Shown here: piece after piece, positions 1 to 63,453 of the stretch
Layout: every line of letters starts with the position of its first letter
How positions within the stretch are numbered: position 1 is the first letter of the stretch
NCBI GenBank assembly: GCA_005879315.1
Contig: VBLC01000070.1
Span: forward strand, 1 to 63,453
Source of the DNA: Deltaproteobacteria bacterium
Lineage (GTDB): Bacteria > Myxococcota > Myxococcia > Myxococcales > 40CM-4-68-19
Reading direction: 5' to 3'
DNA length: 63,453 bases
Position numbers and translations under genes: made by a program
Notes under the pieces: generated by a model
Told to the model about the DNA's origin: nothing
Database searches by the model: none
What the model saw: only the letters and a program-made list of their open reading frames with translations

Positions 1-603
1 CACGGCGGCGAGAATGGGCCCGAGCGCCGCGACGGGCGTGATGCTGGGCGGCGGCGGTCCGAGCGTGCCCGCCACGCCGATGACGGCGAAGAGAGCGAAC
101 ATCGCCCAGAGGCCGATGGTGCTCGCCGTCCCTCCCGAGCGGGTGGCGCGCAAGTAGAGCGCCGCGCCGATCGCCAGCATGGCCTCCTCGGTGAGAATGG
201 TCGCGGGCACCGAGTTCCACAGGCCGAGCCCGAGATAAGGGCCGTTGGGCAACACCGGCACGTCGGGGCGATGCGAGATGACGTCGAGGACCCAGTGGCT
301 CACCACCAGGAGGCCGAGCATTACCGCGCCGGCGCGGTAACGGCGGATGAGGAAATACGAGCCGCCGAAGAGAAGGGCCCAGAGGATTCCCCCCAATAAC
401 GAATGGCTGATGGGATAGTCGTAGAATTCGAAAGGCGAGGCGGCGGTGATGCCGGGCCGCACCCGCGCGTGCTCGATTCCCATCAGGACGAAGATTCCCC
501 AGAGGAGATCGACGAACATGGGCGCGAGCAGGAGCAGCCAGAGCGGAAGCTGCGGCACTGCACGCTTTGCAGCGAATCCGAGGGCAAAGTGACCGATGCC
601 CAT
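1..603 (-). CDS. Multi-pass membrane protein, YdjM/DUF457-like (partial)
   Basis: Reading frame open from an ATG at 603 to the window edge, 201 residues visible, so the C-terminus is missing. It begins MGIGHFALGF and has about five hydrophobic segments. Conserved polar spots lie inside or between them: an SHS tripeptide, SHWVLD, and a late GLGLWNS loop. This His/Asp pattern in a membrane protein resembles the family annotated as membrane-bound metal-dependent hydrolases (YdjM/DUF457), but no activity can be shown. It is divergent from the tryptophan dioxygenase gene, with only 35 bases between the starts, so the two probably share a promoter region. Confidence 0.6.
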   Translation of the reverse strand, partial: MGIGHFALGFAAKRAVPQLPLWLLLLAPMFVDLLWGIFVLMGIEHARVRPGITAASPFEFYDYPISHSLLGGILWALLFGGSYFLIRRYRAGAVMLGLLVVSHWVLDVISHRPDVPVLPNGPYLGLGLWNSVPATILTEEAMLAIGAALYLRATRSGGTASTIGLWAMFALFAVIGVAGTLGPPPPSITPVAALGPILAAV

Positions 604-638
604 GGCCGACAGTACCACGCGCGCGGTAGAAATTGCCC

Positions 639-1466
639 ATGTCCCCCGACGACGCGATCGTCACCGATTTCCAGGATCGGATGACCTATGCGGGCTACTT
701 GCAGCTGCCGACGCTGCTCTCGGCGCAGAAGCCCCTGAGCGATCCGCCCCACCACGACGAGATGCTCTTCATCATCCAGCACCAGACCAGCGAGCTCTGG
801 TTCAAGCTCATCCTCCACGAGCTGCGCGCGGCCATCGCGGCGGTGCAGCGCGACGAGCTCGAGCCGTGCTTCAAGATCCTCGCCCGCATCAAGCACATCC
901 AGGCGCAGCTGGTGTCGCAATGGGCGGTGCTCGCCACGCTCACTCCCACCGAATATGGCGAGTTTCGCCACGTCCTCGGCCCCGCCAGCGGATTCCAGTC
1001 GCTGCAGCATCGGTTGATCGAATTCATGCTCGGCAACAAGGAGCGCCGCATGCTCGCCGTGCATTCGGGCGAAGCGCTCGCCGCGCTGGAAGAGGCGCTG
1101 CGGGCGCCGACGCTGTACGACGAATTCCTCCGCTACCTTGCGCGGCATGGGAAGCCGATCCCGCGCGAGGTGCTGGGGCGCGACGTCAGCGAGCCGCACA
1201 AGAGCCATCCCGGCGTGCGCGCGGTGATCAAGGGGATCTACGAGAACCCCGCGGCCAACTGGGACGAGTACGAGATGTGCGAGAAGCTCATCGACGTCGA
1301 CGAGCAGCTCGCGCTCTGGCGCTTCCGCCACGTCAAGGTGGTGCAGCGCGTGATCGGTTGGAAGCGCGGCACCGGCGGCACGAGCGGCGTCGATTATCTG
1401 AAGACGCTGGTGGACATCCTGCTGTTCCCCGACCTGTGGGACGTCCGCACCGAGCTGAAGGGCTAG
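639..1466 (+). CDS. kynA: Tryptophan 2,3-dioxygenase
   Basis: 275 residues, the usual bacterial length. Haem-dependent cytosolic enzyme that opens the indole ring of L-tryptophan to N-formylkynurenine, the first step of the kynurenine route. The family signature is clear: [14 protein letters not shown] near the N-terminus, [19 protein letters not shown], then [17 protein letters not shown], and [12 protein letters not shown] near the end. The ATG at 639 is preferred over an in-frame TTG at 633 because the family starts close to this point; no strong Shine-Dalgarno is visible. It lies on the opposite strand to the other kyn genes, separated from them by a broken gene, so it is transcribed separately. 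Confidence 0.93.
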
Positions 1467-1483
1467 CCGCAAATTGAAGCCGT

Positions 1484-1547
1484 GCTGGTGCCCGTCCTCG
1501 TTTTGGTGGCCGGCGTCGGGCTCGTGCTGGTCCTCGTGCGCGTGGTT
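1484..1547. repeat. Inverted repeat, left arm
   Basis: 64-base arm; its reverse complement matches 1851-1914 at about 55 of 64 positions by hand alignment. Read on the - strand it encodes a His/Glu/Asp-rich peptide (HEDQHEPDAGHQNED) almost identical to the peptide encoded by the right arm on the + strand. The spacer of about 300 bases carries the four-helix-bundle remnant. Confidence 0.75.
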
Positions 1548-1850
1548 GATCGCGGATTGGCATGCGTCGTCGACGCGAGATTGCGCGATCAACTCTTGCG
1601 TGCATCAAAGAGCGTCTGCCTCAACATCGCTGAGGCTGTTGGGCGTTTGAGCGACGCAGACAGGAAGCGGGTCTACGCAATTGCCCGCGGGGAATGTTGC
1701 GAAGCAGCCGCTGCGATCGATATCGCGCGAGCAGCTGCTGAATGCGACTCCGCCCGTGGGCGCACAGCTTGAGACACGGCCGGCAGGGTCTACGCTCTGT
1801 TGACGGGACTGATTCGGCGGTACGATCTCGATACCGTCGGTTCGAAAACG

Positions 1851-1914
1851 AACCACCTTCACGAGCACCTGCACGAACCCGACGCCGTGCACCAAAACGA
1901 GGACGAGCACGAGC
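1851..1914. repeat. Inverted repeat, right arm
   Basis: Partner of 1484-1547. On the + strand it encodes HEHLHEPDAVHQNEDEHE, the acidic/His-rich tail of the four-helix-bundle remnant. Since both arms keep the peptide, the inverted copy was probably once coding on the - strand. Confidence 0.75.
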
Positions 1915-1955
1915 TCGAAGCCGATGACAAGCCCGAAAAGCACTAGCTGATCGGC

Positions 1956-3185
1956 TCAGGGCTTTCCGAGCAATTCGAGCGCCGAGACTACCAGGGTGGT
2001 CACCCCCATCCGCAGCGTGCGCTCGCGGTCGGGGGCGAACTGCGACGAGTGCAGCGAAGGCAGCGGCGCGCCCGAGGCGAATTTCGCCGGCTCGACCGCG
2101 CCCACCCAGAGCATCGCCGAAGGCACGCCAGCCGCGATCCCGAACTCGCCGAAGTCCTCGGCGCCCATCACCGGCTGCTTCTCCTCTACGGGCACGACGG
2201 GCGCGAGCGCGCGCGCGAGCCGTTCGATGAGCTTCGGGTCGTTGTAGGTGGCGTTCGAGCTCTCGGGGATGTTGATCAGCGGCTCCTTCGGCGCGTTCGC
2301 CGCGGCGGACTCCGCCTTGGCGATGCGGGCGATCGCCTCCAGCATGCGCTTGCGCACCTCCGGCTTGTAGCTGCGGACGGTCATCTGCAGCTTCACTTCG
2401 TCGGGGATGATGTTCGACTTGGTGCCGCCGTGGATGGAGCCGACGGTCACCACCGCGGGGTCGAGCGGATTGTTCTCGCGCGAGACGATGGTCTGGAGGG
2501 AGAGGACCGTGCGGGCGGCGATGACGACGGGATCGATGGTCTTGTGTGGATAAGCGCCGTGGCCGCCTTTGCCGTAGATGGTCATCTCCACCGTATCGAC
2601 GTTGGCGAGGGCGTAGCCGGAGACGATCCCCACCTTGCCCGAGGCAAGGGTGGCGTCGTCGTGGATGGCGACGGCGAAATCGGGCTTGGGGACTTTCTTG
2701 AAGAGGCCGTCGGCGATCATCGCCTTGGCGCCCTTGACGATCTCCTCGGCCGGCTGCCCGACGAGGACGAGCGTTCCGCGCCAGCGGTCCTTCGCCTGCG
2801 AGAGCAGCGTCGCGGCGCCGACCCAGGAGGCCATGTGGAGGTCGTGGCCGCAGGCGTGCGCGGTGCCGGGCACCTGGCTCGAGTAGGGCACGCCCGTCTT
2901 TTCCTCGACGGGCAGAGCGTCCATGTCCGTGCGCAGGAGGACCGTCGGCCCTTGCCCGTTGCGCAAGACGCCGACGACGCCGTTTCCGCCGATGCCGGTC
3001 TGCACTTCGAAGCCGAGATTGCGAAGCCGCTCGGCCATCTTCGCGGCGGTCTTTTCCTCGTGCAGCGAGAGCTCGGGATGCTGATGCAGGTCGCGATAGA
3101 GCGCGTCGAGATCGGGATAGATGGAATCGATTCGCCCGAGAACGTCGGGCGCGCCGACCGAGAGTATGAGAGCAAGGATAAGCAT
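1956..3185 (-). CDS. M20-family amidohydrolase (hippurate/N-acyl amino acid hydrolase type)
   Basis: 409 residues. Hydrophobic N-terminus MLILALILSVGAP suggests a signal peptide or short membrane anchor. M20D motifs: RTDMDALP, the metal-binding ACGHDLHMAS (Cys112, His114), GQPAEE, AIHDDA, and the dimerisation region KGGHGAYPH; late GAEDFGEF. These enzymes cleave N-acyl or N-aroyl amino acids. The start at 3185 is fixed by GAGGAG seven bases upstream, which overlaps the end of kmo. It is the last gene of the kynurenine operon, and no recognisable kynurenine formamidase is present in the window, so it is a candidate for that step; this is inference only. It could instead be a general peptidase or auxin-conjugate-type hydrolase. 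Confidence 0.85.
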   Translation of the reverse strand: MLILALILSVGAPDVLGRIDSIYPDLDALYRDLHQHPELSLHEEKTAAKMAERLRNLGFEVQTGIGGNGVVGVLRNGQGPTVLLRTDMDALPVEEKTGVPYSSQVPGTAHACGHDLHMASWVGAATLLSQAKDRWRGTLVLVGQPAEEIVKGAKAMIADGLFKKVPKPDFAVAIHDDATLASGKVGIVSGYALANVDTVEMTIYGKGGHGAYPHKTIDPVVIAARTVLSLQTIVSRENNPLDPAVVTVGSIHGGTKSNIIPDEVKLQMTVRSYKPEVRKRMLEAIARIAKAESAAANAPKEPLINIPESSNATYNDPKLIERLARALAPVVPVEEKQPVMGAEDFGEFGIAAGVPSAMLWVGAVEPAKFASGAPLPSLHSSQFAPDRERTLRMGVTTLVVSALELLGKP

Positions 3186-3192
3186 GGGCTCC

Positions 3193-4521
3193 TCAGGGTT
3201 GCACGACACCGTGGGCGCGCAGGAGCGGGACGAGCCGCTCCTCGGCCAGCTCTTGCGCGCGGGCATAATCGACCTCTTCGCCGCGGATCGATTCCTTCAG
3301 GAGCGCGGCCTCGATCTGCCCCGCGCGCAGGGCCAGCCGATAAGGGACGCGGGTGAAGGTCACCAATTGATAGCGCGTCAAGTAACGGCCGGGCATGCGG
3401 CGCTGCAGCTCTTCCTCCACCTTGCGCTGGAAGAGGAATTCGGGGTCTGCCACGCGGTCGCGCATCTCCAGGAAATTCTCCACGGCAAGGTCGGCGATGG
3501 CGTCGGTGTCCGGCTTGCGCGCCTCCGAGAAGTCGGCGAACACGTCGGCCCAATCGCGACCGGCCGGCAAGAGCGTGACGTCCTCGAATCCGGCGTTCAT
3601 TCCCTGGCCAAAAAAAGGAACGATGGCGTGGGCCGCGTCGCCGATCAAGAGTGCCTCGCCGACCGACCAGGGCCAGACCTTGACGGTGACCATCCGTCCG
3701 AGCGGCGCCGAGAGCAGTTGCTGCGCGAGGTTGGGGATGAGCGGCAAGGCATCGGGGAAATCGTTTTCGAAGAATGCCTGCGCGTCGGCCTCGGATCGCA
3801 GCCCGGCGAAAGAGGGCGCGCCCTCGAAAGGCAAGAACAAGGTGCAGGTGAAGCTGCCGTCGAGGTTCGGCAGGGCGATGAGCATGAAGTTGCCGCGCGG
3901 CCAGATGTGCAGCGCGCTCTTCTCCATCGCGAATCCGCCGCCGGGCGCCGCCGGCATCGTCAATTCCTTGTATCCGCTCGACAGCCACTCCTGTGTCATC
4001 TGCGCGCCACGCTGCTCGACCATCGCGCTGCGCAGGGCGGAGGCGCTGCCGTCCGCACCGATCACGACCGGCATCTCGATGCGCACGCCGTCGTCGAAGC
4101 GGCCGAGGCGCGAATCGAGATCATAATCGACCAGCCGTCTCTCGAAATGGATGCGCACGCGGCCGGTCTCTTGCGCCTTGGTCATGAGGAGCGCATTGAG
4201 GCCGGCGCGCGACATGGAATTGATGGATTCGCTCTCGTCGCGGCCGTAGCGGAGGAAGTTGCGCGAGCCGTCGCGCGCGTGCGTCATCCGGCCCGGCATC
4301 GGGATGGCGTTCTGCAGCACCTCCTCGTCGAGGCCCACCTGGTGCAAGGCGAAGAGGCCGCGGGTCGAGACGGCCAGGTTGATCGATCGGCCGCCGGCGG
4401 ATCCGGCTTTGCGCAAGTCGGGGCGGCGCTCGTACATCTCGATGGTGAGGCCGCGCCGCGCCAGGGTGAGCGCCAGGAGCGAGCCGACCGGGCCGGCGCC
4501 GATGATGCTCACGTCAGCCAT
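3193..4521 (-). CDS. kmo: Kynurenine 3-monooxygenase
   Basis: 442 residues. FAD- and NADPH-dependent hydroxylation of L-kynurenine to 3-hydroxykynurenine. The N-terminal dinucleotide-binding motif IIGAGPVGS (residues 6-14) is followed by SINLAVSTRG, PMPGRMTHARDG, the second FAD motif VIGADGSASALR and LLIGDAAHAIVPFFGQGMNA, all typical of KMO. The start ATG at 4521 lies inside the end of kynureninase (8-base overlap), indicating translational coupling. The C-terminal part (RTLTRYQ-like region, VTFTRVPY) is shorter than the eukaryotic membrane anchor, as in other bacterial enzymes. Confidence 0.95.
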   Translation of the reverse strand: MADVSIIGAGPVGSLLALTLARRGLTIEMYERRPDLRKAGSAGGRSINLAVSTRGLFALHQVGLDEEVLQNAIPMPGRMTHARDGSRNFLRYGRDESESINSMSRAGLNALLMTKAQETGRVRIHFERRLVDYDLDSRLGRFDDGVRIEMPVVIGADGSASALRSAMVEQRGAQMTQEWLSSGYKELTMPAAPGGGFAMEKSALHIWPRGNFMLIALPNLDGSFTCTLFLPFEGAPSFAGLRSEADAQAFFENDFPDALPLIPNLAQQLLSAPLGRMVTVKVWPWSVGEALLIGDAAHAIVPFFGQGMNAGFEDVTLLPAGRDWADVFADFSEARKPDTDAIADLAVENFLEMRDRVADPEFLFQRKVEEELQRRMPGRYLTRYQLVTFTRVPYRLALRAGQIEAALLKESIRGEEVDYARAQELAEERLVPLLRAHGVVQP

Positions 4522-5713
4522 GCAGCTCCCGGAGGAGCGCGCCGAGCCGCTGCACGTCCTCGAAGGAGTTGTAGAGCGGCGCGGGCGTGAGGCGCACGAT
4601 GTCGGGCGGCCGCAGATCGCAAACCGCGCCGCGCGCCCGCAATGCCTCGACCAGTTTCGTCGCATCGTGCAAGCGGACGGTGAGCATCGAACCGCGCTGC
4701 GGCGGCGTGAGCACTTCGATGCCGACGCCTTCCAGGAGCCCTTGCAGATATCCGCTGAGCGCCTCGCCCTTGCGGCGCAGAGCGGGCATGGTCGCCTGAT
4801 CGAACAGCTCCATCGAGGCGCGCAGCGCAGCCATCGCCAGGATCGGTGGATTCGAAAGCTGCCAGCCCTCGGCGCCACGGATGGGGCGGAAGCGCGGATC
4901 CATCTCGAAGCGGCGCGCCTTGTCGTGGCCCCACCAGCCCTCGAAGCGCGGCAGATCGGCGTTCGCGTGGCGCTCGTGGATGAAGACCCCGCCGAGCCCG
5001 CCGGGCCCCGCATTGAGATACTTGTAATTGCACCAGGCGGCGAAATCGGCGCCGGTTTCGTGCAGATCGAGCAGCAGATTGCCGGCGCCGTGGGCGAGAT
5101 CGAATCCGATCAGGCAGTCGCGCTCGTGGGCGGCCTTCACCAGCGCCGGCATGTCGACCGCGCGGCCGCTGAGGTAATTGACGTTGCCGATCAGCGCGAG
5201 CGCAAATTCCTTGCCGCGTTCCTGCAGCGCGCGCAGCGGATCGTCAGCCTCGACGATGGTGTCTTCCGGCGCGAAGCCGTGGAATCGCGCCTGCGAGGCG
5301 ACCGCATATCGATCGGAGGGGAAGGCGCCCGCCTCGATGAGCAGGCGATGCTTCCCCCGCCTCGGCCGATAAAAGGAAACCATCAAGAGATGGAGATTGA
5401 CCGTGAGGGTATTCATCACCACCACTTCATGCGGACGGGCGCCGACGAGGCGGGCGGTGGAGGCGGTCAACTCCTCGTGATGGCTGAACCAGGGATGACG
5501 CGCGGAAAAATGTCCCTCGACGCCGAGGCGCGCCCAGTCGTCCAATTCCTCGAGGACGGATTCGCGAGCGCGGCGCGGCTGCAGGCCGAGAGAATGGCCG
5601 GCAAAATAGAGCGGCGTCCGCTCGGGAAAGAGGAATTCGCGGCGCAGATGCGCGAGCGGATCGGCGGCGTCCTGGGCGCGCGCCCACTCCAATGAATCCT
5701 GATGGGAGCTCAT
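4514..5713 (-). CDS. kynU: Kynureninase
   Basis: 399 residues. PLP-dependent enzyme that cleaves 3-hydroxykynurenine (or kynurenine) to 3-hydroxyanthranilate (or anthranilate) and alanine. Seen: YFAGHSLGLQP at the N-terminus, NTLTVNLHLLM, GFDLAHGAGN, the PLP-lysine loop CNYKYLNAGPGG, and GWWGHDKARRFEM with GWQLSNPPI. The ATG at 5713 overlaps the ACMSD stop by four bases (ATGA), and its own end overlaps kmo, so the three are coupled. Length and motifs are complete. Confidence 0.96.
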   Translation of the reverse strand: MSSHQDSLEWARAQDAADPLAHLRREFLFPERTPLYFAGHSLGLQPRRARESVLEELDDWARLGVEGHFSARHPWFSHHEELTASTARLVGARPHEVVVMNTLTVNLHLLMVSFYRPRRGKHRLLIEAGAFPSDRYAVASQARFHGFAPEDTIVEADDPLRALQERGKEFALALIGNVNYLSGRAVDMPALVKAAHERDCLIGFDLAHGAGNLLLDLHETGADFAAWCNYKYLNAGPGGLGGVFIHERHANADLPRFEGWWGHDKARRFEMDPRFRPIRGAEGWQLSNPPILAMAALRASMELFDQATMPALRRKGEALSGYLQGLLEGVGIEVLTPPQRGSMLTVRLHDATKLVEALRARGAVCDLRPPDIVRLTPAPLYNSFEDVQRLGALLRELHG

Positions 5714-6681
5714 TTGAGCCCGAGCCATTCGCGCGCGGTACCGGATAGGAGGCGCTCGCGCACCGCGGGCTCGAGTTGCAGCGATGCGATCAATGCGCCC
5801 GGGCGCGCCTCGCCCAGCGGGAAGGGATAGTCGCTCCCCAATGCGATGCGATCGGCGCCGAAGATTTCCAGCAGGAGCTTCAAGGCGCGCGGGTCGTGCA
5901 CCAGGGAATCGAGGTAGATGCGTTTCAGGTACCGGGAGGGCGGATGGGGATTGTCGATGGCGACCAGATCCGGCCGGCAGCGAAAACCCTGCTCGATGCG
6001 CCCCAGGGTGCCGGGAAAGGCGCCTCCGCCGTGCGCGAAGGCGATGCGCAGCGAAGGCAGCCGTTCGAGCACGCCGCCGAAGATCAGCGAGCAGATGGCC
6101 AAAGACACCTCGGCGGGCATCCCCACCAGCCAAGGCAGCCAATAACGGCCCATCTTTTCCTGGCCCATCATGTCCCAGGGATGGACGAAGACCGCCGCCC
6201 CCAGTTCGGCAGCGCGAGCGAAGACGGGAAAGAGCGCCGGCTCGGAAAGATTCCATTCGTTGACGTGCGATCCGATCTGCACGCCGAGAAGGCCGAGCTC
6301 GCGGACGCAGCGCTCCAGCTCGCGCACGGCCAGCTCGGGCGACTGCAGCGGCAGAGTGCCGAGGCCGGCGAAACGTTGCGGATGGTCGCGGCAGATACCC
6401 GCCAGATGATCGTTGAGGAAGCGCGCCAGGTCGTCGCCGCGCCGCTCGTAGCTGAACATCGCCGGCACGGTGGAGAGCACCTGCATTCCCACCTCCGCCT
6501 CGTCGCATTCGCGGAGGCGGCGCTTCGGGTCCCAGCAGTTGCTCTCGACCTCGCGGGAGAAGGTCCCGTCCTCGCGCACCAGCCGCGCGCGGCATTCGTC
6601 GATCGGCTCGAGGCGCATGAAGCCCACCCAGCGGGGCAGCTCGCGCGGCAAGAGGTGGGTGTGGATGTCAATGCTTCTCAT
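5710..6681 (-). CDS. acmsD: 2-amino-3-carboxymuconate-6-semialdehyde decarboxylase
   Basis: 323 residues. Zinc amidohydrolase-fold enzyme that decarboxylates ACMS to 2-aminomuconate semialdehyde, diverting flux from quinolinate (NAD) into catabolism. Motifs: metal-binding DIHTHLLP at the N-terminus, VQIGSHVNEWNL, FVHPWDMMG, AFAHGGGAFPGTLGR and GSDYPFPLGE carrying the metal-ligand Asp. It sits between haao and kynU, as expected for the meta-cleavage branch of tryptophan degradation. Confidence 0.94.
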   Translation of the reverse strand: MRSIDIHTHLLPRELPRWVGFMRLEPIDECRARLVREDGTFSREVESNCWDPKRRLRECDEAEVGMQVLSTVPAMFSYERRGDDLARFLNDHLAGICRDHPQRFAGLGTLPLQSPELAVRELERCVRELGLLGVQIGSHVNEWNLSEPALFPVFARAAELGAAVFVHPWDMMGQEKMGRYWLPWLVGMPAEVSLAICSLIFGGVLERLPSLRIAFAHGGGAFPGTLGRIEQGFRCRPDLVAIDNPHPPSRYLKRIYLDSLVHDPRALKLLLEIFGADRIALGSDYPFPLGEARPGALIASLQLEPAVRERLLSGTAREWLGLK

Positions 6682-7186
6682 GCTTGCGGCCGCACTTCTT
6701 GCAGGTGGTGTGCGCCGGATTGCCCCAGTAGCGGGCGAAGACGGGCGGGAGCTGCTTGACGAGGTCGGTGAGATGGAACGACTCGCGGTAGAGCTCCGCG
6801 CCGCAAGCGTCGCAGACCCAGAGGAAGGTGTCCTTCTCCTCGGGCAGCCGCCGCCGCTCGATCACCAGGCCTACGGTCTTCGCCGGCCGCTGCGGCGAAT
6901 GGGGGGTGTTCGGCGGCAGGAGGAAGATCTCGCCCTGCCGGATGGGGATGTCGACCGGCTTCTTGTGCTCCAGCACCCGCAGGACGATGTCGCCCTCCAC
7001 TTGATAGAAGAACTCGTCCCCTTGATTGATGTGATAATCGGTCCGCGAATTGGGCCCACCCACGACCGTCACCATGAAATCGCGGTCGCCCTCCCAGATC
7101 TGCGCGTTGCCCACCGGCGGCTTGAGCAGATCGCGGTGCTCCTCGATCCATTTCCGGAAATTGAGCGGCTTCAAGGGCGGTCTCAT
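6668..7186 (-). CDS. haao: 3-hydroxyanthranilate 3,4-dioxygenase
   Basis: 172 residues, the bacterial length. Fe(II) cupin dioxygenase that opens 3-hydroxyanthranilate to ACMS. The cupin motif DYHINQGDEFFYQVEG and PNTPHSPQR supply the iron ligands. The C-terminus carries the rubredoxin-like metal site CDACG and CKKCG found in bacterial HAAO. The ATG at 7186 overlaps the upstream stop as ATGA; the 3' end overlaps acmsD by 14 bases. Confidence 0.96.
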   Translation of the reverse strand: MRPPLKPLNFRKWIEEHRDLLKPPVGNAQIWEGDRDFMVTVVGGPNSRTDYHINQGDEFFYQVEGDIVLRVLEHKKPVDIPIRQGEIFLLPPNTPHSPQRPAKTVGLVIERRRLPEEKDTFLWVCDACGAELYRESFHLTDLVKQLPPVFARYWGNPAHTTCKKCGRKHEKH

Positions 7187-7590
7187 TTGATCTCCGCGAT
7201 GCATTTCATCTCGATGGCGATGGGCGTCGGCAGGGCGGCCACTTCCACCGTCGTCCGGCAGGGTCGATTGTCCTTGAAATACTCGCCATACAATCGATTG
7301 TATGCGGCGAAATCGCGCCCGATGTCGGTGAGGAAGACGGTCACGTCGACCAGATCCTCCCAGCGCGCCCCCGAGTCCTCCAGAACGAAGCGGACGTTCT
7401 CGAAGACGGCGCGGCATTGCGCCTCGATGTCATAGGAAGCGACGCTGCCGTTCTTGTCGAAAGTGACGCCGGGGATCTCCTTGCTGCCGCGGCGGCGCGG
7501 GCCGATCCCGGAGAGAAAGAGAAAGTTTCCCACCCGCCGCGCGTGCGGATAGAGGCCGACGGGTTCAGGCGCGCGCGAGGAATCGATCAT
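7183..7590 (-). CDS. amnD: 2-aminomuconate deaminase, RidA/YjgF family
   Basis: 135 residues, a single RidA/YjgF domain. Seen: LFLSGIGPRR, the YDIEAQCRAVFENVRFVLEDSG core, VDVTVFLTDI, and the signature CRTTVEVAALPTPIAIEM with its substrate-binding Arg. The family includes generic imine deaminases. Its place between the semialdehyde dehydrogenase and HAAO, with ATGA overlaps at both ends, supports 2-aminomuconate to 4-oxalocrotonate deamination, as in the nitrobenzene and tryptophan meta routes. Confidence 0.88.
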   Translation of the reverse strand: MIDSSRAPEPVGLYPHARRVGNFLFLSGIGPRRRGSKEIPGVTFDKNGSVASYDIEAQCRAVFENVRFVLEDSGARWEDLVDVTVFLTDIGRDFAAYNRLYGEYFKDNRPCRTTVEVAALPTPIAIEMKCIAEIK

Positions 7591-9023
7591 AGCTTGACGC
7601 AGACGTTCTTCGCCTCGGTGAAGAAGCGGAGCGCTTCCTGGCCGCCCTCGCGGCCCACTCCCGATTCCTTCACACCGCCGAAAGGCGTGCGCAGATCGCG
7701 CAGCATCCAGCAGTTGACCCAGACGATGCCGGACTGCAGGCGGGCCGAGACGCGGTGGGCGCGGGAGAGGTCGCGCGTCCAGAGGGATGCGGCCAGGCCG
7801 TAGCGGCTGGAGTTGGCCAGCGCGATCGCCTCGTCCTCCGAGGCGAAGGGCAAGAGCGTCGCGACGGGGCCGAAGATCTCCTCCTGGTTGGTGCGGGAGG
7901 CGCTCGCAAGCCCCTCGATCAGCGTCGGTTCGACGAAGAATCCGTTGGCGCAGCGGCCGCTGACGCGCGCGCGCCCGCCGCCGCAGAGAATCCTGCCGCC
8001 CTCCTGCCGCGCCACCTCCAGACAGCCCAGCACTTTGTCGAGATGCTGGCGCGAGACGAGCGCCCCCTGGTCCGTGGCGGCGTCGAGCGGGTCGCCGACG
8101 CGGAGCGCGCGCACCCGCTCGACCAGCTCGTCGCGCACGCGGGGATAGACGCTGCTCTCCACCAGGATGCGCGAGCCGCACAGGCAGATCTGTCCCTGGT
8201 TGGAGAAGGCCGCGCGCACCGCCTGCGGAATCGCTTCGTCGAAGTCGGCATCGGCGAAGATGAGGTTGGGGTTCTTGCCGCCCATCTCCAGGGAGATCTT
8301 CTTGAAGCCTTGCGCGGCGCTGCGGGCGATCTCGCCGCCGACGCGCGTCGAGCCGGTGAAGGAGATTGCCCGGACGTTCTTGTGCGCGACCAATGCCGCG
8401 CCGGCGCGAGCCCCGAGCCCTTGAACGATGTTGAGCACGCCCGGAGGCAGCTCGGCTTCGCTGCAGAGATCGCCGAGCAGATGCGCCGTGAACGGCGTGA
8501 TCTCGGAGGGCTTCGCCACCACGCAATTCCCCGCCGCCAGCGCAGGCGCGATCTTCCAGCTGAGCAGGTAGAGGGGCAGGTTCCAGGGCGAGATGCAGGC
8601 CACCGCGCCGAGCGGCTGCCGCAGCGTGTAGTTGAGGGCGGTGTCGCCGCTCGGGTGGGCCTCGCTGGAGAACTGGGTGACGGCGTCGGCGAAGAAATCG
8701 AAATTCTGGACGGCGCGGGGGATGTCGACCGTCCGCGAGATCTGCAGCGGCTTGCCGGTGTCGAGCGTCTCGGCGCGCGCGAGCTTCTCCAGATCGCGCT
8801 CGATCAGCCGCGCGATGCGGCGCAGGGCGCGCGACCGCTGCGGCGCCGGCGTGGCCGACCACTGAGGAAAAGCGCGCTCCGCTGCCGCCACGGCGGCGTC
8901 GACGTCGCGCCCCTCGGAGCTGGCGATGCGGGCGAAGACTTCGCCGGTGGCAGGATCGACGTCCTCCAGCCATTCGCGGGCGGCGGAGTGCTTGCCGTCG
9001 ATGTAGTTGAGGATGTCCTGCAT
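7587..9023 (-). CDS. amnC: 2-aminomuconic 6-semialdehyde dehydrogenase
   Basis: 478 residues, NAD-dependent aldehyde dehydrogenase superfamily. The Glu loop SLEMGGKNPN and the cysteine loop NQGQICLCGSR are present, as are ISPWNLPLYLLSWK and SFTGSTRVGGEI of the cofactor site. The closest recognisable group is 2-hydroxy- or 2-aminomuconic semialdehyde dehydrogenase; operon context selects the amino form. First gene of the - strand kyn operon; its promoter must lie in the 56-base gap shared with the divergent decarboxylase gene. Confidence 0.9.
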   Translation of the reverse strand: MQDILNYIDGKHSAAREWLEDVDPATGEVFARIASSEGRDVDAAVAAAERAFPQWSATPAPQRSRALRRIARLIERDLEKLARAETLDTGKPLQISRTVDIPRAVQNFDFFADAVTQFSSEAHPSGDTALNYTLRQPLGAVACISPWNLPLYLLSWKIAPALAAGNCVVAKPSEITPFTAHLLGDLCSEAELPPGVLNIVQGLGARAGAALVAHKNVRAISFTGSTRVGGEIARSAAQGFKKISLEMGGKNPNLIFADADFDEAIPQAVRAAFSNQGQICLCGSRILVESSVYPRVRDELVERVRALRVGDPLDAATDQGALVSRQHLDKVLGCLEVARQEGGRILCGGGRARVSGRCANGFFVEPTLIEGLASASRTNQEEIFGPVATLLPFASEDEAIALANSSRYGLAASLWTRDLSRAHRVSARLQSGIVWVNCWMLRDLRTPFGGVKESGVGREGGQEALRFFTEAKNVCVKL

Positions 9024-9079
9024 CGCGCGACAATTACCGCTGCGGGCCGGTCGAGTCGAGAGCGGGTAGACTGCAGTGC

Positions 9080-9841
9080 ATGATCGACGTGGAACGGCTC
9101 GCCCGAGACCTGGACGCGGCGCTGCTCGCGCGCGAGGAGATCGCGCCGCTGAGGAAGACCTACGGTGACTTCGATCTGGAGACCGCCTATCGGGTGCAGG
9201 AGCGCGGCATCGCCCTGCGTCTTTCCCGCGGCGAGAAGATCGTCGGTTACAAGATGGGTCTCACTTCGGCCGCAAAGCGCGCGCAGATGAACCTCGACGC
9301 GCCAATTTACGGCGTGCTCACCGACGCGATGCGCGCCGGCCGTGAGCTGCGCGTGGCGGAGGGCGTGCATCCCAAGATCGAGCCGGAGATCGCCTTCGTC
9401 ACCTCGCGCGAGCTGCGCGGCAAGATCTCGCGCGCAGAGGCGCTGGCAGCCTGCAGCGGCGTGGCGGCCGCGCTGGAGGTGCTCGACTCGCGCTTCGTCG
9501 GCTTCAAGTATTTTTCCCTGCCCGACGTGGTGGCGGACAATTGCTCGTCCTGGCGATTCGTGCTCGGTCCGGTCTCGCCTCCGCTCGACACCGGCGGTTT
9601 GCGCATGCGTATGCTCGTCGACGGTCGCGTCGTGCAGGAGGCGGACTCCAACTCCATTTCCGGGCATCCCCTCGAGTCCCTGATGCAGCTCGCCGCGATG
9701 CTCGACGCGCACGGCCGCTCGCTGCCGGCGGGAAGCATCGTCCTTGCGGGAGCGGCGACGGTGGCCGAGCCGCTCCGGCCCGGGATCGAAGTCTCGCTGG
9801 AGGTAGACGCGCTTCGTGCGGTGCGGATCCGGGCCGTCTGA
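9080..9841 (+). CDS. amnE: 4-oxalocrotonate decarboxylase / 2-keto-4-pentenoate hydratase family
   Basis: 253 residues. Family hallmark GYKMGLTSAAKRAQM with PIYGVLTDAM, then KIEPEIAFV for metal binding, and a C-terminal AGAATVAEPLRPG. Decarboxylases and hydratases of this family are homologous and hard to separate by eye. Following the aminomuconate deaminase, a 2-oxo-3-hexenedioate (oxalocrotonate) decarboxylase producing 2-oxopent-4-enoate is the simplest reading. It is divergent from the kyn operon. The hydratase and aldolase needed afterwards are not in this window. Confidence 0.85.
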   Translation: MIDVERLARDLDAALLAREEIAPLRKTYGDFDLETAYRVQERGIALRLSRGEKIVGYKMGLTSAAKRAQMNLDAPIYGVLTDAMRAGRELRVAEGVHPKIEPEIAFVTSRELRGKISRAEALAACSGVAAALEVLDSRFVGFKYFSLPDVVADNCSSWRFVLGPVSPPLDTGGLRMRMLVDGRVVQEADSNSISGHPLESLMQLAAMLDAHGRSLPAGSIVLAGAATVAEPLRPGIEVSLEVDALRAVRIRAV

Positions 9842-12109
9842 CTACTCCAGCTGTGCGCAGGCGGGCGCCGTGCCGGTGGGCTTGATCGAGGCCGCGAAGC
9901 GATCGAGCGCGGCGCGGGCCGCGTCGCTCCCCTCGAGGCGCACCAGCGTCAAGGCTGCCTTGCCCTCGCAGAAGGACCCGACCTCGATGCGCAGGTCGAG
10001 GCCGCCCCCTTCCATCTTCCAGCTGCGCTCCTCGGCCGCGACGCCGGCGAGGACGCGGCGCACCCTGCCTGCGTAGCTGAGGTGGCCGCCGCCCTGCGAC
10101 GCGCTGATCTGCGCCGCGGCGGTATCGAAGAAGGATTCCAGCGACTCGCCGGCGAGCGGCTGCGAGACGAAGGAGAGGCTGGCCGACCCGCCCACCGGGC
10201 CGCTCCGCTTGATGGAGATCTCCGCCGCGGCGTTGCTCGAGTCGAGCTCATAGCCCTCGGGGACCGGGCCCTCCAAAGACAGCCAGGAGCTGACGAACCG
10301 GCCGTCCTCGACGCGCGCCGGCTCGGGAGGGGCGGGCGGCGGGGGAACATCGCCGAGCGGCGGAGCTCCTTTCGAGGGCGCCGCGCGCGCAGCCAGCGCG
10401 GCGCCGAGGGCCGCATCGAGGTCGATCGATCCGCGCGCCGCCGCGACGCGATCTTTTTCGCCTCTCACCTTGCTCGTCGCGGCGATGGTCCATCCCGCCG
10501 CCCCCGCCGGCGATGCGGCCTCCTCCCAGCAGGGCGACTGCATGCGCAGCAAGTTGGCCATGCCCGTCGCGGCGTCTTCGCTCCAGAGGGAAACCCAGAG
10601 CAGCGAGAGCGAACGGCGCGGGCCTTCGACGATGGTGTACGCATCGCCCGCCCACCGGCGCGCGAAATCGCCGATCACGGCTTTCTCCACGCACGACTCG
10701 AGCGCGACGCGCGTGCCCAATTCCCCCATGCGTCCCGTGGCGATCACGCGCGTCCCCGCCGGAGCGGCGGGCGGGGCGATCGCGGCCGGCATTTCGCCGG
10801 CGAAGTACGCATCGGGATGCAAGAGCTGATGGCTGCTCAGAGGGGGATTCTTGAACATGCGATCGACGAGAGCGAACCCGCCGCGCGCGTAGACGTCCGC
10901 GACCAGAGCCAGCCCGGCAGAGTAAGGAAGGAGCAATTCCTCGCGCACGATCGCGGGCGCCTTGAGCAGCTCGGAGGAATGGCCGCTCATGCGCAAGAGG
11001 GAGTCCGTGTCGAGCGCCTTGAGCGCTGCGGCCGAGCTCGCGATCGCGGCCTTGATCGGCCTGCGGGCGCGCTTCGCGCCGTAGGCCGCCATCACCGCCA
11101 TGGCGTCGCCTTCGTAGAGCGCCAGCCGGGCGAGGCGCGCGTCGTCGTCGGGCAGCGAGGCCGGATCGGGGAAGCCGAAATTCTGGTCCTGCAGCGCGTG
11201 CTCGATCTCGTGGGCGAGGATCAGCCGCAGCCCGTCTGGCCCTGCCGAGCCGCCGACGTCCTTGCGCACGATCAGCTGCTTGGTGAAGGGATCGTAGAAG
11301 CCGGCCACCTGCTCGTCGAGGACAGCGAGGAGGATTTTCGCCGGATCGGCGGAGGCGGGAGCGAGGTTGAAGGCGAGCCAGCGTGCCCGCTCGGCGGCGA
11401 CCAGCGCAGGCGTCAGCTCCTTCTGCGCCCGCTCGCGCAGGGCCGCGGAAAAGAGCTTGGCGTCGAGGATCTGCACCTTGAGATTCGCCTTGCGCCGCAA
11501 CCCGCGCAGCGACTCGAGGTCGGAAGTGATCTGGCGGATGAGAGTGATCAGCGGATCCGCGGTGGCCTCGGAGAGTTTTTCCAGCTTCGGCGGGGGGCTC
11601 GGAGCTCTCTGTGGGGCGGGTTCGACAGCTTTCGGCGGGGGCGGCGCAGGTTCCGGAACTCTCGCGCCGGGCATCCGCAGGGTGCCCGGCCGCTGTGCCG
11701 GCTCCTGGGCGGGCGCCTCGATCCCCAGCGCCGTCCGCAAGAGCTTCGGCACCTTGGCGCGCGCGTCTTCCTTCAGCTGATCGATCCCGATGCCGACGAT
11801 GCGCGCCGTCCCCGCAGGCGTCGTCGAGCCGGACCGGTAGACGCCGAGCGCCACCATCGTTGCGCCCTCGATGCGGCCCGCGCGGCCGAAGATCACCGCC
11901 GTCGCTCCCAGCTGCTGCCGCGCCGCGCTCGGATCCTGCGGCGCGCCAGCAGCGTCGAGCACGGCGAATCCCGGCAGTGCGGCGCGGGCGACAGCGCGAA
12001 CCTCCTCCTCGAACGACGCCGCCTCGGCCGGCGAGAGCGCCCCGCGCGAGTCGATGGGCAGCACCGCGACGCTGTTTGCAGCCGCGCAGATCAGAGCGAG
12101 AAGCATCAT
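9842..12109 (-). CDS. Secreted zinc metallopeptidase-like protein
   Basis: 755 residues, not matched to a named protein. An N-terminal signal-like stretch (MMLLALICAAANSVA) leads into a domain beginning AVLPIDSRG (about 15-130). A Pro-rich linker (145-175) follows. A gluzincin-like core then shows LAHEIEHALQDQ (His300, Glu301, His304) and, about 30 residues on, LYEGDA (Glu333), a plausible third zinc ligand. The C-terminal 400 residues are unassigned, with a second Pro-rich linker. The start uses overlapping ATGATG within the stop of the upstream aminopeptidase fusion, so the pair is coupled and likely acts in the same compartment (periplasm or outside). Confidence 0.7.
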   Translation of the reverse strand: MMLLALICAAANSVAVLPIDSRGALSPAEAASFEEEVRAVARAALPGFAVLDAAGAPQDPSAARQQLGATAVIFGRAGRIEGATMVALGVYRSGSTTPAGTARIVGIGIDQLKEDARAKVPKLLRTALGIEAPAQEPAQRPGTLRMPGARVPEPAPPPPKAVEPAPQRAPSPPPKLEKLSEATADPLITLIRQITSDLESLRGLRRKANLKVQILDAKLFSAALRERAQKELTPALVAAERARWLAFNLAPASADPAKILLAVLDEQVAGFYDPFTKQLIVRKDVGGSAGPDGLRLILAHEIEHALQDQNFGFPDPASLPDDDARLARLALYEGDAMAVMAAYGAKRARRPIKAAIASSAAALKALDTDSLLRMSGHSSELLKAPAIVREELLLPYSAGLALVADVYARGGFALVDRMFKNPPLSSHQLLHPDAYFAGEMPAAIAPPAAPAGTRVIATGRMGELGTRVALESCVEKAVIGDFARRWAGDAYTIVEGPRRSLSLLWVSLWSEDAATGMANLLRMQSPCWEEAASPAGAAGWTIAATSKVRGEKDRVAAARGSIDLDAALGAALAARAAPSKGAPPLGDVPPPPAPPEPARVEDGRFVSSWLSLEGPVPEGYELDSSNAAAEISIKRSGPVGGSASLSFVSQPLAGESLESFFDTAAAQISASQGGGHLSYAGRVRRVLAGVAAEERSWKMEGGGLDLRIEVGSFCEGKAALTLVRLEGSDAARAALDRFAASIKPTGTAPACAQLE

Positions 12110-15100
12110 CGCGTCGCGTGCCGCTCCGGCTGGCGATTGAGGAAGGCCACGACGGAGGGAGAGGCGCGCGAACGGAAAGCGGAGCACTGCCGGATGTTCT
12201 CTGCCGTCTGCGCGAACCGCCGCTCGCCGCCGGGGAAGCGCGAGGCGCGCGGGCCGAAGAAGGACTCGACGTCGGCCAGGTGCTGCTGGTCGCAGAAGCC
12301 CGCCGCGACCGTCACCGCGCCTGCTCCCCAGTCGCGCGGCATGCGCGAGACCAGCGTGTCGAAGTTCTTCTCGAGGAATTGCAGCGCCAGATCTCGCGTG
12401 GGCGGCTGGTGCGCCGCGTTCATCAAGAGCGCGATCGACTCGCGCGCATCGAACTCGTCGGAGAGCGCGATCGGCATGGCCTGGCTGGCGATGGCCGGAT
12501 CGCGGAAGGACCCCATCGCGTCGAGGATGCGCTGGCGATCGACGCGCAGCTTCTCCCCCTTGGCAGCCTGCTGCAGGCGATCGAAGAGGGAGCGGTCGCC
12601 CTCGATGGCGGAGAGGTGCAGCGCCGTCGCCGCGAGCTCGGGAGTGAGCGAGGAGTGATCGTCGAGCCAGCGCAGCGCCGCCTGCTTCGCCTCGGCGCGG
12701 ATGCCCGGGTCTTCGCCGACATCGCCGACCAGGGCGAGCAGGGTCGGCCGCAGGAACGCAGCGTCCTCGTCCTCGCCCTTGCGCGCCTTGAATCCGAGCG
12801 AGGCCGCGCGCTTGGCGAAATTCTCGCGGACGAAGGCGGCGAAGCGCGGGCGCAGCTCATCCGGGACGAAGCCTTCGTCGCGGAGGAACTCCAGAACCGA
12901 CGCCGCCGTCTGCACCACGTGCCGGTCCTTGTCCTGCGCCATCGCTGGCACGAGCTCGAGCACGCGCCCGAGCTCTACCGTCCCCAGCCGCGCGGCGGCC
13001 AGCGCGTCCTGGAAGAGCATCATCTTCTCGGGCACGCTCAGCTTCGCCAGATTCTTGCCGAGGCTGAGAAGGCTGCTCTCGTCGAGCGCGGTCCGGTAGT
13101 AGCCGCTCGCGCCCGCGTTCGGCTCGATCCAGTCGGGGCAGGAAGAGAGCTCGATGGCGCCGGTCTTCTCCGTCAAGAGCGTGCAGCTGTGGCCGGCGGC
13201 GCTGCGCACGCAGACGGGCATTTGCCAGAGCTGCTCCTGCGCGGGCATCTGCGCGCCGAGCGGCACATAGCGCGCCTGCGACAGCTCCACTCTGCCTTTG
13301 CCGCCCTGGCACGACAACCGCGCCGCCACGAGCGGGAGCCCGGGCTGATCGAGGAAGGTGGAGAAGGCGGGCGCCACGTCCTTGCCGGCGTCGGCCGAGA
13401 TGGCGGCGAGGAATTCCTTCGCGGTGGCATTTCCGTCGGCGTGCTCGCGCAGGTAGCGCTGCACTCCGCTGCGGAATTTCTCGGCGCCGATCCACTGCTC
13501 GAACATGGCGATCACCGCCGCGCCCTTCTGGTAGGTGATGCCGTCGAAAGCGGTCTTGATGTCGCCCTCGCTGGTGATCGGCTGGCGGATGCGCCGCGCC
13601 GTCATCAGCCGATCCTGCGCCATGGCGTAGTTCGCCGAGGCGACGCGCTCGGCGTTCGCGTTCCAGCTCGGCTGGTAGCGCTCGACGGCCTTGAACGCCA
13701 TCCAGGTGGCGAACGCCTCGTTGAGCCAGATGTCGTCCCACCAGGCGGTGGTGACCATGTCGCCGAACCAGAGGTGGGCGAACTCGTGCGCTTCGACGCC
13801 GGCGGCGCGGCGGCGAAATTGCGGCGTCTCCTGGCCCGGCCGGACGAGATTGATCCGCTGATTGAAGGTGATGAGCCCCGGGTTCTCCATCGCGCCGGTG
13901 CCGAGCGGAATCTCGATCAGATCGAGCTTCGAATAATGGTAGGGAACGGCGAAATAGTCCTCGAGGATGTTCATCAGCGCAGGCGAGCTCTGCGCTGAAT
14001 ATTTCGCCCAGTCGGCCTTGCCGTGGGTCACCACGATGCCGACGGGCGCGCCGCTCTTCATCTTGCCGGCGTCGACGCGCTCGAACGGCCCTACTCCAAA
14101 AGCGAGCAGATAAGTCGGCAGCGGCCTCGTCTCGGCGAAGCGGACCGTGCGCATCTCGCCGCTCTGCTCCTCTTTTTCCGGCGGCGTATTGAAGTAGGCG
14201 GCGGCGTTCTTCGGCACCCGCAGCGAGAGGGTCCAGGGCACCTTGAAGGCGGGCTCGTCGAAGCTCGGCCAGATGCGCCGCGCCCCGAGCGGCTCGAGGT
14301 GGGTGAGGGCGTACCACTCGTTCTGCTCGCGCTGCCGGAAGGCGCCGTCGAAGTCGGTGCGCGACAGCTCGCCCTGCCAGTGGATCTTCAGGCTCGTCCT
14401 GCCCGCGGGCAGCGGCGGATCGAACTGGAAGCCGACGAAGCCCGGCTGCGCGTCGACGATGGACGCGCGCGGCTCGCTGTCGAGGATCTTGAGACCGTCG
14501 GCGTTGAGCCAGAGAAGGTTGGTGGGCGCATCGAGCACGAGCTCGATCTCCTCGCGGCCCTCGAACTGCGGCTGCGTCGGATCGACGGTCAGCTCGGCCG
14601 TCACGCGCGTCGGGCGCGCTCCGCCCGGCAAACGGAGGCGCGGCGGCTCGGGCCAGGCGTGCGCCCCTTCTGGCCGGACGAACTTGAGCGCGAAGCGATC
14701 GCTCGTCCCGCGCTTCTCCGCGGCCGCGCGCGGCGAGGAATTCCAGTCGCGCGTGTCCTGCGGATTGCGCAGGAAGCTCCCTTCGCCGAGCAGCTTGAAC
14801 CCCGCGCTCTGCACTTCGTCGCGCACCACCTGCTCGTCGATGCGGTGCAAGGTATTGGTGGCGCTGACGCCGCTGCCTGCCTGCGCGCTCGAATCGATCA
14901 CGACGTAGGTGCCGCCCGGCTGCAGCGCATTGAAGACGGCGCGATTCATCTTCATCCGGTTGAGCTTGGTGTTGACCACGTCGTGGTAGATGACGTTGAT
15001 GATCACGGCGTCGAGGTTCCTGGCCTCGGGCGGGAGTGGATCGTCGAAGTCGCGCTCGACCCTCACCACGTTCTTCATCGCCGCATGCGTGGAGCGCTCC

Positions 15101-15447
15101 GCCAGCGCATCCTTGAGGAAGCTCTGCACCCACGAGGGCGCATTCTGCATGTAGACCACGCCCGAGGGTCCGACCGCGCGCGCGAGCAGCTCGGTCGTGT
15201 ATCCGCCGCCCGCGCCGATCTCCGCCACTTTCATGCCTGGCTTGAGGTCGAGGAACTCGAGCATCTCGGCGGGACGGCGACCGGCGTCGAGCTTGCGGTC
15301 GGCCTCGCTGCGGTCGGGCGCGTCCACCACCGCACGCCACGCGGCGCGCGCGTCGGGCTTCGCCGCCTGTGCGGGCGAAGGAGCGGCGGCGGACTCTCCT
15401 TTGCAGGCGAAGAGGGCGCAAGCGAGCAGGGCAGCGGCGCGTCTCAT
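12106..15447 (-). CDS. Lipoprotein fusion: SAM methyltransferase-like domain plus M1 aminopeptidase
   Basis: 1113 residues with no internal stop. The lipobox LFAC puts the lipidated Cys at 15. Residues about 35-258 match predicted periplasmic methyltransferases of the COG4798 type: VAEIGAGGGYTTELLARAVG (74-93) and VIINVIYHDVV. From about 275 an M1 aminopeptidase follows: GAMEN exopeptidase motif (518-522), zinc site HEFAH (554-558) and NEAFATW with third ligand Glu577. A helical C-terminal region (about 800-1113) resembles the ERAP-like domain. M1 enzymes remove N-terminal residues from peptides. Why a SAM-binding fold would be exported is unclear. No frameshift is needed for the join, so it looks like a real fusion. 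Confidence 0.85.
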   Translation of the reverse strand: MRRAAALLACALFACKGESAAAPSPAQAAKPDARAAWRAVVDAPDRSEADRKLDAGRRPAEMLEFLDLKPGMKVAEIGAGGGYTTELLARAVGPSGVVYMQNAPSWVQSFLKDALAERSTHAAMKNVVRVERDFDDPLPPEARNLDAVIINVIYHDVVNTKLNRMKMNRAVFNALQPGGTYVVIDSSAQAGSGVSATNTLHRIDEQVVRDEVQSAGFKLLGEGSFLRNPQDTRDWNSSPRAAAEKRGTSDRFALKFVRPEGAHAWPEPPRLRLPGGARPTRVTAELTVDPTQPQFEGREEIELVLDAPTNLLWLNADGLKILDSEPRASIVDAQPGFVGFQFDPPLPAGRTSLKIHWQGELSRTDFDGAFRQREQNEWYALTHLEPLGARRIWPSFDEPAFKVPWTLSLRVPKNAAAYFNTPPEKEEQSGEMRTVRFAETRPLPTYLLAFGVGPFERVDAGKMKSGAPVGIVVTHGKADWAKYSAQSSPALMNILEDYFAVPYHYSKLDLIEIPLGTGAMENPGLITFNQRINLVRPGQETPQFRRRAAGVEAHEFAHLWFGDMVTTAWWDDIWLNEAFATWMAFKAVERYQPSWNANAERVASANYAMAQDRLMTARRIRQPITSEGDIKTAFDGITYQKGAAVIAMFEQWIGAEKFRSGVQRYLREHADGNATAKEFLAAISADAGKDVAPAFSTFLDQPGLPLVAARLSCQGGKGRVELSQARYVPLGAQMPAQEQLWQMPVCVRSAAGHSCTLLTEKTGAIELSSCPDWIEPNAGASGYYRTALDESSLLSLGKNLAKLSVPEKMMLFQDALAAARLGTVELGRVLELVPAMAQDKDRHVVQTAASVLEFLRDEGFVPDELRPRFAAFVRENFAKRAASLGFKARKGEDEDAAFLRPTLLALVGDVGEDPGIRAEAKQAALRWLDDHSSLTPELAATALHLSAIEGDRSLFDRLQQAAKGEKLRVDRQRILDAMGSFRDPAIASQAMPIALSDEFDARESIALLMNAAHQPPTRDLALQFLEKNFDTLVSRMPRDWGAGAVTVAAGFCDQQHLADVESFFGPRASRFPGGERRFAQTAENIRQCSAFRSRASPSVVAFLNRQPERHATR

Positions 15448-15519
15448 GATCGCTCCTTTTCCTGAAGAGGAGCTTCGCCTTAGCAGAGAGCAGAGCCGCC
15501 CGCCAGATGCGACCGTCGT

Positions 15520-16809
15520 TCAGGCTGCGAGCGGGGCGAAGGCTTCGACAGCAGCCGGCACCGGGGCGGGCCGCCCGGCGACGCGCAGTGCGAGCAGCAC
15601 CGCGCTCAGGCGGCCGACGGCTCCACAGAGAAAGAGCAGGTGCGCTGCGACCAGCGGCAGGCCGCCGAGGAGCGTCGAGGAAGGAAGGACTTTCACCAGC
15701 GCCCCTCCGCCGGCGGAGGCGATGCTGGTGCCGAGCCCGGCCGCGGCGGCGACGGCGGCGACGTAGAAGGATCTCTCGGGCGGCCTGGAGAGCTCGATGG
15801 GCAGGGAGAAGGTCGCGAGCGAAAGGCCGGCCATCGCCGTGCCGCAGAGCATGGCATCGATCGCGAGCGGCCAGAGCCGCTCCGGTGTGGCAAAGAGCCA
15901 GAGGAACGGGGAGAGGCCTTGTCCGATGGCGCAGAGGACCAGGACGCGCCGCGCGCCGGAGCGATCGAGCACGGTGCCCCAGAGCGGCGAGGCGATCGTG
16001 CGCGCGGCGGCGATGCCGGCGTTGTAGAGCGCCACGGCGGCGAAGCCCATCTGCAGATGGCCGATCATGTGCAAGGGATAGAAGGCGATGGAGAGGCCGC
16101 TCGCGGCGCTCCAGGCCAGCTGGAACGCGAGAAGCGGCCGCGCGCGCGGATCGCGAACGGGCGTGAGCGCTTCCTCCAGCGTGGGCAGCTCCGCTGGCGA
16201 TGCGCTGCGCGGCTCGTGCTGGCGGCGCAAGAGCGCGGTGGTGATGGCGCCGGCGAGAGAGGCGGCGAGCGAGAGCGCCGCGAGCGCAAGGCCGCCCTTG
16301 CCGCGCGAGCGGCCCACATCGAGCAACAGCCCCGCGGCGAGCGCGCTGCAGGTCGCCGCCATCGCGCACACTGACGTGCGCCGTCCGAAGTAGCGCCCGC
16401 GGACGGCGCCGGGAACCAGCTCGCCCATCCACGCCGTCCAGGCATTGTTGCCGACGACACCGAGGGTCGAGGTGAGAAAAGCGCAGGCGAGAAAGATCGC
16501 CTGGCGCGCGGCCGGCGCGAGGGAGACGAAGGGCAGCGCGACGAGCGGCAGTACGGCCTGCCGCGAGATCGCCACCATCCACAGCGCCGTCCGGCGGCTG
16601 CCGAAGCGGCGCGTGCAAAATGCTGCGGGCAGGTGGACGAGCTGCGCCGCGAAGGGGAGCGCGCCGAGCACGCCGATGAGAAAGGGCGAGAGCTCGAGAT
16701 AGAGCGCCCAGGCTGTCAGCGTCCCGCCCGCCGCGCAGGCGCCCACCAGCTCGGCGAATGCGCCCTCGAGCAGCGAGGCGCGAAGCGAGCGTCGGATCGG
16801 CGAGGGCAC
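15520..16809 (-). CDS. MFS transporter
   Basis: 429 residues with about twelve hydrophobic segments. MFS features include the loop 2-3 motif RRFGSRRTALWMVAISR and AWMGELVPGAVRGRYFGRRT. The start is taken as GTG at 16809 because GGGAGG lies seven bases upstream; an in-frame ATG at 16908 would add 33 residues of non-membrane sequence without a ribosome site. The substrate cannot be told. It does not overlap its neighbours and is probably monocistronic. Confidence 0.8.
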   Translation of the reverse strand: MPSPIRRSLRASLLEGAFAELVGACAAGGTLTAWALYLELSPFLIGVLGALPFAAQLVHLPAAFCTRRFGSRRTALWMVAISRQAVLPLVALPFVSLAPAARQAIFLACAFLTSTLGVVGNNAWTAWMGELVPGAVRGRYFGRRTSVCAMAATCSALAAGLLLDVGRSRGKGGLALAALSLAASLAGAITTALLRRQHEPRSASPAELPTLEEALTPVRDPRARPLLAFQLAWSAASGLSIAFYPLHMIGHLQMGFAAVALYNAGIAAARTIASPLWGTVLDRSGARRVLVLCAIGQGLSPFLWLFATPERLWPLAIDAMLCGTAMAGLSLATFSLPIELSRPPERSFYVAAVAAAAGLGTSIASAGGGALVKVLPSSTLLGGLPLVAAHLLFLCGAVGRLSAVLLALRVAGRPAPVPAAVEAFAPLAA

Positions 16810-16958
16810 TCTGTACCCTCCCACGAGAGCCGAGGTGGCAGGCAAGGGTGCGATTGTGCGCAGGGAGTGTCTGCGGGCGAGCGCCTGTAGGAGCGTTCCA
16901 ACGCGCAAGCTCGCTTCCCGACGGAGCGGGACCTACCTTTTCCGAAAGGAGGTAGAGC

Positions 16959-17111
16959 ATGCTCTGGACCATCACCGTCATTCTGCTCGTCCTCTGGGTC
17001 CTGGGTCTGGTGTCTGGATCCACCATGGGCGCATGGGTCCACATCCTGCTCGTGCTCGCGATCATCAGCCTCATCTTCGCAGTCATGCGTCGCGGCGCGG
17101 CTGTGCCCTGA
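16959..17111 (+). CDS. lmo0937-family small membrane protein
   Basis: 50 residues with two hydrophobic helices separated by a short GSTMGAW turn, ending MRRGAAVP. This is the typical pattern of the lmo0937 family, found as stress-associated small membrane proteins in many bacteria; function unknown. A perfect AAAGGAGG (16945-16952) stands six bases before the ATG, and a strong terminator follows, so it is an independent and probably well-expressed unit. Confidence 0.85.
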   Translation: MLWTITVILLVLWVLGLVSGSTMGAWVHILLVLAIISLIFAVMRRGAAVP

Positions 17112-17142
17112 CCGGAGGTCCTCCCGAGCTTGGGGGGAAGTG

Positions 17143-17176
17143 AAGGGCGGTTCCCCAAAAAGGAATCGCCCTTTTT
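17143..17176 (+). terminator. Rho-independent terminator
   Basis: AAGGGCGGTTCC (17143-17154) pairs with GGAATCGCCCTT (17162-17173), a 12-base stem with one G-T wobble and a seven-base A-rich loop, followed by a short T run. It ends the small membrane protein transcript and lies between convergent genes. Confidence 0.85.
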
Positions 17177-18078
17177 CATTGCCCGCGGGGAAGCTTCTGC
17201 TTCAGCGACAACAGCGGCTCGAAGAGATCGCCCAGCTCCCCGGTCCGGCGGAGCACCTCTTGCGCATCGAACGAGAGCAGCGCCGCATCTTTCTTGCGAG
17301 AGCAGCGGCGCACCTCGTCCCAGGTCACGGGAGTCGAGACGGTGGGCCGCTCGCGCGCGCGCAGCGAGTAGACGCAGATGGTGGTCTTGTGCGGATCGTT
17401 CTGGCTCCAGTCGACCAGCACCTTGCCGGGGCGGAGTGACTTCTTCATGTTGGAGACGATCAGATCGGGACGCTGCGCCGCCAGCGTCCGAGCGACGGCC
17501 AAGGCAAAGGGCTTGGTCTCGCCGTACGTCGCCCGGGAGTTGAGCGGCAGATAGATCTGCAATCCTTTGGAACCGGAAGTCTTCGCAAACGATTGCAGAC
17601 CGAGATGATCGAACATCCCTTTGAGGAGAAGGGCCACTTCGCAGCACTGGACGAGACCGGCCGGCGCGCCAGGGTCGAGATCGAAGACCACCGCATCCGG
17701 CCGCTCACTCTTGCGGTGCAAGGGGACATGCAGCTCCAGGTCGGCGAGGTTGGCCGCCCAAGCCAGCGTGGCCACGTCCTGCACCAGGCAGTACCGCACC
17801 TCTCGCTGGCTCTGATCGCTCCACACCGCCGCGGTCTTCACCCAGTCCGGCCGGTGCGAGGGGCACTGCTTCTCGAAAAAGAATTCCCCCTCGACGCCGT
17901 CGGGATAGCGCTTCATCGTCAGCGGCCGGTCGCGCAGGTGGGGCAGGAGCAAAGGCGCGATCCGCAGGTAGTAGTCGATCACCTGCGCCTTGGTGAAGCC
18001 CGCCTTGGGATAGAGGACCTTGTCGAGGTTGCTGAGCTTGAGGCGTTTTCCCTGGACGGTGACCTCCTGCGAGGTCAA
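17176..18078 (-). CDS. ligD: Stand-alone LigD polymerase domain (NHEJ primase-polymerase)
   Basis: 300 residues covering only the archaeo-eukaryotic-primase-type polymerase module of LigD. Seen: LSNLDKVLYP at the start, LTMKRYPDGVEGEFFFEKQ, the catalytic VVFDLDPG, TSGSKGLQIYLPL and RERPTVSTPVTWDEV. It fills and extends ends during Ku-dependent end joining. The nuclease and ligase modules found fused in Pseudomonas and Mycobacterium LigD are absent. The ATG at 18078 overlaps the ku stop (ATGA). Confidence 0.93.
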   Translation of the reverse strand: MTSQEVTVQGKRLKLSNLDKVLYPKAGFTKAQVIDYYLRIAPLLLPHLRDRPLTMKRYPDGVEGEFFFEKQCPSHRPDWVKTAAVWSDQSQREVRYCLVQDVATLAWAANLADLELHVPLHRKSERPDAVVFDLDPGAPAGLVQCCEVALLLKGMFDHLGLQSFAKTSGSKGLQIYLPLNSRATYGETKPFALAVARTLAAQRPDLIVSNMKKSLRPGKVLVDWSQNDPHKTTICVYSLRARERPTVSTPVTWDEVRRCSRKKDAALLSFDAQEVLRRTGELGDLFEPLLSLKQKLPRGQ

Positions 18079-18941
18079 CCGCGCTTCCTCTTGCGCGAGC
18101 GGGGATGACGCGCCGTCCGGGCCACCGCGCGGTCCTCTGGCTTGTGCCGGACTTCACCGCGCTCGCGCGCCGCTGCCAGGCTCTTCTGCAGGGCGTCCAT
18201 CAGATTGACGACCTTGCCGCGCGGCTCTTCCGCGGCGGGCTCGGCGACGATCTCCTCGCCCTCGGCCTTCTTTTCCAAGAGCGCCAGCACCTGCTCCCGG
18301 TACTCGTCGCGGTATTTCTCGATCTCGAACTTGCCGGAGAGCGACTCGACCAGCTGCTCGGCCATCTTCAGCTCGCGCTCGGCGGGCTTCGTCTGCGCCG
18401 AGGGCAGGTCGTCCAGCTCGTCCGCCTCGACCACTTCGTCCCGATAAAGCATCGTCGAGAGCGCGAGCGCGCGGTCCTTCGGCCGCACCGCGCAGAGATA
18501 TTGCTTGGTGCGCAGGACGAAGCGGGCCACGCCCACCTTCCCGGTCCGCTTCATCGCCTCGAGCAGAAGCGCATACGGCTTGGCCGCGCCTTTGTCCGGC
18601 ACCAGGTAGTACGTCGTCTCGTAATAGATGGGATCGATCTGCGACAGCTCGACGAAGTCCTCGATCTCGATGGTCCTGGTGGCGCGCGGGTCGAACGCCT
18701 GCAGCTCCTCGCGCGTGACGCTGACGTAGCGGCCCTTGGAGATCTCGAAGCCCTTGATGATGTGTTCCCAGGGAACCTCTTCGCCGTCGATGCTGCAGAC
18801 GCGCTTCTGCTGGATGCGGCCGCCGTCCTTGTCGTGCAGCATGTGGAAGCGCACTTCCTTCGGGGAAGTGGCGGAGAAGAGCTTCACCGGCACGTTCACC
18901 AATCCGAAGCTGATCGATCCGCTCCAGATCGGCCGCGGCAT
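18075..18941 (-). CDS. ku: Ku DNA end-binding protein
   Basis: 288 residues. N-terminal PRPIWSGSISFGLVNVPVKL is the bacterial Ku signature, followed by the beta-barrel bridge region (RFHMLHDKDGGRI to KPYALLLEAM) and LELKMAEQLV-like helices. The C-terminus is rich in Lys and Arg (RHPRSRKRKRG), as in Ku proteins with a DNA-threading tail. Homodimer that binds double-strand ends and recruits LigD. Coupled to ligD downstream and two bases after the STAS gene upstream. Confidence 0.96.
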   Translation of the reverse strand: MPRPIWSGSISFGLVNVPVKLFSATSPKEVRFHMLHDKDGGRIQQKRVCSIDGEEVPWEHIIKGFEISKGRYVSVTREELQAFDPRATRTIEIEDFVELSQIDPIYYETTYYLVPDKGAAKPYALLLEAMKRTGKVGVARFVLRTKQYLCAVRPKDRALALSTMLYRDEVVEADELDDLPSAQTKPAERELKMAEQLVESLSGKFEIEKYRDEYREQVLALLEKKAEGEEIVAEPAAEEPRGKVVNLMDALQKSLAAARERGEVRHKPEDRAVARTARHPRSRKRKRG

Positions 18942-18943
18942 CT

Positions 18944-19297
18944 CTATGCGACCTCGCTCGGGGCGGTGGGACGCGCGCCGAGCGGCGGCCCTTCCTGCTC
19001 GCGATGGCCCGGCTCCTCGGCGTCGACGCCGAAGTACTTGAAGAGCCGCAGCTGGTGCTGCCGCAGCCCCTGGAGATGGATGCACTTGAGCTTGAGCGCG
19101 AGCAGCGCATTCGCCATCACGGCGACGCCGTAGTCGACGAAGTCGTCCACCTGCGAGAAGTCGAGCAGCACCTCTACCAGCGGCTCGGACTCGATCCGCC
19201 TCGCCAGGTCCCAGGCGCAGGCGCCTTCGAACCGTCCGGAGATCCGGTAGGTGGCCGTGGTGCCGATCACTTCGCGCTCTAGCCTGCAACCGGGCAT
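18944..19297 (-). CDS. STAS-domain protein (anti-sigma factor antagonist-like)
   Basis: 117 residues from the ATG at 19297, chosen because GGAGAG sits seven bases upstream; an earlier in-frame start at 19372 lacks this. A single STAS-like fold: YRISGRFEGACAWDLARRIE, VLLDFSQVDDFVDYGVAVM, and a C-terminal LFKYFGVDAEE. The usual phosphorylatable Ser is replaced by Val or Asp around VDDFVDYG, so it may not be a kinase-switched antagonist. It is the first gene of the ku-ligD operon, suggesting a regulatory role in repair, which is inference. Confidence 0.7.
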   Translation of the reverse strand: MPGCRLEREVIGTTATYRISGRFEGACAWDLARRIESEPLVEVLLDFSQVDDFVDYGVAVMANALLALKLKCIHLQGLRQHQLRLFKYFGVDAEEPGHREQEGPPLGARPTAPSEVA

Positions 19298-19442
19298 GGG
19301 GGAACTCTCCAATCCATCTGCGCATTGCGCAGCGTGCTGGCAACAGATGGCCACCACCAGCCCGCCCGGCAAGCTGGCGGCCGGTACTCAACACGCCCGT
19401 CGGACGTTTCGTTTCGTGCAGATGCACCGCGCCCGGATTGAT

Positions 19443-20426
19443 CTAGGCCTTCTGCCAGCGACCGAAGAGGCGCCAGCGGCTGCGGCGGGCTGCTCCGGCT
19501 GCCTTGGTCGCGCCGGGGGCGGCCACGCTGGGGCGCTCGAGGACGGGGGGCGGCGCTTCGCCCGCTGCGCGAGCGCCGCGCGCCTTGCCTTCGGCGGACT
19601 CGTGCTCGAGCAGCGCGTTGATCTCGCCCCCGACCACGAAGATGAGCCCGGTGATGTACAGCCAGGTCAAGAGGACGATGACGCCGCCGATCGATCCGTA
19701 GGTCTTGTTGTAGCTGCCGAAGTTCTCCGCGTACCAGGTGAAGCCCCAGCTGGCGAGGAGCCAGAGCGATGTGCCGATCACCGAGCCGGGCGTGATGAAG
19801 CGCCATTCCTGCTTGACGTCGGGGAGGAAATAGTAGAGCAGCGCCGCCACCAGCATCACGCCGAGCGCGGTGAGCGGCCAGCGCAGCCAGTCCCAGAGCA
19901 AGGCCCAGAAGCGGTCGAAGCCGAGGTGGTCGGCGAGCCAGACGCCGACGTTGCCGCCGACGGCGAACGCGACCAGCACCACCAGCATCAGCGCGGAAGT
20001 GGCGATGGTGATGATCAAGGCGAGGCTCTGCGTCTTCCACCAGGGGCGCGATTCCTTCACGTCGTAGGAAAGATTGAGAGAGGTGCGCAGCGCATCGACG
20101 CCGCGCGAGGCCGACCAGAGCGCCAGGAGAAGGCCCAGCGTGAGCAGGTTCGGCCGCTGCTCGGTGGCGATGGCGGTGAGCTGATCGCGGATGATCTCCA
20201 TTGCCTGGTCGGGCAGGATCGGGTCGAGGCGTGCCATCAGGTCGGCGATCTTGCCCTGCACCGGCAGATACGCCGCGAGCGTGACCAGGAAGAAGAGGAA
20301 GGGGAACATCGCGAAGAGGAAGTAATAGGAGAGCTGCGCGGCCCGATCGGTGGCGGCGTTGTCCGAGACGCGCCGGTAGAGGAGCTTGAGGAAGCGGAGG
20401 GCGCCGATCTGCGGCAGGCTGCTCAC
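19443..20426 (-). CDS. YihY/BrkB-family inner membrane protein
   Basis: 327 residues with about six membrane segments. Family marks: AAQLSYYFLFAMFPFLFFLV near the N-terminus, LWSASRGVDALRTSLNLSY, and WLYITGLIFVVGGEINALLE. The family was once called ribonuclease BN, wrongly; its function is unknown. The hydrophilic, Ala/Pro-rich, basic C-terminal tail (about 60 residues) is longer than usual. Confidence 0.88.
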   Translation of the reverse strand: MSSLPQIGALRFLKLLYRRVSDNAATDRAAQLSYYFLFAMFPFLFFLVTLAAYLPVQGKIADLMARLDPILPDQAMEIIRDQLTAIATEQRPNLLTLGLLLALWSASRGVDALRTSLNLSYDVKESRPWWKTQSLALIITIATSALMLVVLVAFAVGGNVGVWLADHLGFDRFWALLWDWLRWPLTALGVMLVAALLYYFLPDVKQEWRFITPGSVIGTSLWLLASWGFTWYAENFGSYNKTYGSIGGVIVLLTWLYITGLIFVVGGEINALLEHESAEGKARGARAAGEAPPPVLERPSVAAPGATKAAGAARRSRWRLFGRWQKA

Positions 20427-20480
20427 GGCAGAAAGCTAGTTCCGGGGCGGCGGCGGTGCGGCTGACGGGCGCACGCTCGC

Positions 20481-20960
20481 TCAACGGAAATGGTAGAGGC
20501 CGCCGACCGTCGCTCCGAAGATGACGTGCGCGACAATGACGGCGAGCGGCGTGCTGAAGCCGTAATAGAGAGCGAACGGCCCGGGCGGCTCCAGCTGCCG
20601 CACCGCGGTCGGGCCCTGGTGGAGGCTGGCCATGCGCGGGTGGAGGGTGGGGAGGAGCGGCAACGCCACCAGGAGCACGACGGCGGCATGGGCCAGGCCG
20701 ATGACAGCTCCGAGCCAGGCGCCCGCCTCTCCGAGCGCGTCGAAGATGACCACGTAGAGGAGCGCGAAGAGCTGGCCGTTCACCAGGTGGACGAGGAAGC
20801 CGAGAATCTTCGCGCGGTCGCGGCTGGGGGTCATCATGGTGCCGAGCAGATAGGGGATGCTCATGCGCGTCAGGTGGAGCTGCTGGGCTCCGGCCTCGAG
20901 CGTGGTGAGGACGAGCGTTCCGACGAAGCCGGCGAGGAGCGAGCTGGGCCAGTTCATCAT
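20481..20960 (-). CDS. Hypothetical membrane protein
   Basis: 159 residues with four hydrophobic segments (LLAGFVGTLVLTTLE, LFALLYVVIFDAL, VIGLAHAAVVLLVALPLLP, PLAVIVAHVIFGATVGGLYH). Not recognised. The start ATGATG at 20960 overlaps the stop of the GH15 gene, so it is the last gene of that operon. Contains TMMTPSRDRAK on a predicted loop. Confidence 0.7.
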   Translation of the reverse strand: MMNWPSSLLAGFVGTLVLTTLEAGAQQLHLTRMSIPYLLGTMMTPSRDRAKILGFLVHLVNGQLFALLYVVIFDALGEAGAWLGAVIGLAHAAVVLLVALPLLPTLHPRMASLHQGPTAVRQLEPPGPFALYYGFSTPLAVIVAHVIFGATVGGLYHFR

Positions 20961-22795
20961 GGCCGGGCCTCCGGGATCGGTTGGGGCCGCTGCGCGGACT
21001 GGAAGAGCTTGCTTCGCTCCTCGATGGTGAGCGCGGCGTTGATCAACCCCACGTGCGTGTATGCCTGCGGGAAGTTGCCGAGCGCCGCGCCGGTCTCGGG
21101 ATCGATCTCCTCGGCGTAAAGGCCGATGTCGTTGGCGTAGCCGAGCAGCTGTTCGAACATCGCTTGCGCTTCGCGAAGCGTGCCGCCGCCGGCAGCGAGG
21201 AATTCGACCGCCCAGAAGCTGCAGATGCCGAAAGCCCCCTCGCCGCGGGTGAGCTTGCCGAAGTAGCGGCGGAAGAGGCCCCTGCCGAGAGCGAGCTTCT
21301 GCTGGATGCGCCGCCAGGTGGCCAGCATGCGCGGGTTGCCGGCGTCGCAGTAGCCGTACCAAGGCAAGAGCAGAAGGCTCGCGTCGACGTCCCCTCCGCC
21401 CAGCGTGCGGGTGTACGACTGGAGCTGCTCGCTCCAGCCCAGGGTCTCCACCTCCTCGCGGATGCGATCGCGCGCGCGGGCGAATTCCTCGATCGGCGCC
21501 TTGGGCAAGTGGCCCTTCTCGCGCAATTCGATGAGGCGCTGCAGGGCCGCCCAGCAGAGTGCCCGGGAATGGACGAGGTCGCGGCCGGGGCCGCGCTCCT
21601 CCCAGATGCCCTCGTCGGGATCGTCCCAGTCTCGCGCCACCTCGCGGCCGAAGCCGATGAGCATTGCCGCGGTGGCGCGATCGATCTCGCCGCCGTTGCG
21701 CACGAAGTACGTCGCCGCCTCGATCACCTCGCCGTAGGTGTCGAGCTGCACCTGCGCCTTGGCGGCGTTGCCGACGCGCACGGGGCGGGCGCCGCGATAG
21801 CCGCGCAGATGGGGCAGCTCGACCTCGGGACCGGGCTGGCGGCCGAACAGATCGTAGAGGACATGGAGCTTGGGCAAGGTGAGGCTGGTGGCGGTGAGCA
21901 GCCAGCTGATGAAGTTCTCCGCCTCGTCGCGGTGGCCGAGCTCGAAGAGAGCGCGCGAGCTGAGCGCGGCGTCGCGCAACCAGCAGAAGCGATAGTCCCA
22001 GTTGAGATCGCCGCCCGGCCGCTCGGGCAAGGAAGTCGTTGGAGCCGCAACGATGGCCCCCGAAGGAACGTACTGCATCAGCTTGAGCAAGAGCGCGCTG
22101 CGCACGACCGCCTCGCGGTACGGTCCGTCGTAGCGGGTGCGCCCGGCCCAGGAGCGCCAGAGCGCGACAGTGCGCTCGAGCATCTCGAAAGAGCGGACGC
22201 CGGGGGGCGGCAGGACGGCCACGTCATGGCTGGTGAAGCCGAGCGAGAAGCAGAGCCGCTCGCCGGCGCGCAAACGGACGCGCGCCTGTCCCTCGGGCCC
22301 GAGCGGCGCGTCGGTGACCAGCGTGAGGACGCCGCCGCGGGGCACGCGGACGCAGAGCCCGAGCTTTCCGAGCGAGACGATGGGCGGCCGTTCGCGCGCG
22401 TAATCCGGCCGCGGATCGAAGACGATCTCGACCTCGGTCTCGCCCCGATCGCAGGAGACGATGCGCAAGAGCTCGTGCTCGGGCTGGAGGAAGCGGCGCT
22501 GGTCCTCGGGCGAGAGCACGGGCATCAAGTCGGTCAGCGTCAGCTCGGCGGCCTCGCCGAGGAAGCGGGTGACGAGGACGTTGGTGTCGCCGAGATAGCT
22601 GCGCTGCGAGCGGAAGGCGCCGACCGGCGCGATGGAGAAACGGCCGCCGCGCTCGTCGTCGAGCAGCGCGGCGAAGAGGGAAGGGCTGTCGAAGCGCGGC
22701 CAGCAGAGCCAGTCGCAGGACCCGCCGCGGGAGATGAGCGCCGCCGAACGGCAGTCTCCGACGAGGGCGTAATCCTCGATCGGAGGCTGCGTCAT
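20957..22795 (-). CDS. GH15 glycoside hydrolase (glucoamylase/trehalase-like)
   Basis: 612 residues, cytosolic (no signal). N-terminal beta-sandwich domain starting IEDYALVGDCRSAALISRGG, then a six-hairpin barrel. Catalytic landmarks: LNWDYRFCWLRDA, RARPVRVGNAAKAQVQLDTYGE, DEGIWEERG (general acid region) and late GLYAEEID with the second Glu. The family hydrolyses alpha-glucans or trehalose. It overlaps the GH57-like gene by four bases, suggesting a shared glucan or trehalose task. Confidence 0.92.
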   Translation of the reverse strand: MTQPPIEDYALVGDCRSAALISRGGSCDWLCWPRFDSPSLFAALLDDERGGRFSIAPVGAFRSQRSYLGDTNVLVTRFLGEAAELTLTDLMPVLSPEDQRRFLQPEHELLRIVSCDRGETEVEIVFDPRPDYARERPPIVSLGKLGLCVRVPRGGVLTLVTDAPLGPEGQARVRLRAGERLCFSLGFTSHDVAVLPPPGVRSFEMLERTVALWRSWAGRTRYDGPYREAVVRSALLLKLMQYVPSGAIVAAPTTSLPERPGGDLNWDYRFCWLRDAALSSRALFELGHRDEAENFISWLLTATSLTLPKLHVLYDLFGRQPGPEVELPHLRGYRGARPVRVGNAAKAQVQLDTYGEVIEAATYFVRNGGEIDRATAAMLIGFGREVARDWDDPDEGIWEERGPGRDLVHSRALCWAALQRLIELREKGHLPKAPIEEFARARDRIREEVETLGWSEQLQSYTRTLGGGDVDASLLLLPWYGYCDAGNPRMLATWRRIQQKLALGRGLFRRYFGKLTRGEGAFGICSFWAVEFLAAGGGTLREAQAMFEQLLGYANDIGLYAEEIDPETGAALGNFPQAYTHVGLINAALTIEERSKLFQSAQRPQPIPEARP

Positions 22796-25227
22796 CCGGT
22801 GGCCCGCTGCTGCTGTTGCGCGGCGAGCCGGGTGAGGAGCGTCGCCTCGTCGAACCAGAGCGCGCGGCCGAGCTGCGCGAGGGTCTCCGCCTCGAGCGGC
22901 AGCGCGCCCGAGCGCACCGCTCCCCAGAGCTGGTTCTGCAGCGCCCAGAGATCGAGATGCACGCCCAGCCGGCGCAAAAGCTCGGCCAGCTGGAGAAGCC
23001 TCTGCGCCGACTCGCGGTCGCCGTGCAGAGCCGCATCGAAGAAGTCGCGCATGTGCTGGTGGAGCGGCGGCCGGACCGCCTCCGCATCGATGCGCGCCCC
23101 GAGCCGCTTCGCCAGTTGCGAGAGCGAGATCAACTCCTCTCCGCTCGCCGCGGGATCGGCCGCGTAGTCGCGCGCGATCCGCTGCGCCTCATGAGTGACC
23201 GCGACGTCCGCCGAGACCTGAAGGGGCCGCGGCACCGGCGAGTCGATCTCGTGGAGGAACTCGATCAGTCGCCGGTTCGCTTCGTAGATCTGCAGATAGT
23301 CGTTCACGTAGCGCGCCATCGTCTCGCGCAGCAGCCGGCCGGCTACCTCGCGGCGCTCGTCGAGGAAGAGATCGCGCAGCGAGTAGTCGCGGCCGGGGAA
23401 TTCGCGGTCGATCTCGCGCACCACCTGGGCGAGCGAGAGGCGGGAGAAGCTGTCGAAGAGATGCGCCGCGGTGCGGCGGAAGCGCTCGGGCTCGTACGGG
23501 CGGATGCCACAGCGGAAGTCGGCGCCGGAGAAATGGAGCACGCAGCTGGCGAGGTCGAGCTTCTCCTGGGTGATCAGGCTGTACACCTCGACGCGCGCCA
23601 TCGCCAGGGTGGCCGTGCCGGCGTCCTCGCGCCGGCGGAAGGAGGTCTGCACCTCGTGGCAGAAGATGCGATCACGGCGCGGGTAGCCCTCGACGAGCCC
23701 GGCGATGGCGGCGTGCGCGGCCACGGTCTCGAGCGAAGCGATCGAGGGCTGCACGCAGAGCTCGTAGACGCGCCGCGCATTGCCGTATTCGCGCAGGTTC
23801 GAGGGAGCGGTTTCCAGCGACTGCTTGAATTCCTCCTCCAGCTCCGTGCCGGCGGCCTCGCGCGCCAGCTGCAGCGCGCGCGCTGCGTACTTGAGGATCT
23901 GCACCGTCTCGAGGCCCGAGACTTCGGAGAAGAACCAGCCGCAGCTGGTGTACATGAGCATCGCCTGGCGCTGCATCTCGAGCAGCCGCAGCGCCCGCAC
24001 CAGGGAAGGCGCATCGAGATCGCGCTGCGCATGGCGGGCGACGAACGCGGCCGACTTGCGCCGCTCCGGATCGAGGACCACTTCGACGAACTCCTCGCGC
24101 GCCCCCCAGGGATCGCGCAGGAGCGACGAGGCTTCTTTCTCGAAGAGCTCCGCGAGACGATCGCGCAGCCTGTCGAGCGCGGCGCGCAGCGGAGCGCGCC
24201 AGTGCTGCCGCCAGCCCGGCATGCTCCCGGCGGTGCACCCGCAGTCGCTCCGCCAGCGCTCGATGCCGTGGGCGCAGCTCCAGGAGGCGCCTGGATGGAT
24301 CTCCGCTTCGCAAGTTGGCGGGAACATCTCCAGCGCCTGGGCGAGATTGACGAGTTGCACGTCCTTGCGCTGGGAGAGCTTGCGGATGGCCGCGGCGAGC
24401 ACTTCGTCGCCGCCCTTCTTGTGGTGGCCGAAGGTCTCGCCGTCGACGGCCACGGTGAGCGCCTCGTCGTGGCCGCGCCCTTCAAAGAAGCCGCCCTCGA
24501 GGCGGCGCACCAGGTCGTCGCCGTTCTGCAGCGCTTCGCCGAACGCAACCGCTCGCGCGATGGGACCGTCGTAGAAGAAGACGCTGAACCAGCCGCCGCT
24601 GGGCAGCCTCACTTTGTAGGGCCGCGTCGGATCGAACTGCGCGCCCCGGGCGTCGGTCCATTCGCCGCCGGGTGCGCGCACGCGAGTGCATTGATCGGGC
24701 GAGAGCACCGTGAAGCGCAGGCCGTGATCGGCGAGCGCCTGCAGCGTGCGCAGGTCCGCCGCCGTCTCGGGCAGCCAGATCCCCTCCGGTTCGCGGCGGA
24801 AGCGATGGCGGAAATCGGCGATGCCCCAGCCGATCTGCGTGTGCAGATCGCGGTCGTTGCAGAGCGGCAGGATGGCGTGGTTGTACGCCTGCGCCAGCGC
24901 GTTGCCGTGACCGCGCAGGACGACGCTGCGCGCGTCGGCATCGAGGATCTGCCGGTACACCTCGGGCGCATGCCGCTCCAGCCAGGCGAGCAACGTGGGG
25001 CCGAAGTTGAAGGAGAGATGGACGTAGTTGTTGACGATGTCGACGATGCGCCCCTGGGCGTTCTTCAGCCGCGCGGCGCCGTTGGGGCCGTAGCACTCGG
25101 CGGCGACGCGCTCGTTCCAGTCGTGGAACGGCGCCGCGGAGTCCTGCACCTCGACCTCCTCGATCCAGGGATTCTCGCGCGGCGGCTGGTAGAAGTGTCC
25201 GTGCAGGCACACGGTGCGCTTCGTCAT
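22792..25227 (-). CDS. GH57/DUF3536 family glycoside hydrolase-like protein
   Basis: 811 residues. N-terminal VCLHGHFYQPPRENPW, GIWLPETAADLRTLQ and AVDGETFGHHKKGGDE are the GH57 deacetylase-like barrel motifs of the DUF3536 group; a long helical C-terminal part follows (from about residue 380). Substrate unknown; GH57 enzymes act on alpha-glucans. First gene of an operon with GH15 and a membrane protein. An 86-base gap upstream, shared with the divergent exonuclease gene, must carry both promoters. Confidence 0.88.
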   Translation of the reverse strand: MTKRTVCLHGHFYQPPRENPWIEEVEVQDSAAPFHDWNERVAAECYGPNGAARLKNAQGRIVDIVNNYVHLSFNFGPTLLAWLERHAPEVYRQILDADARSVVLRGHGNALAQAYNHAILPLCNDRDLHTQIGWGIADFRHRFRREPEGIWLPETAADLRTLQALADHGLRFTVLSPDQCTRVRAPGGEWTDARGAQFDPTRPYKVRLPSGGWFSVFFYDGPIARAVAFGEALQNGDDLVRRLEGGFFEGRGHDEALTVAVDGETFGHHKKGGDEVLAAAIRKLSQRKDVQLVNLAQALEMFPPTCEAEIHPGASWSCAHGIERWRSDCGCTAGSMPGWRQHWRAPLRAALDRLRDRLAELFEKEASSLLRDPWGAREEFVEVVLDPERRKSAAFVARHAQRDLDAPSLVRALRLLEMQRQAMLMYTSCGWFFSEVSGLETVQILKYAARALQLAREAAGTELEEEFKQSLETAPSNLREYGNARRVYELCVQPSIASLETVAAHAAIAGLVEGYPRRDRIFCHEVQTSFRRREDAGTATLAMARVEVYSLITQEKLDLASCVLHFSGADFRCGIRPYEPERFRRTAAHLFDSFSRLSLAQVVREIDREFPGRDYSLRDLFLDERREVAGRLLRETMARYVNDYLQIYEANRRLIEFLHEIDSPVPRPLQVSADVAVTHEAQRIARDYAADPAASGEELISLSQLAKRLGARIDAEAVRPPLHQHMRDFFDAALHGDRESAQRLLQLAELLRRLGVHLDLWALQNQLWGAVRSGALPLEAETLAQLGRALWFDEATLLTRLAAQQQQRATG

Positions 25228-25313
25228 CGTCCGAACGTAGGCACTCTTACGCTCTGGGTGGAGCGGCCTGGCGACCGAGCGTCCACTTCTTGCCGCTGGA
25301 GTAGCATGGCCGG

Positions 25314-26294
25314 GTGATCGCCGATTCGGCGCAGGGGCTTCATTGCGCGGCGGGCGGGTTTCACCTCGACCCCCGCGAGCCCGTCGAGCGCGCCGTCATC
25401 ACCCATGCGCACGGCGATCACGCGCGCGCCGGGAGTGCGGCCTACCTCTGCGTCAGCGAATGCGCGCCTCTCTTGCGCCGAAGGCTGGGCCCCGAGGCGC
25501 GGGTCGAGACGCTCGCGTACGGCGAGCGACGCCGCATCGGCGATGTCGAAGTCTCGTTCCACCCTGCGGGGCACATGCTCGGCTCCGCGCAGGTGCGCAT
25601 CGAGGGTGCCGGAGGCGTGTGGGTCGTCTCGGGCGATTACAAGCGCGAGCGCGATCCGACTTGCCCCGCCTTCGAGCCCCAGCGCTGCAGGACTCTCATC
25701 ACGGAAGCTACCTATGCGTTGCCTCTCTTTCGCTGGGAGGAGCCGGCATCGGTGGCGCGCCAGATTCTCTCCTGGTGGCAAAGCAACGCGGAGAAGGCCT
25801 CGCTGCTCTTCTGCTATGCGCTGGGGAAGGCGCAGCGCATTCTCGCCGAGCTGGCGCTGCTCACCGACCGCCCCGCCTACGTCCACGGCGCGGTCGAGCC
25901 CTACGCGCAGGCCTATCGCGACGCCGGCGTGCGCCTGTTGCCGACCAAGCTGGTGGGAGATTCGCGCGGGCTCACCGGCGAGCTGATCCTCGCCCCCATC
26001 ACTGCGCGCGGCACTCCGTGGATGAAGCGCTTCAGCCGCTTCGAGTCGGCCTTCGCCTCGGGACTCCTGCGCATTCGCGGCACCCGGCGGCGGCGCGGAT
26101 TCGATCGCGGCTTCGTCCTTTCCGATCACGCCGACTGGCCGGGGCTCCTGCGCACCATCCGCGAGACGGGCGCAGAGCAGGTCCTCGCGACGCATGGCTA
26201 CCACGAGTCGCTGGTGCGCTGGCTGCGCGAGTCGGGCCTCGAGGCCGCTCCCATCGGGACGGCGCAGCCTTCACTCGATCCCGAAGGCGACTAG
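25314..26294 (+). CDS. Ligase-associated DNA exonuclease (metallo-beta-lactamase fold)
   Basis: 326 residues, GTG start (the only start downstream of an in-frame TAG at 25302). Metal motifs of the MBL/beta-CASP DNA exonuclease group: THAHGDHAR, HPAGHMLGSAQV, VVSGDYKRERDPTC, and FVLSDHADWPGLL; late LATHGYHE. Members pair with an ATP-dependent ligase in the LigDE repair set. The ligase gene follows 39-78 bases downstream. The Lhr-like helicase and phosphoesterase often found with this pair are missing here. Confidence 0.92.
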   Translation: MIADSAQGLHCAAGGFHLDPREPVERAVITHAHGDHARAGSAAYLCVSECAPLLRRRLGPEARVETLAYGERRRIGDVEVSFHPAGHMLGSAQVRIEGAGGVWVVSGDYKRERDPTCPAFEPQRCRTLITEATYALPLFRWEEPASVARQILSWWQSNAEKASLLFCYALGKAQRILAELALLTDRPAYVHGAVEPYAQAYRDAGVRLLPTKLVGDSRGLTGELILAPITARGTPWMKRFSRFESAFASGLLRIRGTRRRRGFDRGFVLSDHADWPGLLRTIRETGAEQVLATHGYHESLVRWLRESGLEAAPIGTAQPSLDPEGD

Positions 26295-26372
26295 GCGCGG
26301 CCGCCGCAGGCGGCTGCTCCGTCGGCTACGCTTGTGGGGTTGCAGCTTGAAATCGTGCAATCTGCTGCGGAC

Positions 26373-27998
26373 ATGCGCCGCTTCGCGCAGCTCTACGAGG
26401 CGCTCGACGCCACCACTTCCACCAACGCGAAGGTCGCGGCGATGGCCGCCTATTTTGCCGAGGCGCCTCCGGCTGACGCCGCCTGGACGATGTTCTTCCT
26501 CACCGGCCAGCGGCTGAAGAGGCTGATCGCGCCGCGGCTGCTCGCCGTCTGGGCGATGGAGCGCACGCAGATGCCGGGCTGGATGTTCGAGGAATGCATC
26601 TCGCTGGCCGGCGACCTGGCCGAGACCATCGCGCTCTTGCTCGACACGACCCGCGAGGGGGCCCCGCCCGGAATCGCGCCGCCGCCGCTGTCGCAGCTGA
26701 TCGAGGGGCGCCTCTTGCCGCTGCGCGACGCCGGCGAAGAAGAGAAGCGCCGCGCGGTGACCGAGCTGTGGGACCAGCTCGACCGCCGTGAGATCTTCCT
26801 CCTGGGAAAGCTGCTCACCGGCGAGCTGCGCATCGGCGTCTCGGCCACGCTCGCCATCCGCGCGCTGGCCCAGCATGCAGGCTTGCCGCCCGCCACGGTC
26901 GCGCATCGCTTGATGGGCACCTGGCAGCCCTCGGCCGAAGCCTTCGCTGCGCTCCTGCGCGCCGACGCGCATGACGCCGACGTCTCGCGCCCCTATCCGT
27001 TCTTCCTCGCCTCTCCTCTGGAGGGCGAGCCCGACTCGCTCGGCAGCCGCGATGAATGGCTCGCCGAATGGAAGTGGGACGGTATCCGCGCCCAGATCGT
27101 GCGGCGCGCGGGAGGGGCCTATCTCTGGTCGCGCGGCGAGGAGCTGATCACCGATCGCTTTCCCGACCTCTCCGGCGCCTGGGCGTCGCTGCCCGAGGGC
27201 ACGGTGCTCGACGGCGAGGTCCTCGCCTTTGCGCAGGGCGCGCCCTTGCCGTTTTCCCTCCTGCAGCGGCGCATCGGCCGGAAGGTGTTGACGGCGAGAG
27301 TGCTCACCGAGGCGCCGGCTGCCTTCATGGCCTATGATCTGCTCGAGCAGCGCGGCGAAGACGTGCGGGCGCTCCCCCTGCGCGAGCGGCGCCCGCGACT
27401 TCTCGAGCTGGTTTCCGGCCGCAGCGAGCGGCTCTCGCTCTCGCCCGAAGTGCAGGCCGCGGACTGGCCCGAGCTGCGCTCCTTGCGCAGGGAGGCGCGG
27501 CAGCGCGGAGTGGAAGGGCTGATGCTCAAGCGCTGGAGCTCGCCCTATCGAGTGGGTCGGCCGCGCGGGGACTGGTGGAAATGGAAGATCGACCCTTATT
27601 CGATCGACGCGGTGCTCGTCTATGCGCAGCCTGGCCACGGCCGGCGCGCGACGCTCTTGACCGACCTCACCTTCGCTCTCTGGGATGGCGGCGAGCTCGT
27701 TCCGGTGGCGAAGGCGTATTCGGGGCTCACCGACGAGGAGATCGATCAGCTCGATCGCTGGATCCGGCAGAACACTCTCGAGCGCTTCGGGCCAGTGCGG
27801 GCGGTCAAGCCGGCGCACGTCTTCGAGCTGCATTTCGAGGGCATCGGCGAGAGCACCCGCCATCGCAGCGGCGTCGCGGTGCGGTTTCCGCGGATCGCGC
27901 GCTGGCGGACGGACAAGAAGCCCGAGGACGCCGACACGCTCGAGGGGCTGCGTGCTCTCCTCAAATCAGCCGGCCGAGAGGACCCAGATCGAGGTTGA
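26373..27998 (+). CDS. ATP-dependent DNA ligase (LigDE-associated, LigB-type)
   Basis: 541 residues from ATG 26373; an in-frame GTG at 26334 would add 13. The ATG is favoured because the family starts directly at the MRRFAQLYEALD helix. An N-terminal DNA-binding domain (1-200) is followed by the nucleotidyltransferase core: EWKWDGIRAQ carries the adenylated Lys, then DGEVLAF, FMAYDLLE, EGLMLKR and WWKWKIDP. C-terminal OB domain ends ARWRTDKKPEDADTLE. Seals nicks with ATP. Its 3' end overlaps convergent gvpK by 38 bases. Confidence 0.93.
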   Translation: MRRFAQLYEALDATTSTNAKVAAMAAYFAEAPPADAAWTMFFLTGQRLKRLIAPRLLAVWAMERTQMPGWMFEECISLAGDLAETIALLLDTTREGAPPGIAPPPLSQLIEGRLLPLRDAGEEEKRRAVTELWDQLDRREIFLLGKLLTGELRIGVSATLAIRALAQHAGLPPATVAHRLMGTWQPSAEAFAALLRADAHDADVSRPYPFFLASPLEGEPDSLGSRDEWLAEWKWDGIRAQIVRRAGGAYLWSRGEELITDRFPDLSGAWASLPEGTVLDGEVLAFAQGAPLPFSLLQRRIGRKVLTARVLTEAPAAFMAYDLLEQRGEDVRALPLRERRPRLLELVSGRSERLSLSPEVQAADWPELRSLRREARQRGVEGLMLKRWSSPYRVGRPRGDWWKWKIDPYSIDAVLVYAQPGHGRRATLLTDLTFALWDGGELVPVAKAYSGLTDEEIDQLDRWIRQNTLERFGPVRAVKPAHVFELHFEGIGESTRHRSGVAVRFPRIARWRTDKKPEDADTLEGLRALLKSAGREDPDRG

Positions 27999-28305
27999 GA
28001 TCTTCCGGCTTGAGACCGAAGCGGAGCGCGAGATCGTGCACCGTTTCCTCCAGCCGCATGAGCGCGAGCCCGATCGCCTCCGTCTCCTCGGCGGTGAGCG
28101 TGCCGCCCTCCATCCGGCGGATGGCCTGCTTCTCCAGCAGCTTGCGCAAGAATTCGATCAGCGCCAGCACCAGCCGCGCCACCGACTTCTGCACGTCCTT
28201 GGGGTCGGCGTTCCAGCGCGGGGCGCTCGCGGCGCGGCGCTCGATCTCCTTGCGCAGCCGCTCCAGATCGCGCACCTGCAGGGCGACGACGTCGTCCTTC
28301 TTCAC
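27961..28305 (-). CDS. gvpK: Gas vesicle protein GvpK
   Basis: 114 residues, GTG start overlapping the upstream stop (GTGA). Recognised from VQKSVARLVLALIEFLRKLLE, EKQAIRRMEGGTLT and EETEAIGLALMRLEETVHDL, then FGLKPEDLNLDLGPLGRLI at the C-terminus. GvpK is a minor protein needed for vesicle assembly. Last gene of the operon. Confidence 0.93.
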   Translation of the reverse strand: MKKDDVVALQVRDLERLRKEIERRAASAPRWNADPKDVQKSVARLVLALIEFLRKLLEKQAIRRMEGGTLTAEETEAIGLALMRLEETVHDLALRFGLKPEDLNLDLGPLGRLI

Positions 28306-28943
28306 GGGAGCGCCACCTCCGGCGCGAACGACCAGGCCGGCCACGGCCCGCTCACCGCCACGCGCAATTCCTCGAGGGGAATCTCCCCGATCGCGCGCGC
28401 GTAGGCGGGCGCCGCGCCGCGATCGATCAGATGATAGACGCTGGCGAGCAACCCCGGCTCGCTGTGGCGCTCGATCCTCTCGGCGCGCACCAGGCCCGCG
28501 AGCGCGCGGCGCAGAGGATCGATCTCGGGCAGCTGCCGGGCCCGCCGCCGCTCTTCGAGATACCGGGTGCCGGCGCCTCCTTCTTTTGCGCTCAACGCAG
28601 CGGTGGCCGCCCCCGGGCCGTGGATGCGCAGAGTCATCTGCTCCCTGCCGCGCACCAGCGCGAGCGCCTGGCGCAGCTCCTCGGCGCGGTCGGCGAGCGC
28701 GCGCCGAAGGGTGTCTGTGTCGGAGGCGGCGGCGCCGAAGCGCGCCGGCAGACAAGCCTCCACCGCCTCGGCGATGCGCCGCACCGCGGCCTCGTGAGCA
28801 CGCAGCGACTCGACCGAGAGCGGTGGAGGCGCCTCGCCGGCCAGCGCCGAGAATCCCTCGAGCTGGATGGTCTGCAGCGGCTCGCCGCGCGACCCCGCCG
28901 CCTGCCTCGGGGCGTCGGCGACGATGGCGTAGAGGCCGATCAT
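28302..28943 (-). CDS. Gas vesicle protein GvpL/GvpF family (third copy)
   Basis: 213 residues. GvpL/F layout with N-terminal GLYAIVADAP, a central REQMTLRIHG strand and C-terminal VAVSGPWPAWSFAPE, the last matching the family's GPWPPYNF ending in degenerate form. The tail differs from the two larger copies, so it is the most diverged. GvpF/L proteins are accessory and bind GvpA during assembly. Overlaps both neighbours by four bases. Confidence 0.85.
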   Translation of the reverse strand: MIGLYAIVADAPRQAAGSRGEPLQTIQLEGFSALAGEAPPPLSVESLRAHEAAVRRIAEAVEACLPARFGAAASDTDTLRRALADRAEELRQALALVRGREQMTLRIHGPGAATAALSAKEGGAGTRYLEERRRARQLPEIDPLRRALAGLVRAERIERHSEPGLLASVYHLIDRGAAPAYARAIGEIPLEELRVAVSGPWPAWSFAPEVALP

Positions 28944-29143
28944 TTGCGTTTCCGTGGCAGCACGCGGTCCGCAGCGCAGAGCATGGCGGAGAGGCGCAGG
29001 TAGACGAGGTCCACGCCAGCCACGCCGAGGAAGACTTCGCCGTGGACCATCACGCCTTTGTTGAGGACGTGGTCGATGATCTCCAGCAGGGAAGAGTCGG
29101 CGCTCTCGATGATCCCGGCCGCCTCGGCGCGCTCGCGGGTCAC
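28940..29143 (-). CDS. GvpA-family minor protein (GvpS/GvpM-like)
   Basis: 67 residues, GTG start inside GTGA overlap. The GvpA fold is seen in SLLEIIDHVLNKGVMVHGEV and LGVAGVDLVYLRLSAMLCAADRV. The DLVYLRL segment is typical of GvpS/GvpM rather than the structural GvpA. Ends in a basic PRKRK tail. Confidence 0.87.
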   Translation of the reverse strand: MTRERAEAAGIIESADSSLLEIIDHVLNKGVMVHGEVFLGVAGVDLVYLRLSAMLCAADRVLPRKRK

Positions 29144-29916
29144 GGCTTCTCCACGACGAAGTTGTAGGGCGGCCAGGGACCGGTCAGCGTCAACTGGTAG
29201 CCGAGCGGGGCGAGCTTCTTCGCCTGTCCGCGCACGGCGCTCTGGAACGGCTTCACTTTGGTCCGCCGCAGGAGAAAAGCGGCGTCGAGCAGCACGCGCT
29301 GTCCGATCTCGCCCGCCGGAGGCGGCCGTTGGCGCGCCTCGTCGGCCTTGGCCGAGAGCTCTTGGAAAAGTCTCGCTGCCCGCTCGCGCGCATTGTGCAA
29401 GAGCTCGCGCGTCGCGTCCTGCTCCTTCTTCTTGCGCAAGAGGAAGGCGGCGCCCGTCGAGCCCGGCGCTGCGCCCTGCGCTTCCTCGCGGGTGCGGCGC
29501 AGCGCCGCCGCTTCATCGACGATGACCCGCAGTCCCCACTCCTCGCGGCCCTCGATGCGCTCCACCAGCCGATCGATGCGGCGCCGCTGCAGCTGCACGT
29601 GCTCGAGGGCGCGCTCGTCGGAGCGGAAGAGCGTGAAGAGCTTCATCGGCACGACCGTGCCGCTGCGGGAGAGATGTTCCACGACCGCCTCGTGCGGCAC
29701 CGCGCAAGCGCTCACCCAGGAGAGATCCTGCAGCCCCTTCTCGATGGGCTTCTCGCCGTAGCGGTCGAGCGGCGCATCGGCGGCCACCAGCCAGAGGCCG
29801 CCGCCCGCGTCGAGAGCGCGCGGCTTGCCGGTGCCGGGCAGGCCGGCCGGCGCTTTGCGCAGGGAGGGCTCCTTGGGAGCGCGGACGAGGCAGTAGAGAT
29901 AGGTCGCGGAGCTCAT
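29140..29916 (-). CDS. Gas vesicle protein GvpL/GvpF family (second copy)
   Basis: 258 residues. Starts ATYLYCLVRAP; contains GTVVPMKLFTLFRSDE, a Lys/Arg/Glu-rich helical middle (REEAQGA to LHNARERAARLF), and ends with the family hallmark GPWPPYNFVVEKP. ATGA overlap with the ATPase gene upstream. Confidence 0.92.
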   Translation of the reverse strand: MSSATYLYCLVRAPKEPSLRKAPAGLPGTGKPRALDAGGGLWLVAADAPLDRYGEKPIEKGLQDLSWVSACAVPHEAVVEHLSRSGTVVPMKLFTLFRSDERALEHVQLQRRRIDRLVERIEGREEWGLRVIVDEAAALRRTREEAQGAAPGSTGAAFLLRKKKEQDATRELLHNARERAARLFQELSAKADEARQRPPPAGEIGQRVLLDAAFLLRRTKVKPFQSAVRGQAKKLAPLGYQLTLTGPWPPYNFVVEKP

Positions 29917-31799
29917 TCGATCCTCGTCCAGGTGCGGCCGAAGCGCAGCAGCGCCTCGGCGCCGCGCGGCGGAGGAGCGACCGCGGGCGCTCCCAGCATA
30001 GCCCAGCCGCGGCGGCGCCGACGCAAGCGCTCGATCTGCCGCCCCTCCTCGGCGGCGATGCGGCGGCATCTGGAGCATCCGGGCGGCGTCAGGGCATTGA
30101 CCAGCACCACCGGGGCGGGAATGCGCAGCCTGCGCAGCGCAGCGAGCAGGCGCTCGGTCTCCCGCCGTGGCAGCTCCGCGGCGCGCGCGACCGCGACAAA
30201 CCGCGCGCGGGCGGGATCGTGCAGCAGCTCTTCGAAGACGCGCAGCTCACGGGCGGTCTCGGTCACGTCCTTCGCCAGCTGGCCGAGGCCGACCACGCGC
30301 CGGTACTTGAGGAGGATCTCGAGCATCACCTGCGCCCACTCGCGCGCCTTGGGCACGAGCTCGAGCAAGCGCAGCGCATGTCCGGTGGGCGCGGTATCGA
30401 CCACGACGACGCGGTCGCGCCGCAACGCCTCGCCGATGGCCAACAGACCAAAGACCTCGTCGAGGCCCGGCGGGGCGAGATCGATCAGGTTCTCCATCAC
30501 CGCGCGGTCGTAGGGCACGTCGAGCTGCGAGCCGCCGCGGAGCGTCTCGAACAGCTCCTGCACGTTGCGGCGATATCGCTCGCGGCGCGCGGCGAAGGCG
30601 CGCGTCGCGTCCACCTCGCGAGCCCACAGGCGCGGCGCGACCTGCCGCTCGTCATCGCCCAAGGGAAGACCGAGCACATCGCCCAGCGAATGCGCCGGGT
30701 CGGTGGAGAGCAGCAGCACCTGCGCGCCGCTTCCGGCCAGATGGAGCGCGGTCACCGCTGCGGCGGTGGTCTTGCCCACGCCGCCCTTGCCGCCGAAGAA
30801 GAGCAGCCGCGTCTCTTTGGGGGTGAGCAGCTCGAGCGGCATCTCGCTCTCGACGGCGGCAGGCGCCTGGGCCGCGCCCGCGGATCTGCTCAAACGAAAT
30901 GGGGCTTGCAGCTGCGCGCTGACCCTGGCGAGAGCGCGAAGTCCGCGCGGCTCGCTGGATTGGTCCTCGACCCCGTCGAGCGGAAGGCCCAGCGACCGCG
31001 CCTCCCGCAGCACGGTGCTCTCGATGGCGCGGCGGCTGGAGCAGAGCGCGCAGCGGCCGACAGGAGCGGGCGTGATCCGGTTGGCGATGGCGCGCTCGAC
31101 CGGCATTCCCTCCTCTCGCAAAGCGGCGATGCCGTCGCGGGTCTCGGCCAACGAAAGCTCCTCCGCCAGCATCACCCAGTGGAACTCCGCCCGGGCGCCG
31201 TCGCGCAACAGCTCGCGCAGCGATTCCGCCCGCTGCCGCAGCTCCTCGATGACGTCGTCCTCCGCATCGCGCCGGTACGATCCGCGCAGGCTCTGCAAGA
31301 GCGCCCGATGCTTGGCCTGCAGGTCGTCGAGCACGCGCGCCAGGTCGGCCAGCGTGCGCGGCATGCCGAGGAGCCGCAGGGTGTGCCCGGTCGGCGCGGT
31401 GTCGACGACCACTTCCTCGAAGCCCGCGCCGAGCCGCTCCAGCTCGATGAGCCCGACCAGCTCGTCGACGCCGGGCAGCGAGAGGCGGAAGAGCGCGTCG
31501 ATGTCCTCGTCGTCGAGATACGTCCCGCGCGCCGCGATCGATCGAAAGCTCCGCTCCCGCGCGCCCAGCCAGCGCGAAAGCGCGCGGTCGGCATTCATCT
31601 CCGCGGCGTAGAGCGAGCCGCGCACGCGCCGCGGCGTCGCCGCGAGCCTCATCTCCAGCGCATCTCCCAGCGAATGAGCGGGATCGGTCGAGACCACCAG
31701 CGTGCGGGCGCGCCGCGAGAGCGAGAGCGCAAAGGCCGCCGCGCAGGTCGTCTTCCCCACGCCCCCTTTGCCGGCGAAAAATCGATAGCGCGGGCTCAC
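29913..31799 (-). CDS. Tandem ArsA/Get3-like ATPase in gas vesicle operon
   Basis: 628 residues, GTG start in a GTGA overlap. Two homologous halves, each with a deviant Walker A: AGKGGVGKTT (9-18) and GGKGGVGKTT (336-345), a STDPAHSLGD switch motif (37-46 and 365-374) and DTAPTGH (133-139 in the first half, repeated in the second). Each half also has a CxxC pair (Cys250/Cys253, and CSRC near the end), like the zinc site of Get3. ArsA pumps arsenite and Get3 targets tail-anchored proteins; no arsB or arsenic gene is nearby. The gas-vesicle setting suggests a chaperone role for hydrophobic Gvp proteins, which is inference. Confidence 0.88.
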   Translation of the reverse strand: MSPRYRFFAGKGGVGKTTCAAAFALSLSRRARTLVVSTDPAHSLGDALEMRLAATPRRVRGSLYAAEMNADRALSRWLGARERSFRSIAARGTYLDDEDIDALFRLSLPGVDELVGLIELERLGAGFEEVVVDTAPTGHTLRLLGMPRTLADLARVLDDLQAKHRALLQSLRGSYRRDAEDDVIEELRQRAESLRELLRDGARAEFHWVMLAEELSLAETRDGIAALREEGMPVERAIANRITPAPVGRCALCSSRRAIESTVLREARSLGLPLDGVEDQSSEPRGLRALARVSAQLQAPFRLSRSAGAAQAPAAVESEMPLELLTPKETRLLFFGGKGGVGKTTAAAVTALHLAGSGAQVLLLSTDPAHSLGDVLGLPLGDDERQVAPRLWAREVDATRAFAARRERYRRNVQELFETLRGGSQLDVPYDRAVMENLIDLAPPGLDEVFGLLAIGEALRRDRVVVVDTAPTGHALRLLELVPKAREWAQVMLEILLKYRRVVGLGQLAKDVTETARELRVFEELLHDPARARFVAVARAAELPRRETERLLAALRRLRIPAPVVLVNALTPPGCSRCRRIAAEEGRQIERLRRRRRGWAMLGAPAVAPPPRGAEALLRFGRTWTRIE

Positions 31800-32086
31800 T
31801 CCTCGTCAGAGTACGCCGTCGCCTCGATTCCGGTGACTTTCATCTCTCCCGCGTCGGGCTCCTTGCCCTTCTGCCGCTCGCGGATCTCGCGCAGCCGCCC
31901 GAGGACGTCGCGCTCCAGCGCGGTGAACTCTTCGGCGCTCAACTCGCCCAGCTCCAGCCGCATCTGCGCCGCGAGGAGCTCCTCCCGCAGCTTGGAGTCG
32001 TCGTTGAGCTCGGAATCGACCGCCGCGGCGATCTTGCCGAGGACGAACTTGATGCCCCCCACCAGCATGCGGTCGATGATGAGCAC
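31796..32086 (-). CDS. gvpG: Gas vesicle protein GvpG
   Basis: 96 residues. The start is GTG at 32086, set by AAGGAG five bases upstream that lies in the end of gvpF/L; the two overlap by one base. A short hydrophobic N-terminus (IIDRMLVGGIKFVLGKIA) is followed by ELLAAQMRLELGELSAEEFTALE and an Arg/Glu helix, the GvpG pattern. Minor assembly protein. Confidence 0.87.
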   Translation of the reverse strand: MLIIDRMLVGGIKFVLGKIAAAVDSELNDDSKLREELLAAQMRLELGELSAEEFTALERDVLGRLREIRERQKGKEPDAGEMKVTGIEATAYSDEE

Positions 32087-32967
32087 TACTTCTCCTTGGC
32101 GCGCTCCAGCTTGAGGCGGATGTTGACGAAGTTGTACGGCGGCCAGGGCCCCGTGTACTTGAAGGTCAGCTTGTCGAACCGCGCGCCGATCTCCTTGACG
32201 CGCTGATCGAAGGCCGTCTCCTTGTCGCGCGCCACGAGGAAGGCGGCGTTCATGATCATCTTGTCGCCGATGGGCTTGTTGGCGCGCGAGGCCACCGCCA
32301 CGTCGCGCAGCGCCTCGAAGATCTCCGCCACGTACTTTTCGCTGTGCGCCTGCAGGGCCGCGTCGACCAGCCGGCCGTACTGCATGCGGGCGAAGTAGGT
32401 GGACCCCTTCTGCACCGAGATCTCCTGCTTGAGCTTGCTGACGTCCTCGTCCTGCCGCTCGATCTCGCGCACCATCACGTCGCGATCCCAGAGGACCTTG
32501 AGGCCGAACTCGAGCTTGTCCTCCATCTTCACCAGGACGTCGTGGAAGGCGTCGTAGGCCGAGCGAAGCAATTCGACGATGTCCTCGCGGGTCTTGAACA
32601 CCGTGCCGAAGCTCATGGGGATGACGGTGTGCTTGCGCATCACCGTCTCGTTGACCCGCTCGTGAGCGAGAACGTTCTCGCGGGTCGGGTCGTGCACCTC
32701 GATGGGCGTGTCGGACACCACCGCGGCGATGTCGCGGTAATTGATGGTGTGCACGTCGGCCGGCTCGCTGCCGATGCCGAGCGGTCCGAAGCGGAGTTGC
32801 TCGCTCGAGCCGATGATGCAGTAGACGTATTTGCCGCGGGCCTCGGCCGCGCGCGCCTTCGCTCCGTTGCCGTTCTGCGGCGAGCGAGGAGGCTTCGAGA
32901 CCGGCTTCGCAGCGCTGCGGGCGGACTTGGTCTTGCGCGCCACGGTGGGCCTCTTCGTTTCCGGCAT
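32086..32967 (-). CDS. Gas vesicle protein GvpF/GvpL (first copy, basic N-terminal extension)
   Basis: 293 residues from ATG 32967, chosen for the GAGGTAGGG just upstream. The first 50 residues (PETKRPTVARKTKSARSAAK onward) are a Lys/Arg/Ala/Pro-rich disordered extension not usual in the family. The GvpF/L domain then starts KYVYCIIGSSE, includes HTVIPMSFGTVFKT and ends GPWPPYNFVNIRLKLE. Main accessory copy by conservation. Confidence 0.9.
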   Translation of the reverse strand: MPETKRPTVARKTKSARSAAKPVSKPPRSPQNGNGAKARAAEARGKYVYCIIGSSEQLRFGPLGIGSEPADVHTINYRDIAAVVSDTPIEVHDPTRENVLAHERVNETVMRKHTVIPMSFGTVFKTREDIVELLRSAYDAFHDVLVKMEDKLEFGLKVLWDRDVMVREIERQDEDVSKLKQEISVQKGSTYFARMQYGRLVDAALQAHSEKYVAEIFEALRDVAVASRANKPIGDKMIMNAAFLVARDKETAFDQRVKEIGARFDKLTFKYTGPWPPYNFVNIRLKLERAKEK

Positions 32968-32969
32968 CC

Positions 32970-33385
32970 CTACCTCTTCGCCTCGATGCTCGCCTTGCCG
33001 CTCTCCAGCATCCGCTTGATCTCCGCCACCAGCTGGTCGGGCAAGCAGGGCTTTGCGAGGAAGGAGTCGCAACCTGCATCGCGGGCGACCTGGGAATGTC
33101 CCGCGAGAGCATGTCCGGTGAGCGCGACCACCGGAATCATGCGCGTCCGGTCGTCGTCCTTGAGACGCCGGGTGGCTTCCCAGCCATCCATCACCGGCAG
33201 CGAGAGGTCCATGATGATGATGTCGGGCATGCGCGACCGCGCTTCCTCCAGCGCCTCGGCGCCGTTCCTGGCTTCGATCACGTCGTAGCCGCAGAAGCTC
33301 AAGTACTCGCAGTACATCTCGCGGTTGTCGGCGAAGTCGTCGACCACGAGAACCAGCGGCCTGCGGGGCGTCTCTGCTACCGCGC

Positions 33386-33389
<4 letters not shown>
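32970..33389 (-). CDS. Single-domain response regulator (CheY-like)
   Basis: 139 residues. Receiver domain: acidic pocket DD (17-18), phosphoacceptor Asp61 in IIIMDLSLPVMDGWEA, Thr in VALTGHA, and Lys in FLAKPC. No output domain. Its ATG overlaps the stop of the histidine kinase (ATGA), so the two form a coupled pair, here lying between gvpA and gvpF/L. Probably the kinase's partner. Confidence 0.93.
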
Positions 33390-35542
<2,153 letters not shown>

Positions 35543-35544
35543 CC

Positions 35545-35886
35545 CTACTCCGCACGACGCCGCTTGGCCACGGCCCCGGCTGTCGCCTTGGCAACGCCCG
35601 ACTTGGCGGCGAGCTGCGCCTTGAGCGAGGCGTTCTCGGCCAGGACGGCCTCGTGCGTCTTGTTGTCGATCAGCTTGGGGCCCGCGATGCCGCCTACCTG
35701 GCCCACCGCCTCCGAGTACTTGAGGTAAGTGTCGATGGAGGCCACCACCACGCGCGCCTCGACGGTGATGAGGTCGATGCCGACCAGCGAGACGCGGACC
35801 CAGGCGTCGATGACGATGCCTTTGTCGAGCACCCGGTCGAGCACGTCGATGAGGCTGGAACCACCTGATGCTCGTTCAACCGGCAT
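35545..35886 (-). CDS. gvpA: Gas vesicle structural protein GvpA
   Basis: 113 residues. Residues 10-65 match GvpA closely: [40 protein letters not shown] and [13 protein letters not shown]. GvpA forms the rib wall of the vesicle. The tail after residue 65 (about 48 residues, ending KRRRAE) is longer than in cyanobacterial GvpA (about 70 residues total) and Lys/Ala-rich with a possible helix ([19 protein letters not shown]). Confidence 0.95.
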
Positions 35887-35901
35887 GTCGCTGCTCCTCT
35901 G

Positions 35902-36252
35902 CTAGGTGTTCCGCCGCGGAATCGCGCGCCGCCGGGCCGAGGGAGTCCGGCGCGTGAGTGACTCCACCTTGCGCTCCAACAATCGGATCTGCTGGCGGAG
36001 CTGTTCGTTCTCGAGCTCGTGCCGCCTGCTGCCCGGGGCGAGATGGCTGTCGTAGCGCCACCAGTCGAGTCCGATCTGCTGCGCCTTGTCGATGGAGCAG
36101 ACGATCAGGCGGATGCGGATGGTGAGCAGCTCGACTTCGGCGAGCGAGACTTTGATGTCGCCGGCGACGACCAGGCCCTTGTCCAGGACCCGGTCGAGGA
36201 CGTCGACCAGTCCGCTCGCCTGTTGTCGCCCTGGCTGTAGCTCGGTTCCCAT
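35902..36252 (-). CDS. gvpJ: Gas vesicle protein GvpJ
   Basis: 116 residues from ATG 36252. GvpA fold ([40 protein letters not shown]) followed by KAQQIGLDWWRYDSHL, a feature of GvpJ. The C-terminus has a leucine/Glu coiled coil (ENEQLRQQIRLLERKVESL) and a basic tail. An in-frame ATG at 36306 exists, but the added 18 residues do not resemble the family. First gene of the operon, 153 bases from the divergent response regulator. Confidence 0.92.
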   Translation of the reverse strand: MGTELQPGRQQASGLVDVLDRVLDKGLVVAGDIKVSLAEVELLTIRIRLIVCSIDKAQQIGLDWWRYDSHLAPGSRRHELENEQLRQQIRLLERKVESLTRRTPSARRRAIPRRNT

Positions 36253-36300
36253 GGGCTCAATGGTTGTAGCTCGACGCGGGGGAGCAGAGGCAAGCGCCAT

Positions 36301-36332
36301 GTACAAAATGCACTACCTGGAGTGTCTTGTAC
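36301..36332. promoter_or_regulatory. Inverted repeat between gvpJ and response regulator
   Basis: GTACAA (36301-36306) and TTGTAC (36327-36332) form the ends of an imperfect palindrome, with inner CAC/GTG halves around a TACCTGGA centre. It lies 50 bases upstream of gvpJ in a clearly AT-richer 153-base divergent spacer. Plausible regulator-binding site for the gvp operon or the divergent regulator; not shown. Confidence 0.45.
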
Positions 36333-36405
36333 CGGACGGACTACCCTACGGCGCCTCGGATATTACGCAGTTTTCTGTAGGTAGAAGCGCGTAACAGGGT
36401 GCGAC

Positions 36406-36804
36406 ATGGACTATAGTCCCGATTCGATGCCGGTCGAAAAATTGCGGCTCGTGCTCGTCGACGACGACGTCGATCTCGCGATGGTGACACAGGCCGCGCT
36501 GGAGATGGAAGGCATCGACGTCGACGTTGCCCACGACGGGCGCGCCGGACTGACGCTGATCGATCGCGTCCATCCTGACGTGGTGGTCACCGACCTGATC
36601 ATGCCCATCGCCGACGGTCTACAGCTCATCCAATGGCTGATGGCGCGGCAGGGACCGCCGGTGATCGCCATCTCCGCCGTCGGGAGCCGGCTGCACGCGG
36701 CGCGGGAGCTGGGCGCGGTCGAGGCGCTGGTCAAGCCGGTGCATCCCGGCGAGCTGGCCGCTTGCGCGCGCAAGGTGGTCCGCAACGCGGCCACGGCGCA
36801 TTGA
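36406..36804 (+). CDS. Single-domain response regulator, divergent from gvp operon
   Basis: 132 residues. Acidic pocket DDD (19-21), Asp63 in VVVTDLIMPIADG as phosphoacceptor, Ser in AISAVGS, and Lys in ALVKPVHP. No output domain. The ATG at 36406 is chosen; MPVEKL at 36427 is possible. It is divergent from gvpJ and could join the kinase-regulator pair in the gvp operon. Its end overlaps the next gene. Confidence 0.88.
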   Translation: MDYSPDSMPVEKLRLVLVDDDVDLAMVTQAALEMEGIDVDVAHDGRAGLTLIDRVHPDVVVTDLIMPIADGLQLIQWLMARQGPPVIAISAVGSRLHAARELGAVEALVKPVHPGELAACARKVVRNAATAH

Positions 36805-37460
36805 TCATCGGCTCGCAGGAGTGGAGCGACCTGCTGTTCATCCACTGGCGCGTCGCCGCCTCCGACCTGCGCCGGCACGTGCACGACCGCCTCTCCATCG
36901 ACGAGCGCGACGGCAGCGCCTGGATCTCGATGACGCCCTTCACGCTGAGGCGCGGCCGGCTGCGCGGCCTGCCGGCGTTGCCCGATTTCCACGAGCTCAA
37001 TTTCCGCACGTACGTGACCCTCTCCGGCCAGCCCGGCATCTGGTTCTTCAGCCTCGACGCGGCGAACCTTCTCGCGGTGGCCGCGGCGCGACTCACCGTG
37101 CGGCTGCCTTATTTTCCGGCGCGGATGGATCGCGGCCCCGGTTGGTATCGCAGCGAGCGGCGGACGGGTCAGGGCAGTTTCCAGGCGCGTTGGAGCGAGG
37201 GGGCCGAGCTCGGCAGCGCCGTTGAAGGATCGCTCGAGCAGTTTCTCGTCGAGCGCTATGTCTTGTACTCGCGCGCGGCCGGACCGTTGCTCTTTCGCCA
37301 GCGCGTGCATCATGCGCCCTGGCCTTTGCGCGCGGCGCGGTTGGAATCCGTACACGAGGATCTCTCGACCGCGGCCGGCCTGTCGCCGCCCGGGCCGCCG
37401 GCGCTCTGCCACTTCAGCCCCGGCGTGTCAGTGGAGTTCGAGCCCTTCTTCCCGCTCTGA
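36801..37460 (+). CDS. DUF2071 (YqjF-like) protein
   Basis: 219 residues, probable TTG start overlapping the upstream stop (TTGA); no ATG or GTG occurs before the conserved region. DUF2071 features: FIHWRVAASDLRRHV, AWISMTPFTLRRGRLRG, ELNFRTYVTLSGQPGIWFFS and ERYVLYSRAAGPLLFRQRVHH. Function unknown in the family. The 3' end overlaps the convergent UDG gene by 33 bases. Confidence 0.82.
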   Translation: MIIGSQEWSDLLFIHWRVAASDLRRHVHDRLSIDERDGSAWISMTPFTLRRGRLRGLPALPDFHELNFRTYVTLSGQPGIWFFSLDAANLLAVAAARLTVRLPYFPARMDRGPGWYRSERRTGQGSFQARWSEGAELGSAVEGSLEQFLVERYVLYSRAAGPLLFRQRVHHAPWPLRAARLESVHEDLSTAAGLSPPGPPALCHFSPGVSVEFEPFFPL

Positions 37461-38093
37461 GCCCCGAACCAGCGGCGCGATGTTCGTCAGGTCGCGCACG
37501 AACATCTCCATCTCGCGATGGCGGCTCTCGTCGTCGGGCGCGCGGAGGATCGAAGAGGGATGGACGGTGGCCATGATCGCCTCCGCCAGCTCGCTCTTGA
37601 AGATCTGGCCGCGCATCTGCGTGACGCGGAAGCTCTTGCCCAGGAGCGCCTGCGCCGCGGTCGCGCCCAGGCAAACCAGCACGCGCGGCTTCACCACGGC
37701 CAGCTCTGCTTCCAGCCAGGGACGGCACGCGGCGATCTCGCGCGCGTTGGGCTTCTCGTGCAGCCGTCGTTTCCCGCGCGGCGTCCACTTGAAGTGCTTG
37801 ACGACGTTGGTCACGTACACGAGCTTGCGGTCGATGCCCGCTTCCTCCAGCGCCCGGTCGAGCAGCTTTCCGGCCGGACCGACGAAGGGGCGTCCCGCCT
37901 TGTCCTCGGAATCTCCCGGCTGCTCGCCGAGAAAGATGGCCCGCGCCGTCCGCTCGCCTTCGCCGAAGACGGTCTGCGTGCCCGTTTTGTACAAATCGCA
38001 GGCAGTGCACCGGGCCGCGGCAGTGTGGAGCCGCTCGAGGGTGGGCCGCTCGGGCACCAGGGGAGCAGCGGTCGGCAGCGATCGAGTCGCCAT
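37428..38093 (-). CDS. UdgX-type uracil-DNA glycosylase
   Basis: 221 residues. Motif A GEQPGDSEDKAGRPFVGPAG (56-75), KHFKWTPRGKRRLHEKP with the KRRxH loop at 108-112 (His112), and HPSSILRAPDDESR. Cys29, Cys32, Cys123 and Cys141 can hold an iron-sulfur cluster. UdgX from Mycobacterium has KRRIH and traps uracil-DNA covalently through its His; here Ile is Leu. So it probably excises uracil and may remain bound to DNA. Divergent from the DUF72 gene; the two ATGs overlap (CATG). Confidence 0.9.
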   Translation of the reverse strand: MATRSLPTAAPLVPERPTLERLHTAAARCTACDLYKTGTQTVFGEGERTARAIFLGEQPGDSEDKAGRPFVGPAGKLLDRALEEAGIDRKLVYVTNVVKHFKWTPRGKRRLHEKPNAREIAACRPWLEAELAVVKPRVLVCLGATAAQALLGKSFRVTQMRGQIFKSELAEAIMATVHPSSILRAPDDESRHREMEMFVRDLTNIAPLVRGSEREEGLELH

Positions 38094-38139
38094 GGAGCGA
38101 CGATATGCATGCGGCCCGGCGCATGCTCAGATCAAATGG

Positions 38140-38886
38140 GTGATCCACCTCGGCACGAGCGGCTACGCCTACGACCACTGGAAGCACATCTTCTATCCGC
38201 GCGGCCTGCCTTCGAAGCGCTGGCTGGAGCATTACGCGCGCGCTTTCTCTACCGTCGAGCTGAACGCCACCTTCTATCGACTGCCGACACCCTCTGCCGT
38301 CGACGGTTGGCGCGAGGCAACGCCGCCCGGTTTTATCTTCGCCGCCAAAGGGAGCCGCTTCCTCACGCACATGAAGCGGCTCAAGGACGCGGGGCCGGGC
38401 ATCGAGCGCTACTTCGATCTCATCCTGCGGCTGGGCAAGAAGCTCTCCGTCGTCCTCTGGCAGCTGCCACCGCAGATGAACCGCGCCGACCCCGAGCGGC
38501 TGCTGAGATTTCTCCAGAAGCTGCCGCGGAGGGGACTGCGCCACGCCGTCGAGTTCCGCAGCGACGCCTGGTACACGAAGGAAATCAGCGATCTGCTCGA
38601 CGCGCAGGGCGTCGCCTTCTGCGAGCACGATCTTGTCCTGCGCGATCCGCCCCGCCACACCGGCGGCTTCCGCTATCTGCGCTTCCACGGCGCGACCGGA
38701 AAATATCGCGGGCGGTACGGCAAGCGCGGGCTGCGGTCCTACGCCCGGGATCTTCTCCAGTGGCGTGGCGACGCCTACGTCTATTTCAACAACGACATTC
38801 TCGGCCACGCTCTCCGCGACGCCCTTGACCTCGGAGAGCTGCTCGGCGAATGCATCGTCCGGCCTGCGCGGGCGGCGCATCCCTGA
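38140..38886 (+). CDS. DUF72 protein
   Basis: 248 residues from GTG 38140, an ATG at 38092 being an alternative with 16 more residues. TIM-barrel family: IHLGTSGYAYDHWKHIFYP, FSTVELNATFYRLPT, FAAKGSRFLTHMKRL, VLWQLPPQM, HAVEFRSDAWY and VYFNNDILGHA. Function unknown. DUF72 genes often neighbour repair genes, and here it lies between UdgX and Ogt-AlkA. Confidence 0.87.
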   Translation: MIHLGTSGYAYDHWKHIFYPRGLPSKRWLEHYARAFSTVELNATFYRLPTPSAVDGWREATPPGFIFAAKGSRFLTHMKRLKDAGPGIERYFDLILRLGKKLSVVLWQLPPQMNRADPERLLRFLQKLPRRGLRHAVEFRSDAWYTKEISDLLDAQGVAFCEHDLVLRDPPRHTGGFRYLRFHGATGKYRGRYGKRGLRSYARDLLQWRGDAYVYFNNDILGHALRDALDLGELLGECIVRPARAAHP

Positions 38887-38898
38887 CATACTCGGCGC

Positions 38899-40014
38899 AT
38901 GCTGTTCGAAACCAGGGCGGGAGCGGTGCGGCTGCGCTGGAACGAACGCGGCCTTTGCGCCATCGAGATGCCGGAGATGTCGCCGCGCGCGCTGCGCGCC
39001 GAGTTGGCCAAGCAGAATGGCGAGCACCCGCGCTTCGTGCGCGAGGCCGCGCGCATGCTCAAGGCGCACCTGGCTGGCGGTCCGAAGGACCTCTCCCGGT
39101 TGCCGCTCGATCTCTCGCTCCTGGCGCCTTTCCAGCTGCAGGTCTACGAAGCAGTCCGCGCGCTTCCCCGCGGCCGCACCGCGACCTACGGCGAGATCGC
39201 CGCGCTCTTGGGCAAGCCCGGCGCCTCGCGCGCGGTGGGACAGGCGCTGGGGCGCAATCCATTCCTCATCGCCGTCCCCTGCCATCGCGTTCTGGCGGCG
39301 GGCGGCGCGCCGGGCGGCTTCTCCGCGCCGGGGGGCGTCGTCACCAAGCAGCGGCTGCTCGCGCTCGAAGGCGTGCGCATCAAGGTCGACCACGGGTTGC
39401 CCTTCGACGTCGATCTGGCGATGGAGACGCTGCGCGACGCCGACCGGCGCCTGGCCCGGCTGATGGATCGCGCCATCGCTTTCCGTATCCGGCCCGACGC
39501 GGTGCAGAGCCCTTTCGAGGCGCTGGTGGAATCGATCGTCTATCAGCAGCTCTCCGGGGCCGCGGCCGCGACCATCCTGGGGAGGATCATCGATCTCTTC
39601 AAGCCGCGTCGCTTCCCGCGGCCGGAGGATCTGATCGAGACATCCGACGAGAAGCTGCGCTCGGCCGGGCTCTCGCGCGCCAAGGCGCTGGCGCTGCGCG
39701 ATCTCTCCGCGAAGGCGCTCGACGGCACCGTTCCGCCGCTGGCCGCGCTGGAGAAGCTCTCCGACGACGAGATCGTCGAGCGGCTCACGGCCGTCCGCGG
39801 CGTCGGCCGCTGGACGGTGGAGATGATGCTCATCTTCCGCATGGGCCGCCCAGACGTGCTGCCGGTGGACGACTATGGCGTGCGCAAAGGCTTCGCCATC
39901 TTCCGCCGGCTGCGCGATCTGCCCTCGCCCAAGGAGCTGGCGGCTTACGGCGAGCGCTGGCGCCCCTACCGCACCGTGGCCAGCTGGTACATGTGGCGCG
40001 CCCTGGAGCTCTAG
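38899..40014 (+). CDS. Fusion: O6-methylguanine-DNA methyltransferase plus AlkA-like glycosylase
   Basis: 371 residues, one frame. Residues 1-160: Ogt/MGMT domain with TATYGEIAALLG and active site IAVPCHRVL (Cys128). Residues about 170-371: HhH-GPD glycosylase with VYQQLSGAAAATILGRI, the hairpin LTAVRGVGRWTVEMML (296-311) and DDYGVRKG with catalytic Asp (324/325). The first half removes O6-alkyl groups by suicide transfer; the second excises N3/N7-alkylpurines. Two alkylation repair pathways in a single polypeptide. Only 12 bases follow the DUF72 gene, so they are probably co-transcribed. Confidence 0.93.
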   Translation: MLFETRAGAVRLRWNERGLCAIEMPEMSPRALRAELAKQNGEHPRFVREAARMLKAHLAGGPKDLSRLPLDLSLLAPFQLQVYEAVRALPRGRTATYGEIAALLGKPGASRAVGQALGRNPFLIAVPCHRVLAAGGAPGGFSAPGGVVTKQRLLALEGVRIKVDHGLPFDVDLAMETLRDADRRLARLMDRAIAFRIRPDAVQSPFEALVESIVYQQLSGAAAATILGRIIDLFKPRRFPRPEDLIETSDEKLRSAGLSRAKALALRDLSAKALDGTVPPLAALEKLSDDEIVERLTAVRGVGRWTVEMMLIFRMGRPDVLPVDDYGVRKGFAIFRRLRDLPSPKELAAYGERWRPYRTVASWYMWRALEL

Positions 40015-40763
40015 GGGGCCGTCTTGGCGCGCGGCTGCGCGTGGGCCAGCGGTCCAGGGATCAGATCGATGCGCACCAGCGGATCCTTGGGCTCGATCAT
40101 CGGGCCTTCGAAGCGCAAGAACGCCGCGGGGTCGCTCCCCACCAGCCAGATGCGGACGTCGGGCGGGTCGACGAAAAGCCGGACCAGGCCGGGGATGTCG
40201 ACGTGGATGGTGTACCTGTCGCCCGGAATGGTGCGGCCCGCCATGCGCACGGGGTCGTTTCCGTCGCGCGTGACGGTCACCCGCGCGGTGCGCGGCTTCG
40301 GGGTAAAGGCGACCGCGCGCAAATCGACGTGCTCCCCAGGGGCGAGCTGCGAGCGCAGCGCCTTGACGACGGTCTCGAAACCGATGCCGCCGAAAGTCTT
40401 GCCGGGCTCGATGTCGAGATCTTCCTTCCACCGCTTGTGCTGGTCGACGCGGGTCGCCACGCCTTTTTTGGCGATGAAGTCCGCCTCGTACTGGCGTACC
40501 AGCCGCTCGCCGTCTCGCTCGGTCCAGTCCCAGCTCTCCTGCACGATCTGCGGGTGCAGGCGCAGCGCCGCCCGCTCGACGATGGTGCGCCCGCCAGGGA
40601 AGTCGAACCGCGACTCGATGTGCAGGACGTCGCCTTCGACCTTCTGGATGTAGCGGCCCTCGGCGATGGGGTCGCCGTGGACGTCGGTCAGGGCAGGAAA
40701 CGCCTGCACGTCACCTTCGGCATTGCTCGGCGCGATGGCGAGCACCAGCGAGAGAAGGACCAT
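40011..40763 (-). CDS. Secreted hypothetical protein
   Basis: 250 residues with signal peptide MVLLSLVLAIAPSNAEG. No recognised motif; predicted beta-rich, with ADFIAKKGVATRVDQHKRW, GFETVVKALRSQLAPG and a C-terminal EPKDPLVRIDLIPG. Resembles DUF3108-like periplasmic proteins loosely. Ends four bases inside the Ogt-AlkA gene (convergent). Confidence 0.65.
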   Translation of the reverse strand: MVLLSLVLAIAPSNAEGDVQAFPALTDVHGDPIAEGRYIQKVEGDVLHIESRFDFPGGRTIVERAALRLHPQIVQESWDWTERDGERLVRQYEADFIAKKGVATRVDQHKRWKEDLDIEPGKTFGGIGFETVVKALRSQLAPGEHVDLRAVAFTPKPRTARVTVTRDGNDPVRMAGRTIPGDRYTIHVDIPGLVRLFVDPPDVRIWLVGSDPAAFLRFEGPMIEPKDPLVRIDLIPGPLAHAQPRAKTAP

Positions 40764-40781
40764 CTTTGCAAACTGCGCACG

Positions 40782-41480
40782 TCAGGCGAGATCGAACAGC
40801 AGGATCTCGGCGCCGCCGCGGCCGAGGATGCTGAGGGCGCGCTCGTCGCTCACGGCAGCTCCGTCGCCGGTCTCGAGCCGCTGCCCGTTGAGCTCGACCG
40901 CGCCGCGCGCCACCTGCAGCCAGGCATGACGGTCCTTCGCCAGCGCATGCTCGATGCGCTCGCCGGAAGCGAGCAGCGCGCCATAGATGGCCGCGTCCTG
41001 GTGGACGGTGAGCGCGGCCTCGCGCGGCTCGCGCGCGGCGAGAAGCCGCAGCTTCCCGCGGCGCTCCTCGACGGCGAACTTCTTCTGCTCGTAACCGGGA
41101 GCGATCCCCTTCTGCTCCGGCACGATCCAGATCTGCAGGAAGTGGACCTTCTCGGTATGTGAGGCGTTGAACTCGCTGTGCACCACGCCGGTGCCGGCGC
41201 TCATCCGCTGCACCTCGCCGGGGCGGATGATGGACCCTGTGCCGAGGTCGTCGCGGTGCTGCAGCGCCCCCTCGAGAACGTAGGAGACGATCTCCATGTC
41301 GCGGTGTTGATGGGCGCTGAATCCCTGGCCCGGCTCGACGGTGTCGTCGTTGATCACCCGAAGCGCGCGGAAGCCGCTGTAGTTGGGATCGTAGTGGTCC
41401 CCGAACGAGAAGCTGTGCCAGCTGTCCAGCCAGCCCGCTTTGGTATGGAAGCGATCCTTCGCTCTGCGCAGTGCGATCAT
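40782..41480 (-). CDS. Pirin-family protein (quercetinase-like YhhW)
   Basis: 232 residues with two cupin folds. Pirin signature: AGWLDSWHSFSFGDHYDPNY, FSAHQHRDMEIVSYVLEGAL, QRMSAGTGVVHSEFN and TEKVHFLQIWI, with His and Glu metal ligands. Members act as quercetin dioxygenases or redox sensors. Divergent from the selenoprotein gene, with 47 bases between starts. Confidence 0.93.
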   Translation of the reverse strand: MIALRRAKDRFHTKAGWLDSWHSFSFGDHYDPNYSGFRALRVINDDTVEPGQGFSAHQHRDMEIVSYVLEGALQHRDDLGTGSIIRPGEVQRMSAGTGVVHSEFNASHTEKVHFLQIWIVPEQKGIAPGYEQKKFAVEERRGKLRLLAAREPREAALTVHQDAAIYGALLASGERIEHALAKDRHAWLQVARGAVELNGQRLETGDGAAVSDERALSILGRGGAEILLFDLA

Positions 41481-41527
41481 GGCGGCCTTCGGATGCCCGG
41501 CGATCGGTTCGAGGTTATGGTTGCCGC

Positions 41528-41752
41528 ATGATTACCATCAAGTACTGCAATTCGTGAGGATACAAGCCCCGGGCTGTCCGTGCGGCGGCCGCTCTGGAGA
41601 AGGAGCTGCGGGTGAAGGCCGAGATCGAGGTCGGCCCGACCGGCAGCTTCATCGTCGACGTCGACGGCGAGGTGGTGGCGGAGAAGGGCGAGCGCGGGTT
41701 TCCCAGCGAGGAGGAAATCGTCGACGCCGTGCGCAGGAAAGTGCGGCGCTGA
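41528..41752 (+). CDS. SelT/SelW/SelH (Rdx) family selenoprotein
   Basis: 74 codons with TGA at 41555-41557 read as selenocysteine (residue 10): MITIKYCNS-U-GYKPRAVRA, giving the CxxU redox motif at Cys7/Sec10. The rest fits the thioredoxin-like Rdx family: ALEKELRVKAEIEVGPTGSF, IVDVDGEVVAEKGERGFPS and EEEIVDAVRRKV. A hairpin directly after the TGA (41558-41579) is a candidate bacterial SECIS. The family is about 75-95 residues, so length is right. Redox protein of unknown substrate. Ordinary gene finders split or miss it. The genome must carry selA-D for this to be made, unseen here. Confidence 0.88.
41558..41579 (+). promoter_or_regulatory. Candidate bacterial SECIS hairpin (SelW-like gene)
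   Basis: Immediately after the TGA, GGAtACAaGCC pairs with GGCTGTCC to give a GC-rich stem with two bulged bases and a small C/G loop. Position right behind the Sec codon fits bacterial SECIS placement; the loop was not tested against SelB preference. Confidence 0.6.
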
Positions 41753-42727
41753 TCATTCGTCGGCGGGCCCGCCGCTGCGGGCCAGATCCTCGGTGCGAAT
41801 CCTCTCCGGGTCCATTCCGCGCGCCCGCTTGGTCATGGTGGCGAGCAGCTCGTCGAAGGGCGGTGGCTCTCCTTTGATGAAGCGCAGCGGATTGACGCGC
41901 GCGACCACGAAGGCCTTCAAGTAAGGCGAAGTCAGGCCGCGCTCCTTCAGCTTCTCCACCGCGGCGCTGACGGCGTCGTCGAGATCGAGCAGCATCTGCG
42001 CGCGGCGCTCGCGCTCGCCCACGCCCTTCTCGAGCGGCTGGTCGAGATATTGATCGACCTTCTTCAGCGCCGGCGCATAGGCCCCGCCGGAAAGGCGGCC
42101 GCGCTTTTCGTAAGCGAATCCGAGAGTGACCAGCGCGGCCTCCTCGAACTCGAGAGCGAACTCGCTCTCCTTGCGCGAAGGGTCGAGCCCGGCCAGGTCG
42201 CGGTACATGCGCACCACTTCCAGCGCCTTCTCCCGCAGGTTGTGCGCCTTCTCGATGTTGAGCGCGAGGATCTGGTAGGCCACCTCGCGCTCCGGCACCA
42301 CCAGCGCGAGGATCGCTTTCGCGCCCAGCTCCTTGAGCGCAGTCAGCCGATGGCCGCCGTTCGGCGTGCGGAAGCCGTCCTGCTCGCGCACGGCGATGAT
42401 GGGATCGAGGTAGCGCCGCGTCTTGTCCATCGCCCGCGTCAGCTTGAGCACGTGCGCGTCGGAGACGTCGCGCTGGAAGGGAGTCGGTTCGACCTTGTCC
42501 ACCGGGAGCGCGGCGAAGAGCAGCGCATGTCCGCCGAGCGGCTCGCGGTAGGTGGCCAGCACCGCGCCGCCCTCTTTTTCGATGGCCGCGGTCAGTTCCT
42601 GCAGCTCGGGCGGCGTCGTTTCCAAACGGAGCTGCGCCGGCTGCAGCTCGGTGGGCTTGAGCTTCACTCCCTTGCGGGCACGCGGCTTGCCCGACTTCGT
42701 CACCGGACGTTTTCGCGCTGAGGGCAT
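41753..42727 (-). CDS. ParB N-terminal domain protein
   Basis: 324 residues. The ParB/Srx-like nuclease domain covers about 70-170: LPVDKVEPTPFQRDVSDAHV, YLDPIIAVREQDGFRTPNGG, HRLTALKELGAKAILALVV. The rest is helical. It begins with a basic stretch (RKRPVTKSGKPRARKG). Partition ParB normally sits beside parA, which is absent, so this is an orphan, perhaps CTP-using or nuclease-like. It stops one base after the convergent selenoprotein gene. Confidence 0.82.
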   Translation of the reverse strand: MPSARKRPVTKSGKPRARKGVKLKPTELQPAQLRLETTPPELQELTAAIEKEGGAVLATYREPLGGHALLFAALPVDKVEPTPFQRDVSDAHVLKLTRAMDKTRRYLDPIIAVREQDGFRTPNGGHRLTALKELGAKAILALVVPEREVAYQILALNIEKAHNLREKALEVVRMYRDLAGLDPSRKESEFALEFEEAALVTLGFAYEKRGRLSGGAYAPALKKVDQYLDQPLEKGVGERERRAQMLLDLDDAVSAAVEKLKERGLTSPYLKAFVVARVNPLRFIKGEPPPFDELLATMTKRARGMDPERIRTEDLARSGGPADE

Positions 42728-42787
42728 GGCGCGGCACGCTAGCCCTTCCTGCGCGCGTCTGCCAGCTGTCCTATCCTCTCGGGCGCC

Positions 42788-43966
42788 ATGCAGCGGCCAC
42801 TGCCGCGCGCCTTCTGGATCCTTTGGACCGGCGCGCTCATCAATCGCCTGGGCGGCTTCGTCATGCCGCTGCTCGCGCTCTATCTCACCGGCGCACGCGG
42901 CATGCGCGTCGAGGAGGTGGGCTTCATCATCTCGCTGCTCGGCGCCGGTACGCTCTGCGCCGGTCCGGTGGGCGGCTTCCTCTCCGATCACATCGGCCGC
43001 AGGCGGACGCTTCTCTTCGCGCTGGTCAGCGGCGCCTTGGCCATGATCCACCTCGCCATCGCGCTCTCGCCGGCGCACATCGCGGCGGCAGCTTTTCTCC
43101 TCGGCCTCTTCGGCGACCTGTACCGGCCGGCGGTGTCGGCGGCCATCGCGGATCTGGTCGAGCCCGCCGACCGGGTCCGCGCCTATGGCCATCTCTACTG
43201 GGCGGTCAACCTCGGCTTCGCCGTGGGGAGCGCGCTGGGCGGACTGCTCGCGCGGCACGGCTGGTATCTGCTCTTCTACGGCGACGCAGCGACGACGCTC
43301 GCCTACGCCGTCATCGTCTGGCTGCGCGTCGGCGAGACGCGGCCGGCGCCCGCCGCCGAAGAACGCCGGCCGCCGCCCTGGGCGCCGCTCGGCGATCGGC
43401 CTTTCCTCATCTTCGTCGTGCTCACCATGCTGGTGTGGATGCTCCTCTTGCAATCCTTCACCACGCTTCCGGTCGATCTGCGCGAGCATGGCATCGCTCC
43501 TTCGACCTATGGCCTGCTCATCGCCATCAACGGCGTCCTCATCGTGCTGCTGCAGCCGTTCGCTTCTCGAGCGCTGGGCCGATTTCCCCGCCATCGCGTG
43601 CTGGCAGGCTCCGCTGCGCTGATCGGCATCGGCTTCGGCTTGACGGCGGCGATGCGATCGATCCCCGGCTACGCCCTCGCGATCGTCATCTGGTCGCTGG
43701 GCGAGATCGTCATGGCCGGCATCGGCCCGACCGTGACCGCCGACGCTGCTCCGCCCGGTCTGCGCGGCGCCTACCAGGGCCTCTTTCAGGGCGGCATCGG
43801 CGCCGCGGCGCTGCTCGCGCCCTCGCTCGGATCGCTCGTGCTCGGTCACTTCGGATCGCGCGCGCTCTGGCTCTCTTGCGCGGCGGTCGGCTTCACCGCG
43901 GCCGCGGGACAGCTGCTGCTGGGGATGAGGCGAAAGCCGGCGCTGCTCAGCAGTACTGTTCGATGA
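42788..43966 (+). CDS. MFS transporter (MDR type)
   Basis: 392 residues, about twelve membrane segments. N-terminal ALINRLGGFVMPLLALYL, loop motif GFLSDHIGRRRTLL (motif A) and RAYGHLYWAVNLGFAVGSALG are characteristic of drug-efflux MFS proteins. Two segments carry ELGE-like SLGEIVMAGIGPT. Substrate unknown. Its 3' end overlaps the convergent response regulator by 20 bases. Confidence 0.88.
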   Translation: MQRPLPRAFWILWTGALINRLGGFVMPLLALYLTGARGMRVEEVGFIISLLGAGTLCAGPVGGFLSDHIGRRRTLLFALVSGALAMIHLAIALSPAHIAAAAFLLGLFGDLYRPAVSAAIADLVEPADRVRAYGHLYWAVNLGFAVGSALGGLLARHGWYLLFYGDAATTLAYAVIVWLRVGETRPAPAAEERRPPPWAPLGDRPFLIFVVLTMLVWMLLLQSFTTLPVDLREHGIAPSTYGLLIAINGVLIVLLQPFASRALGRFPRHRVLAGSAALIGIGFGLTAAMRSIPGYALAIVIWSLGEIVMAGIGPTVTADAAPPGLRGAYQGLFQGGIGAAALLAPSLGSLVLGHFGSRALWLSCAAVGFTAAAGQLLLGMRRKPALLSSTVR

Positions 43967-44321
43967 CGTCGAGCAGCGGATCGAGATCGAACGGCTTCTG
44001 CAAGAAACCGGTGGCGTTGAGCGAGGCCGCCTCCTTCGCCGCCTGCGCGGCGCCCGAGACGATCACGGTGGGGATTTCCTTGAGCGAAGGATTGGCCATT
44101 TGCAGGGCGCGGAAATCCCAGCCGTTCATCACCGGCATCATCAGATCGAGGAGGATCATGCAGGGCAGCGGCGCCTGCTTGAGCCGCTCGAGCGCCTCCT
44201 GCCCGTTGCGCGCCTGCGCGACCCGGTAGCCCTCGCCCTCGAGCAGCGCAGCCATTTCTTCGCGGATGTCCGTGTCGTCCTCGACGACGAGGATCAAGCC
44301 CTGGTTCTGCGCTTCAGTCAT
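43947..44321 (-). CDS. Single-domain response regulator
   Basis: 124 residues from ATG 44321. Acidic EDD (14-16), phosphoacceptor Asp59 in MILLDLMMPVMNGWDF, Ser in VIVSGAAQA, and Lys in FLQKPFD. Orphan; no kinase nearby. Confidence 0.93.
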   Translation of the reverse strand: MTEAQNQGLILVVEDDTDIREEMAALLEGEGYRVAQARNGQEALERLKQAPLPCMILLDLMMPVMNGWDFRALQMANPSLKEIPTVIVSGAAQAAKEAASLNATGFLQKPFDLDPLLDVIEQYC

Positions 44322-44437
44322 GCGCCCCCCCACCGCCCCGCCCATCGATGGCTGCAGCGACGAATACCAGCGCATGACCGCATCAAAAGATTGCGAGGGC
44401 GATCACCGGAGGTTCACTAGCGAACAAAAAGGTCCCC

Positions 44438-45331
44438 TCACTTGACGATGCGGAACGATCGGTGCGCGGCGCGGTTGCGGTAATCAATCGGCACCGTCTC
44501 CTCCGTCTTCTCCTCGCAGTGGAGCCCTTGCAGACGGGGTTCGAACCGCTGGTGGTTGGTGGCGAACCAGAGCACGCCGGAAGGCTCGAGCAATTCCAGC
44601 GAGCGATCGATCAGCTCCCGGTGGTCCTGCTGCACGTCGAAGCCGCCGCGGTCGGAGAAGGAGGGCGGATCGAGCATGCACAAGGTCCAGCGCCGCCCGG
44701 CGGCGCGCTCGAGGAAATCGCCGACCTCGGCGCGCACCATCTCTGCGCCTTCGACGCCGTTGAGGAGCAGATTGTCGCGCGCCCAATCGAGATAGTTCGC
44801 GGAGGCGTCGACGGTGGTGGTGCTGCGCGCTCCGCCTCGCGCGGCTGCGCAGGTGAAGCTGCCGGTGTAACCGAAGAGGTTGAGGAAGAGAGCGCCGCGC
44901 GCTTCCGCCCGCACCAGCGCGCGGGTCTCGCGGTGATCGGCAAACAGACCGGTGTCGATGTAGTCGTCGAGGTTGACGAGAAAGCGCAGATCGCGCTCGC
45001 GGACCTCGAGGCGTTGGCCAGCGTGCGCCAGCCGCTGGTAGCGCGCGGCCCCGGTGCGGCGCCGCTTGAGATGGACGCGCTCGCCCGGCACTTGCAGCGC
45101 TTGCGCGGCGGCGGCGGCCATCGACTCCAGCCAGCCCGGCCCGGTCTGCTCGCGCTCGTACTCGGCCACCACCAGATGGCCCTCGTACCAGTCGGCGACG
45201 GCGCGGATCTCGGGGATGTCGCGATCGTACAGCCGGAAGGCGCCGATGCCGCGCCGCTCGAATACGCCGTGCAATCTGCGGAAGTTCTTCCGCACGCGGT
45301 TGGCGAACATGAGCGCCTGCCGCTGGGTCAA
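44438..45331 (-). CDS. RlmK-like 23S rRNA methyltransferase
   Basis: 297 residues from a TTG at 45331 that overlaps the upstream stop and has GGAG before it; ATG 45310 would remove seven residues. N-terminal part QRQALMFANRVRKNFRRLHG and FRLYDRDIPEIRAV, then SAM-binding LFLNLFGYTGSFTCAAARGG, DASANYLDWARDN and catalytic LDPPSFSDRG. Closest by eye to the RlmK half of E. coli RlmKL, which makes m7G2069. It follows the dehalogenase-like gene. Confidence 0.87.
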   Translation of the reverse strand: MTQRQALMFANRVRKNFRRLHGVFERRGIGAFRLYDRDIPEIRAVADWYEGHLVVAEYEREQTGPGWLESMAAAAAQALQVPGERVHLKRRRTGAARYQRLAHAGQRLEVRERDLRFLVNLDDYIDTGLFADHRETRALVRAEARGALFLNLFGYTGSFTCAAARGGARSTTTVDASANYLDWARDNLLLNGVEGAEMVRAEVGDFLERAAGRRWTLCMLDPPSFSDRGGFDVQQDHRELIDRSLELLEPSGVLWFATNHQRFEPRLQGLHCEEKTEETVPIDYRNRAAHRSFRIVK

Positions 45332-46239
45332 AACTTCTCCGTGGCCCAGCGCTCCATGTGATCGATGAGGACGTCGGGTGCATCCTCCTGCAGGTAGTGG
45401 CCGGCCCGCTCGAGCAGGAAGGGCCCATCGACCTCGTCGAAGGTGCCCGTCCACCGCTGCAGCATCTGCTGCTTGAAGGCGGGATCCTTGCGCGCCCAGC
45501 AGATCAGCGCCGGCTTCCGCCGCAGCCGCAAGAGGCCGTCCTCGATGGCGGCCATGGTCGCCCACGACTCGTGCTGCAGGTCGCGCGTCTCGGGGATGAG
45601 CTGGGGAAAGCGCGCCACGCCGATGCGATCGTCGGGCGTGGGCAGCGCTGCGCGGTAGGGCATCAGATCCTCGTCGCTGCGGCCGGGTCTCATCGCCCAC
45701 TCGACGAAGATGTTGGATTGCACGGCGCGCTTCCATCCGCCCTTGCCCAGCGCGAGGAGCTTGAAGAACCAGGGCAGCTTCATGCGCGGCTCGCGCACGA
45801 ACGCCCAGGTGTTGAAGACCACCACGCCCGCCACGCGCTCGGGGTTGCGGGTGGCCCAGCCCATCCCGATCGGGCCGCCCCAGTCCTGCAGCACCGGGAC
45901 CACGCGGTCGGCTTGCAGCTCGGAGAGCGCGCCGCCCAGATTCTTGATGTGGCGCTCGAGCGAGTACCACTTCGGATCGCGCGGCTTGTCGCTGCGGCCG
46001 AAGCCGACGTGGTCGGGCGCGATCACCCGATATCGCCAGGAGAGGCGCGCGATGAATTTCCGGTAGAGATAGCTCCAGGTCGGATTGCCGTGGAGGAGCA
46101 GGAAAGTGACCTTCGCGTCGCGGGGCCCTTCGTCGATCACTGCCTGGCGCACGCCCTCGGCGACCGGCACGAGGCGGCTCTTCCAGGGGAAGCGGCCGCC
46201 GAAGTCGGAGTTCACGTCGAGGCCGGTGTAGACGCGCAT
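45328..46239 (-). CDS. Haloalkane dehalogenase-like alpha/beta hydrolase
   Basis: 303 residues. Catalytic set of HLDs: LLLHGNPTWSYLYRKF with Asn52 for halide binding, VLQDWGGPIGMG with nucleophile Asp119 followed by halide-binding Trp120, cap domain from about 150-230, and GHYLQEDAPD for the catalytic His. An Asp nucleophile with paired Asn/Trp points to dehalogenase rather than esterase or epoxide hydrolase (the latter would have Tyr pairs in the cap). Native substrate unknown. Confidence 0.85.
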   Translation of the reverse strand: MRVYTGLDVNSDFGGRFPWKSRLVPVAEGVRQAVIDEGPRDAKVTFLLLHGNPTWSYLYRKFIARLSWRYRVIAPDHVGFGRSDKPRDPKWYSLERHIKNLGGALSELQADRVVPVLQDWGGPIGMGWATRNPERVAGVVVFNTWAFVREPRMKLPWFFKLLALGKGGWKRAVQSNIFVEWAMRPGRSDEDLMPYRAALPTPDDRIGVARFPQLIPETRDLQHESWATMAAIEDGLLRLRRKPALICWARKDPAFKQQMLQRWTGTFDEVDGPFLLERAGHYLQEDAPDVLIDHMERWATEKF

Positions 46240-46293
46240 CGCCGGGATTGTGGCGTGCGCGAGCGAGGGGCGCCAGTTTGTGCTCAGCGCGCT

Positions 46294-48201
46294 TCAGGGA
46301 GCCTCCTTGCCCTGCAGGTATTTCGCGAAGAAACGCAGCGAATATCCGATTTGATAGACCTGATTGTTGCGGTTCTGCGCCCCGTGGCCTTCGTCGGGGA
46401 AGATGACCAGCTCGACGGGGAGATTGCGCGCCCGGAGCGCATCGTGGATCTGCAGCGCCTCGCCGGCGGGAACGCGCGGATCGCTCGCGCCCTGGATGAG
46501 CAGCATCGGGCCCTTCACCTTGTCGATGTAGGTGATCGGCGAGAGCTGGAGCAATGCATCGCGATCCTTTTCCGGATCGCCATATTCGCTGACGCGCAGC
46601 GCGCGGCGGTACGGCGCCGTGTTCATCAGGAAGGTGACGAGATTCGAGATGCCGACGATCTCGACGCCCGCGTCGTAGGCGCCGGCGAACATCGTCATGC
46701 CGATGAGCGAGGAATAACCGCCGTAGCTGCCGCCGTAGATCCCCAATTTGCCGCCGCCGAAGCGCTTGCGCGCCCAGGACGCGGCGTCCTCGATGTCGGT
46801 GATGATCTGCAGGCGCCTCTTGCCGTCGTCGGCGTGCAGCCAGGTCTTGCCGTAGCCGTCGCTGCCTCGCACGTTCGGCTCGACGAAGATGAAACCGGAA
46901 TCGACGAACATCTGCGCATGGACGGAGAAGCCGGGCAGCGCCTGCGCTTCGGGCCCGCCGTGGAAGTTCACCACGATCGGGCAGGGCGCGGCGCAACTCT
47001 TCGGCTCGCGCACGAAGACGGGAATCTGCGTGCCGTCGCGCGCTGGATACGTCTCGCTGCGGGCGCGGACGAAGCTCGTCAGATCGATCTCGGGCGCGCT
47101 GCCGGTGTGCCAGCGAGCCAGTCTTCCGCTCTTCCAGTCGACGACGTAGCTCTGCAAGGGTTCGGTGCCGGTGTCGACGGCGATGACGGTGAAGCGGCCA
47201 TCCCGCGTCGTCTGCCCGAAGCGGACGTGATCCGCGGCGGGCAAGGGCGGCAGCGGGAGCTCTTTGTGCGTGAGCGCGTCCATCGCGTGCAGGCGGGTGT
47301 AGCCGCGCTCATTGACCGTATAGAGGATGCGGCGGCGCGGCCGATCGATCGACCATTCGGAGACGTCGAAGCTCATCTGCGCAGAGAGCGGCGTGAACTT
47401 GCCCTTGCTCCAGGAATAGAGACGGCGGAACTCGCCGAAGTGAGGCGTCTCGACCAAGACTTCGCCTTCGCCGGGGCCGTACCCGGGAACGTATTCCTCG
47501 CGCTCGCCCTGGCCGAACAGGGGAGTGAGCCGGCGCGCGCTCTCGTCCCACTCGAAGACTTCGATCATGTTCGAGCCCACTTCTTTTCCAAGGAGGAGCT
47601 TTCCCGGCTTCTGGTCGGCGACGGTCCAGAGCCCCTCTTGCGCGAAGACGTCCTCGACCCGCTTCTGCGCGCGGTCGTAGCGGTAGAGGGCATAGGCGTC
47701 GGGCTTCTTGTCGTTGGAGCGGAAGTAGATGTAGCGGCCGTCGTCGCTGACGAACTGGAAGGAGGTCTGGATCCCCGGCTTGTGCTGGATGAGCTGGAGG
47801 GGTCCGCCTTTGGGTGAAAGGAGGTAGAGGCCCGGGTTCTCCTCGCCCTTGCGGTCGCGCTCGATGATCAGCGCGGTGCCGTCGGGCGTGACGTCGGAGA
47901 CGCCCGTCTGGTCCTGGCCGCCGGTGAGCTGGATGGGGAAGCGCATCGGTCCATCGACGCGCCAGATCTGGTTGGTGCCGGTCACTTTCCAGCGGAAATA
48001 GAGCGCGCTGCCGTCGGGAGCGAGGACGCCGGCGGAGGGAGCGCGCACGTCGAGCATGGCCTGGATGGTTCGGGTGAGCTCGTCGGGGAGGGGCTTGGGG
48101 GCGAAACGGTCGAGGACTTCTTTCGGAATGCTGGCGGCTCCGTGGCCGGTATAGGGTGGCGCCGCGAACGCGACGGCAAGGAAGACTCGGGCCAGGGACA
48201 T
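46294..48201 (-). CDS. S9 family prolyl oligopeptidase-like serine peptidase
   Basis: 635 residues with signal peptide (MSLARVFLAVAFAAPPYTGHGA). N-terminal beta-propeller (about 50-370) and C-terminal alpha/beta hydrolase domain with IYGGSYGGYSSLIGM (catalytic Ser), GASDPRVPAGEA (Asp) and DEGHGAQNRNN (His). Hydrolyses short peptides, probably in the periplasm. Divergent from the Lrp gene, with a 108-base spacer. Confidence 0.94.
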   Translation of the reverse strand: MSLARVFLAVAFAAPPYTGHGAASIPKEVLDRFAPKPLPDELTRTIQAMLDVRAPSAGVLAPDGSALYFRWKVTGTNQIWRVDGPMRFPIQLTGGQDQTGVSDVTPDGTALIIERDRKGEENPGLYLLSPKGGPLQLIQHKPGIQTSFQFVSDDGRYIYFRSNDKKPDAYALYRYDRAQKRVEDVFAQEGLWTVADQKPGKLLLGKEVGSNMIEVFEWDESARRLTPLFGQGEREEYVPGYGPGEGEVLVETPHFGEFRRLYSWSKGKFTPLSAQMSFDVSEWSIDRPRRRILYTVNERGYTRLHAMDALTHKELPLPPLPAADHVRFGQTTRDGRFTVIAVDTGTEPLQSYVVDWKSGRLARWHTGSAPEIDLTSFVRARSETYPARDGTQIPVFVREPKSCAAPCPIVVNFHGGPEAQALPGFSVHAQMFVDSGFIFVEPNVRGSDGYGKTWLHADDGKRRLQIITDIEDAASWARKRFGGGKLGIYGGSYGGYSSLIGMTMFAGAYDAGVEIVGISNLVTFLMNTAPYRRALRVSEYGDPEKDRDALLQLSPITYIDKVKGPMLLIQGASDPRVPAGEALQIHDALRARNLPVELVIFPDEGHGAQNRNNQVYQIGYSLRFFAKYLQGKEAP

Positions 48202-48309
48202 CGGCGACCTCCGCGGTGGCGGGGATGTTTAGCAGAGCTTGACGGCCGCGCGCCCCGAGCCTATATCAAATTCGATATGTGGCTGGATGAAGACTTGTCC
48301 TATAACTAA

Positions 48310-48804
48310 ATGCCTCCTGATCCTATAGATTATAGGATCATCGAGCTGCTGCAGCGCGACGCGCGCACGACGCAGGTGCAGATCGCGTCCGCGGTCGGCC
48401 TCTCCCAGCCCTCGGTCGCCGACCGCATCCGGAAGCTGGAAGAATCGGGAGTGGTGCGCGGCTACGTGGCCCTCGTCGATGCGCGCCGCCTCGGCAAGGA
48501 CATCCGCGCGTTCATCGGCGTGCGCATCTCCCATCCCCGCCACCACGACGCTTTTGCCCGGCGCATCCAGACCATCCCCGAGGTGCTCGAGTGCCACCGG
48601 GTCGCCGGTCTCGATTCGTACCTGCTCAAGGTCGTCGCCAAGGACACCGGCGCGCTCGACGACCTCATCTCCGAAACGCTGCGCCGCCTGGCCGGCGTCA
48701 CGCGCACGCACACCACCATCGTGCTCTCCACCGTCAAGGAGACGACGGAGGTGCCGCTGCAAGCGGAGGAGCCGCTCCGGCGGCGGAAGGAGGCCGAGCC
48801 GTGA
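48310..48804 (+). CDS. Lrp/AsnC family transcription regulator
   Basis: 164 residues. N-terminal HTH (IIELLQRDARTTQVQIASAV, VGLSQPSVADRIRKLEESG) and RAM-type C-terminal effector domain (DIRAFIGVRISHPRHH, CHRVAGLDSYLLKVVAKD, TRTHTTIVLSTVKETT). Coupled with the aminotransferase downstream (GTGA), so it probably controls that gene in response to an amino acid. A perfect palindrome overlaps its first codons. Confidence 0.95.
   Translation: MPPDPIDYRIIELLQRDARTTQVQIASAVGLSQPSVADRIRKLEESGVVRGYVALVDARRLGKDIRAFIGVRISHPRHHDAFARRIQTIPEVLECHRVAGLDSYLLKVVAKDTGALDDLISETLRRLAGVTRTHTTIVLSTVKETTEVPLQAEEPLRRRKEAEP
48319..48339. promoter_or_regulatory. Perfect palindrome over lrp start (candidate operator)
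   Basis: GATCCTATA (48319-48327), spacer GAT, TATAGGATC (48331-48339): a perfect 9-base inverted repeat ten bases into the coding region. Related half-sites CCTATA occur upstream (48261 and 48298 areas), so an Lrp-type binding array with autoregulation is plausible. Confidence 0.6.
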
Positions 48805-50015
48805 CCCAGCTCGCAAGGCGCATGTCGCGCATCCAGCCTTCGGCCATCCGCGAGATCCTCAAGGTGACCGAGCGGCCGGAAGTGCTCTCCTTCGCCGGCG
48901 GCTTGCCCGCGCCGGAGGCGTTCCCCGTCGCCGAGCTGCAACGCGCGCACGCCGACGTGCTCGCCGCCGATGGGGCCGCGGCGCTGCAGTACGCCACGAC
49001 CGAGGGCTATGCTCCTCTGCGCGCCTGGGTGGCCGCGCGCATGGCTCGCCGTGGAATGCGCGTCGAGCCCGAGCAGGTGTTGATCACCGCGGGCTCGCAG
49101 CAGGGGATCGACCTGGTGGCGAAGGTCCTGCTCGATCCGGGCGACACGGTCGTGGTGGAGAACCCCTCCTACCTGGCGGCGCTGCAGGCGTTCCAGGCCT
49201 ACGAGGCGCGCCTTGCGGTGGTGAGCAGCGACGAGCAGGGGATGCGCGTCGACGAGCTCGAGCGCCTTTTGCGCAAGACGAAGCCGAAGCTCGTCTACAT
49301 CGTGCCGACCTTCCAGAACCCGCGCGGTACGACGCTTTCCCTGGAGCGGCGCGCGCAGCTCGCCGAGCTGTCCGCGCGGCACGGCGTGCTGCTGCTCGAG
49401 GACGATCCCTACAACGAGCTGCGCTACAGCGGCGAGCCGCTGCCCGCCATCGCCTCGCTCGAGGAGCGCGCGCCGATCGTGCACCTCGGCACCTTCTCGA
49501 AGACGATCGCGCCGGGCCTCCGCCTGGGCTGGGCCATCGCCAAGGACGAGGTGGTGCGCGCGCTGATCCTGGCGAAGCAATCGACCGATCTGCACACCGG
49601 CGCGCTCGCGCAGCGAGCGGTCTTGCGCATGCTGCAATCCTTCGACTACGACGCGCACCTGCGCCGCATCTGCGCTCTCTACGGCGAGCGCTGCCGCGCC
49701 ATGCTCGAGGCGCTGGCGCGGACATTTCCCTCCGGCTCGCAGTGGACCCATCCCGAGGGAGGCCTCTTCATCTGGGCGCGCTTGCCGGAGGGGATCGACT
49801 GCGGCGAGCTTCTCCTCGAGGCGGCCCGGGAGAACGTCGCCTTCGTTCCGGGTGCGCCATTCTTCGCTCGCAATCCGCAGCTCAATACCCTGCGGCTCAA
49901 TTTCTCCAACCGCTCGCCGCAGCTGATCGCGGAAGGGATGGCGCGACTGGGCGCCTGTGCCGCGCGCCGGCTCGCGGGGTCGCCGCAGCGCGCGGCGGGA
50001 GCTCCTCCGCCTTAG
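48801..50015 (+). CDS. PLP-dependent aminotransferase (2-aminoadipate/LysN-like, class I)
   Basis: 404 residues; start GTG 48801, fixed by AAGGAGG (48787-48793), and overlapping the lrp stop. Fold type I motifs: SFAGGLPAPEAFP, LQYATTEGYAPLRAWV, ITAGSQQGIDLVAKVLLDPG, VPTFQNPRG, EDDPYNELRY, and PLP-Lys in GTFSKTIAPGLRLGW. This pattern is typical of 2-aminoadipate, aromatic and kynurenine-type aminotransferases; the exact amino acid is not resolvable. Paired with an Lrp regulator. Confidence 0.9.
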   Translation: MTQLARRMSRIQPSAIREILKVTERPEVLSFAGGLPAPEAFPVAELQRAHADVLAADGAAALQYATTEGYAPLRAWVAARMARRGMRVEPEQVLITAGSQQGIDLVAKVLLDPGDTVVVENPSYLAALQAFQAYEARLAVVSSDEQGMRVDELERLLRKTKPKLVYIVPTFQNPRGTTLSLERRAQLAELSARHGVLLLEDDPYNELRYSGEPLPAIASLEERAPIVHLGTFSKTIAPGLRLGWAIAKDEVVRALILAKQSTDLHTGALAQRAVLRMLQSFDYDAHLRRICALYGERCRAMLEALARTFPSGSQWTHPEGGLFIWARLPEGIDCGELLLEAARENVAFVPGAPFFARNPQLNTLRLNFSNRSPQLIAEGMARLGACAARRLAGSPQRAAGAPPP

Positions 50016-50061
50016 TCGAATGGACAAGCGAGACGCTCGACGGCGGAGTTACAATGCGTGC

Positions 50062-50670
50062 ATGGCGACGCTCCGTCTCTATTCCGATTTCGTCTGACCG
50101 TTCTGCTTCGTCGCGGAGCAGAGCAGCCTGGTCAGGCTCTTGAAAGAGTACCAACTCTCCTTCGACTGGCGCGGCTTCGAGCTGCACCCGGAGACGCCCG
50201 AGGGCGGCATCGAGATGTCGCGCCGCTTCGGGGCGCGCGCCGAGCAGATGCGCGACCGGATCACGCAGTTCGCCGCCTCTTTCGGCGTTCACGACCTGAA
50301 TCATCCGGAGCGGCTGCCCAACACGCGCCGCGCGCTGGCGATCGGCGAGCTGGCGCGCGACCGCGGGCTGCTTCATCCCTATCGCGAATCGGCCATGCAA
50401 GCGCATTGGCGCGACGGAATGGATCTGGAGAAGGACAAGGACCTGGCCGCGATCGCCCGCCGCGCCGGGCTTGATCCAGGCGAAGCCCTCGCCGCCAGCC
50501 GCGACCCGGCGTATCTCAAGCGCATCGACGCCATCCGCGAGGAGGCGCATGCGCTCGGCGTGGACGGGATTCCGACCTTCGTGTTCAGCGGCGACACCGC
50601 CGTCGTTGGATGCCAGCCTTACCCGATCCTCGCCGGCGCCGCCGAAGAAGCCGGCGCGCAAAAAAAATGA
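50062..50670 (+). CDS. DsbA-family selenoprotein with UxxC active site
   Basis: 202 codons starting ATG 50062 with in-frame TGA at 50095-50097 (residue 12): ATLRLYSDFV-U-PFCFVAEQSS. Ordinary DsbA/FrnE-type proteins have CPxC at exactly this place, so TGA replaces the first active-site Cys, giving Sec12-Pro-Phe-Cys15. The rest is complete: helical insertion with FDWRGFELHPETPEGGI, and GVDGIPTFVFSGDTAVVGCQP carrying the cis-Pro loop. Closest relatives are the 2-hydroxychromene isomerase/FrnE polyketide-type group. A hairpin follows the TGA. Starting instead after it would remove the active site, so a non-selenium reading is poor. Confidence 0.87.
50102..50122 (+). promoter_or_regulatory. Candidate bacterial SECIS hairpin (DsbA-family gene)
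   Basis: TCTGCTTCG (50102-50110) pairs with CGGAGCAGA (50114-50122) with one G-T wobble, leaving a TCG apical loop, starting four bases after the TGA. Both size and position fit a bacterial SECIS. Confidence 0.6.
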
Positions 50671-50704
50671 TCACTGAGCACTCTCGCGAGTGACTCAGTG
50701 ATCA
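50660..50704 (-). terminator. Terminator overlapping the DsbA-family stop codon
   Basis: TGATCACTGAG plus CACTC (50668-50683) pairs with GAGTG plus CTCAGTGATCA (50688-50704) with one bulged base, a 16-base-pair stem. On the - strand it is followed by eight T residues (A run at 50660-50667), so it ends the glycine-rich protein transcript. On the + strand no T run follows. The A run also encodes the Lys pair at the end of the selenoprotein. Confidence 0.8.
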
Positions 50705-50722
50705 CTTCGGCTGCTGCGCTCG

Positions 50723-51145
50723 CTAGTAGCGCGCGCCGTATGTCGCGGCCGGGGGAGCGAAGCCCGTCGGTCGCACGTCCGCCACCGGTCCGGTGAAGGT
50801 TCGGTCGCCATTCGCTGCGTCGACCGCTCCGAAGAGCAAGCCGGCCGCGAGACCGATCCCCGCGCCGATGGCCACGTCGCGCTGCCAGTTGCCCCAGTTC
50901 TTCGGGGTGGTGGTCTCGTGCCGGTAGAGCGCCACACCGCCGCCGACCGCTGCGCCCAACACCGCGCCGCCGATGGCGTCGCCGAGGATCACCCCGGCGG
51001 TGTTGCGGGGCTGGCTCTGGACTTCGACCACCTCGGCAGGGAGCGCCGTCCTCACCGCACCGGTCTTCTGGATCTCGCTGGCGGCGCGCGCTGGGACCGC
51101 AAGACCGAGCGCGAGTGCGGCCGCGAGAAGAGTCGCCTTGAGCAT
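50723..51145 (-). CDS. Secreted glycine-zipper-like protein
   Basis: 140 residues with signal peptide ending ARAAS. Two Gly/Ala-rich hydrophobic segments (VILGDAIGGAVLGAAVGGGV and AIGAGIGLAAGLLFGAV) have glycine-zipper spacing, so it may sit in the outer membrane. Strong AAAGGAGG five bases before the ATG. Function unknown. Confidence 0.78.
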   Translation of the reverse strand: MLKATLLAAALALGLAVPARAASEIQKTGAVRTALPAEVVEVQSQPRNTAGVILGDAIGGAVLGAAVGGGVALYRHETTTPKNWGNWQRDVAIGAGIGLAAGLLFGAVDAANGDRTFTGPVADVRPTGFAPPAATYGARY

Positions 51146-51269
51146 GAATGCCTCCTTTGCTCAAAACCTGCGGCCCTCCCTGAACGGCTGCAAGATGACG
51201 GCCGGGCAGCGGCGGGCGCGGCAAGCCGGAGCACGAACGGGCCGGGGCCCGCTCGCCTGCGGAGCGGAC

Positions 51270-52169
51270 TCAGGTCGCCGGCTCGAGCTCCATCGACTGG
51301 CAATAGAGCTGCGCTTTGGCGAGCATGTGGTGCTCCTCGTCACCCTCGGCAGGGGCGTGGCTGAGACTGAAGATGCCGAGCCCGAGCAGCTTGATGGTCG
51401 CCAGGGTCTGCTTCTTGTCGGGTGAGAGCAGCGCCAGCGTTCCGCTTTTCTCGGTGCCGATGCCCTTGACGACGAATTCTTCGTGCCACTTCTGCCAGGT
51501 GTCGGACGAGACTTCGGCCAGGGTGATGTGGAGGTCGGGAAAGAAGACCGCGCCTCCCGCGATCTCGGACCATTCGGGCGTGTCGTGGCGCTGCACCGAC
51601 TGGCGCACGGTGAAGGAGTCGATCGCCTGCACCTTCTTGCAGTCGAGGTCTTCGATGTCGAGGCGAAAGTTTTCCGCGTGAAGAACCTTCTCGGGGTGAT
51701 TTGGATCGCCCGAGACCTTGCCCCCCGACGCGCTTTCCAGGGCGAGGGCCTCGACGGCGAACTTGAGGGTGAGCCAGACCGGCGCCTTGCTGTCGACACG
51801 AAGGGCGGGGATGGTGGTCTCGCGGATGAGCGCGCCAGTGAATTTCCGCTGGCTCTTGGGAATGAGCTCCGCGTCGCAGGCGAGAATGGCGCCGTCCCTG
51901 CGCGGGGTCTGCAGCTTCCAGGTCTGCGCGATCCAGTCGAACACTGGCGGCGCCATGGCGAGACCGAAATCGAGCGAGAAGTCCTCGCGGATGCGCGCGC
52001 CGAGGTGCTTGCGCGTCTGTCCCGTGCCGTGCGCCGTCTCCTCGACGACGTGCGCGCCCACCGCGCCGCCCGAGAGCCGCCGGGCGATGCCGCAGTTCTT
52101 GCCCTCCAGCACCAGTGCGGCGTGTCCGAGCGGGCGTGCCTTGACCTGCGTGGTCGCGTAGGTGGGCAT
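51270..52169 (-). CDS. gp19-like phage tail-tube paralog A
   Basis: 299 residues, no signal peptide. Shares its layout with the protein at 52596-53522. In both a C-terminal half begins FRLDIEDLDCKKVQAIDSFT (FRLTIDGLDCTRVNKIEALV in the other), continues FFPDLHITLAEV (IPNLVITLAES) and ends with AKAQLYCQSMELE (VKAELYVEEMKFE). The fold resembles the T4 gp19/Hcp tail-tube family, but no sheath, baseplate or contractile genes flank it. Role unknown. Confidence 0.65.
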   Translation of the reverse strand: MPTYATTQVKARPLGHAALVLEGKNCGIARRLSGGAVGAHVVEETAHGTGQTRKHLGARIREDFSLDFGLAMAPPVFDWIAQTWKLQTPRRDGAILACDAELIPKSQRKFTGALIRETTIPALRVDSKAPVWLTLKFAVEALALESASGGKVSGDPNHPEKVLHAENFRLDIEDLDCKKVQAIDSFTVRQSVQRHDTPEWSEIAGGAVFFPDLHITLAEVSSDTWQKWHEEFVVKGIGTEKSGTLALLSPDKKQTLATIKLLGLGIFSLSHAPAEGDEEHHMLAKAQLYCQSMELEPAT

Positions 52170-52177
52170 GCCGCTCC

Positions 52178-52591
52178 TCAGGCGAGCTCGCAGCTGAAAC
52201 GCAGCTCGGCCAGCTCGGCGTCCTTCTCGCTCGGTCCCGGGTGGCGGAGCGGCAGCCGCACCTGGGCCACGCCGTTCTCCACTTTGGCCTCGAGCTTTTC
52301 ATAGGGAAGCCATTCGTCGCCACGCCGGTGCTCGACGTCGAAGCGCACGACATGGCCGTCGAGCCCGGGCGCATCGACCAGCAGCGAGCCCTGGTCTCCG
52401 TCGGCGAATCTCGTAGCCGACCAGCGCGGATTGGCAAGCATCGCCGCCGCCTTCTTCTCCTCTTCGGCGTGCAGCGCTTCGAGATGCGCCTTGGGCGGGC
52501 GCCGGGCGGCGAGGATGGTGCTCACCGCTTCGCGGCCATCGGCGGCGCGCACGCGGAAGCAGTAGAGGGCGATCTCTTCGAGCCTCTCCAT
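52178..52591 (-). CDS. Hypothetical protein between tail-tube paralogs
   Basis: 137 residues, no signal peptide. N-terminal MERLEEIALYCFRVRAADGR, then a Glu/Lys helix, and a beta-rich half ending EKDAELAELRFSCELA. Not recognised. It lies 4 bases after and 8 bases before the two tail-tube-like genes, so all three are one operon, which suggests a shared role. Confidence 0.7.
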   Translation of the reverse strand: MERLEEIALYCFRVRAADGREAVSTILAARRPPKAHLEALHAEEEKKAAAMLANPRWSATRFADGDQGSLLVDAPGLDGHVVRFDVEHRRGDEWLPYEKLEAKVENGVAQVRLPLRHPGPSEKDAELAELRFSCELA

Positions 52592-52595
52592 GCGA

Positions 52596-53522
52596 TCACG
52601 CCCACAACACGCCGGAGTGATACTCGAACTTCATCTCCTCGACGTAGAGCTCAGCTTTGACGCGCCGGATGTTCTCCGAGTGGGCCTCGGCCTTCTCTTC
52701 TTCCAACCTGAAGATGCCAGCGTGGTTGAAGGCGATCTTGAAAAGCACTTCCTTCAGATCCGGCGAGAGAAATTCGAGCGTGCCGTTCTTTTCCTTGTCG
52801 TCGCCATTGTTGCCGTTGATGACGAAGTCCTCGTGCCAGGTATAAAAGTCGTGGGCGTGGGACTCGGCCAGGGTGATGACGAGGTTCGGGATCTCGAGGT
52901 GCGCGGGCTCTTTCTCGTAATCACGCAGCTCGCCCACCGGATTTTCGACGATCTTCTGCTTCACCACCAGGGCTTCGATCTTGTTCACGCGCGTGCAATC
53001 CAGGCCGTCGATCGTGAGCCTGAAATTCGAAGGCAGCCATTTCTTTTGGGGGGACCCCCCTTTGCTGGCCCCACCGAGGGATTTTCCGTCCCCCTTCTTG
53101 ACGCGCGTGTACTCGGGAGCGAGCTTCACCGTCATCTTGGCCGCGTCCTTGCTGGCCGCGTCGAGAGCCGGAAAGCCGATCTCGGTGATCAGCGCTCGGA
53201 CGAAATCCTTGCGGCTGCGCTCCTTGTAGTCGTAGTCCGCGGTGATGATCGCGCCGTCGTGCCGAATGTACTTATGGTCGAAGGTGGCTTTGATCCATTC
53301 GTAGAAGCCTTTGGACATCCCCGTCCCGCAGTTGACGGTGATGTCCTCGTACTTCACGCCGGCGATGTGCTTGTGAATGACGTGATCAGGGCCGATCGTC
53401 TCGCTGATGACGTCGGAAGTGGCATGCCCCCCGAAAACGTCCTTGACCCAGCCGGCGAGAACCCCACCGATTTCGAAGCCGTACTTGCCTGCTGTGTAGG
53501 AGCGCTGATTGTTTGTGGCCAT
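52596..53522 (-). CDS. gp19-like phage tail-tube paralog B
   Basis: 308 residues. N-terminal NQRSYTAGKYGFEIGGVLAG, then HKHIAGVKYEDITVNCGTGM and SKGFYEWIKATFDHKYIRHDG, typical of the T4-like tail-tube (gp19) proteins seen in tailocin and eCIS loci. Internal Gly/Ser/Lys stretch (KKGDGKSLGGASKGGSPQKK) looks like a linker between two similar halves. First gene of a three-gene operon. Confidence 0.72.
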   Translation of the reverse strand: MATNNQRSYTAGKYGFEIGGVLAGWVKDVFGGHATSDVISETIGPDHVIHKHIAGVKYEDITVNCGTGMSKGFYEWIKATFDHKYIRHDGAIITADYDYKERSRKDFVRALITEIGFPALDAASKDAAKMTVKLAPEYTRVKKGDGKSLGGASKGGSPQKKWLPSNFRLTIDGLDCTRVNKIEALVVKQKIVENPVGELRDYEKEPAHLEIPNLVITLAESHAHDFYTWHEDFVINGNNGDDKEKNGTLEFLSPDLKEVLFKIAFNHAGIFRLEEEKAEAHSENIRRVKAELYVEEMKFEYHSGVLWA

Positions 53523-53607
53523 GGAACCCCCCGTTCCACCTTCCCGGATGATATCACGACCGTGCGCTGGTCACGGTGATCGCAGCGCCGATGCGCCGCC
53601 CGGTTGA

Positions 53608-54120
53608 TCAGCCTTCCTTCGCCTCTTCCTCGGCGAGCAGCAAGAGCTCGGCTTCGACTTCGGCGGGATCGGCCTGCGCTCCTGCCTGCTGCCGCCGCAC
53701 CATCGCGACCAGCCGGCGCTTCTCCTCCTCCAGCTTCACCACCCGGAAGGCGAAGTGCACGATGGTGCGCAGGTCCGACTTGTTCCACGGCTTGCGGATG
53801 AACCGGTAGACCTCGCCCTCGTTGATCGATCGCACGGCGATCTCCGGATCGGGGTCGCCGGTCAGCATCACCCGCATGATGCGCGGGTAGCGGACGCCGA
53901 CGATCTTGAGCAGATCGATGCCGGACATCCCCGGCATGTTGTAGTCGCAGATGAGCAGCTGGACGGGATTGCTTTCCAGGACCTTGATGGCTTCCTCGCC
54001 GTCGGCGGCGGTGAGCACCTCGTAGCCCGAATCCGTCAGCGTCCGCTGCAGCGCATGGCGCACGCTCGGCTCGTCGTCGACGACGAGAATGGTCCGCGGC
54101 GCATCCATGGAAGGCATCAT
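53608..54120 (-). CDS. Response regulator with helical tail
   Basis: 170 residues. Receiver: DDE (15-17), Asp59 in LLICDYNMPGMSG, Thr in VMLTGDPDPEIAV, Lys in FIRKPWNKSDLRTIV, followed by a Glu/Ala-rich coiled C-terminus (from about 120). The DPEIAV and KPWN features mark the RpfG-like receiver group; no HD-GYP output is present. ATG choice among 54120, 54117 and 54108 is not settled. Confidence 0.9.
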   Translation of the reverse strand: MMPSMDAPRTILVVDDEPSVRHALQRTLTDSGYEVLTAADGEEAIKVLESNPVQLLICDYNMPGMSGIDLLKIVGVRYPRIMRVMLTGDPDPEIAVRSINEGEVYRFIRKPWNKSDLRTIVHFAFRVVKLEEEKRRLVAMVRRQQAGAQADPAEVEAELLLLAEEEAKEG

Positions 54121-54178
54121 ACTCGCGCGCCCGCCGCCAATGAACCGCGCCGGCCGATCTCCCTGCGCCGCGACGGGC

Positions 54179-55747
54179 CTAAGCTTTGGCCGCCGCCAGC
54201 CGCCGGGCCGCGAACGAACCTTCCTGCGAGTTGGGGAAGCGCTTGATCAATTCTTGAAGGAGGCGGTCGCTCGTCTTCCGATCCTTCAGGTCCTCGTCGT
54301 AGATGCGGGCGGCGAGGAGCAGCGCCTTGGGCGCGAGCGGTCCTTGCGCATCGGTTTCGAGGCAGCGGCGCAGCGCCGCCACGGCCGCCTTTCCCTTGCC
54401 CCGCTGCTGCGCCGATTTGGCCAGGTCCATCCAGCCGCCGGCGGAGAGCGCGTCAGGCGCGAGCGACTGCCACGACCGCTCGATCAGATCGATGCAGCCC
54501 TGCACGTCCTGTTTCGCCACCAGCCGGGCGAGGATGGCGGAAGGCTCTTCCTCGGGCAGATCGAGTGCTTGTGGCGGCGCGGCCGGTTCGGCGGGGGCGG
54601 CTTCGCGAACCTCGTGGCGAGGTTCTTCATCGCCGAGCACCGGGACGAGATAATCCGCTTCGCCGCCATACCCGAGGTCGCCGCCGCGGGCCCGCACGAG
54701 AAGACCGACCGCGCGGAAGGCGATGAAGCCGACCGCCAGCACCGCCATGTTCACCGGCAGCTTGCCGAAGGGGATCGGCGGTGCCAGCGACATTCCCGCC
54801 GCTCGCACACCGACCGCGAAAAGCGCGGCGGCAAAGAAGAAACAGACGAGCAGCAGGTAATCGCGTCCCAGCTTGAAAGCATATCCGGCGAGGACGATGG
54901 GATTTGCGGCAGTGAGGAGCGGCGTCTTCAAGGAAGAGGCGATCAGCGACATCGGCGCAATCGCCAGCCCGAAGACAACGAGAAGAATGGGCATCAGGTA
55001 ATTGCTCTTCGGCGCCGCGGTCGCCTCGACCACTTCGGGCGGAGCACTCTCCTCCGCCTCGCGCATCTCCTTCATCTGCTCGAGCTGCTCGGGCGAGGGC
55101 GGCGGCGGCGCGGCATTTCCCTCGATCACTTCCAGTCCGCCGCTCCCGCTCCTCACCACTCTCAGGCCGCTGACCCTGAACCCCGGGCCTCCAGGGCGCA
55201 GCGCGCTCGCCACCGCTCGGCGCTGCTCGAGCATCGGATCGCGAGGGGCCGGCCGATGCCACAGCACCCAGACCAGCGCCGGCACCCAGATCCAGGCGAG
55301 CGCCACGGTGAGTCGCCAGAAAGGACCAATCACGTCCTCGAAGTAGCCCTGGAAATCCTCCGGCCCGGGAAAATCGTCCTTGCCGTTGGCGGTGTGGCGC
55401 ACGACCTGGAAGAGATAGGCGAGGGTGGCGCCGGCAGCGATCGCCGCCGCTTTCGAGCCCAGATAGGAAAACGCGGTGATCAAGGCTCCCGAGGCGAAGA
55501 GGGAGAGCAGGCCCAGCTTGCTGAAGGGCCAGCGCAGGGCGGAGAAGAGCTGTCCGATGGAGAAGGGCGAGAGCTCGCCGCGAGGGACCAGGATCTGCTT
55601 GGCGAAGCCTCCGCAGCGCGCGCACAATTCGAAACGCGAAGTGCCGGAAGTCTTCCAGCCGGTGCAGTGGGCGCAGAGAGTCGCGCTGCAGGAAGTGCAG
55701 CGCCAGCCAGCCAGGACCGCGTGGTGCTTGCTGCACTTGAAGAGCAT
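54179..55747 (-). CDS. Zinc-ribbon/B-box-like multi-pass membrane protein with TPR-like end
   Basis: 522 residues from ATG 55747. N-terminal Cys/His cluster (Cys5, His8, Cys17, Cys20, Cys25, Cys28, Cys42, Cys45) resembles a B-box zinc finger. Several hydrophobic segments follow (about 70-160 and 250-360, YLMPILLVVFGLAIAPMSLI among them). After a Pro/Glu linker, the C-terminus has TPR-like repeats (AILARLVAKQDVQGCIDLIE, AAVAALRRCLETD, SDRLLQELIKRFPNSQEG). Reads like a scaffold or secretion-related protein; function unknown. No close same-strand neighbour. Confidence 0.75.
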   Translation of the reverse strand: MLFKCSKHHAVLAGWRCTSCSATLCAHCTGWKTSGTSRFELCARCGGFAKQILVPRGELSPFSIGQLFSALRWPFSKLGLLSLFASGALITAFSYLGSKAAAIAAGATLAYLFQVVRHTANGKDDFPGPEDFQGYFEDVIGPFWRLTVALAWIWVPALVWVLWHRPAPRDPMLEQRRAVASALRPGGPGFRVSGLRVVRSGSGGLEVIEGNAAPPPPSPEQLEQMKEMREAEESAPPEVVEATAAPKSNYLMPILLVVFGLAIAPMSLIASSLKTPLLTAANPIVLAGYAFKLGRDYLLLVCFFFAAALFAVGVRAAGMSLAPPIPFGKLPVNMAVLAVGFIAFRAVGLLVRARGGDLGYGGEADYLVPVLGDEEPRHEVREAAPAEPAAPPQALDLPEEEPSAILARLVAKQDVQGCIDLIERSWQSLAPDALSAGGWMDLAKSAQQRGKGKAAVAALRRCLETDAQGPLAPKALLLAARIYDEDLKDRKTSDRLLQELIKRFPNSQEGSFAARRLAAAKA

Positions 55748-55852
55748 TCGACAAGCATTGTACCACGATAGTTCGCCCATTGATTTGCGCAGGGCTTCCC
55801 ACACGGACCCGTTTGTAGTTGCGCATTACCTCCAAATCGGCATATTTGACCA

Positions 55853-56146
55853 ATGCCCAGACGCTCCTCGCATCCTTTCGATACGATGATTGACCGCTTT
55901 GCCAGGGTGGTGGCCGACCGGCTCGGATCCATGCTCGAGCGCGGGGCCGGAGGCGGTCGCGGCGGCGGAGGTCGGCGCGGCCCGAGCAAGCTGCGCGGCC
56001 GCAAGCTGGAGATGCGCTGCCGTTATCCCGGTTGTACCAATCGCTCCAAAGGTCCGCGCTTCCGCTTTCTCTGCGAGACGCACCGCCGCCTGCCCAAGAA
56101 GAAGCAGGACGAGGCGCTGAAGAAGTGGGCAGCCAAGAACGGCTAA
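55853..56146 (+). CDS. Small zinc-knuckle-like protein
   Basis: 97 residues. Long Gly/Arg-rich segment (31-50), then MRCRYPGCTNRSKGPRFRFL with Cys56, Cys61, Cys74 and His77 as a probable C-C-C-H metal site, and a basic Lys-rich end. Type seen in myxobacterial genomes as hypothetical; DNA or RNA binding is a guess. Confidence 0.72.
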   Translation: MPRRSSHPFDTMIDRFARVVADRLGSMLERGAGGGRGGGGRRGPSKLRGRKLEMRCRYPGCTNRSKGPRFRFLCETHRRLPKKKQDEALKKWAAKNG

Positions 56147-56156
56147 TCGCTTCGTT

Positions 56157-56645
56157 TCATCGGTTCTCGAGCAGCGAGAGAATTCGCGACCGTATCGTCT
56201 CGCGGTCGCCAGCGGAGAATCCCTCCAGGCGGAAGCGGGCCACGCCCGAACGGTCGAGCAGGAAGCTCGTCGGCATGGTCTGCACGCCGAGGCGCTCGGC
56301 CAGCTGGCCGTCGCGGTCGCGCAAGATGAGCAGCTGCGGGCCGCCAGCAGCGAAGTAGCCGCGGACGCTCTCGTCGTCGCCGCTGTCGACGCTCACCGCC
56401 GCGACCATGAAACCTCGAGCGTCCAGCTCGCGCTGCAGCTCCACGTAGAAGGGCAACGCCTTCTTGCAGGGCTCGCACCACGTCGCCCAGAAATCGAGGA
56501 GCACCACGCGGCCGCGCAACTCCGCGAGCGCCATCGTTCCGCCCCCCAGCTTGGGGAGCGCGACGCGGGCGAGTTGCACGCGGTCCGGCAGCGGCCGCGC
56601 CGAAGCGCAAGCGAGGGCGAAGAACACCAGGGTGGCGGGCCGCAT
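56157..56645 (-). CDS. TlpA-family thioredoxin-like lipoprotein/secreted protein
   Basis: 162 residues with N-terminal signal (MRPATLVFFALACASAR). Thioredoxin-fold DFWATWCEPCKKALPFYVEL with WCEPC at 56-60, AVSVDSGDD, and cis-Pro QTMPTSFLLDRSG. Periplasmic reductase of the TlpA/ResA type, acting on disulfides in exported proteins. Confidence 0.92.
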   Translation of the reverse strand: MRPATLVFFALACASARPLPDRVQLARVALPKLGGGTMALAELRGRVVLLDFWATWCEPCKKALPFYVELQRELDARGFMVAAVSVDSGDDESVRGYFAAGGPQLLILRDRDGQLAERLGVQTMPTSFLLDRSGVARFRLEGFSAGDRETIRSRILSLLENR

Positions 56646-56698
56646 CGGTGCAGCTCAATACAAGGTCGACAGTTCGCGGTCCAGGCGACGCCCGGCGC

Positions 56699-57061
56699 TC
56701 AATTGCCGCTATTGCCAGCAGCGGTGATGTCGGCGGTCGCCGTGCCGGTCGCGCCCGAGCCGTCCGTGACGGTCAACGTCACCGAATAGGTCCCGTCTTT
56801 GGAATAGACGTGCGTCACCCAGCCGTCGTGGCTTGCCGCGCTGCCGTCGCCGAAGTCCCAGGCGTAGTCGGCACACCAGTCGGCGCAGGTCGACGTCGAG
56901 GCATCGAGCTGCTCATACAGCGGCGCCATGCCGCTTGCGCTCGTGCCGTCGAAGACGATCTTCGCGGTCGGCCCCGGCTGGCTCGACGATTGTTCAGCCT
57001 TGTGCCTGCCCCCGCAGCTGGCGCAAACCAGCATCCCCAAAACCAGCAACTTCTTTTTCAT
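56699..57061 (-). CDS. PKD-domain lipoprotein
   Basis: 120 residues from ATG 57061 (GGGGGGA upstream). Signal MKKKLLVLGMLVCASC with lipid Cys16. One PKD domain (about 35-115): WDFGDGSAASHDG, VTHVYSKDGTYSVTLTVTDG. A CADWCAD pair may form a disulfide. Adhesion or cell-surface role likely. Confidence 0.87.
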   Translation of the reverse strand: MKKKLLVLGMLVCASCGGRHKAEQSSSQPGPTAKIVFDGTSASGMAPLYEQLDASTSTCADWCADYAWDFGDGSAASHDGWVTHVYSKDGTYSVTLTVTDGSGATGTATADITAAGNSGN

Positions 57062-57367
57062 GGAATCCCCCCGCCCCAAACTTGCCGGAGAAATTGAGTT
57101 CGCCTTCTCTATTTCGCAAGACCTCGCCGCACCGCGAGCACCGATGCCGAGCAGGTCCATTTGCATGATTGATATTCAAACAAACTCGGGTCGACGCATC
57201 GCGCTGCGGGATGAACCTGAACGCGGTCGAAAAGACCGCCCGCGGCGACGCAACAAACTGAAAGAATCTTTCGTCGGCCCTAGAGAATTCTTTCGAGCCG
57301 CCGCGCGCCGCGCCCTCGATTCGCGGGCCTGGCCAATGGCCCGGCGATTGCTCTGGAAGTCTCCTCC
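57062..57367. other. Intergenic region upstream of RND operon
   Basis: 306 bases without a supported gene. 57160-57185 is AT-richer than its surroundings and could hold promoters for the divergent PKD gene and the efflux operon. No clear repeat or hairpin was seen by eye. Confidence 0.5.
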
Positions 57368-58675
57368 ATGTTCCGCGCGCCCATTGCAATTGTTCTCTGC
57401 GCGGCGGCGGTGCGCGCCGAGCCGCAGCCCGCTTCCGAGTCGGCGCCACAGCTGCCGCCGGTCCTGACCCTGCAGAAGGCGCTGGAGATCTTCCGCCAGC
57501 GCGGCTTCGACCTGCTCGTCGCCGAGGCCAGCATCCTCTCGGCCGAGGGCGATGTGACCATCGCCGGCGCGCTGCCCAACCCTGGATTGTCTTTCTCGGC
57601 AGGGAAGAACTTCCAGTGCTCCAGCTCGCAGGACTGCAGCGTCATCTCCTACAGCGTCGGCGTGAGCGACAACGACCTCGTCTCGAACTTTCTCACCGGC
57701 AAGCGCGGGCTGCGCAAGGACCTGGCTCGGGCCGCGCTGCAGGCCGCGCGCCGATCGCGCGACGACGCGCAGCGCACGCTCGAGTTCACCCTCAAGCAGA
57801 GCTGGTACCAGGCCCTGGCGGCCGCCGCGCAGCGCGAGGTCGCGCGCGAGAACCGCGACAGCTTCTTGCGCACGCGGCAGCTCGACGAAAAGCGCTTCGA
57901 GCTCGGGGCGATGAACGAGGCCGATCTCGCCACCATCCAGGTGGCGCACCTCGAAGCGGAGCAGGCGCTCGAGACCGCCGAGCAGAGCCTGCGCGCCGCG
58001 AAAGTGGCGGTGGCATTCCTGCTCGGCTTCCGCCGGCTGATCCCCGACTTCGCCGTCGATCAGAAGGATCTCGACTTCGCGCTGCCGGGACCGGTCGCGG
58101 CGGCGACGCGCGAGGCGCTGCTCAAGGATGCTCTGGAGCGCAGGCCCGACCTGGCAGCGCTGACGCAGCAGGTGGAGCGCGCCGACTCCGCCTTGCGTCT
58201 CGCCCGGCGAAACGTCTTCCCGGACATCGGCCTGGGCATCACCTATTCGGCGAACGGGAGCGGCGACAGCAACATTTCGCCGCCGAACGGCTCCATCAAC
58301 ATCTTCTTCGCGCCGCCCCTTCTCTATTTCCAGAGCGGAGAGATCCGCAAAGCCGAAGCGGATCTCGTCACCCAGCAGATCCTGCGACAGAAGGCCGAGG
58401 CGGTCGTGGTCTCGGACGTCGAGACCGCCTGGGGACAATTGCAAGCGACCCGCAAGCTCGTCGAGCGCATGCAGGCCTCGCTGCTCGAGCGGGCAGAAAG
58501 AGCTCGCAACCTGGTGCAGGTGCAATACGAAAAAGGCGCCGCCTCGCTGCTCGACCTGCTCAACGCGCAGCGCACGTACACGGCCACGCGCGGTGAGTAC
58601 GCGCAGGACCTGGCCAGCTACTGGATCGCCGTCAGCCTGCTCGAGCAGGCGACGGCGCGGGGGCTCAAGTCATGA
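57368..58675 (+). CDS. TolC-family outer membrane efflux protein (CusC/CzcC type)
   Basis: 435 residues with signal (MFRAPIAIVLCAAAVRA). Two repeats of the outer-membrane-factor helical pattern, with NPGLSFSAG, LKQSWYQALAAAAQREVARE and a second part NVFPDIGLGITYSANGSGDS. Forms the trimeric outer membrane channel. The GTCATGA end overlaps the adaptor start by four bases. Confidence 0.92.
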   Translation: MFRAPIAIVLCAAAVRAEPQPASESAPQLPPVLTLQKALEIFRQRGFDLLVAEASILSAEGDVTIAGALPNPGLSFSAGKNFQCSSSQDCSVISYSVGVSDNDLVSNFLTGKRGLRKDLARAALQAARRSRDDAQRTLEFTLKQSWYQALAAAAQREVARENRDSFLRTRQLDEKRFELGAMNEADLATIQVAHLEAEQALETAEQSLRAAKVAVAFLLGFRRLIPDFAVDQKDLDFALPGPVAAATREALLKDALERRPDLAALTQQVERADSALRLARRNVFPDIGLGITYSANGSGDSNISPPNGSINIFFAPPLLYFQSGEIRKAEADLVTQQILRQKAEAVVVSDVETAWGQLQATRKLVERMQASLLERAERARNLVQVQYEKGAASLLDLLNAQRTYTATRGEYAQDLASYWIAVSLLEQATARGLKS

Positions 58676-60894
58676 GGGCCGCTCATCTCTGCCTCGCTCT
58701 CTCGCTCGTCGCCGGCTGTCGCCGCGGCGCAAGCGCAGAGCCGGGGCCGCCCGAAGACGAGAAATGGATCGCCCGCGCGGTCTTCGACCGCGGCGAAGCG
58801 AAAGTGGTGGAGGCGAAGCCGCAGCTGATCGCCTCGCCCATCGCCACCGGAGGGCGCATCGCCTTCGATGACCAGCGCGTGACGCACGTCTTCTCGCCGG
58901 TCAGCGGCCGGGTCACGCGCGTCATCGCCCAGCTCGGCCAGCGCGTGCAGAAGGGTTCCTCGCTGCTCGCCATCGCCTCGCCCGAGGTGGGCAGCGCGGT
59001 CTCCGACGAGGTCAAGGCGCGCGCCGACCTGGTCGCCGCGCAGCACGAGTTCGATCGGCAGCAGAGGCTGTTCGACGCCAAGGCTGGCCCGCGGCGCGAC
59101 CTGGAAGTGGCCGAGGACAACTACCGCAAGGCGAAAGCCGAGGAGGAGCGCGCCTTGCAGCGGCTGCGCCTTCTCCGCGCGGGCAGGGTGGACGCCGTCA
59201 CGCAGGAGTACACGCTCATCAGCCACATCGACGGCCGGGTGATGGCGCGCAACGTGAATCCGGGGATCGAGGTGCAAGGGCAGTTCTCCGGCGGCTCTCC
59301 CACCGGCGAGCTCTTCACCATCGGCGACATCGATCGGGTCTGGCTCTTCGCCGACGTCGCCGAGAGCGACCTGCCGGAAGTGCGGCCCGAGGCGGCCATC
59401 AAGGCGCGCGTGCTCGCCTATCCCGATCGGCTCTTCGACGGCCGGGTCGAATGGGTGAGCCCGACGCTCGACCCGGCGCTCCGCACGGCGCGCATCCGCT
59501 GCTCCTTGTCCAACCCGGAGGGGCTGCTCAAGCCGGAGATGTTCGCCAGCGTGCTCATCGCGCGGCCGGCGCTGATGAAGCTGGCGCTGCCGCGCGAGGC
59601 GGTGGAGCGCATCAACGACCATGACTTCGTCTACCTGGCCGCCGGAGCGCGGACCGACGGCAAGCTCGTCTTCAAGCGCCGGCTGGTGGACACCCCGCCG
59701 ACGACGCTCGGTCCGCGCGATCGGCGCGCGCGGCTTGCGTCGGAAGTCTTCGTCCCCGCCGGGGGGCTTGACGCCGAGACGGTTCCCATCCTCTCCGGCC
59801 TGGCGGAAGGCGAGAAGGTGCTGGTCGCTCCCGCCCAGGCGCGCTTGCGCGGTCCGGACGAGGCCTCTCTCACCGACGAGCAGTTCGCGCGAGGCAAGGT
59901 CGTGACCGTCCCCGTGCAGGAGCGCGAGGTGGCCGATGTGCTCACCGTGGGTGGCCGGCTCGCCTTCGACGATCTGCGCGTCACGCACGTCTTTCCGCCG
60001 GTGAGCGGCCGCATCACGCGCCTTCTCGCGGCGCCCGGCCAGCACGTCAAGAAGGGATCGCCGCTCGCGATCATCCTCTCGGCCGATCTGGGCAGCGCCT
60101 TCTCCGACGAGCTGAAGGCCAAGGCCGACCTGATCGCCGCCGAGCATGAGCTGAAGCGGCAGCGCGAGATGTTCGAGGTGCACGCGACTGCCGAGCGCGA
60201 CCTGCAGATCGCCGAGGACAACCACAACCGCGCCAAGGCCGAATACCAGCGTGCGACCGAGAAGACCCGCCTCCTGCGCGCGGGCGCGCTCAATTCCGTC
60301 ACGCAGGAGTTCGTCCTGCGCAGCCCGATGGAAGGCGACGTCATTGCCCGCAACGCGAATCCGGGGCTCGAGGTGCAGGGGCAATACACGGCCGGCGGCA
60401 GCGTGCCGGAGCTCTTCACCGTAGGCAGCATCGACGACTTGTGGCTCCTGGGCGACGTCTACGAAGCCGATCTCCCCTTCGTGCGGGTGGGCGCGGAAGT
60501 GCAGCTGCGCGTCTCGGCCCATCCGGGCAGGAACTTCCGCGGCCGCGTGGACTGGATCTCCGACACCCTCGATCCCGTGCTGCGCACCGCGAAGGTCCGC
60601 TGCGTACTGAAGAACGAGGAGGGCCTCTTGCGGCCGGAGATGTACGAGGTGGTGACCATCGCCGCCCCCGCGCGGCGCGCGGTGACCGTGCCGCGGGATG
60701 CTCTCTTGCGCCTCGGCGACGAGATCGACGTCTTCGTCGAGCAGCCGCGCACGAACGACGGCCGCGTGACCTTCCGCCGCCGCGCGGTGGTGGCCAACGA
60801 GCGGTTCCCGGGCGACGAGGTTCCGGTGCTGGCGGGGCTGCAACCCGGCGAGCGCGTCGCGGCACGCGGCTCGATCTTCCTGGTCGGGAACTGA
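58672..60894 (+). CDS. RND periplasmic adaptor, tandem double-length fusion
   Basis: 740 residues, twice the usual adaptor length, one uninterrupted frame. Lipobox LVAGC (Cys16). Two complete adaptor units: GGRIAFDDQRVTHVFSPVSG at about 60 and GGRLAFDDLRVTHVFPPVSG at 427, period about 367 residues. Each has a barrel-sandwich, an alpha-hairpin (KARADLVAAQHEFDRQQRLF / KAKADLIAAEHELKRQREMF) and a beta-barrel domain (AYPDRLFDGRVEWVSPTLDP / AHPGRNFRGRVDWISDTLDP). Adaptors work as trimers of dimers, so a covalent dimer fits. The second unit lacks its own signal or lipid Cys. Confidence 0.92.
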   Translation: MRAAHLCLALSLVAGCRRGASAEPGPPEDEKWIARAVFDRGEAKVVEAKPQLIASPIATGGRIAFDDQRVTHVFSPVSGRVTRVIAQLGQRVQKGSSLLAIASPEVGSAVSDEVKARADLVAAQHEFDRQQRLFDAKAGPRRDLEVAEDNYRKAKAEEERALQRLRLLRAGRVDAVTQEYTLISHIDGRVMARNVNPGIEVQGQFSGGSPTGELFTIGDIDRVWLFADVAESDLPEVRPEAAIKARVLAYPDRLFDGRVEWVSPTLDPALRTARIRCSLSNPEGLLKPEMFASVLIARPALMKLALPREAVERINDHDFVYLAAGARTDGKLVFKRRLVDTPPTTLGPRDRRARLASEVFVPAGGLDAETVPILSGLAEGEKVLVAPAQARLRGPDEASLTDEQFARGKVVTVPVQEREVADVLTVGGRLAFDDLRVTHVFPPVSGRITRLLAAPGQHVKKGSPLAIILSADLGSAFSDELKAKADLIAAEHELKRQREMFEVHATAERDLQIAEDNHNRAKAEYQRATEKTRLLRAGALNSVTQEFVLRSPMEGDVIARNANPGLEVQGQYTAGGSVPELFTVGSIDDLWLLGDVYEADLPFVRVGAEVQLRVSAHPGRNFRGRVDWISDTLDPVLRTAKVRCVLKNEEGLLRPEMYEVVTIAAPARRAVTVPRDALLRLGDEIDVFVEQPRTNDGRVTFRRRAVVANERFPGDEVPVLAGLQPGERVAARGSIFLVGN

Positions 60895-60895
60895 G

Positions 60896-63453
60896 ATGAT
60901 CCGCAGAGTCGTCGACCTCGCGCTGCGGAACCGCGTCATGATCGCGGCGCTGGTGGCGATCCTCTTTTTCGCCGGGCTGGCCGCGTACCGCCGGCTCGAC
61001 GTCGAGGCATATCCCAATCCAGTGCCGCCGCTGGTCGAGGTCATCTCGCAGCCGCCCGGCTGGAGCGCGGAGGAAACGGAGCGCTACGTCACCCTTCCGC
61101 TGGAGATCGGGCTCTCGGGAATGCCCGGCCTCGATCACATCCGCTCGCAGTCGCTCTTCGGGCTGACCGACGTCAAGTGCTACTTCAAATGGGGCACGGA
61201 TTACTGGGCGGCGCGGCAGGAAGTGATCAATCGCCTGCAGTTCATCACGCTGCCCACCGGCGTCACCGCGCAGCTCTCCCCCTGGAACTCGATCGGCGAG
61301 ATCTTCCGCTACAATCTGCGCAACGCGCCCGGCTACTCGTATTCGCTGCTCGATCTCAAGACTGCCGAAGACTGGATCATGGAGCGGCAGTGGAAGCAGG
61401 TGCCGGGCGTCATCGACGTGACCAGCTTCGGCGGCCTGACCAAGGAGTACCACGTCGAGGTCGATCCCTATCTCTTGCGCGCGCGCGGCGTGACCCTGAC
61501 GCAGCTCTCGCAGGCGCTGGCCAACGCCAACCAGAACGTCGGCGGCCAGCGCGTCACGCTCGGAGCGCAGGCCTATACCGTGCGCGGCATCGGGCTCATC
61601 GGCTCGCTCAAGGACATCGAGGACGTGGTGGTCGTCGAGCAGAAGGGAATTCCCGTCCGTGTGCGCGATGTAGCCAAGGTCTCCATCGGCCATGCGCCCC
61701 GGCTGGGGACCGTCGGCCGCGACGACGAACCCGACGTGGTGCAGGGCACGGTTCTCATGCGGTACGGCGGCAAGACCGACGAGACGCTCGAGGGCGTGTA
61801 CCAGAGGCTCAAGTACATCCGCGACAACCACCTCTTGCCGCCGGGCATGGAGATCGTGCCGTATTACGACCGCAGTGACCTGATCTCTCGCACCACACAT
61901 ACAGTGATCGAGAACCTGCTCATCGGCATGGGGCTCGTGACCGTCGTGCTGATCCTCTTTCTCGGCAACTGGCGCGCCGCCCTCATCACTGCGGTGAACA
62001 TCCCGCTCGCGCTGCTCATCGCCATCATCGGGCTGGTGCTCTCCGGCACCTCCGCCAACCTCATCTCTCTCGGCGCCATCGACTTCGGCATCGTCGTGCA
62101 CTCGACCGTGATCATCGTGGAGAACATCTTCCGCCACCTGAGCGACAAGGGCGATGGGCCCATCGGAGACCGCATTCGCAGCGCCGTCTCCGAGGTGGGC
62201 AAGCCGATGGCCTTCTCCACCGTGATCATCGCGGTCTCCTTCCTGCCGCTCTTCACGATGACGGGCGTCGCCGGAGTGATCTTCGCGCCCATGTCGTACA
62301 CCTATGCGCTCGCCATCGGCGGCGCCATCGCGCTGGCGCTCACCTTCACGCCAGTGCTCGCGTCGAGATTCCTGCCAGCGCCGATCGAGGAGAAGGAAAG
62401 CCGGCTCATGCGCGCTCTCCACCGCATCTACGATCCGCTCTTCGAGGCCGCTGTTCGGAATCCGAGGCGAGCGATTCCGCTGCTGCTTCTCCCCGTCCTC
62501 GCCTGCATCGCGCTCTTCCCGCTGCTCGGTCGGGAATTCATGCCCAAGCTGGAGGAGGGCAACTTCTGGATCCGGGCCACCCTGCCGCAGTCCATCTCGC
62601 TCGAGGAATCGGCCAAGCACGTGGGCAGCATGCGGCAGATCATCCGCAGCCATCCTGAGATCATCACCGTCACCTCGCAGCTGGGCCGGCCGGACGATGG
62701 GACCGACGTGACGGGCTTCCACAACATGGAGTTCTTCGCGCCGCTCAAACCGTTCGACGAATGGCCGCGCGGGCTCGACAAGGAGAAGCTGACGAAGATC
62801 CTCCAGCAGCAGCTGCAAGACGAGTTCCCCGGCGTGATCTTCAATTTCGCCCAGTACATCTCCGACAACGTCGAGGAAGCCCTCTCGGGCGTCAAAGGCG
62901 AGAACAGCGTCAAGATCAATGGCCCGGAAGTAAAGAGCAACGAGGCGACCGCCGACGCGATCGTCGGCGTAATGGGAAAAGTGCGCGGCATCGATGATCT
63001 CGGGCTGCTCCGCTCGATGGGGCAGCCGAGCATCAAGATCGTTCCCGACCGGACCCAGTGCGCGCGTTACGGGCTCAACACCGGCGACATCCAGATGGTG
63101 GTGCAGGCGGCGATCGGTGGGCAAGCCGTCAGCCAGGTCTTCGAGGGCGAGAAGAGCTTCGCGCTAACCGTACGCTGGCTGCCGCAGTACCGGAGCGACC
63201 TTTCCGCGCTCCGGCGGATCACCGTCTCCTCGCCGGACGGCAGCCAGATCCCGCTCAGCCAGCTCGCCGCCATCACCACCGAGGACAGCCCCAACGTCAT
63301 CTATCGCGAGGACGGCCGGCGCTACACGCCGGTGAAGTTTTCCGTGCGCGGACGCGATCTCGCTTCGACTATCGAGGAAGCGCGGCAGCGCATCGAAGAG
63401 GCGGTGCGACTCCCGCCCGAGACCAACCTCATCTGGTCGGGCGAGATCAACGA
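60896..63453 (+). CDS. CzcA/CusA-family RND efflux permease (partial)
   Basis: 852 codons visible, C-terminus beyond the window. Heavy-metal RND subfamily: VVDLALRNRVMIAALVAILF at the start, RRLDVEAYPNP, QPPGWSAEETERYV, TLPLEIGLSGMPGL, and TM4 GAIDFGIVVHSTVIIVENIF. Here residue 402 is His (62099-62101) where most CzcA-type pumps carry Asp in DFGxxVD, the proton-relay position; Asp396 and Glu409 remain. Late domain features EFMPKLEEGNFWIRATLPQS. One base after the adaptor gene. Confidence 0.93.
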   Translation, partial: MIRRVVDLALRNRVMIAALVAILFFAGLAAYRRLDVEAYPNPVPPLVEVISQPPGWSAEETERYVTLPLEIGLSGMPGLDHIRSQSLFGLTDVKCYFKWGTDYWAARQEVINRLQFITLPTGVTAQLSPWNSIGEIFRYNLRNAPGYSYSLLDLKTAEDWIMERQWKQVPGVIDVTSFGGLTKEYHVEVDPYLLRARGVTLTQLSQALANANQNVGGQRVTLGAQAYTVRGIGLIGSLKDIEDVVVVEQKGIPVRVRDVAKVSIGHAPRLGTVGRDDEPDVVQGTVLMRYGGKTDETLEGVYQRLKYIRDNHLLPPGMEIVPYYDRSDLISRTTHTVIENLLIGMGLVTVVLILFLGNWRAALITAVNIPLALLIAIIGLVLSGTSANLISLGAIDFGIVVHSTVIIVENIFRHLSDKGDGPIGDRIRSAVSEVGKPMAFSTVIIAVSFLPLFTMTGVAGVIFAPMSYTYALAIGGAIALALTFTPVLASRFLPAPIEEKESRLMRALHRIYDPLFEAAVRNPRRAIPLLLLPVLACIALFPLLGREFMPKLEEGNFWIRATLPQSISLEESAKHVGSMRQIIRSHPEIITVTSQLGRPDDGTDVTGFHNMEFFAPLKPFDEWPRGLDKEKLTKILQQQLQDEFPGVIFNFAQYISDNVEEALSGVKGENSVKINGPEVKSNEATADAIVGVMGKVRGIDDLGLLRSMGQPSIKIVPDRTQCARYGLNTGDIQMVVQAAIGGQAVSQVFEGEKSFALTVRWLPQYRSDLSALRRITVSSPDGSQIPLSQLAAITTEDSPNVIYREDGRRYTPVKFSVRGRDLASTIEEARQRIEEAVRLPPETNLIWSGEIN

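Follow-up and report, generated by a model that had tools for sequence, protein, structure and literature searches.

A predicted selenocysteine-containing FrnE/DsbA-type oxidoreductase and its SECIS hairpin in a myxobacterial genome

The window (the whole stretch of 63,453 nucleotides analysed here) almost certainly encodes a selenocysteine-containing FrnE/DsbA-type oxidoreductase, with a UGA codon that is predicted from sequence to be decoded by SelB via a GGUC hairpin. The first-pass annotation had proposed that selenocysteine (Sec) replaces the first active-site Cys, which the reading frame bears out: the TGA is located in frame and in the same alignment column as the Cys of homologs. Read-through gives a protein starting MATLRLYSDFVUPFCFVAEQ, and a normal TGA stop terminates the ORF; a further in-frame ATG is found at 50020. 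Besides Sec12, the product contains only Cys15 and Cys184. Standard annotation would lead to the gene being either truncated or skipped. The features discussed are collected in Table 1.

Table 1. Positions of the predicted features in the window.
Feature	Position	Strand	Basis
Predicted Sec-containing FrnE/DsbA-like ORF	50062..50670	+	202 aa, UPFC motif, PF01323 profile
Predicted UGA codon for selenocysteine, residue 12	50095..50097	+	column of nucleophilic Cys in homologs
TGC codon, second motif Cys (Cys15)	50104..50106	+	invariant in alignment
9-bp stem, 50102-50110 with 50114-50122	50102..50122	+	folding of window sequence
Predicted conserved SECIS core hairpin, AGCCU-GGUC-AGGCU	50125..50138	+	folding, codon constraint, bacterial SECIS rules
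Pro171, predicted cis-Pro of thioredoxin fold (GIPTF)	50572..50574	+	invariant in alignment A3
Third Cys, Cys184 (VVGCQPY)	50611..50613	+	alignment
SelW-like Rdx selenoprotein candidate, CNSU (CxxU)	41528..41752	+	TIGR02174, PF10262; TGA at 41555-41557

PF01323 matches the read-through protein with 103.4 bits (cut-off 25.6). Among solved structures, the protein is closest in sequence to Deinococcus radiodurans FrnE (5cnw, 1.8e-16) and SCO1869. An AlphaFold2 model derived from 43 homologs has a pLDDT of 97.5 and a pTM of 0.92. Foldseek places FrnE structures first (5xwh, E 9e-15, TM 0.87), with kappa-class glutathione transferase and 2-hydroxychromene-2-carboxylate (HCCA) isomerase as weaker matches. 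The DsbA/FrnE assignment made earlier thus stands, with FrnE the best match by sequence as well as by fold. The transferase and the isomerase share the same overall fold, but the UxxC/CxxC redox motif seen here points to thiol-disulfide exchange rather than to transferase or isomerase activity. In the model, residue 12 comes after strand 1, at the start of the active-site helix; Pro171 is presumably cis by analogy to the family. As the ATG at 50062 runs straight into strand 1, there is no room for a signal peptide, and the model suggests a cytosolic location.

The closest characterised protein, D. radiodurans FrnE (DR_0659; 5cnw, 5xwh), has a CP(W/F)C site on a cytosolic DsbA fold, whereas the window protein has Sec for the first Cys. 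The C-terminal CX4C of D. radiodurans FrnE has been proposed to regenerate the active site (PMC8945050). This CXXXXC feature is absent from the window protein, which instead has Cys184 past the last strand; the feature is not obligatory in the subfamily, being found in many but not all FrnE proteins (PMC8945050). In the UPFC clade, Cys184 is found in most proteins, whether they have Sec or Cys at residue 12; as it follows directly on the last strand, it could conceivably serve as a resolving residue.

When 145 genomes of the order were searched in six frames, most close homologs (50-63% identity) turned out to have this TGA as their only internal stop. Inspected codon by codon, 24 UPFC-clade genes (that of the window and 23 others) have the TGA in one shared column, and a phylum-wide search added a Sec copy from outside the order (L179). 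A search of relatives for the same TGA, suggested in the first-pass annotation, hence returned 23 further clade copies in the order and one elsewhere in the phylum. In the alignment with DsbA/FrnE proteins, the Cys of CP(W/F)C falls in the TGA column and the second Cys is retained. About ten close relatives, interspersed with the Sec forms, have TGC or TGT at this column; the scan for related loci was run with the Cys version of the motif and so retrieved Cys homologs. Two UPFC-type Sec-FrnE genes (L022 and L176) occur together in one genome of the order (G040).

No conserved operon was found in the flanks searched (about 1.5 kb for most loci), which have no shared neighbours. The window gene is preceded by genes for an aminotransferase and an Lrp-type regulator; neither these nor the downstream genes occur beside any relative within the same flanks. 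A small convergent gene (50723-51145, minus strand) encodes a glycine-rich protein with a weak TraT-like profile match, below cut-off.

Two hairpins are formed downstream of the UGA upon folding of the window sequence. Judged by conservation, the SECIS element is the GGUC hairpin at 50125-50138, as opposed to the 9-bp stem put forward in the first-pass annotation. Its loop (50130-50133) is located 32 nt past the UGA on a core stem of 5 bp, and a 7-bp form of the hairpin is 99% paired among Sec homologs. Since the element is near-invariant, little covariation can be tested, and the evidence consists of synonymous constraint. Ser, Leu and Arg are each specified by six codons and Val by four. Codons 22-25 (AGC CTG GTC AGG) are nevertheless identical in all 23 of the 23 Sec genes counted, while most other equally conserved amino acids with four or six codons vary in codon among these genes. 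AGG makes up 43 of the 549 Arg codons in this set, with 23 of the 43 at the hairpin site, and accounts for ~4% of Arg codons elsewhere in the same genes. Cys homologs have CGN at this site and never AGG. Within a sister pair grouped with 100/100 support, GTC AGG in the Sec form (L034) corresponds to CGC CGG in the Cys form (L036), and the hairpin is lost in the latter.

A published model of bacterial SECIS elements provides rules on loop, G position, spacing (16-37 nt from the UGA) and free energy (-7.5 kcal/mol or lower) (PMC13188914). The GGUC hairpin agrees with this model in loop, G position and spacing. On its own, the 21-nt element reaches -7.1 kcal/mol, slightly short of the -7.5 threshold, and the 51 nt from the UGA fold at -22.2 kcal/mol. 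The window copy of the hairpin has a mismatch in the lower stem. Rfam at gathering thresholds gave no match within the window.

A lack of Sec machinery in the genome had been named as grounds for rejecting the proposal, and this concern is now mostly answered. SelA, SelB and SelD are encoded in the same genome, all over curated cut-offs, and the active site of SelD (L156; G000:C78:31788-32720, minus strand) also contains an in-frame TGA (GSGUACK). The part that does not fall into place is tRNA-Sec, which was not found in the draft assembly (125 contigs, 97.55% complete) using the Rfam model, an anticodon-loop pattern, ARAGORN on the best Rfam hits or BLAST with a congener gene. The tRNA is present in four of six congeners with scores above 70 bits, and the three of these that were checked with ARAGORN were all called tRNA-SeC. 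In one congener (G002) the tRNA-Sec copy lies 23 bases from a contig end. When the flank of a congener selC was traced in the window's own genome, only one flanking gene matched, at 69%, with no tRNA beside it. The selC loci of the congeners have little in common apart from selC, and synteny is therefore no guide to where the gap lies. It is likely that the absence of tRNA-Sec reflects a gap in the 125-contig assembly.

A second selenoprotein within the same 10 kb had also been suggested. This is supported by the SelW-like CxxU ORF at 41528-41752, which exceeds the TIGR02174 cut-off of 34.2 with 46.5 bits. Single-sequence folding revealed no convincing SECIS past its TGA, the hairpin there being weak (z = +1.07).

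Other explanations of the internal TGA have to be weighed against these data. A sequencing or assembly error, or a pseudogene cut by a true stop, would be compatible with a draft source of 125 contigs, but is scarcely credible given that the TGA recurs in about two dozen copies from other genomes without any other internal stop. Several of the TGA-bearing genomes are single-contig, and assembly error is therefore excluded. Furthermore, the 50-63% protein identity persists past the TGA, and the read-through protein is modelled as one domain. Because the TGA is conserved in relatives, resequencing is very unlikely to yield a Cys codon at 50095-50097, the outcome that would have undone the original proposal. 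Decoding of the UGA as an amino acid other than Sec, by a reassigned code or by near-cognate or Cys misincorporation, could be argued from the lack of a tRNA-Sec gene in the assembly, yet is also highly improbable. The Sec-FrnE gene and the SelW-like gene both have TGA as their own terminator, which argues against reassignment. The presence of selA, selB and selD likewise opposes such a reading, as does a hairpin kept only with the TGA, which fits decoding by SelB.

Within the Sec interpretation, the 9-bp stem that begins four bases past the UGA is an unlikely candidate for the functional SECIS, though less unlikely than either of the above readings. This stem folds strongly in the window sequence, as the first-pass annotation had observed, but it is not a conserved element. 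An extended 11-bp form of the helix has 80% of cells paired in 14 distinct Sec sequences, with no compensatory change. Comparable stems follow the Cys codons of Cys homologs (L027, L031, L073 and L075). At ~12-13 nt, its loop is also closer to the UGA than the 16-37 nt that the bacterial model allows (PMC13188914). The stem may act as a spacer or helper to the GGUC hairpin.

Separate Sec-FrnE lineages with a UPWC motif (L158-L173) occur in the same order and have their TGA at the same column. These belong to the same family as the window protein at ~27-36% identity, without a Cys at the Cys184 position. The UPWC hairpin differs from that of the UPFC clade, with its loop at ~+21 rather than ~+33 from the UGA. 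It shows 100% pairing with both-sided changes in five of seven pairs, a covariation score reached in none of 500 shuffles. This different, covarying hairpin is mildly new. A tree of 53 proteins requires at least five changes between Sec and Cys.

As the UPWC lineages carry a different hairpin nearer the UGA, either separate Sec gains or SECIS turnover is suggested. Our tentative reading, held at somewhat under an even chance, is that FrnE of this order gained Sec at least twice with unrelated hairpins, followed in each lineage by repeated switching between Sec and Cys and decay of the hairpin after Sec loss. The alternative to separate gains is turnover of the SECIS from a single Sec ancestor. 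Other genomes of the window's genus were found to contain no UPFC-type copy, their TGA copies being of the UPWC type. This may reflect acquisition of the window gene, or its retention alongside loss elsewhere in the genus.

The protein is proposed to carry out thiol-disulfide exchange in the cytosol, using Sec as its nucleophile. In this mechanism, the UGA at 50095 would be read as Sec by SelB with Sec-tRNA, with insertion directed by AGCCU-GGUC-AGGCU, which starts 27 nt downstream within the coding sequence. The Sec12 selenolate would then attack substrate disulfides, or would be oxidised and hand the oxidation on. The mixed selenylsulfide is presumably resolved by Cys15, after which a cellular thiol system would re-reduce the Se-S bond so formed. 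The low potential put forward in the first-pass annotation is an expectation from chemistry, beyond what a sequence can reveal: a Sec-Cys pair would reasonably have a redox potential below that of the Cys form. The TGA and its conservation, the constraint on the RNA, the predicted fold and the genes selA, selB and selD are evident from sequence; we infer Sec insertion, the chemistry, the substrate, the partner and any role of Cys184; beyond the fold, the mechanism draws on analogy to FrnE and on general selenocysteine chemistry.

The window gene belongs to a kind of selenoprotein predicted since 2005-2006. UxxC DsbA-like selenoproteins were reported in a 2005 study on the Sargasso Sea (PMC1088965), and a 2006 list gives one for Anaeromyxobacter dehalogenans (PMC1794560). 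The DsbA-like form 1 is also found in a 2008 paper (PMC2398784), and current tables give PF01323 and UxxC (PMC13188914, 2026). PF01323 membership, the UxxC motif, a bacterial-type hairpin past the UGA and common Cys homologs are all as seen here, and there is no difference in kind from the window protein when compared by published description as opposed to sequences. The present work contributes a set of firmly supported Sec-FrnE genes to the DsbA-like selenoprotein family and corrects the location of the SECIS. Furthermore, close Sec/Cys sister pairs such as L034/L036 allow one to ask what benefit selenium brings to a probably cytosolic enzyme of the DsbA fold.

Follow-up and report, generated by a model that had tools for sequence, protein, structure and literature searches.

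The window, i.e., the whole stretch of 63,453 nucleotides that was analysed, ends in three genes that make up one tight operon on the forward strand, in the order channel-adaptor-permease (Table 1). The channel gene overlaps the start of the adaptor gene by 4 bases, and a 1-base gap separates the adaptor gene from the permease gene. The adaptor gene reads from ATG to stop with no internal stop codon, and its product consists of two complete adaptor units of the HlyD/CusB-CzcB type in one chain.

Table 1. Genes and protein parts at the efflux locus (positions in the window; aa, amino acids; MP, membrane-proximal domain)
Feature	Position	Strand	Length or residues	Remarks
Outer-membrane efflux channel	57368..58675	+	435 aa	OEP/TolC family
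Fused double periplasmic adaptor	58672..60894	+	740 aa	Lipoprotein
Signal peptide and lipobox	58672..58719	+		LVAGC, predicted lipidated Cys16
Adaptor unit 1	58756..59835	+	aa 29-388	MP, lipoyl, hairpin, beta-barrel
Unit 1 helical hairpin	58981..59178	+	helices 104-135 and 141-169	Tip R129, R132, L133, P140
Linker joining the units	59836..59877	+	aa 389-402	
Adaptor unit 2	59878..60891	+	aa 403-740	MP, lipoyl, hairpin, beta-barrel, C-terminal tail SIFLVGN
Unit 2 helical hairpin	60082..60279	+	helices 471-503 and 505-536	Tip R496, E499, M500, A507
RND permease	60896..63453	+	first 852 aa	CusA/CzcA (heavy-metal) type, runs off contig end

An earlier note on this DNA had described two adaptors joined head to tail in one polypeptide with a period of about 367 residues, and this description was borne out by several lines of evidence. 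In a self-alignment, residues 29-383 matched residues 396-729 at an offset of 367 with 171 of 334 residues identical (51%); the score of this alignment was 841, while 200 shuffled sequences reached at most 64. Profile searches gave two matching stretches each for the Pfam family HlyD_D23 (PF16576; E 6e-82 for the whole protein, 274 bits, cut-off 30) and for the NCBIfam profile RND_mfp TIGR01730 (225 bits, cut-off 94.9). The CzcB/NccB subfamily profile TIGR00999 was matched at 225 bits, below its cut-off of 319, so the protein is not filed as CzcB and is best seen as its relative. The nucleotide sequences of the two units are 62% identical (55% at third codon positions), which rules out a recent tandem duplication or a mis-joined repeat. 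The junction between the units contains neither a stop codon nor a second signal peptide, and the only lipobox of the protein is the N-terminal one, with nothing comparable before unit 2. The predicted lipid anchor, recognized by its motif at Cys16, would thus serve the whole chain, as unit 2 lacks a separate anchor.

The partner permease is, judging from profile scores, a member of the CusA/CzcA class. The full-length permeases of fused-adaptor orthologues score 822 and 823 bits against TIGR00914 (cut-off 701), the window's copy, shortened by the contig end, scores 681 bits, and the nearest solved structure is ZneA. At the positions aligned with the methionine triad of CusA (alignment read by eye), the permease has Ile, Asn, and Glu, and for this reason divalent metals are more likely substrates than copper or silver, metal export itself being the substrate class that these sequences suggest. 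The remaining, C-terminal part of the permease was found at the end of another contig of the same genome (C44, locus L108); this contig end and the window end at 63453 overlap over about 890 bases, in which 287 of 295 residues agree. The assembly break inside the permease gene seems to come from strain variation. At 62099-62101, the proton-relay position of permease TM4 is His (CAC, in the context DFGIVVHSTV). Related permeases in which this motif was read carry Asp or Glu where the window's copy has His, and CAC is one base away from an Asp codon; the His may be a real variant or altered copy, or a consensus error.

A false merger of two neighbouring adaptor genes through an error in assembly or sequencing, which the earlier note had named as the finding that would overturn its reading, has next to no probability left. 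The draft genome comprises 125 contigs and shows strain variation where the window's contig ends, and a related pump in the locus L047 does have its two adaptors as a pair of genes. Against such an error, however, full-length fusions that are likewise in frame and have a similar linker occur in six other loci (L011/L040, L012, L013/L041, L014/L042, L015/L043, and L078), i.e., in independent assemblies, one of which (L041) is the isolate genome of Anaeromyxobacter oryzisoli SG63. The fused orthologues comprise L040 (61%), L078 (64%), L012 (53%), and L041 (52%), as well as L042 and L043. In the genome G080, the locus L082 leaves its contig after a unit 1 and L081 begins inside a unit 2, and together these are probably a seventh other fusion, split over two contigs. 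This genome, to which L078 belongs as well, apparently has two double-adaptor pumps, which fall on the two main branches of the double clade, one on each. The linker measures 14-20 residues in all doubles, the lipobox Cys is invariant in the six doubles that were aligned, and in none of them does a signal peptide precede unit 2. In total, the fusion was found in 7 of the 195 genomes searched in the phylum, the window's genome included. Outside the phylum, single-length adaptors only were found among the top 2-3 candidates scored per genome in 297, 398, and 296 genomes, samples drawn from the phyla of three loci named Acidobacteriota, Burkholderiales, and Hymenobacter. For plasmids, the best 12 tblastn places were about 1 kb, i.e., of single length, and included no fused adaptor.

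Tripartite RND pumps are currently described as assemblies of three permease, six adaptor, and three channel subunits in which the adaptor dimer is the functional unit (PMC4446572, PMC4338810), and a fused dimeric AcrA complements (PMC4446572). For the window's protein, a single-chain structure prediction was of moderate overall quality (pLDDT 74, pTM 0.50); its domain content is usable and the relative placement of the two units is not. In the predicted model, each unit has its own hairpin (104-169 and 471-536) among lipoyl, barrel, and membrane-proximal strands, both chain ends of each unit are predicted to sit in the MP domain, and the linker region is partly low in confidence. In structural comparisons, unit 1 aligned to ZneB (3lnn), and unit 2 to CusB (3ne5), MacA, and AcrA.

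Taken together, it is quite probable that the gene encodes a covalent, CzcB/ZneB-like adaptor dimer for its own heavy-metal-type RND pump, with three chains forming an alternating ring of six units. One lipidated polypeptide would supply two full units, and the short linker would run between neighbouring membrane-proximal domains. Three such chains would then build the ring of six units that sits between the trimers of permease and channel, giving a stoichiometry of 3:3:3 in chains and 3:6:3 in units. Units 1 and 2 would be forced to alternate round the ring and, of the two non-equivalent sites of each protomer, each unit would be fixed to one; this stoichiometry, the alternation, and the assignment of units to sites are inferred. 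The gene order, the independent second adaptor of the L047 pump, and a solved adaptor chain of double length (6vej) speak for the covalent dimer; against it count the His at the proton-relay position of the window's permease and the number of columns that separate the units, which is no larger than that between clades of single adaptors. The claim of the earlier note that the gene locks the dimer is supported by the linker of 14-20 residues, by chain ends that are predicted to lie in the MP domain, and by the functional fused AcrA (PMC4446572); by analogy with the latter and with TriA/TriB, locking of the dimer is well supported and is the best reading. Cutting of the chain in the periplasm, which would release a lipidated unit 1 and a soluble unit 2 that work like TriA and TriB, is improbable. 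The linker is short and partly of low model confidence, and adaptor pairs encoded by separate genes do exist (L047), but unit 2 would lose its membrane anchor, there would be little to explain why the fusion has persisted over such a time, the linker length is conserved, and no common cleavage motif was seen in the linkers by eye.

The covalent dimer resembles several known systems, and differs from each of them. The nearest solved relative is the HME-RND adaptor ZneB/CzcB (3lnn), which shares the domain order and the single hairpin and whose permease ZneA is the nearest to the window's partner permease, but has one unit per polypeptide where the fused adaptor has two per chain. In an alignment read by eye, a ZneB histidine that acts as a zinc ligand stands opposite Phe603 of unit 2. 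The entry 6vej, an adaptor chain of double length (695 aa) that was solved with its RND permease and whose name lists two adaptors, was present among the sequence matches only and absent from the structural matches listed; judging from its name, it is presumably an artificial counterpart of the fused gene. In TriABC-OpmH of P. aeruginosa, a single RND pump likewise works with two homologous adaptors that differ from each other, and TriA and TriB are natural hetero-adaptors (PMC13328181), but these are encoded by separate genes, are 36% identical, and serve a drug pump, in contrast to the natural fusion of 51% identical units in a metal-type pump. The fused AcrA-AcrA constructs of Xu et al. (2011; see PMC4446572) are also covalent adaptor dimers working in a tripartite pump; they are engineered and have identical units, whereas the fused adaptor is natural. 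In DSY0927 of Desulfitobacterium hafniense, two adaptors are likewise naturally joined in a single polypeptide (PMC4338810, PMC4446572). This protein, however, joins two unlike adaptors, i.e., an MFS-type half without coiled coil and an RND-type half, and belongs to an ABC transporter of a Gram-positive organism (PMC4338810). Adaptor fusion as such is therefore already known, and the homologous double of an RND pump is a new variant; in the literature searched, outside of which most subscription papers lie, no paper was found that describes two full homologous adaptors naturally fused for a channel-coupled RND pump.

The earlier note had further suggested that the units may have specialised for different sides, one for that of the permease and the other for that of the channel, and this division found no support in that form. 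Every domain is kept in both units, as is the R...L motif of the hairpin tip, in which the arginine is present in every sequence of both units and the second position is L, M, or I. Only 9 of 314 columns discriminate unit 1 from unit 2, and just as many set either unit apart from a single-adaptor clade, so the units do not show a general excess of divergence from each other. Specific to unit 1 are four columns only, at residues 132 (tip), 230 (barrel), and 319 and 384 (both MP). At residue 132, beside the tip leucine, unit 1 has R/Q/T and unit 2, like nearly all near single adaptors, has E/D, a contrast that is weaker against distant single adaptors; at barrel residue 230, A/G/N in unit 1 contrast with Y/F/H in unit 2 and in almost every single adaptor. 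Since the columns specific to unit 1 fall at both ends of the unit, any split of work would not be one unit per membrane side, and unit 1 is at most mildly specialised, as far as these columns can indicate.

Two further readings concern the work of the individual units. That a single unit works in the pump and the other is a decaying passenger appears unlikely, although unit 1 does evolve somewhat faster: its dN was higher than that of unit 2 in all three close pairs (0.36/0.24, 0.30/0.24, and 0.34/0.32), and it was the less identical unit in 16 of 21 orthologue pairs. Against decay, the numbers of invariant columns are close (81 in unit 1, 84 in unit 2), entropy is similar (p 0.14), domains and tip residues are intact, and both units are under purifying selection (dN/dS about 0.3-0.4). 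A split of work, by which one unit activates the permease and the other holds the channel, would come on top of the covalent dimer and is compatible with it. It has a precedent in what has been proposed for TriA and TriB in TriABC (PMC13328181), and it is unit 1 alone that has lost the acidic tip residue (R132 against E/D) and the barrel aromatic (A230 against Y/F/H). The discriminating columns are few, however, and equal in number to the differences from a single-adaptor clade, the changes in unit 1 lie at both ends, and the channel groove motifs show no matching change, with one weak co-varying column as the only signal when compared with the double adaptor; such a split is conceivable and somewhat doubtful. 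Returning to the covalent dimer, its stronger form, i.e., a hard-wired alternating ring with covalently fixed sites, the first in a channel-coupled Gram-negative RND pump, in which the tip and barrel of unit 1 have changed for its own site, stands at slightly under an even chance.

The questions whether adaptors act as dimers, and whether the two adaptor positions of a tripartite pump have distinct jobs, have so far been approached mostly through engineered fusions and TriABC. Within a myxobacterial group, the two adaptors have remained joined across deep divergence, and if the covalent dimer is correct, the dimer that structural biologists engineered exists there naturally. The fused family would then be an evolutionary version of the fusion experiment, in which the dimer is maintained by selection and the positions are permanently assigned, and in which one position at a time could be mutated without subunit mixing.

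The history of the fusion was assessed in a tree of 40 units, in which every unit 1 falls into one clade (98/95) and every unit 2 into another (97/99), each unit clade having a single origin. The inner branching of the two clades is largely mirrored, and the permeases that partner the doubles form one clade (100/99) in matching order. Because of these three clades and the mirrored branching, a single old duplication/fusion is indicated, and the simplest reading of the trees would be one old joining of two adaptor genes followed by joint vertical descent within Myxococcota. Unit 1 and unit 2 clades appeared as sisters in one tree (85/64) and not in the 40-unit tree, and constraining them together was not rejected (p-AU 0.39). 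A recent internal duplication in the window's genome was rejected when its two units were held together (p-AU 3e-5), and single adaptors from the genus and family to which the window belongs fall into a clade of their own.

The L047 pair (L047:5920-8245, Myxococcales MAG BP9.bin63) belongs to the same pump family and likewise has two adaptors between channel and permease, but these are separate lipoprotein genes, each with its own signal peptide, in contrast to the window's fused adaptors. The two genes are each other's sisters (100/99), and the pair was rejected as the unfused ancestor, with p-AU below 0.001 for a placement of gene A among the unit 1s or of gene B among the unit 2s. As this duplication is independent of the fusion, a second adaptor was gained at least twice in the pump family. 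Two orphan copies were also observed. In an Acidobacteria MAG, an adaptor (L055:1801-2778) joins the unit 1 clade on a long branch; channel and permease were not found on its 5.5-kb contig, and the copy is possibly decaying. In the window's own genome, contig C65 carries an orphan lipoprotein of 217 aa (L002:1495-2148, reverse strand) that is without lipoyl and hairpin parts, has no RND gene beside it, and resembles an adaptor in its barrel and MP domains only.
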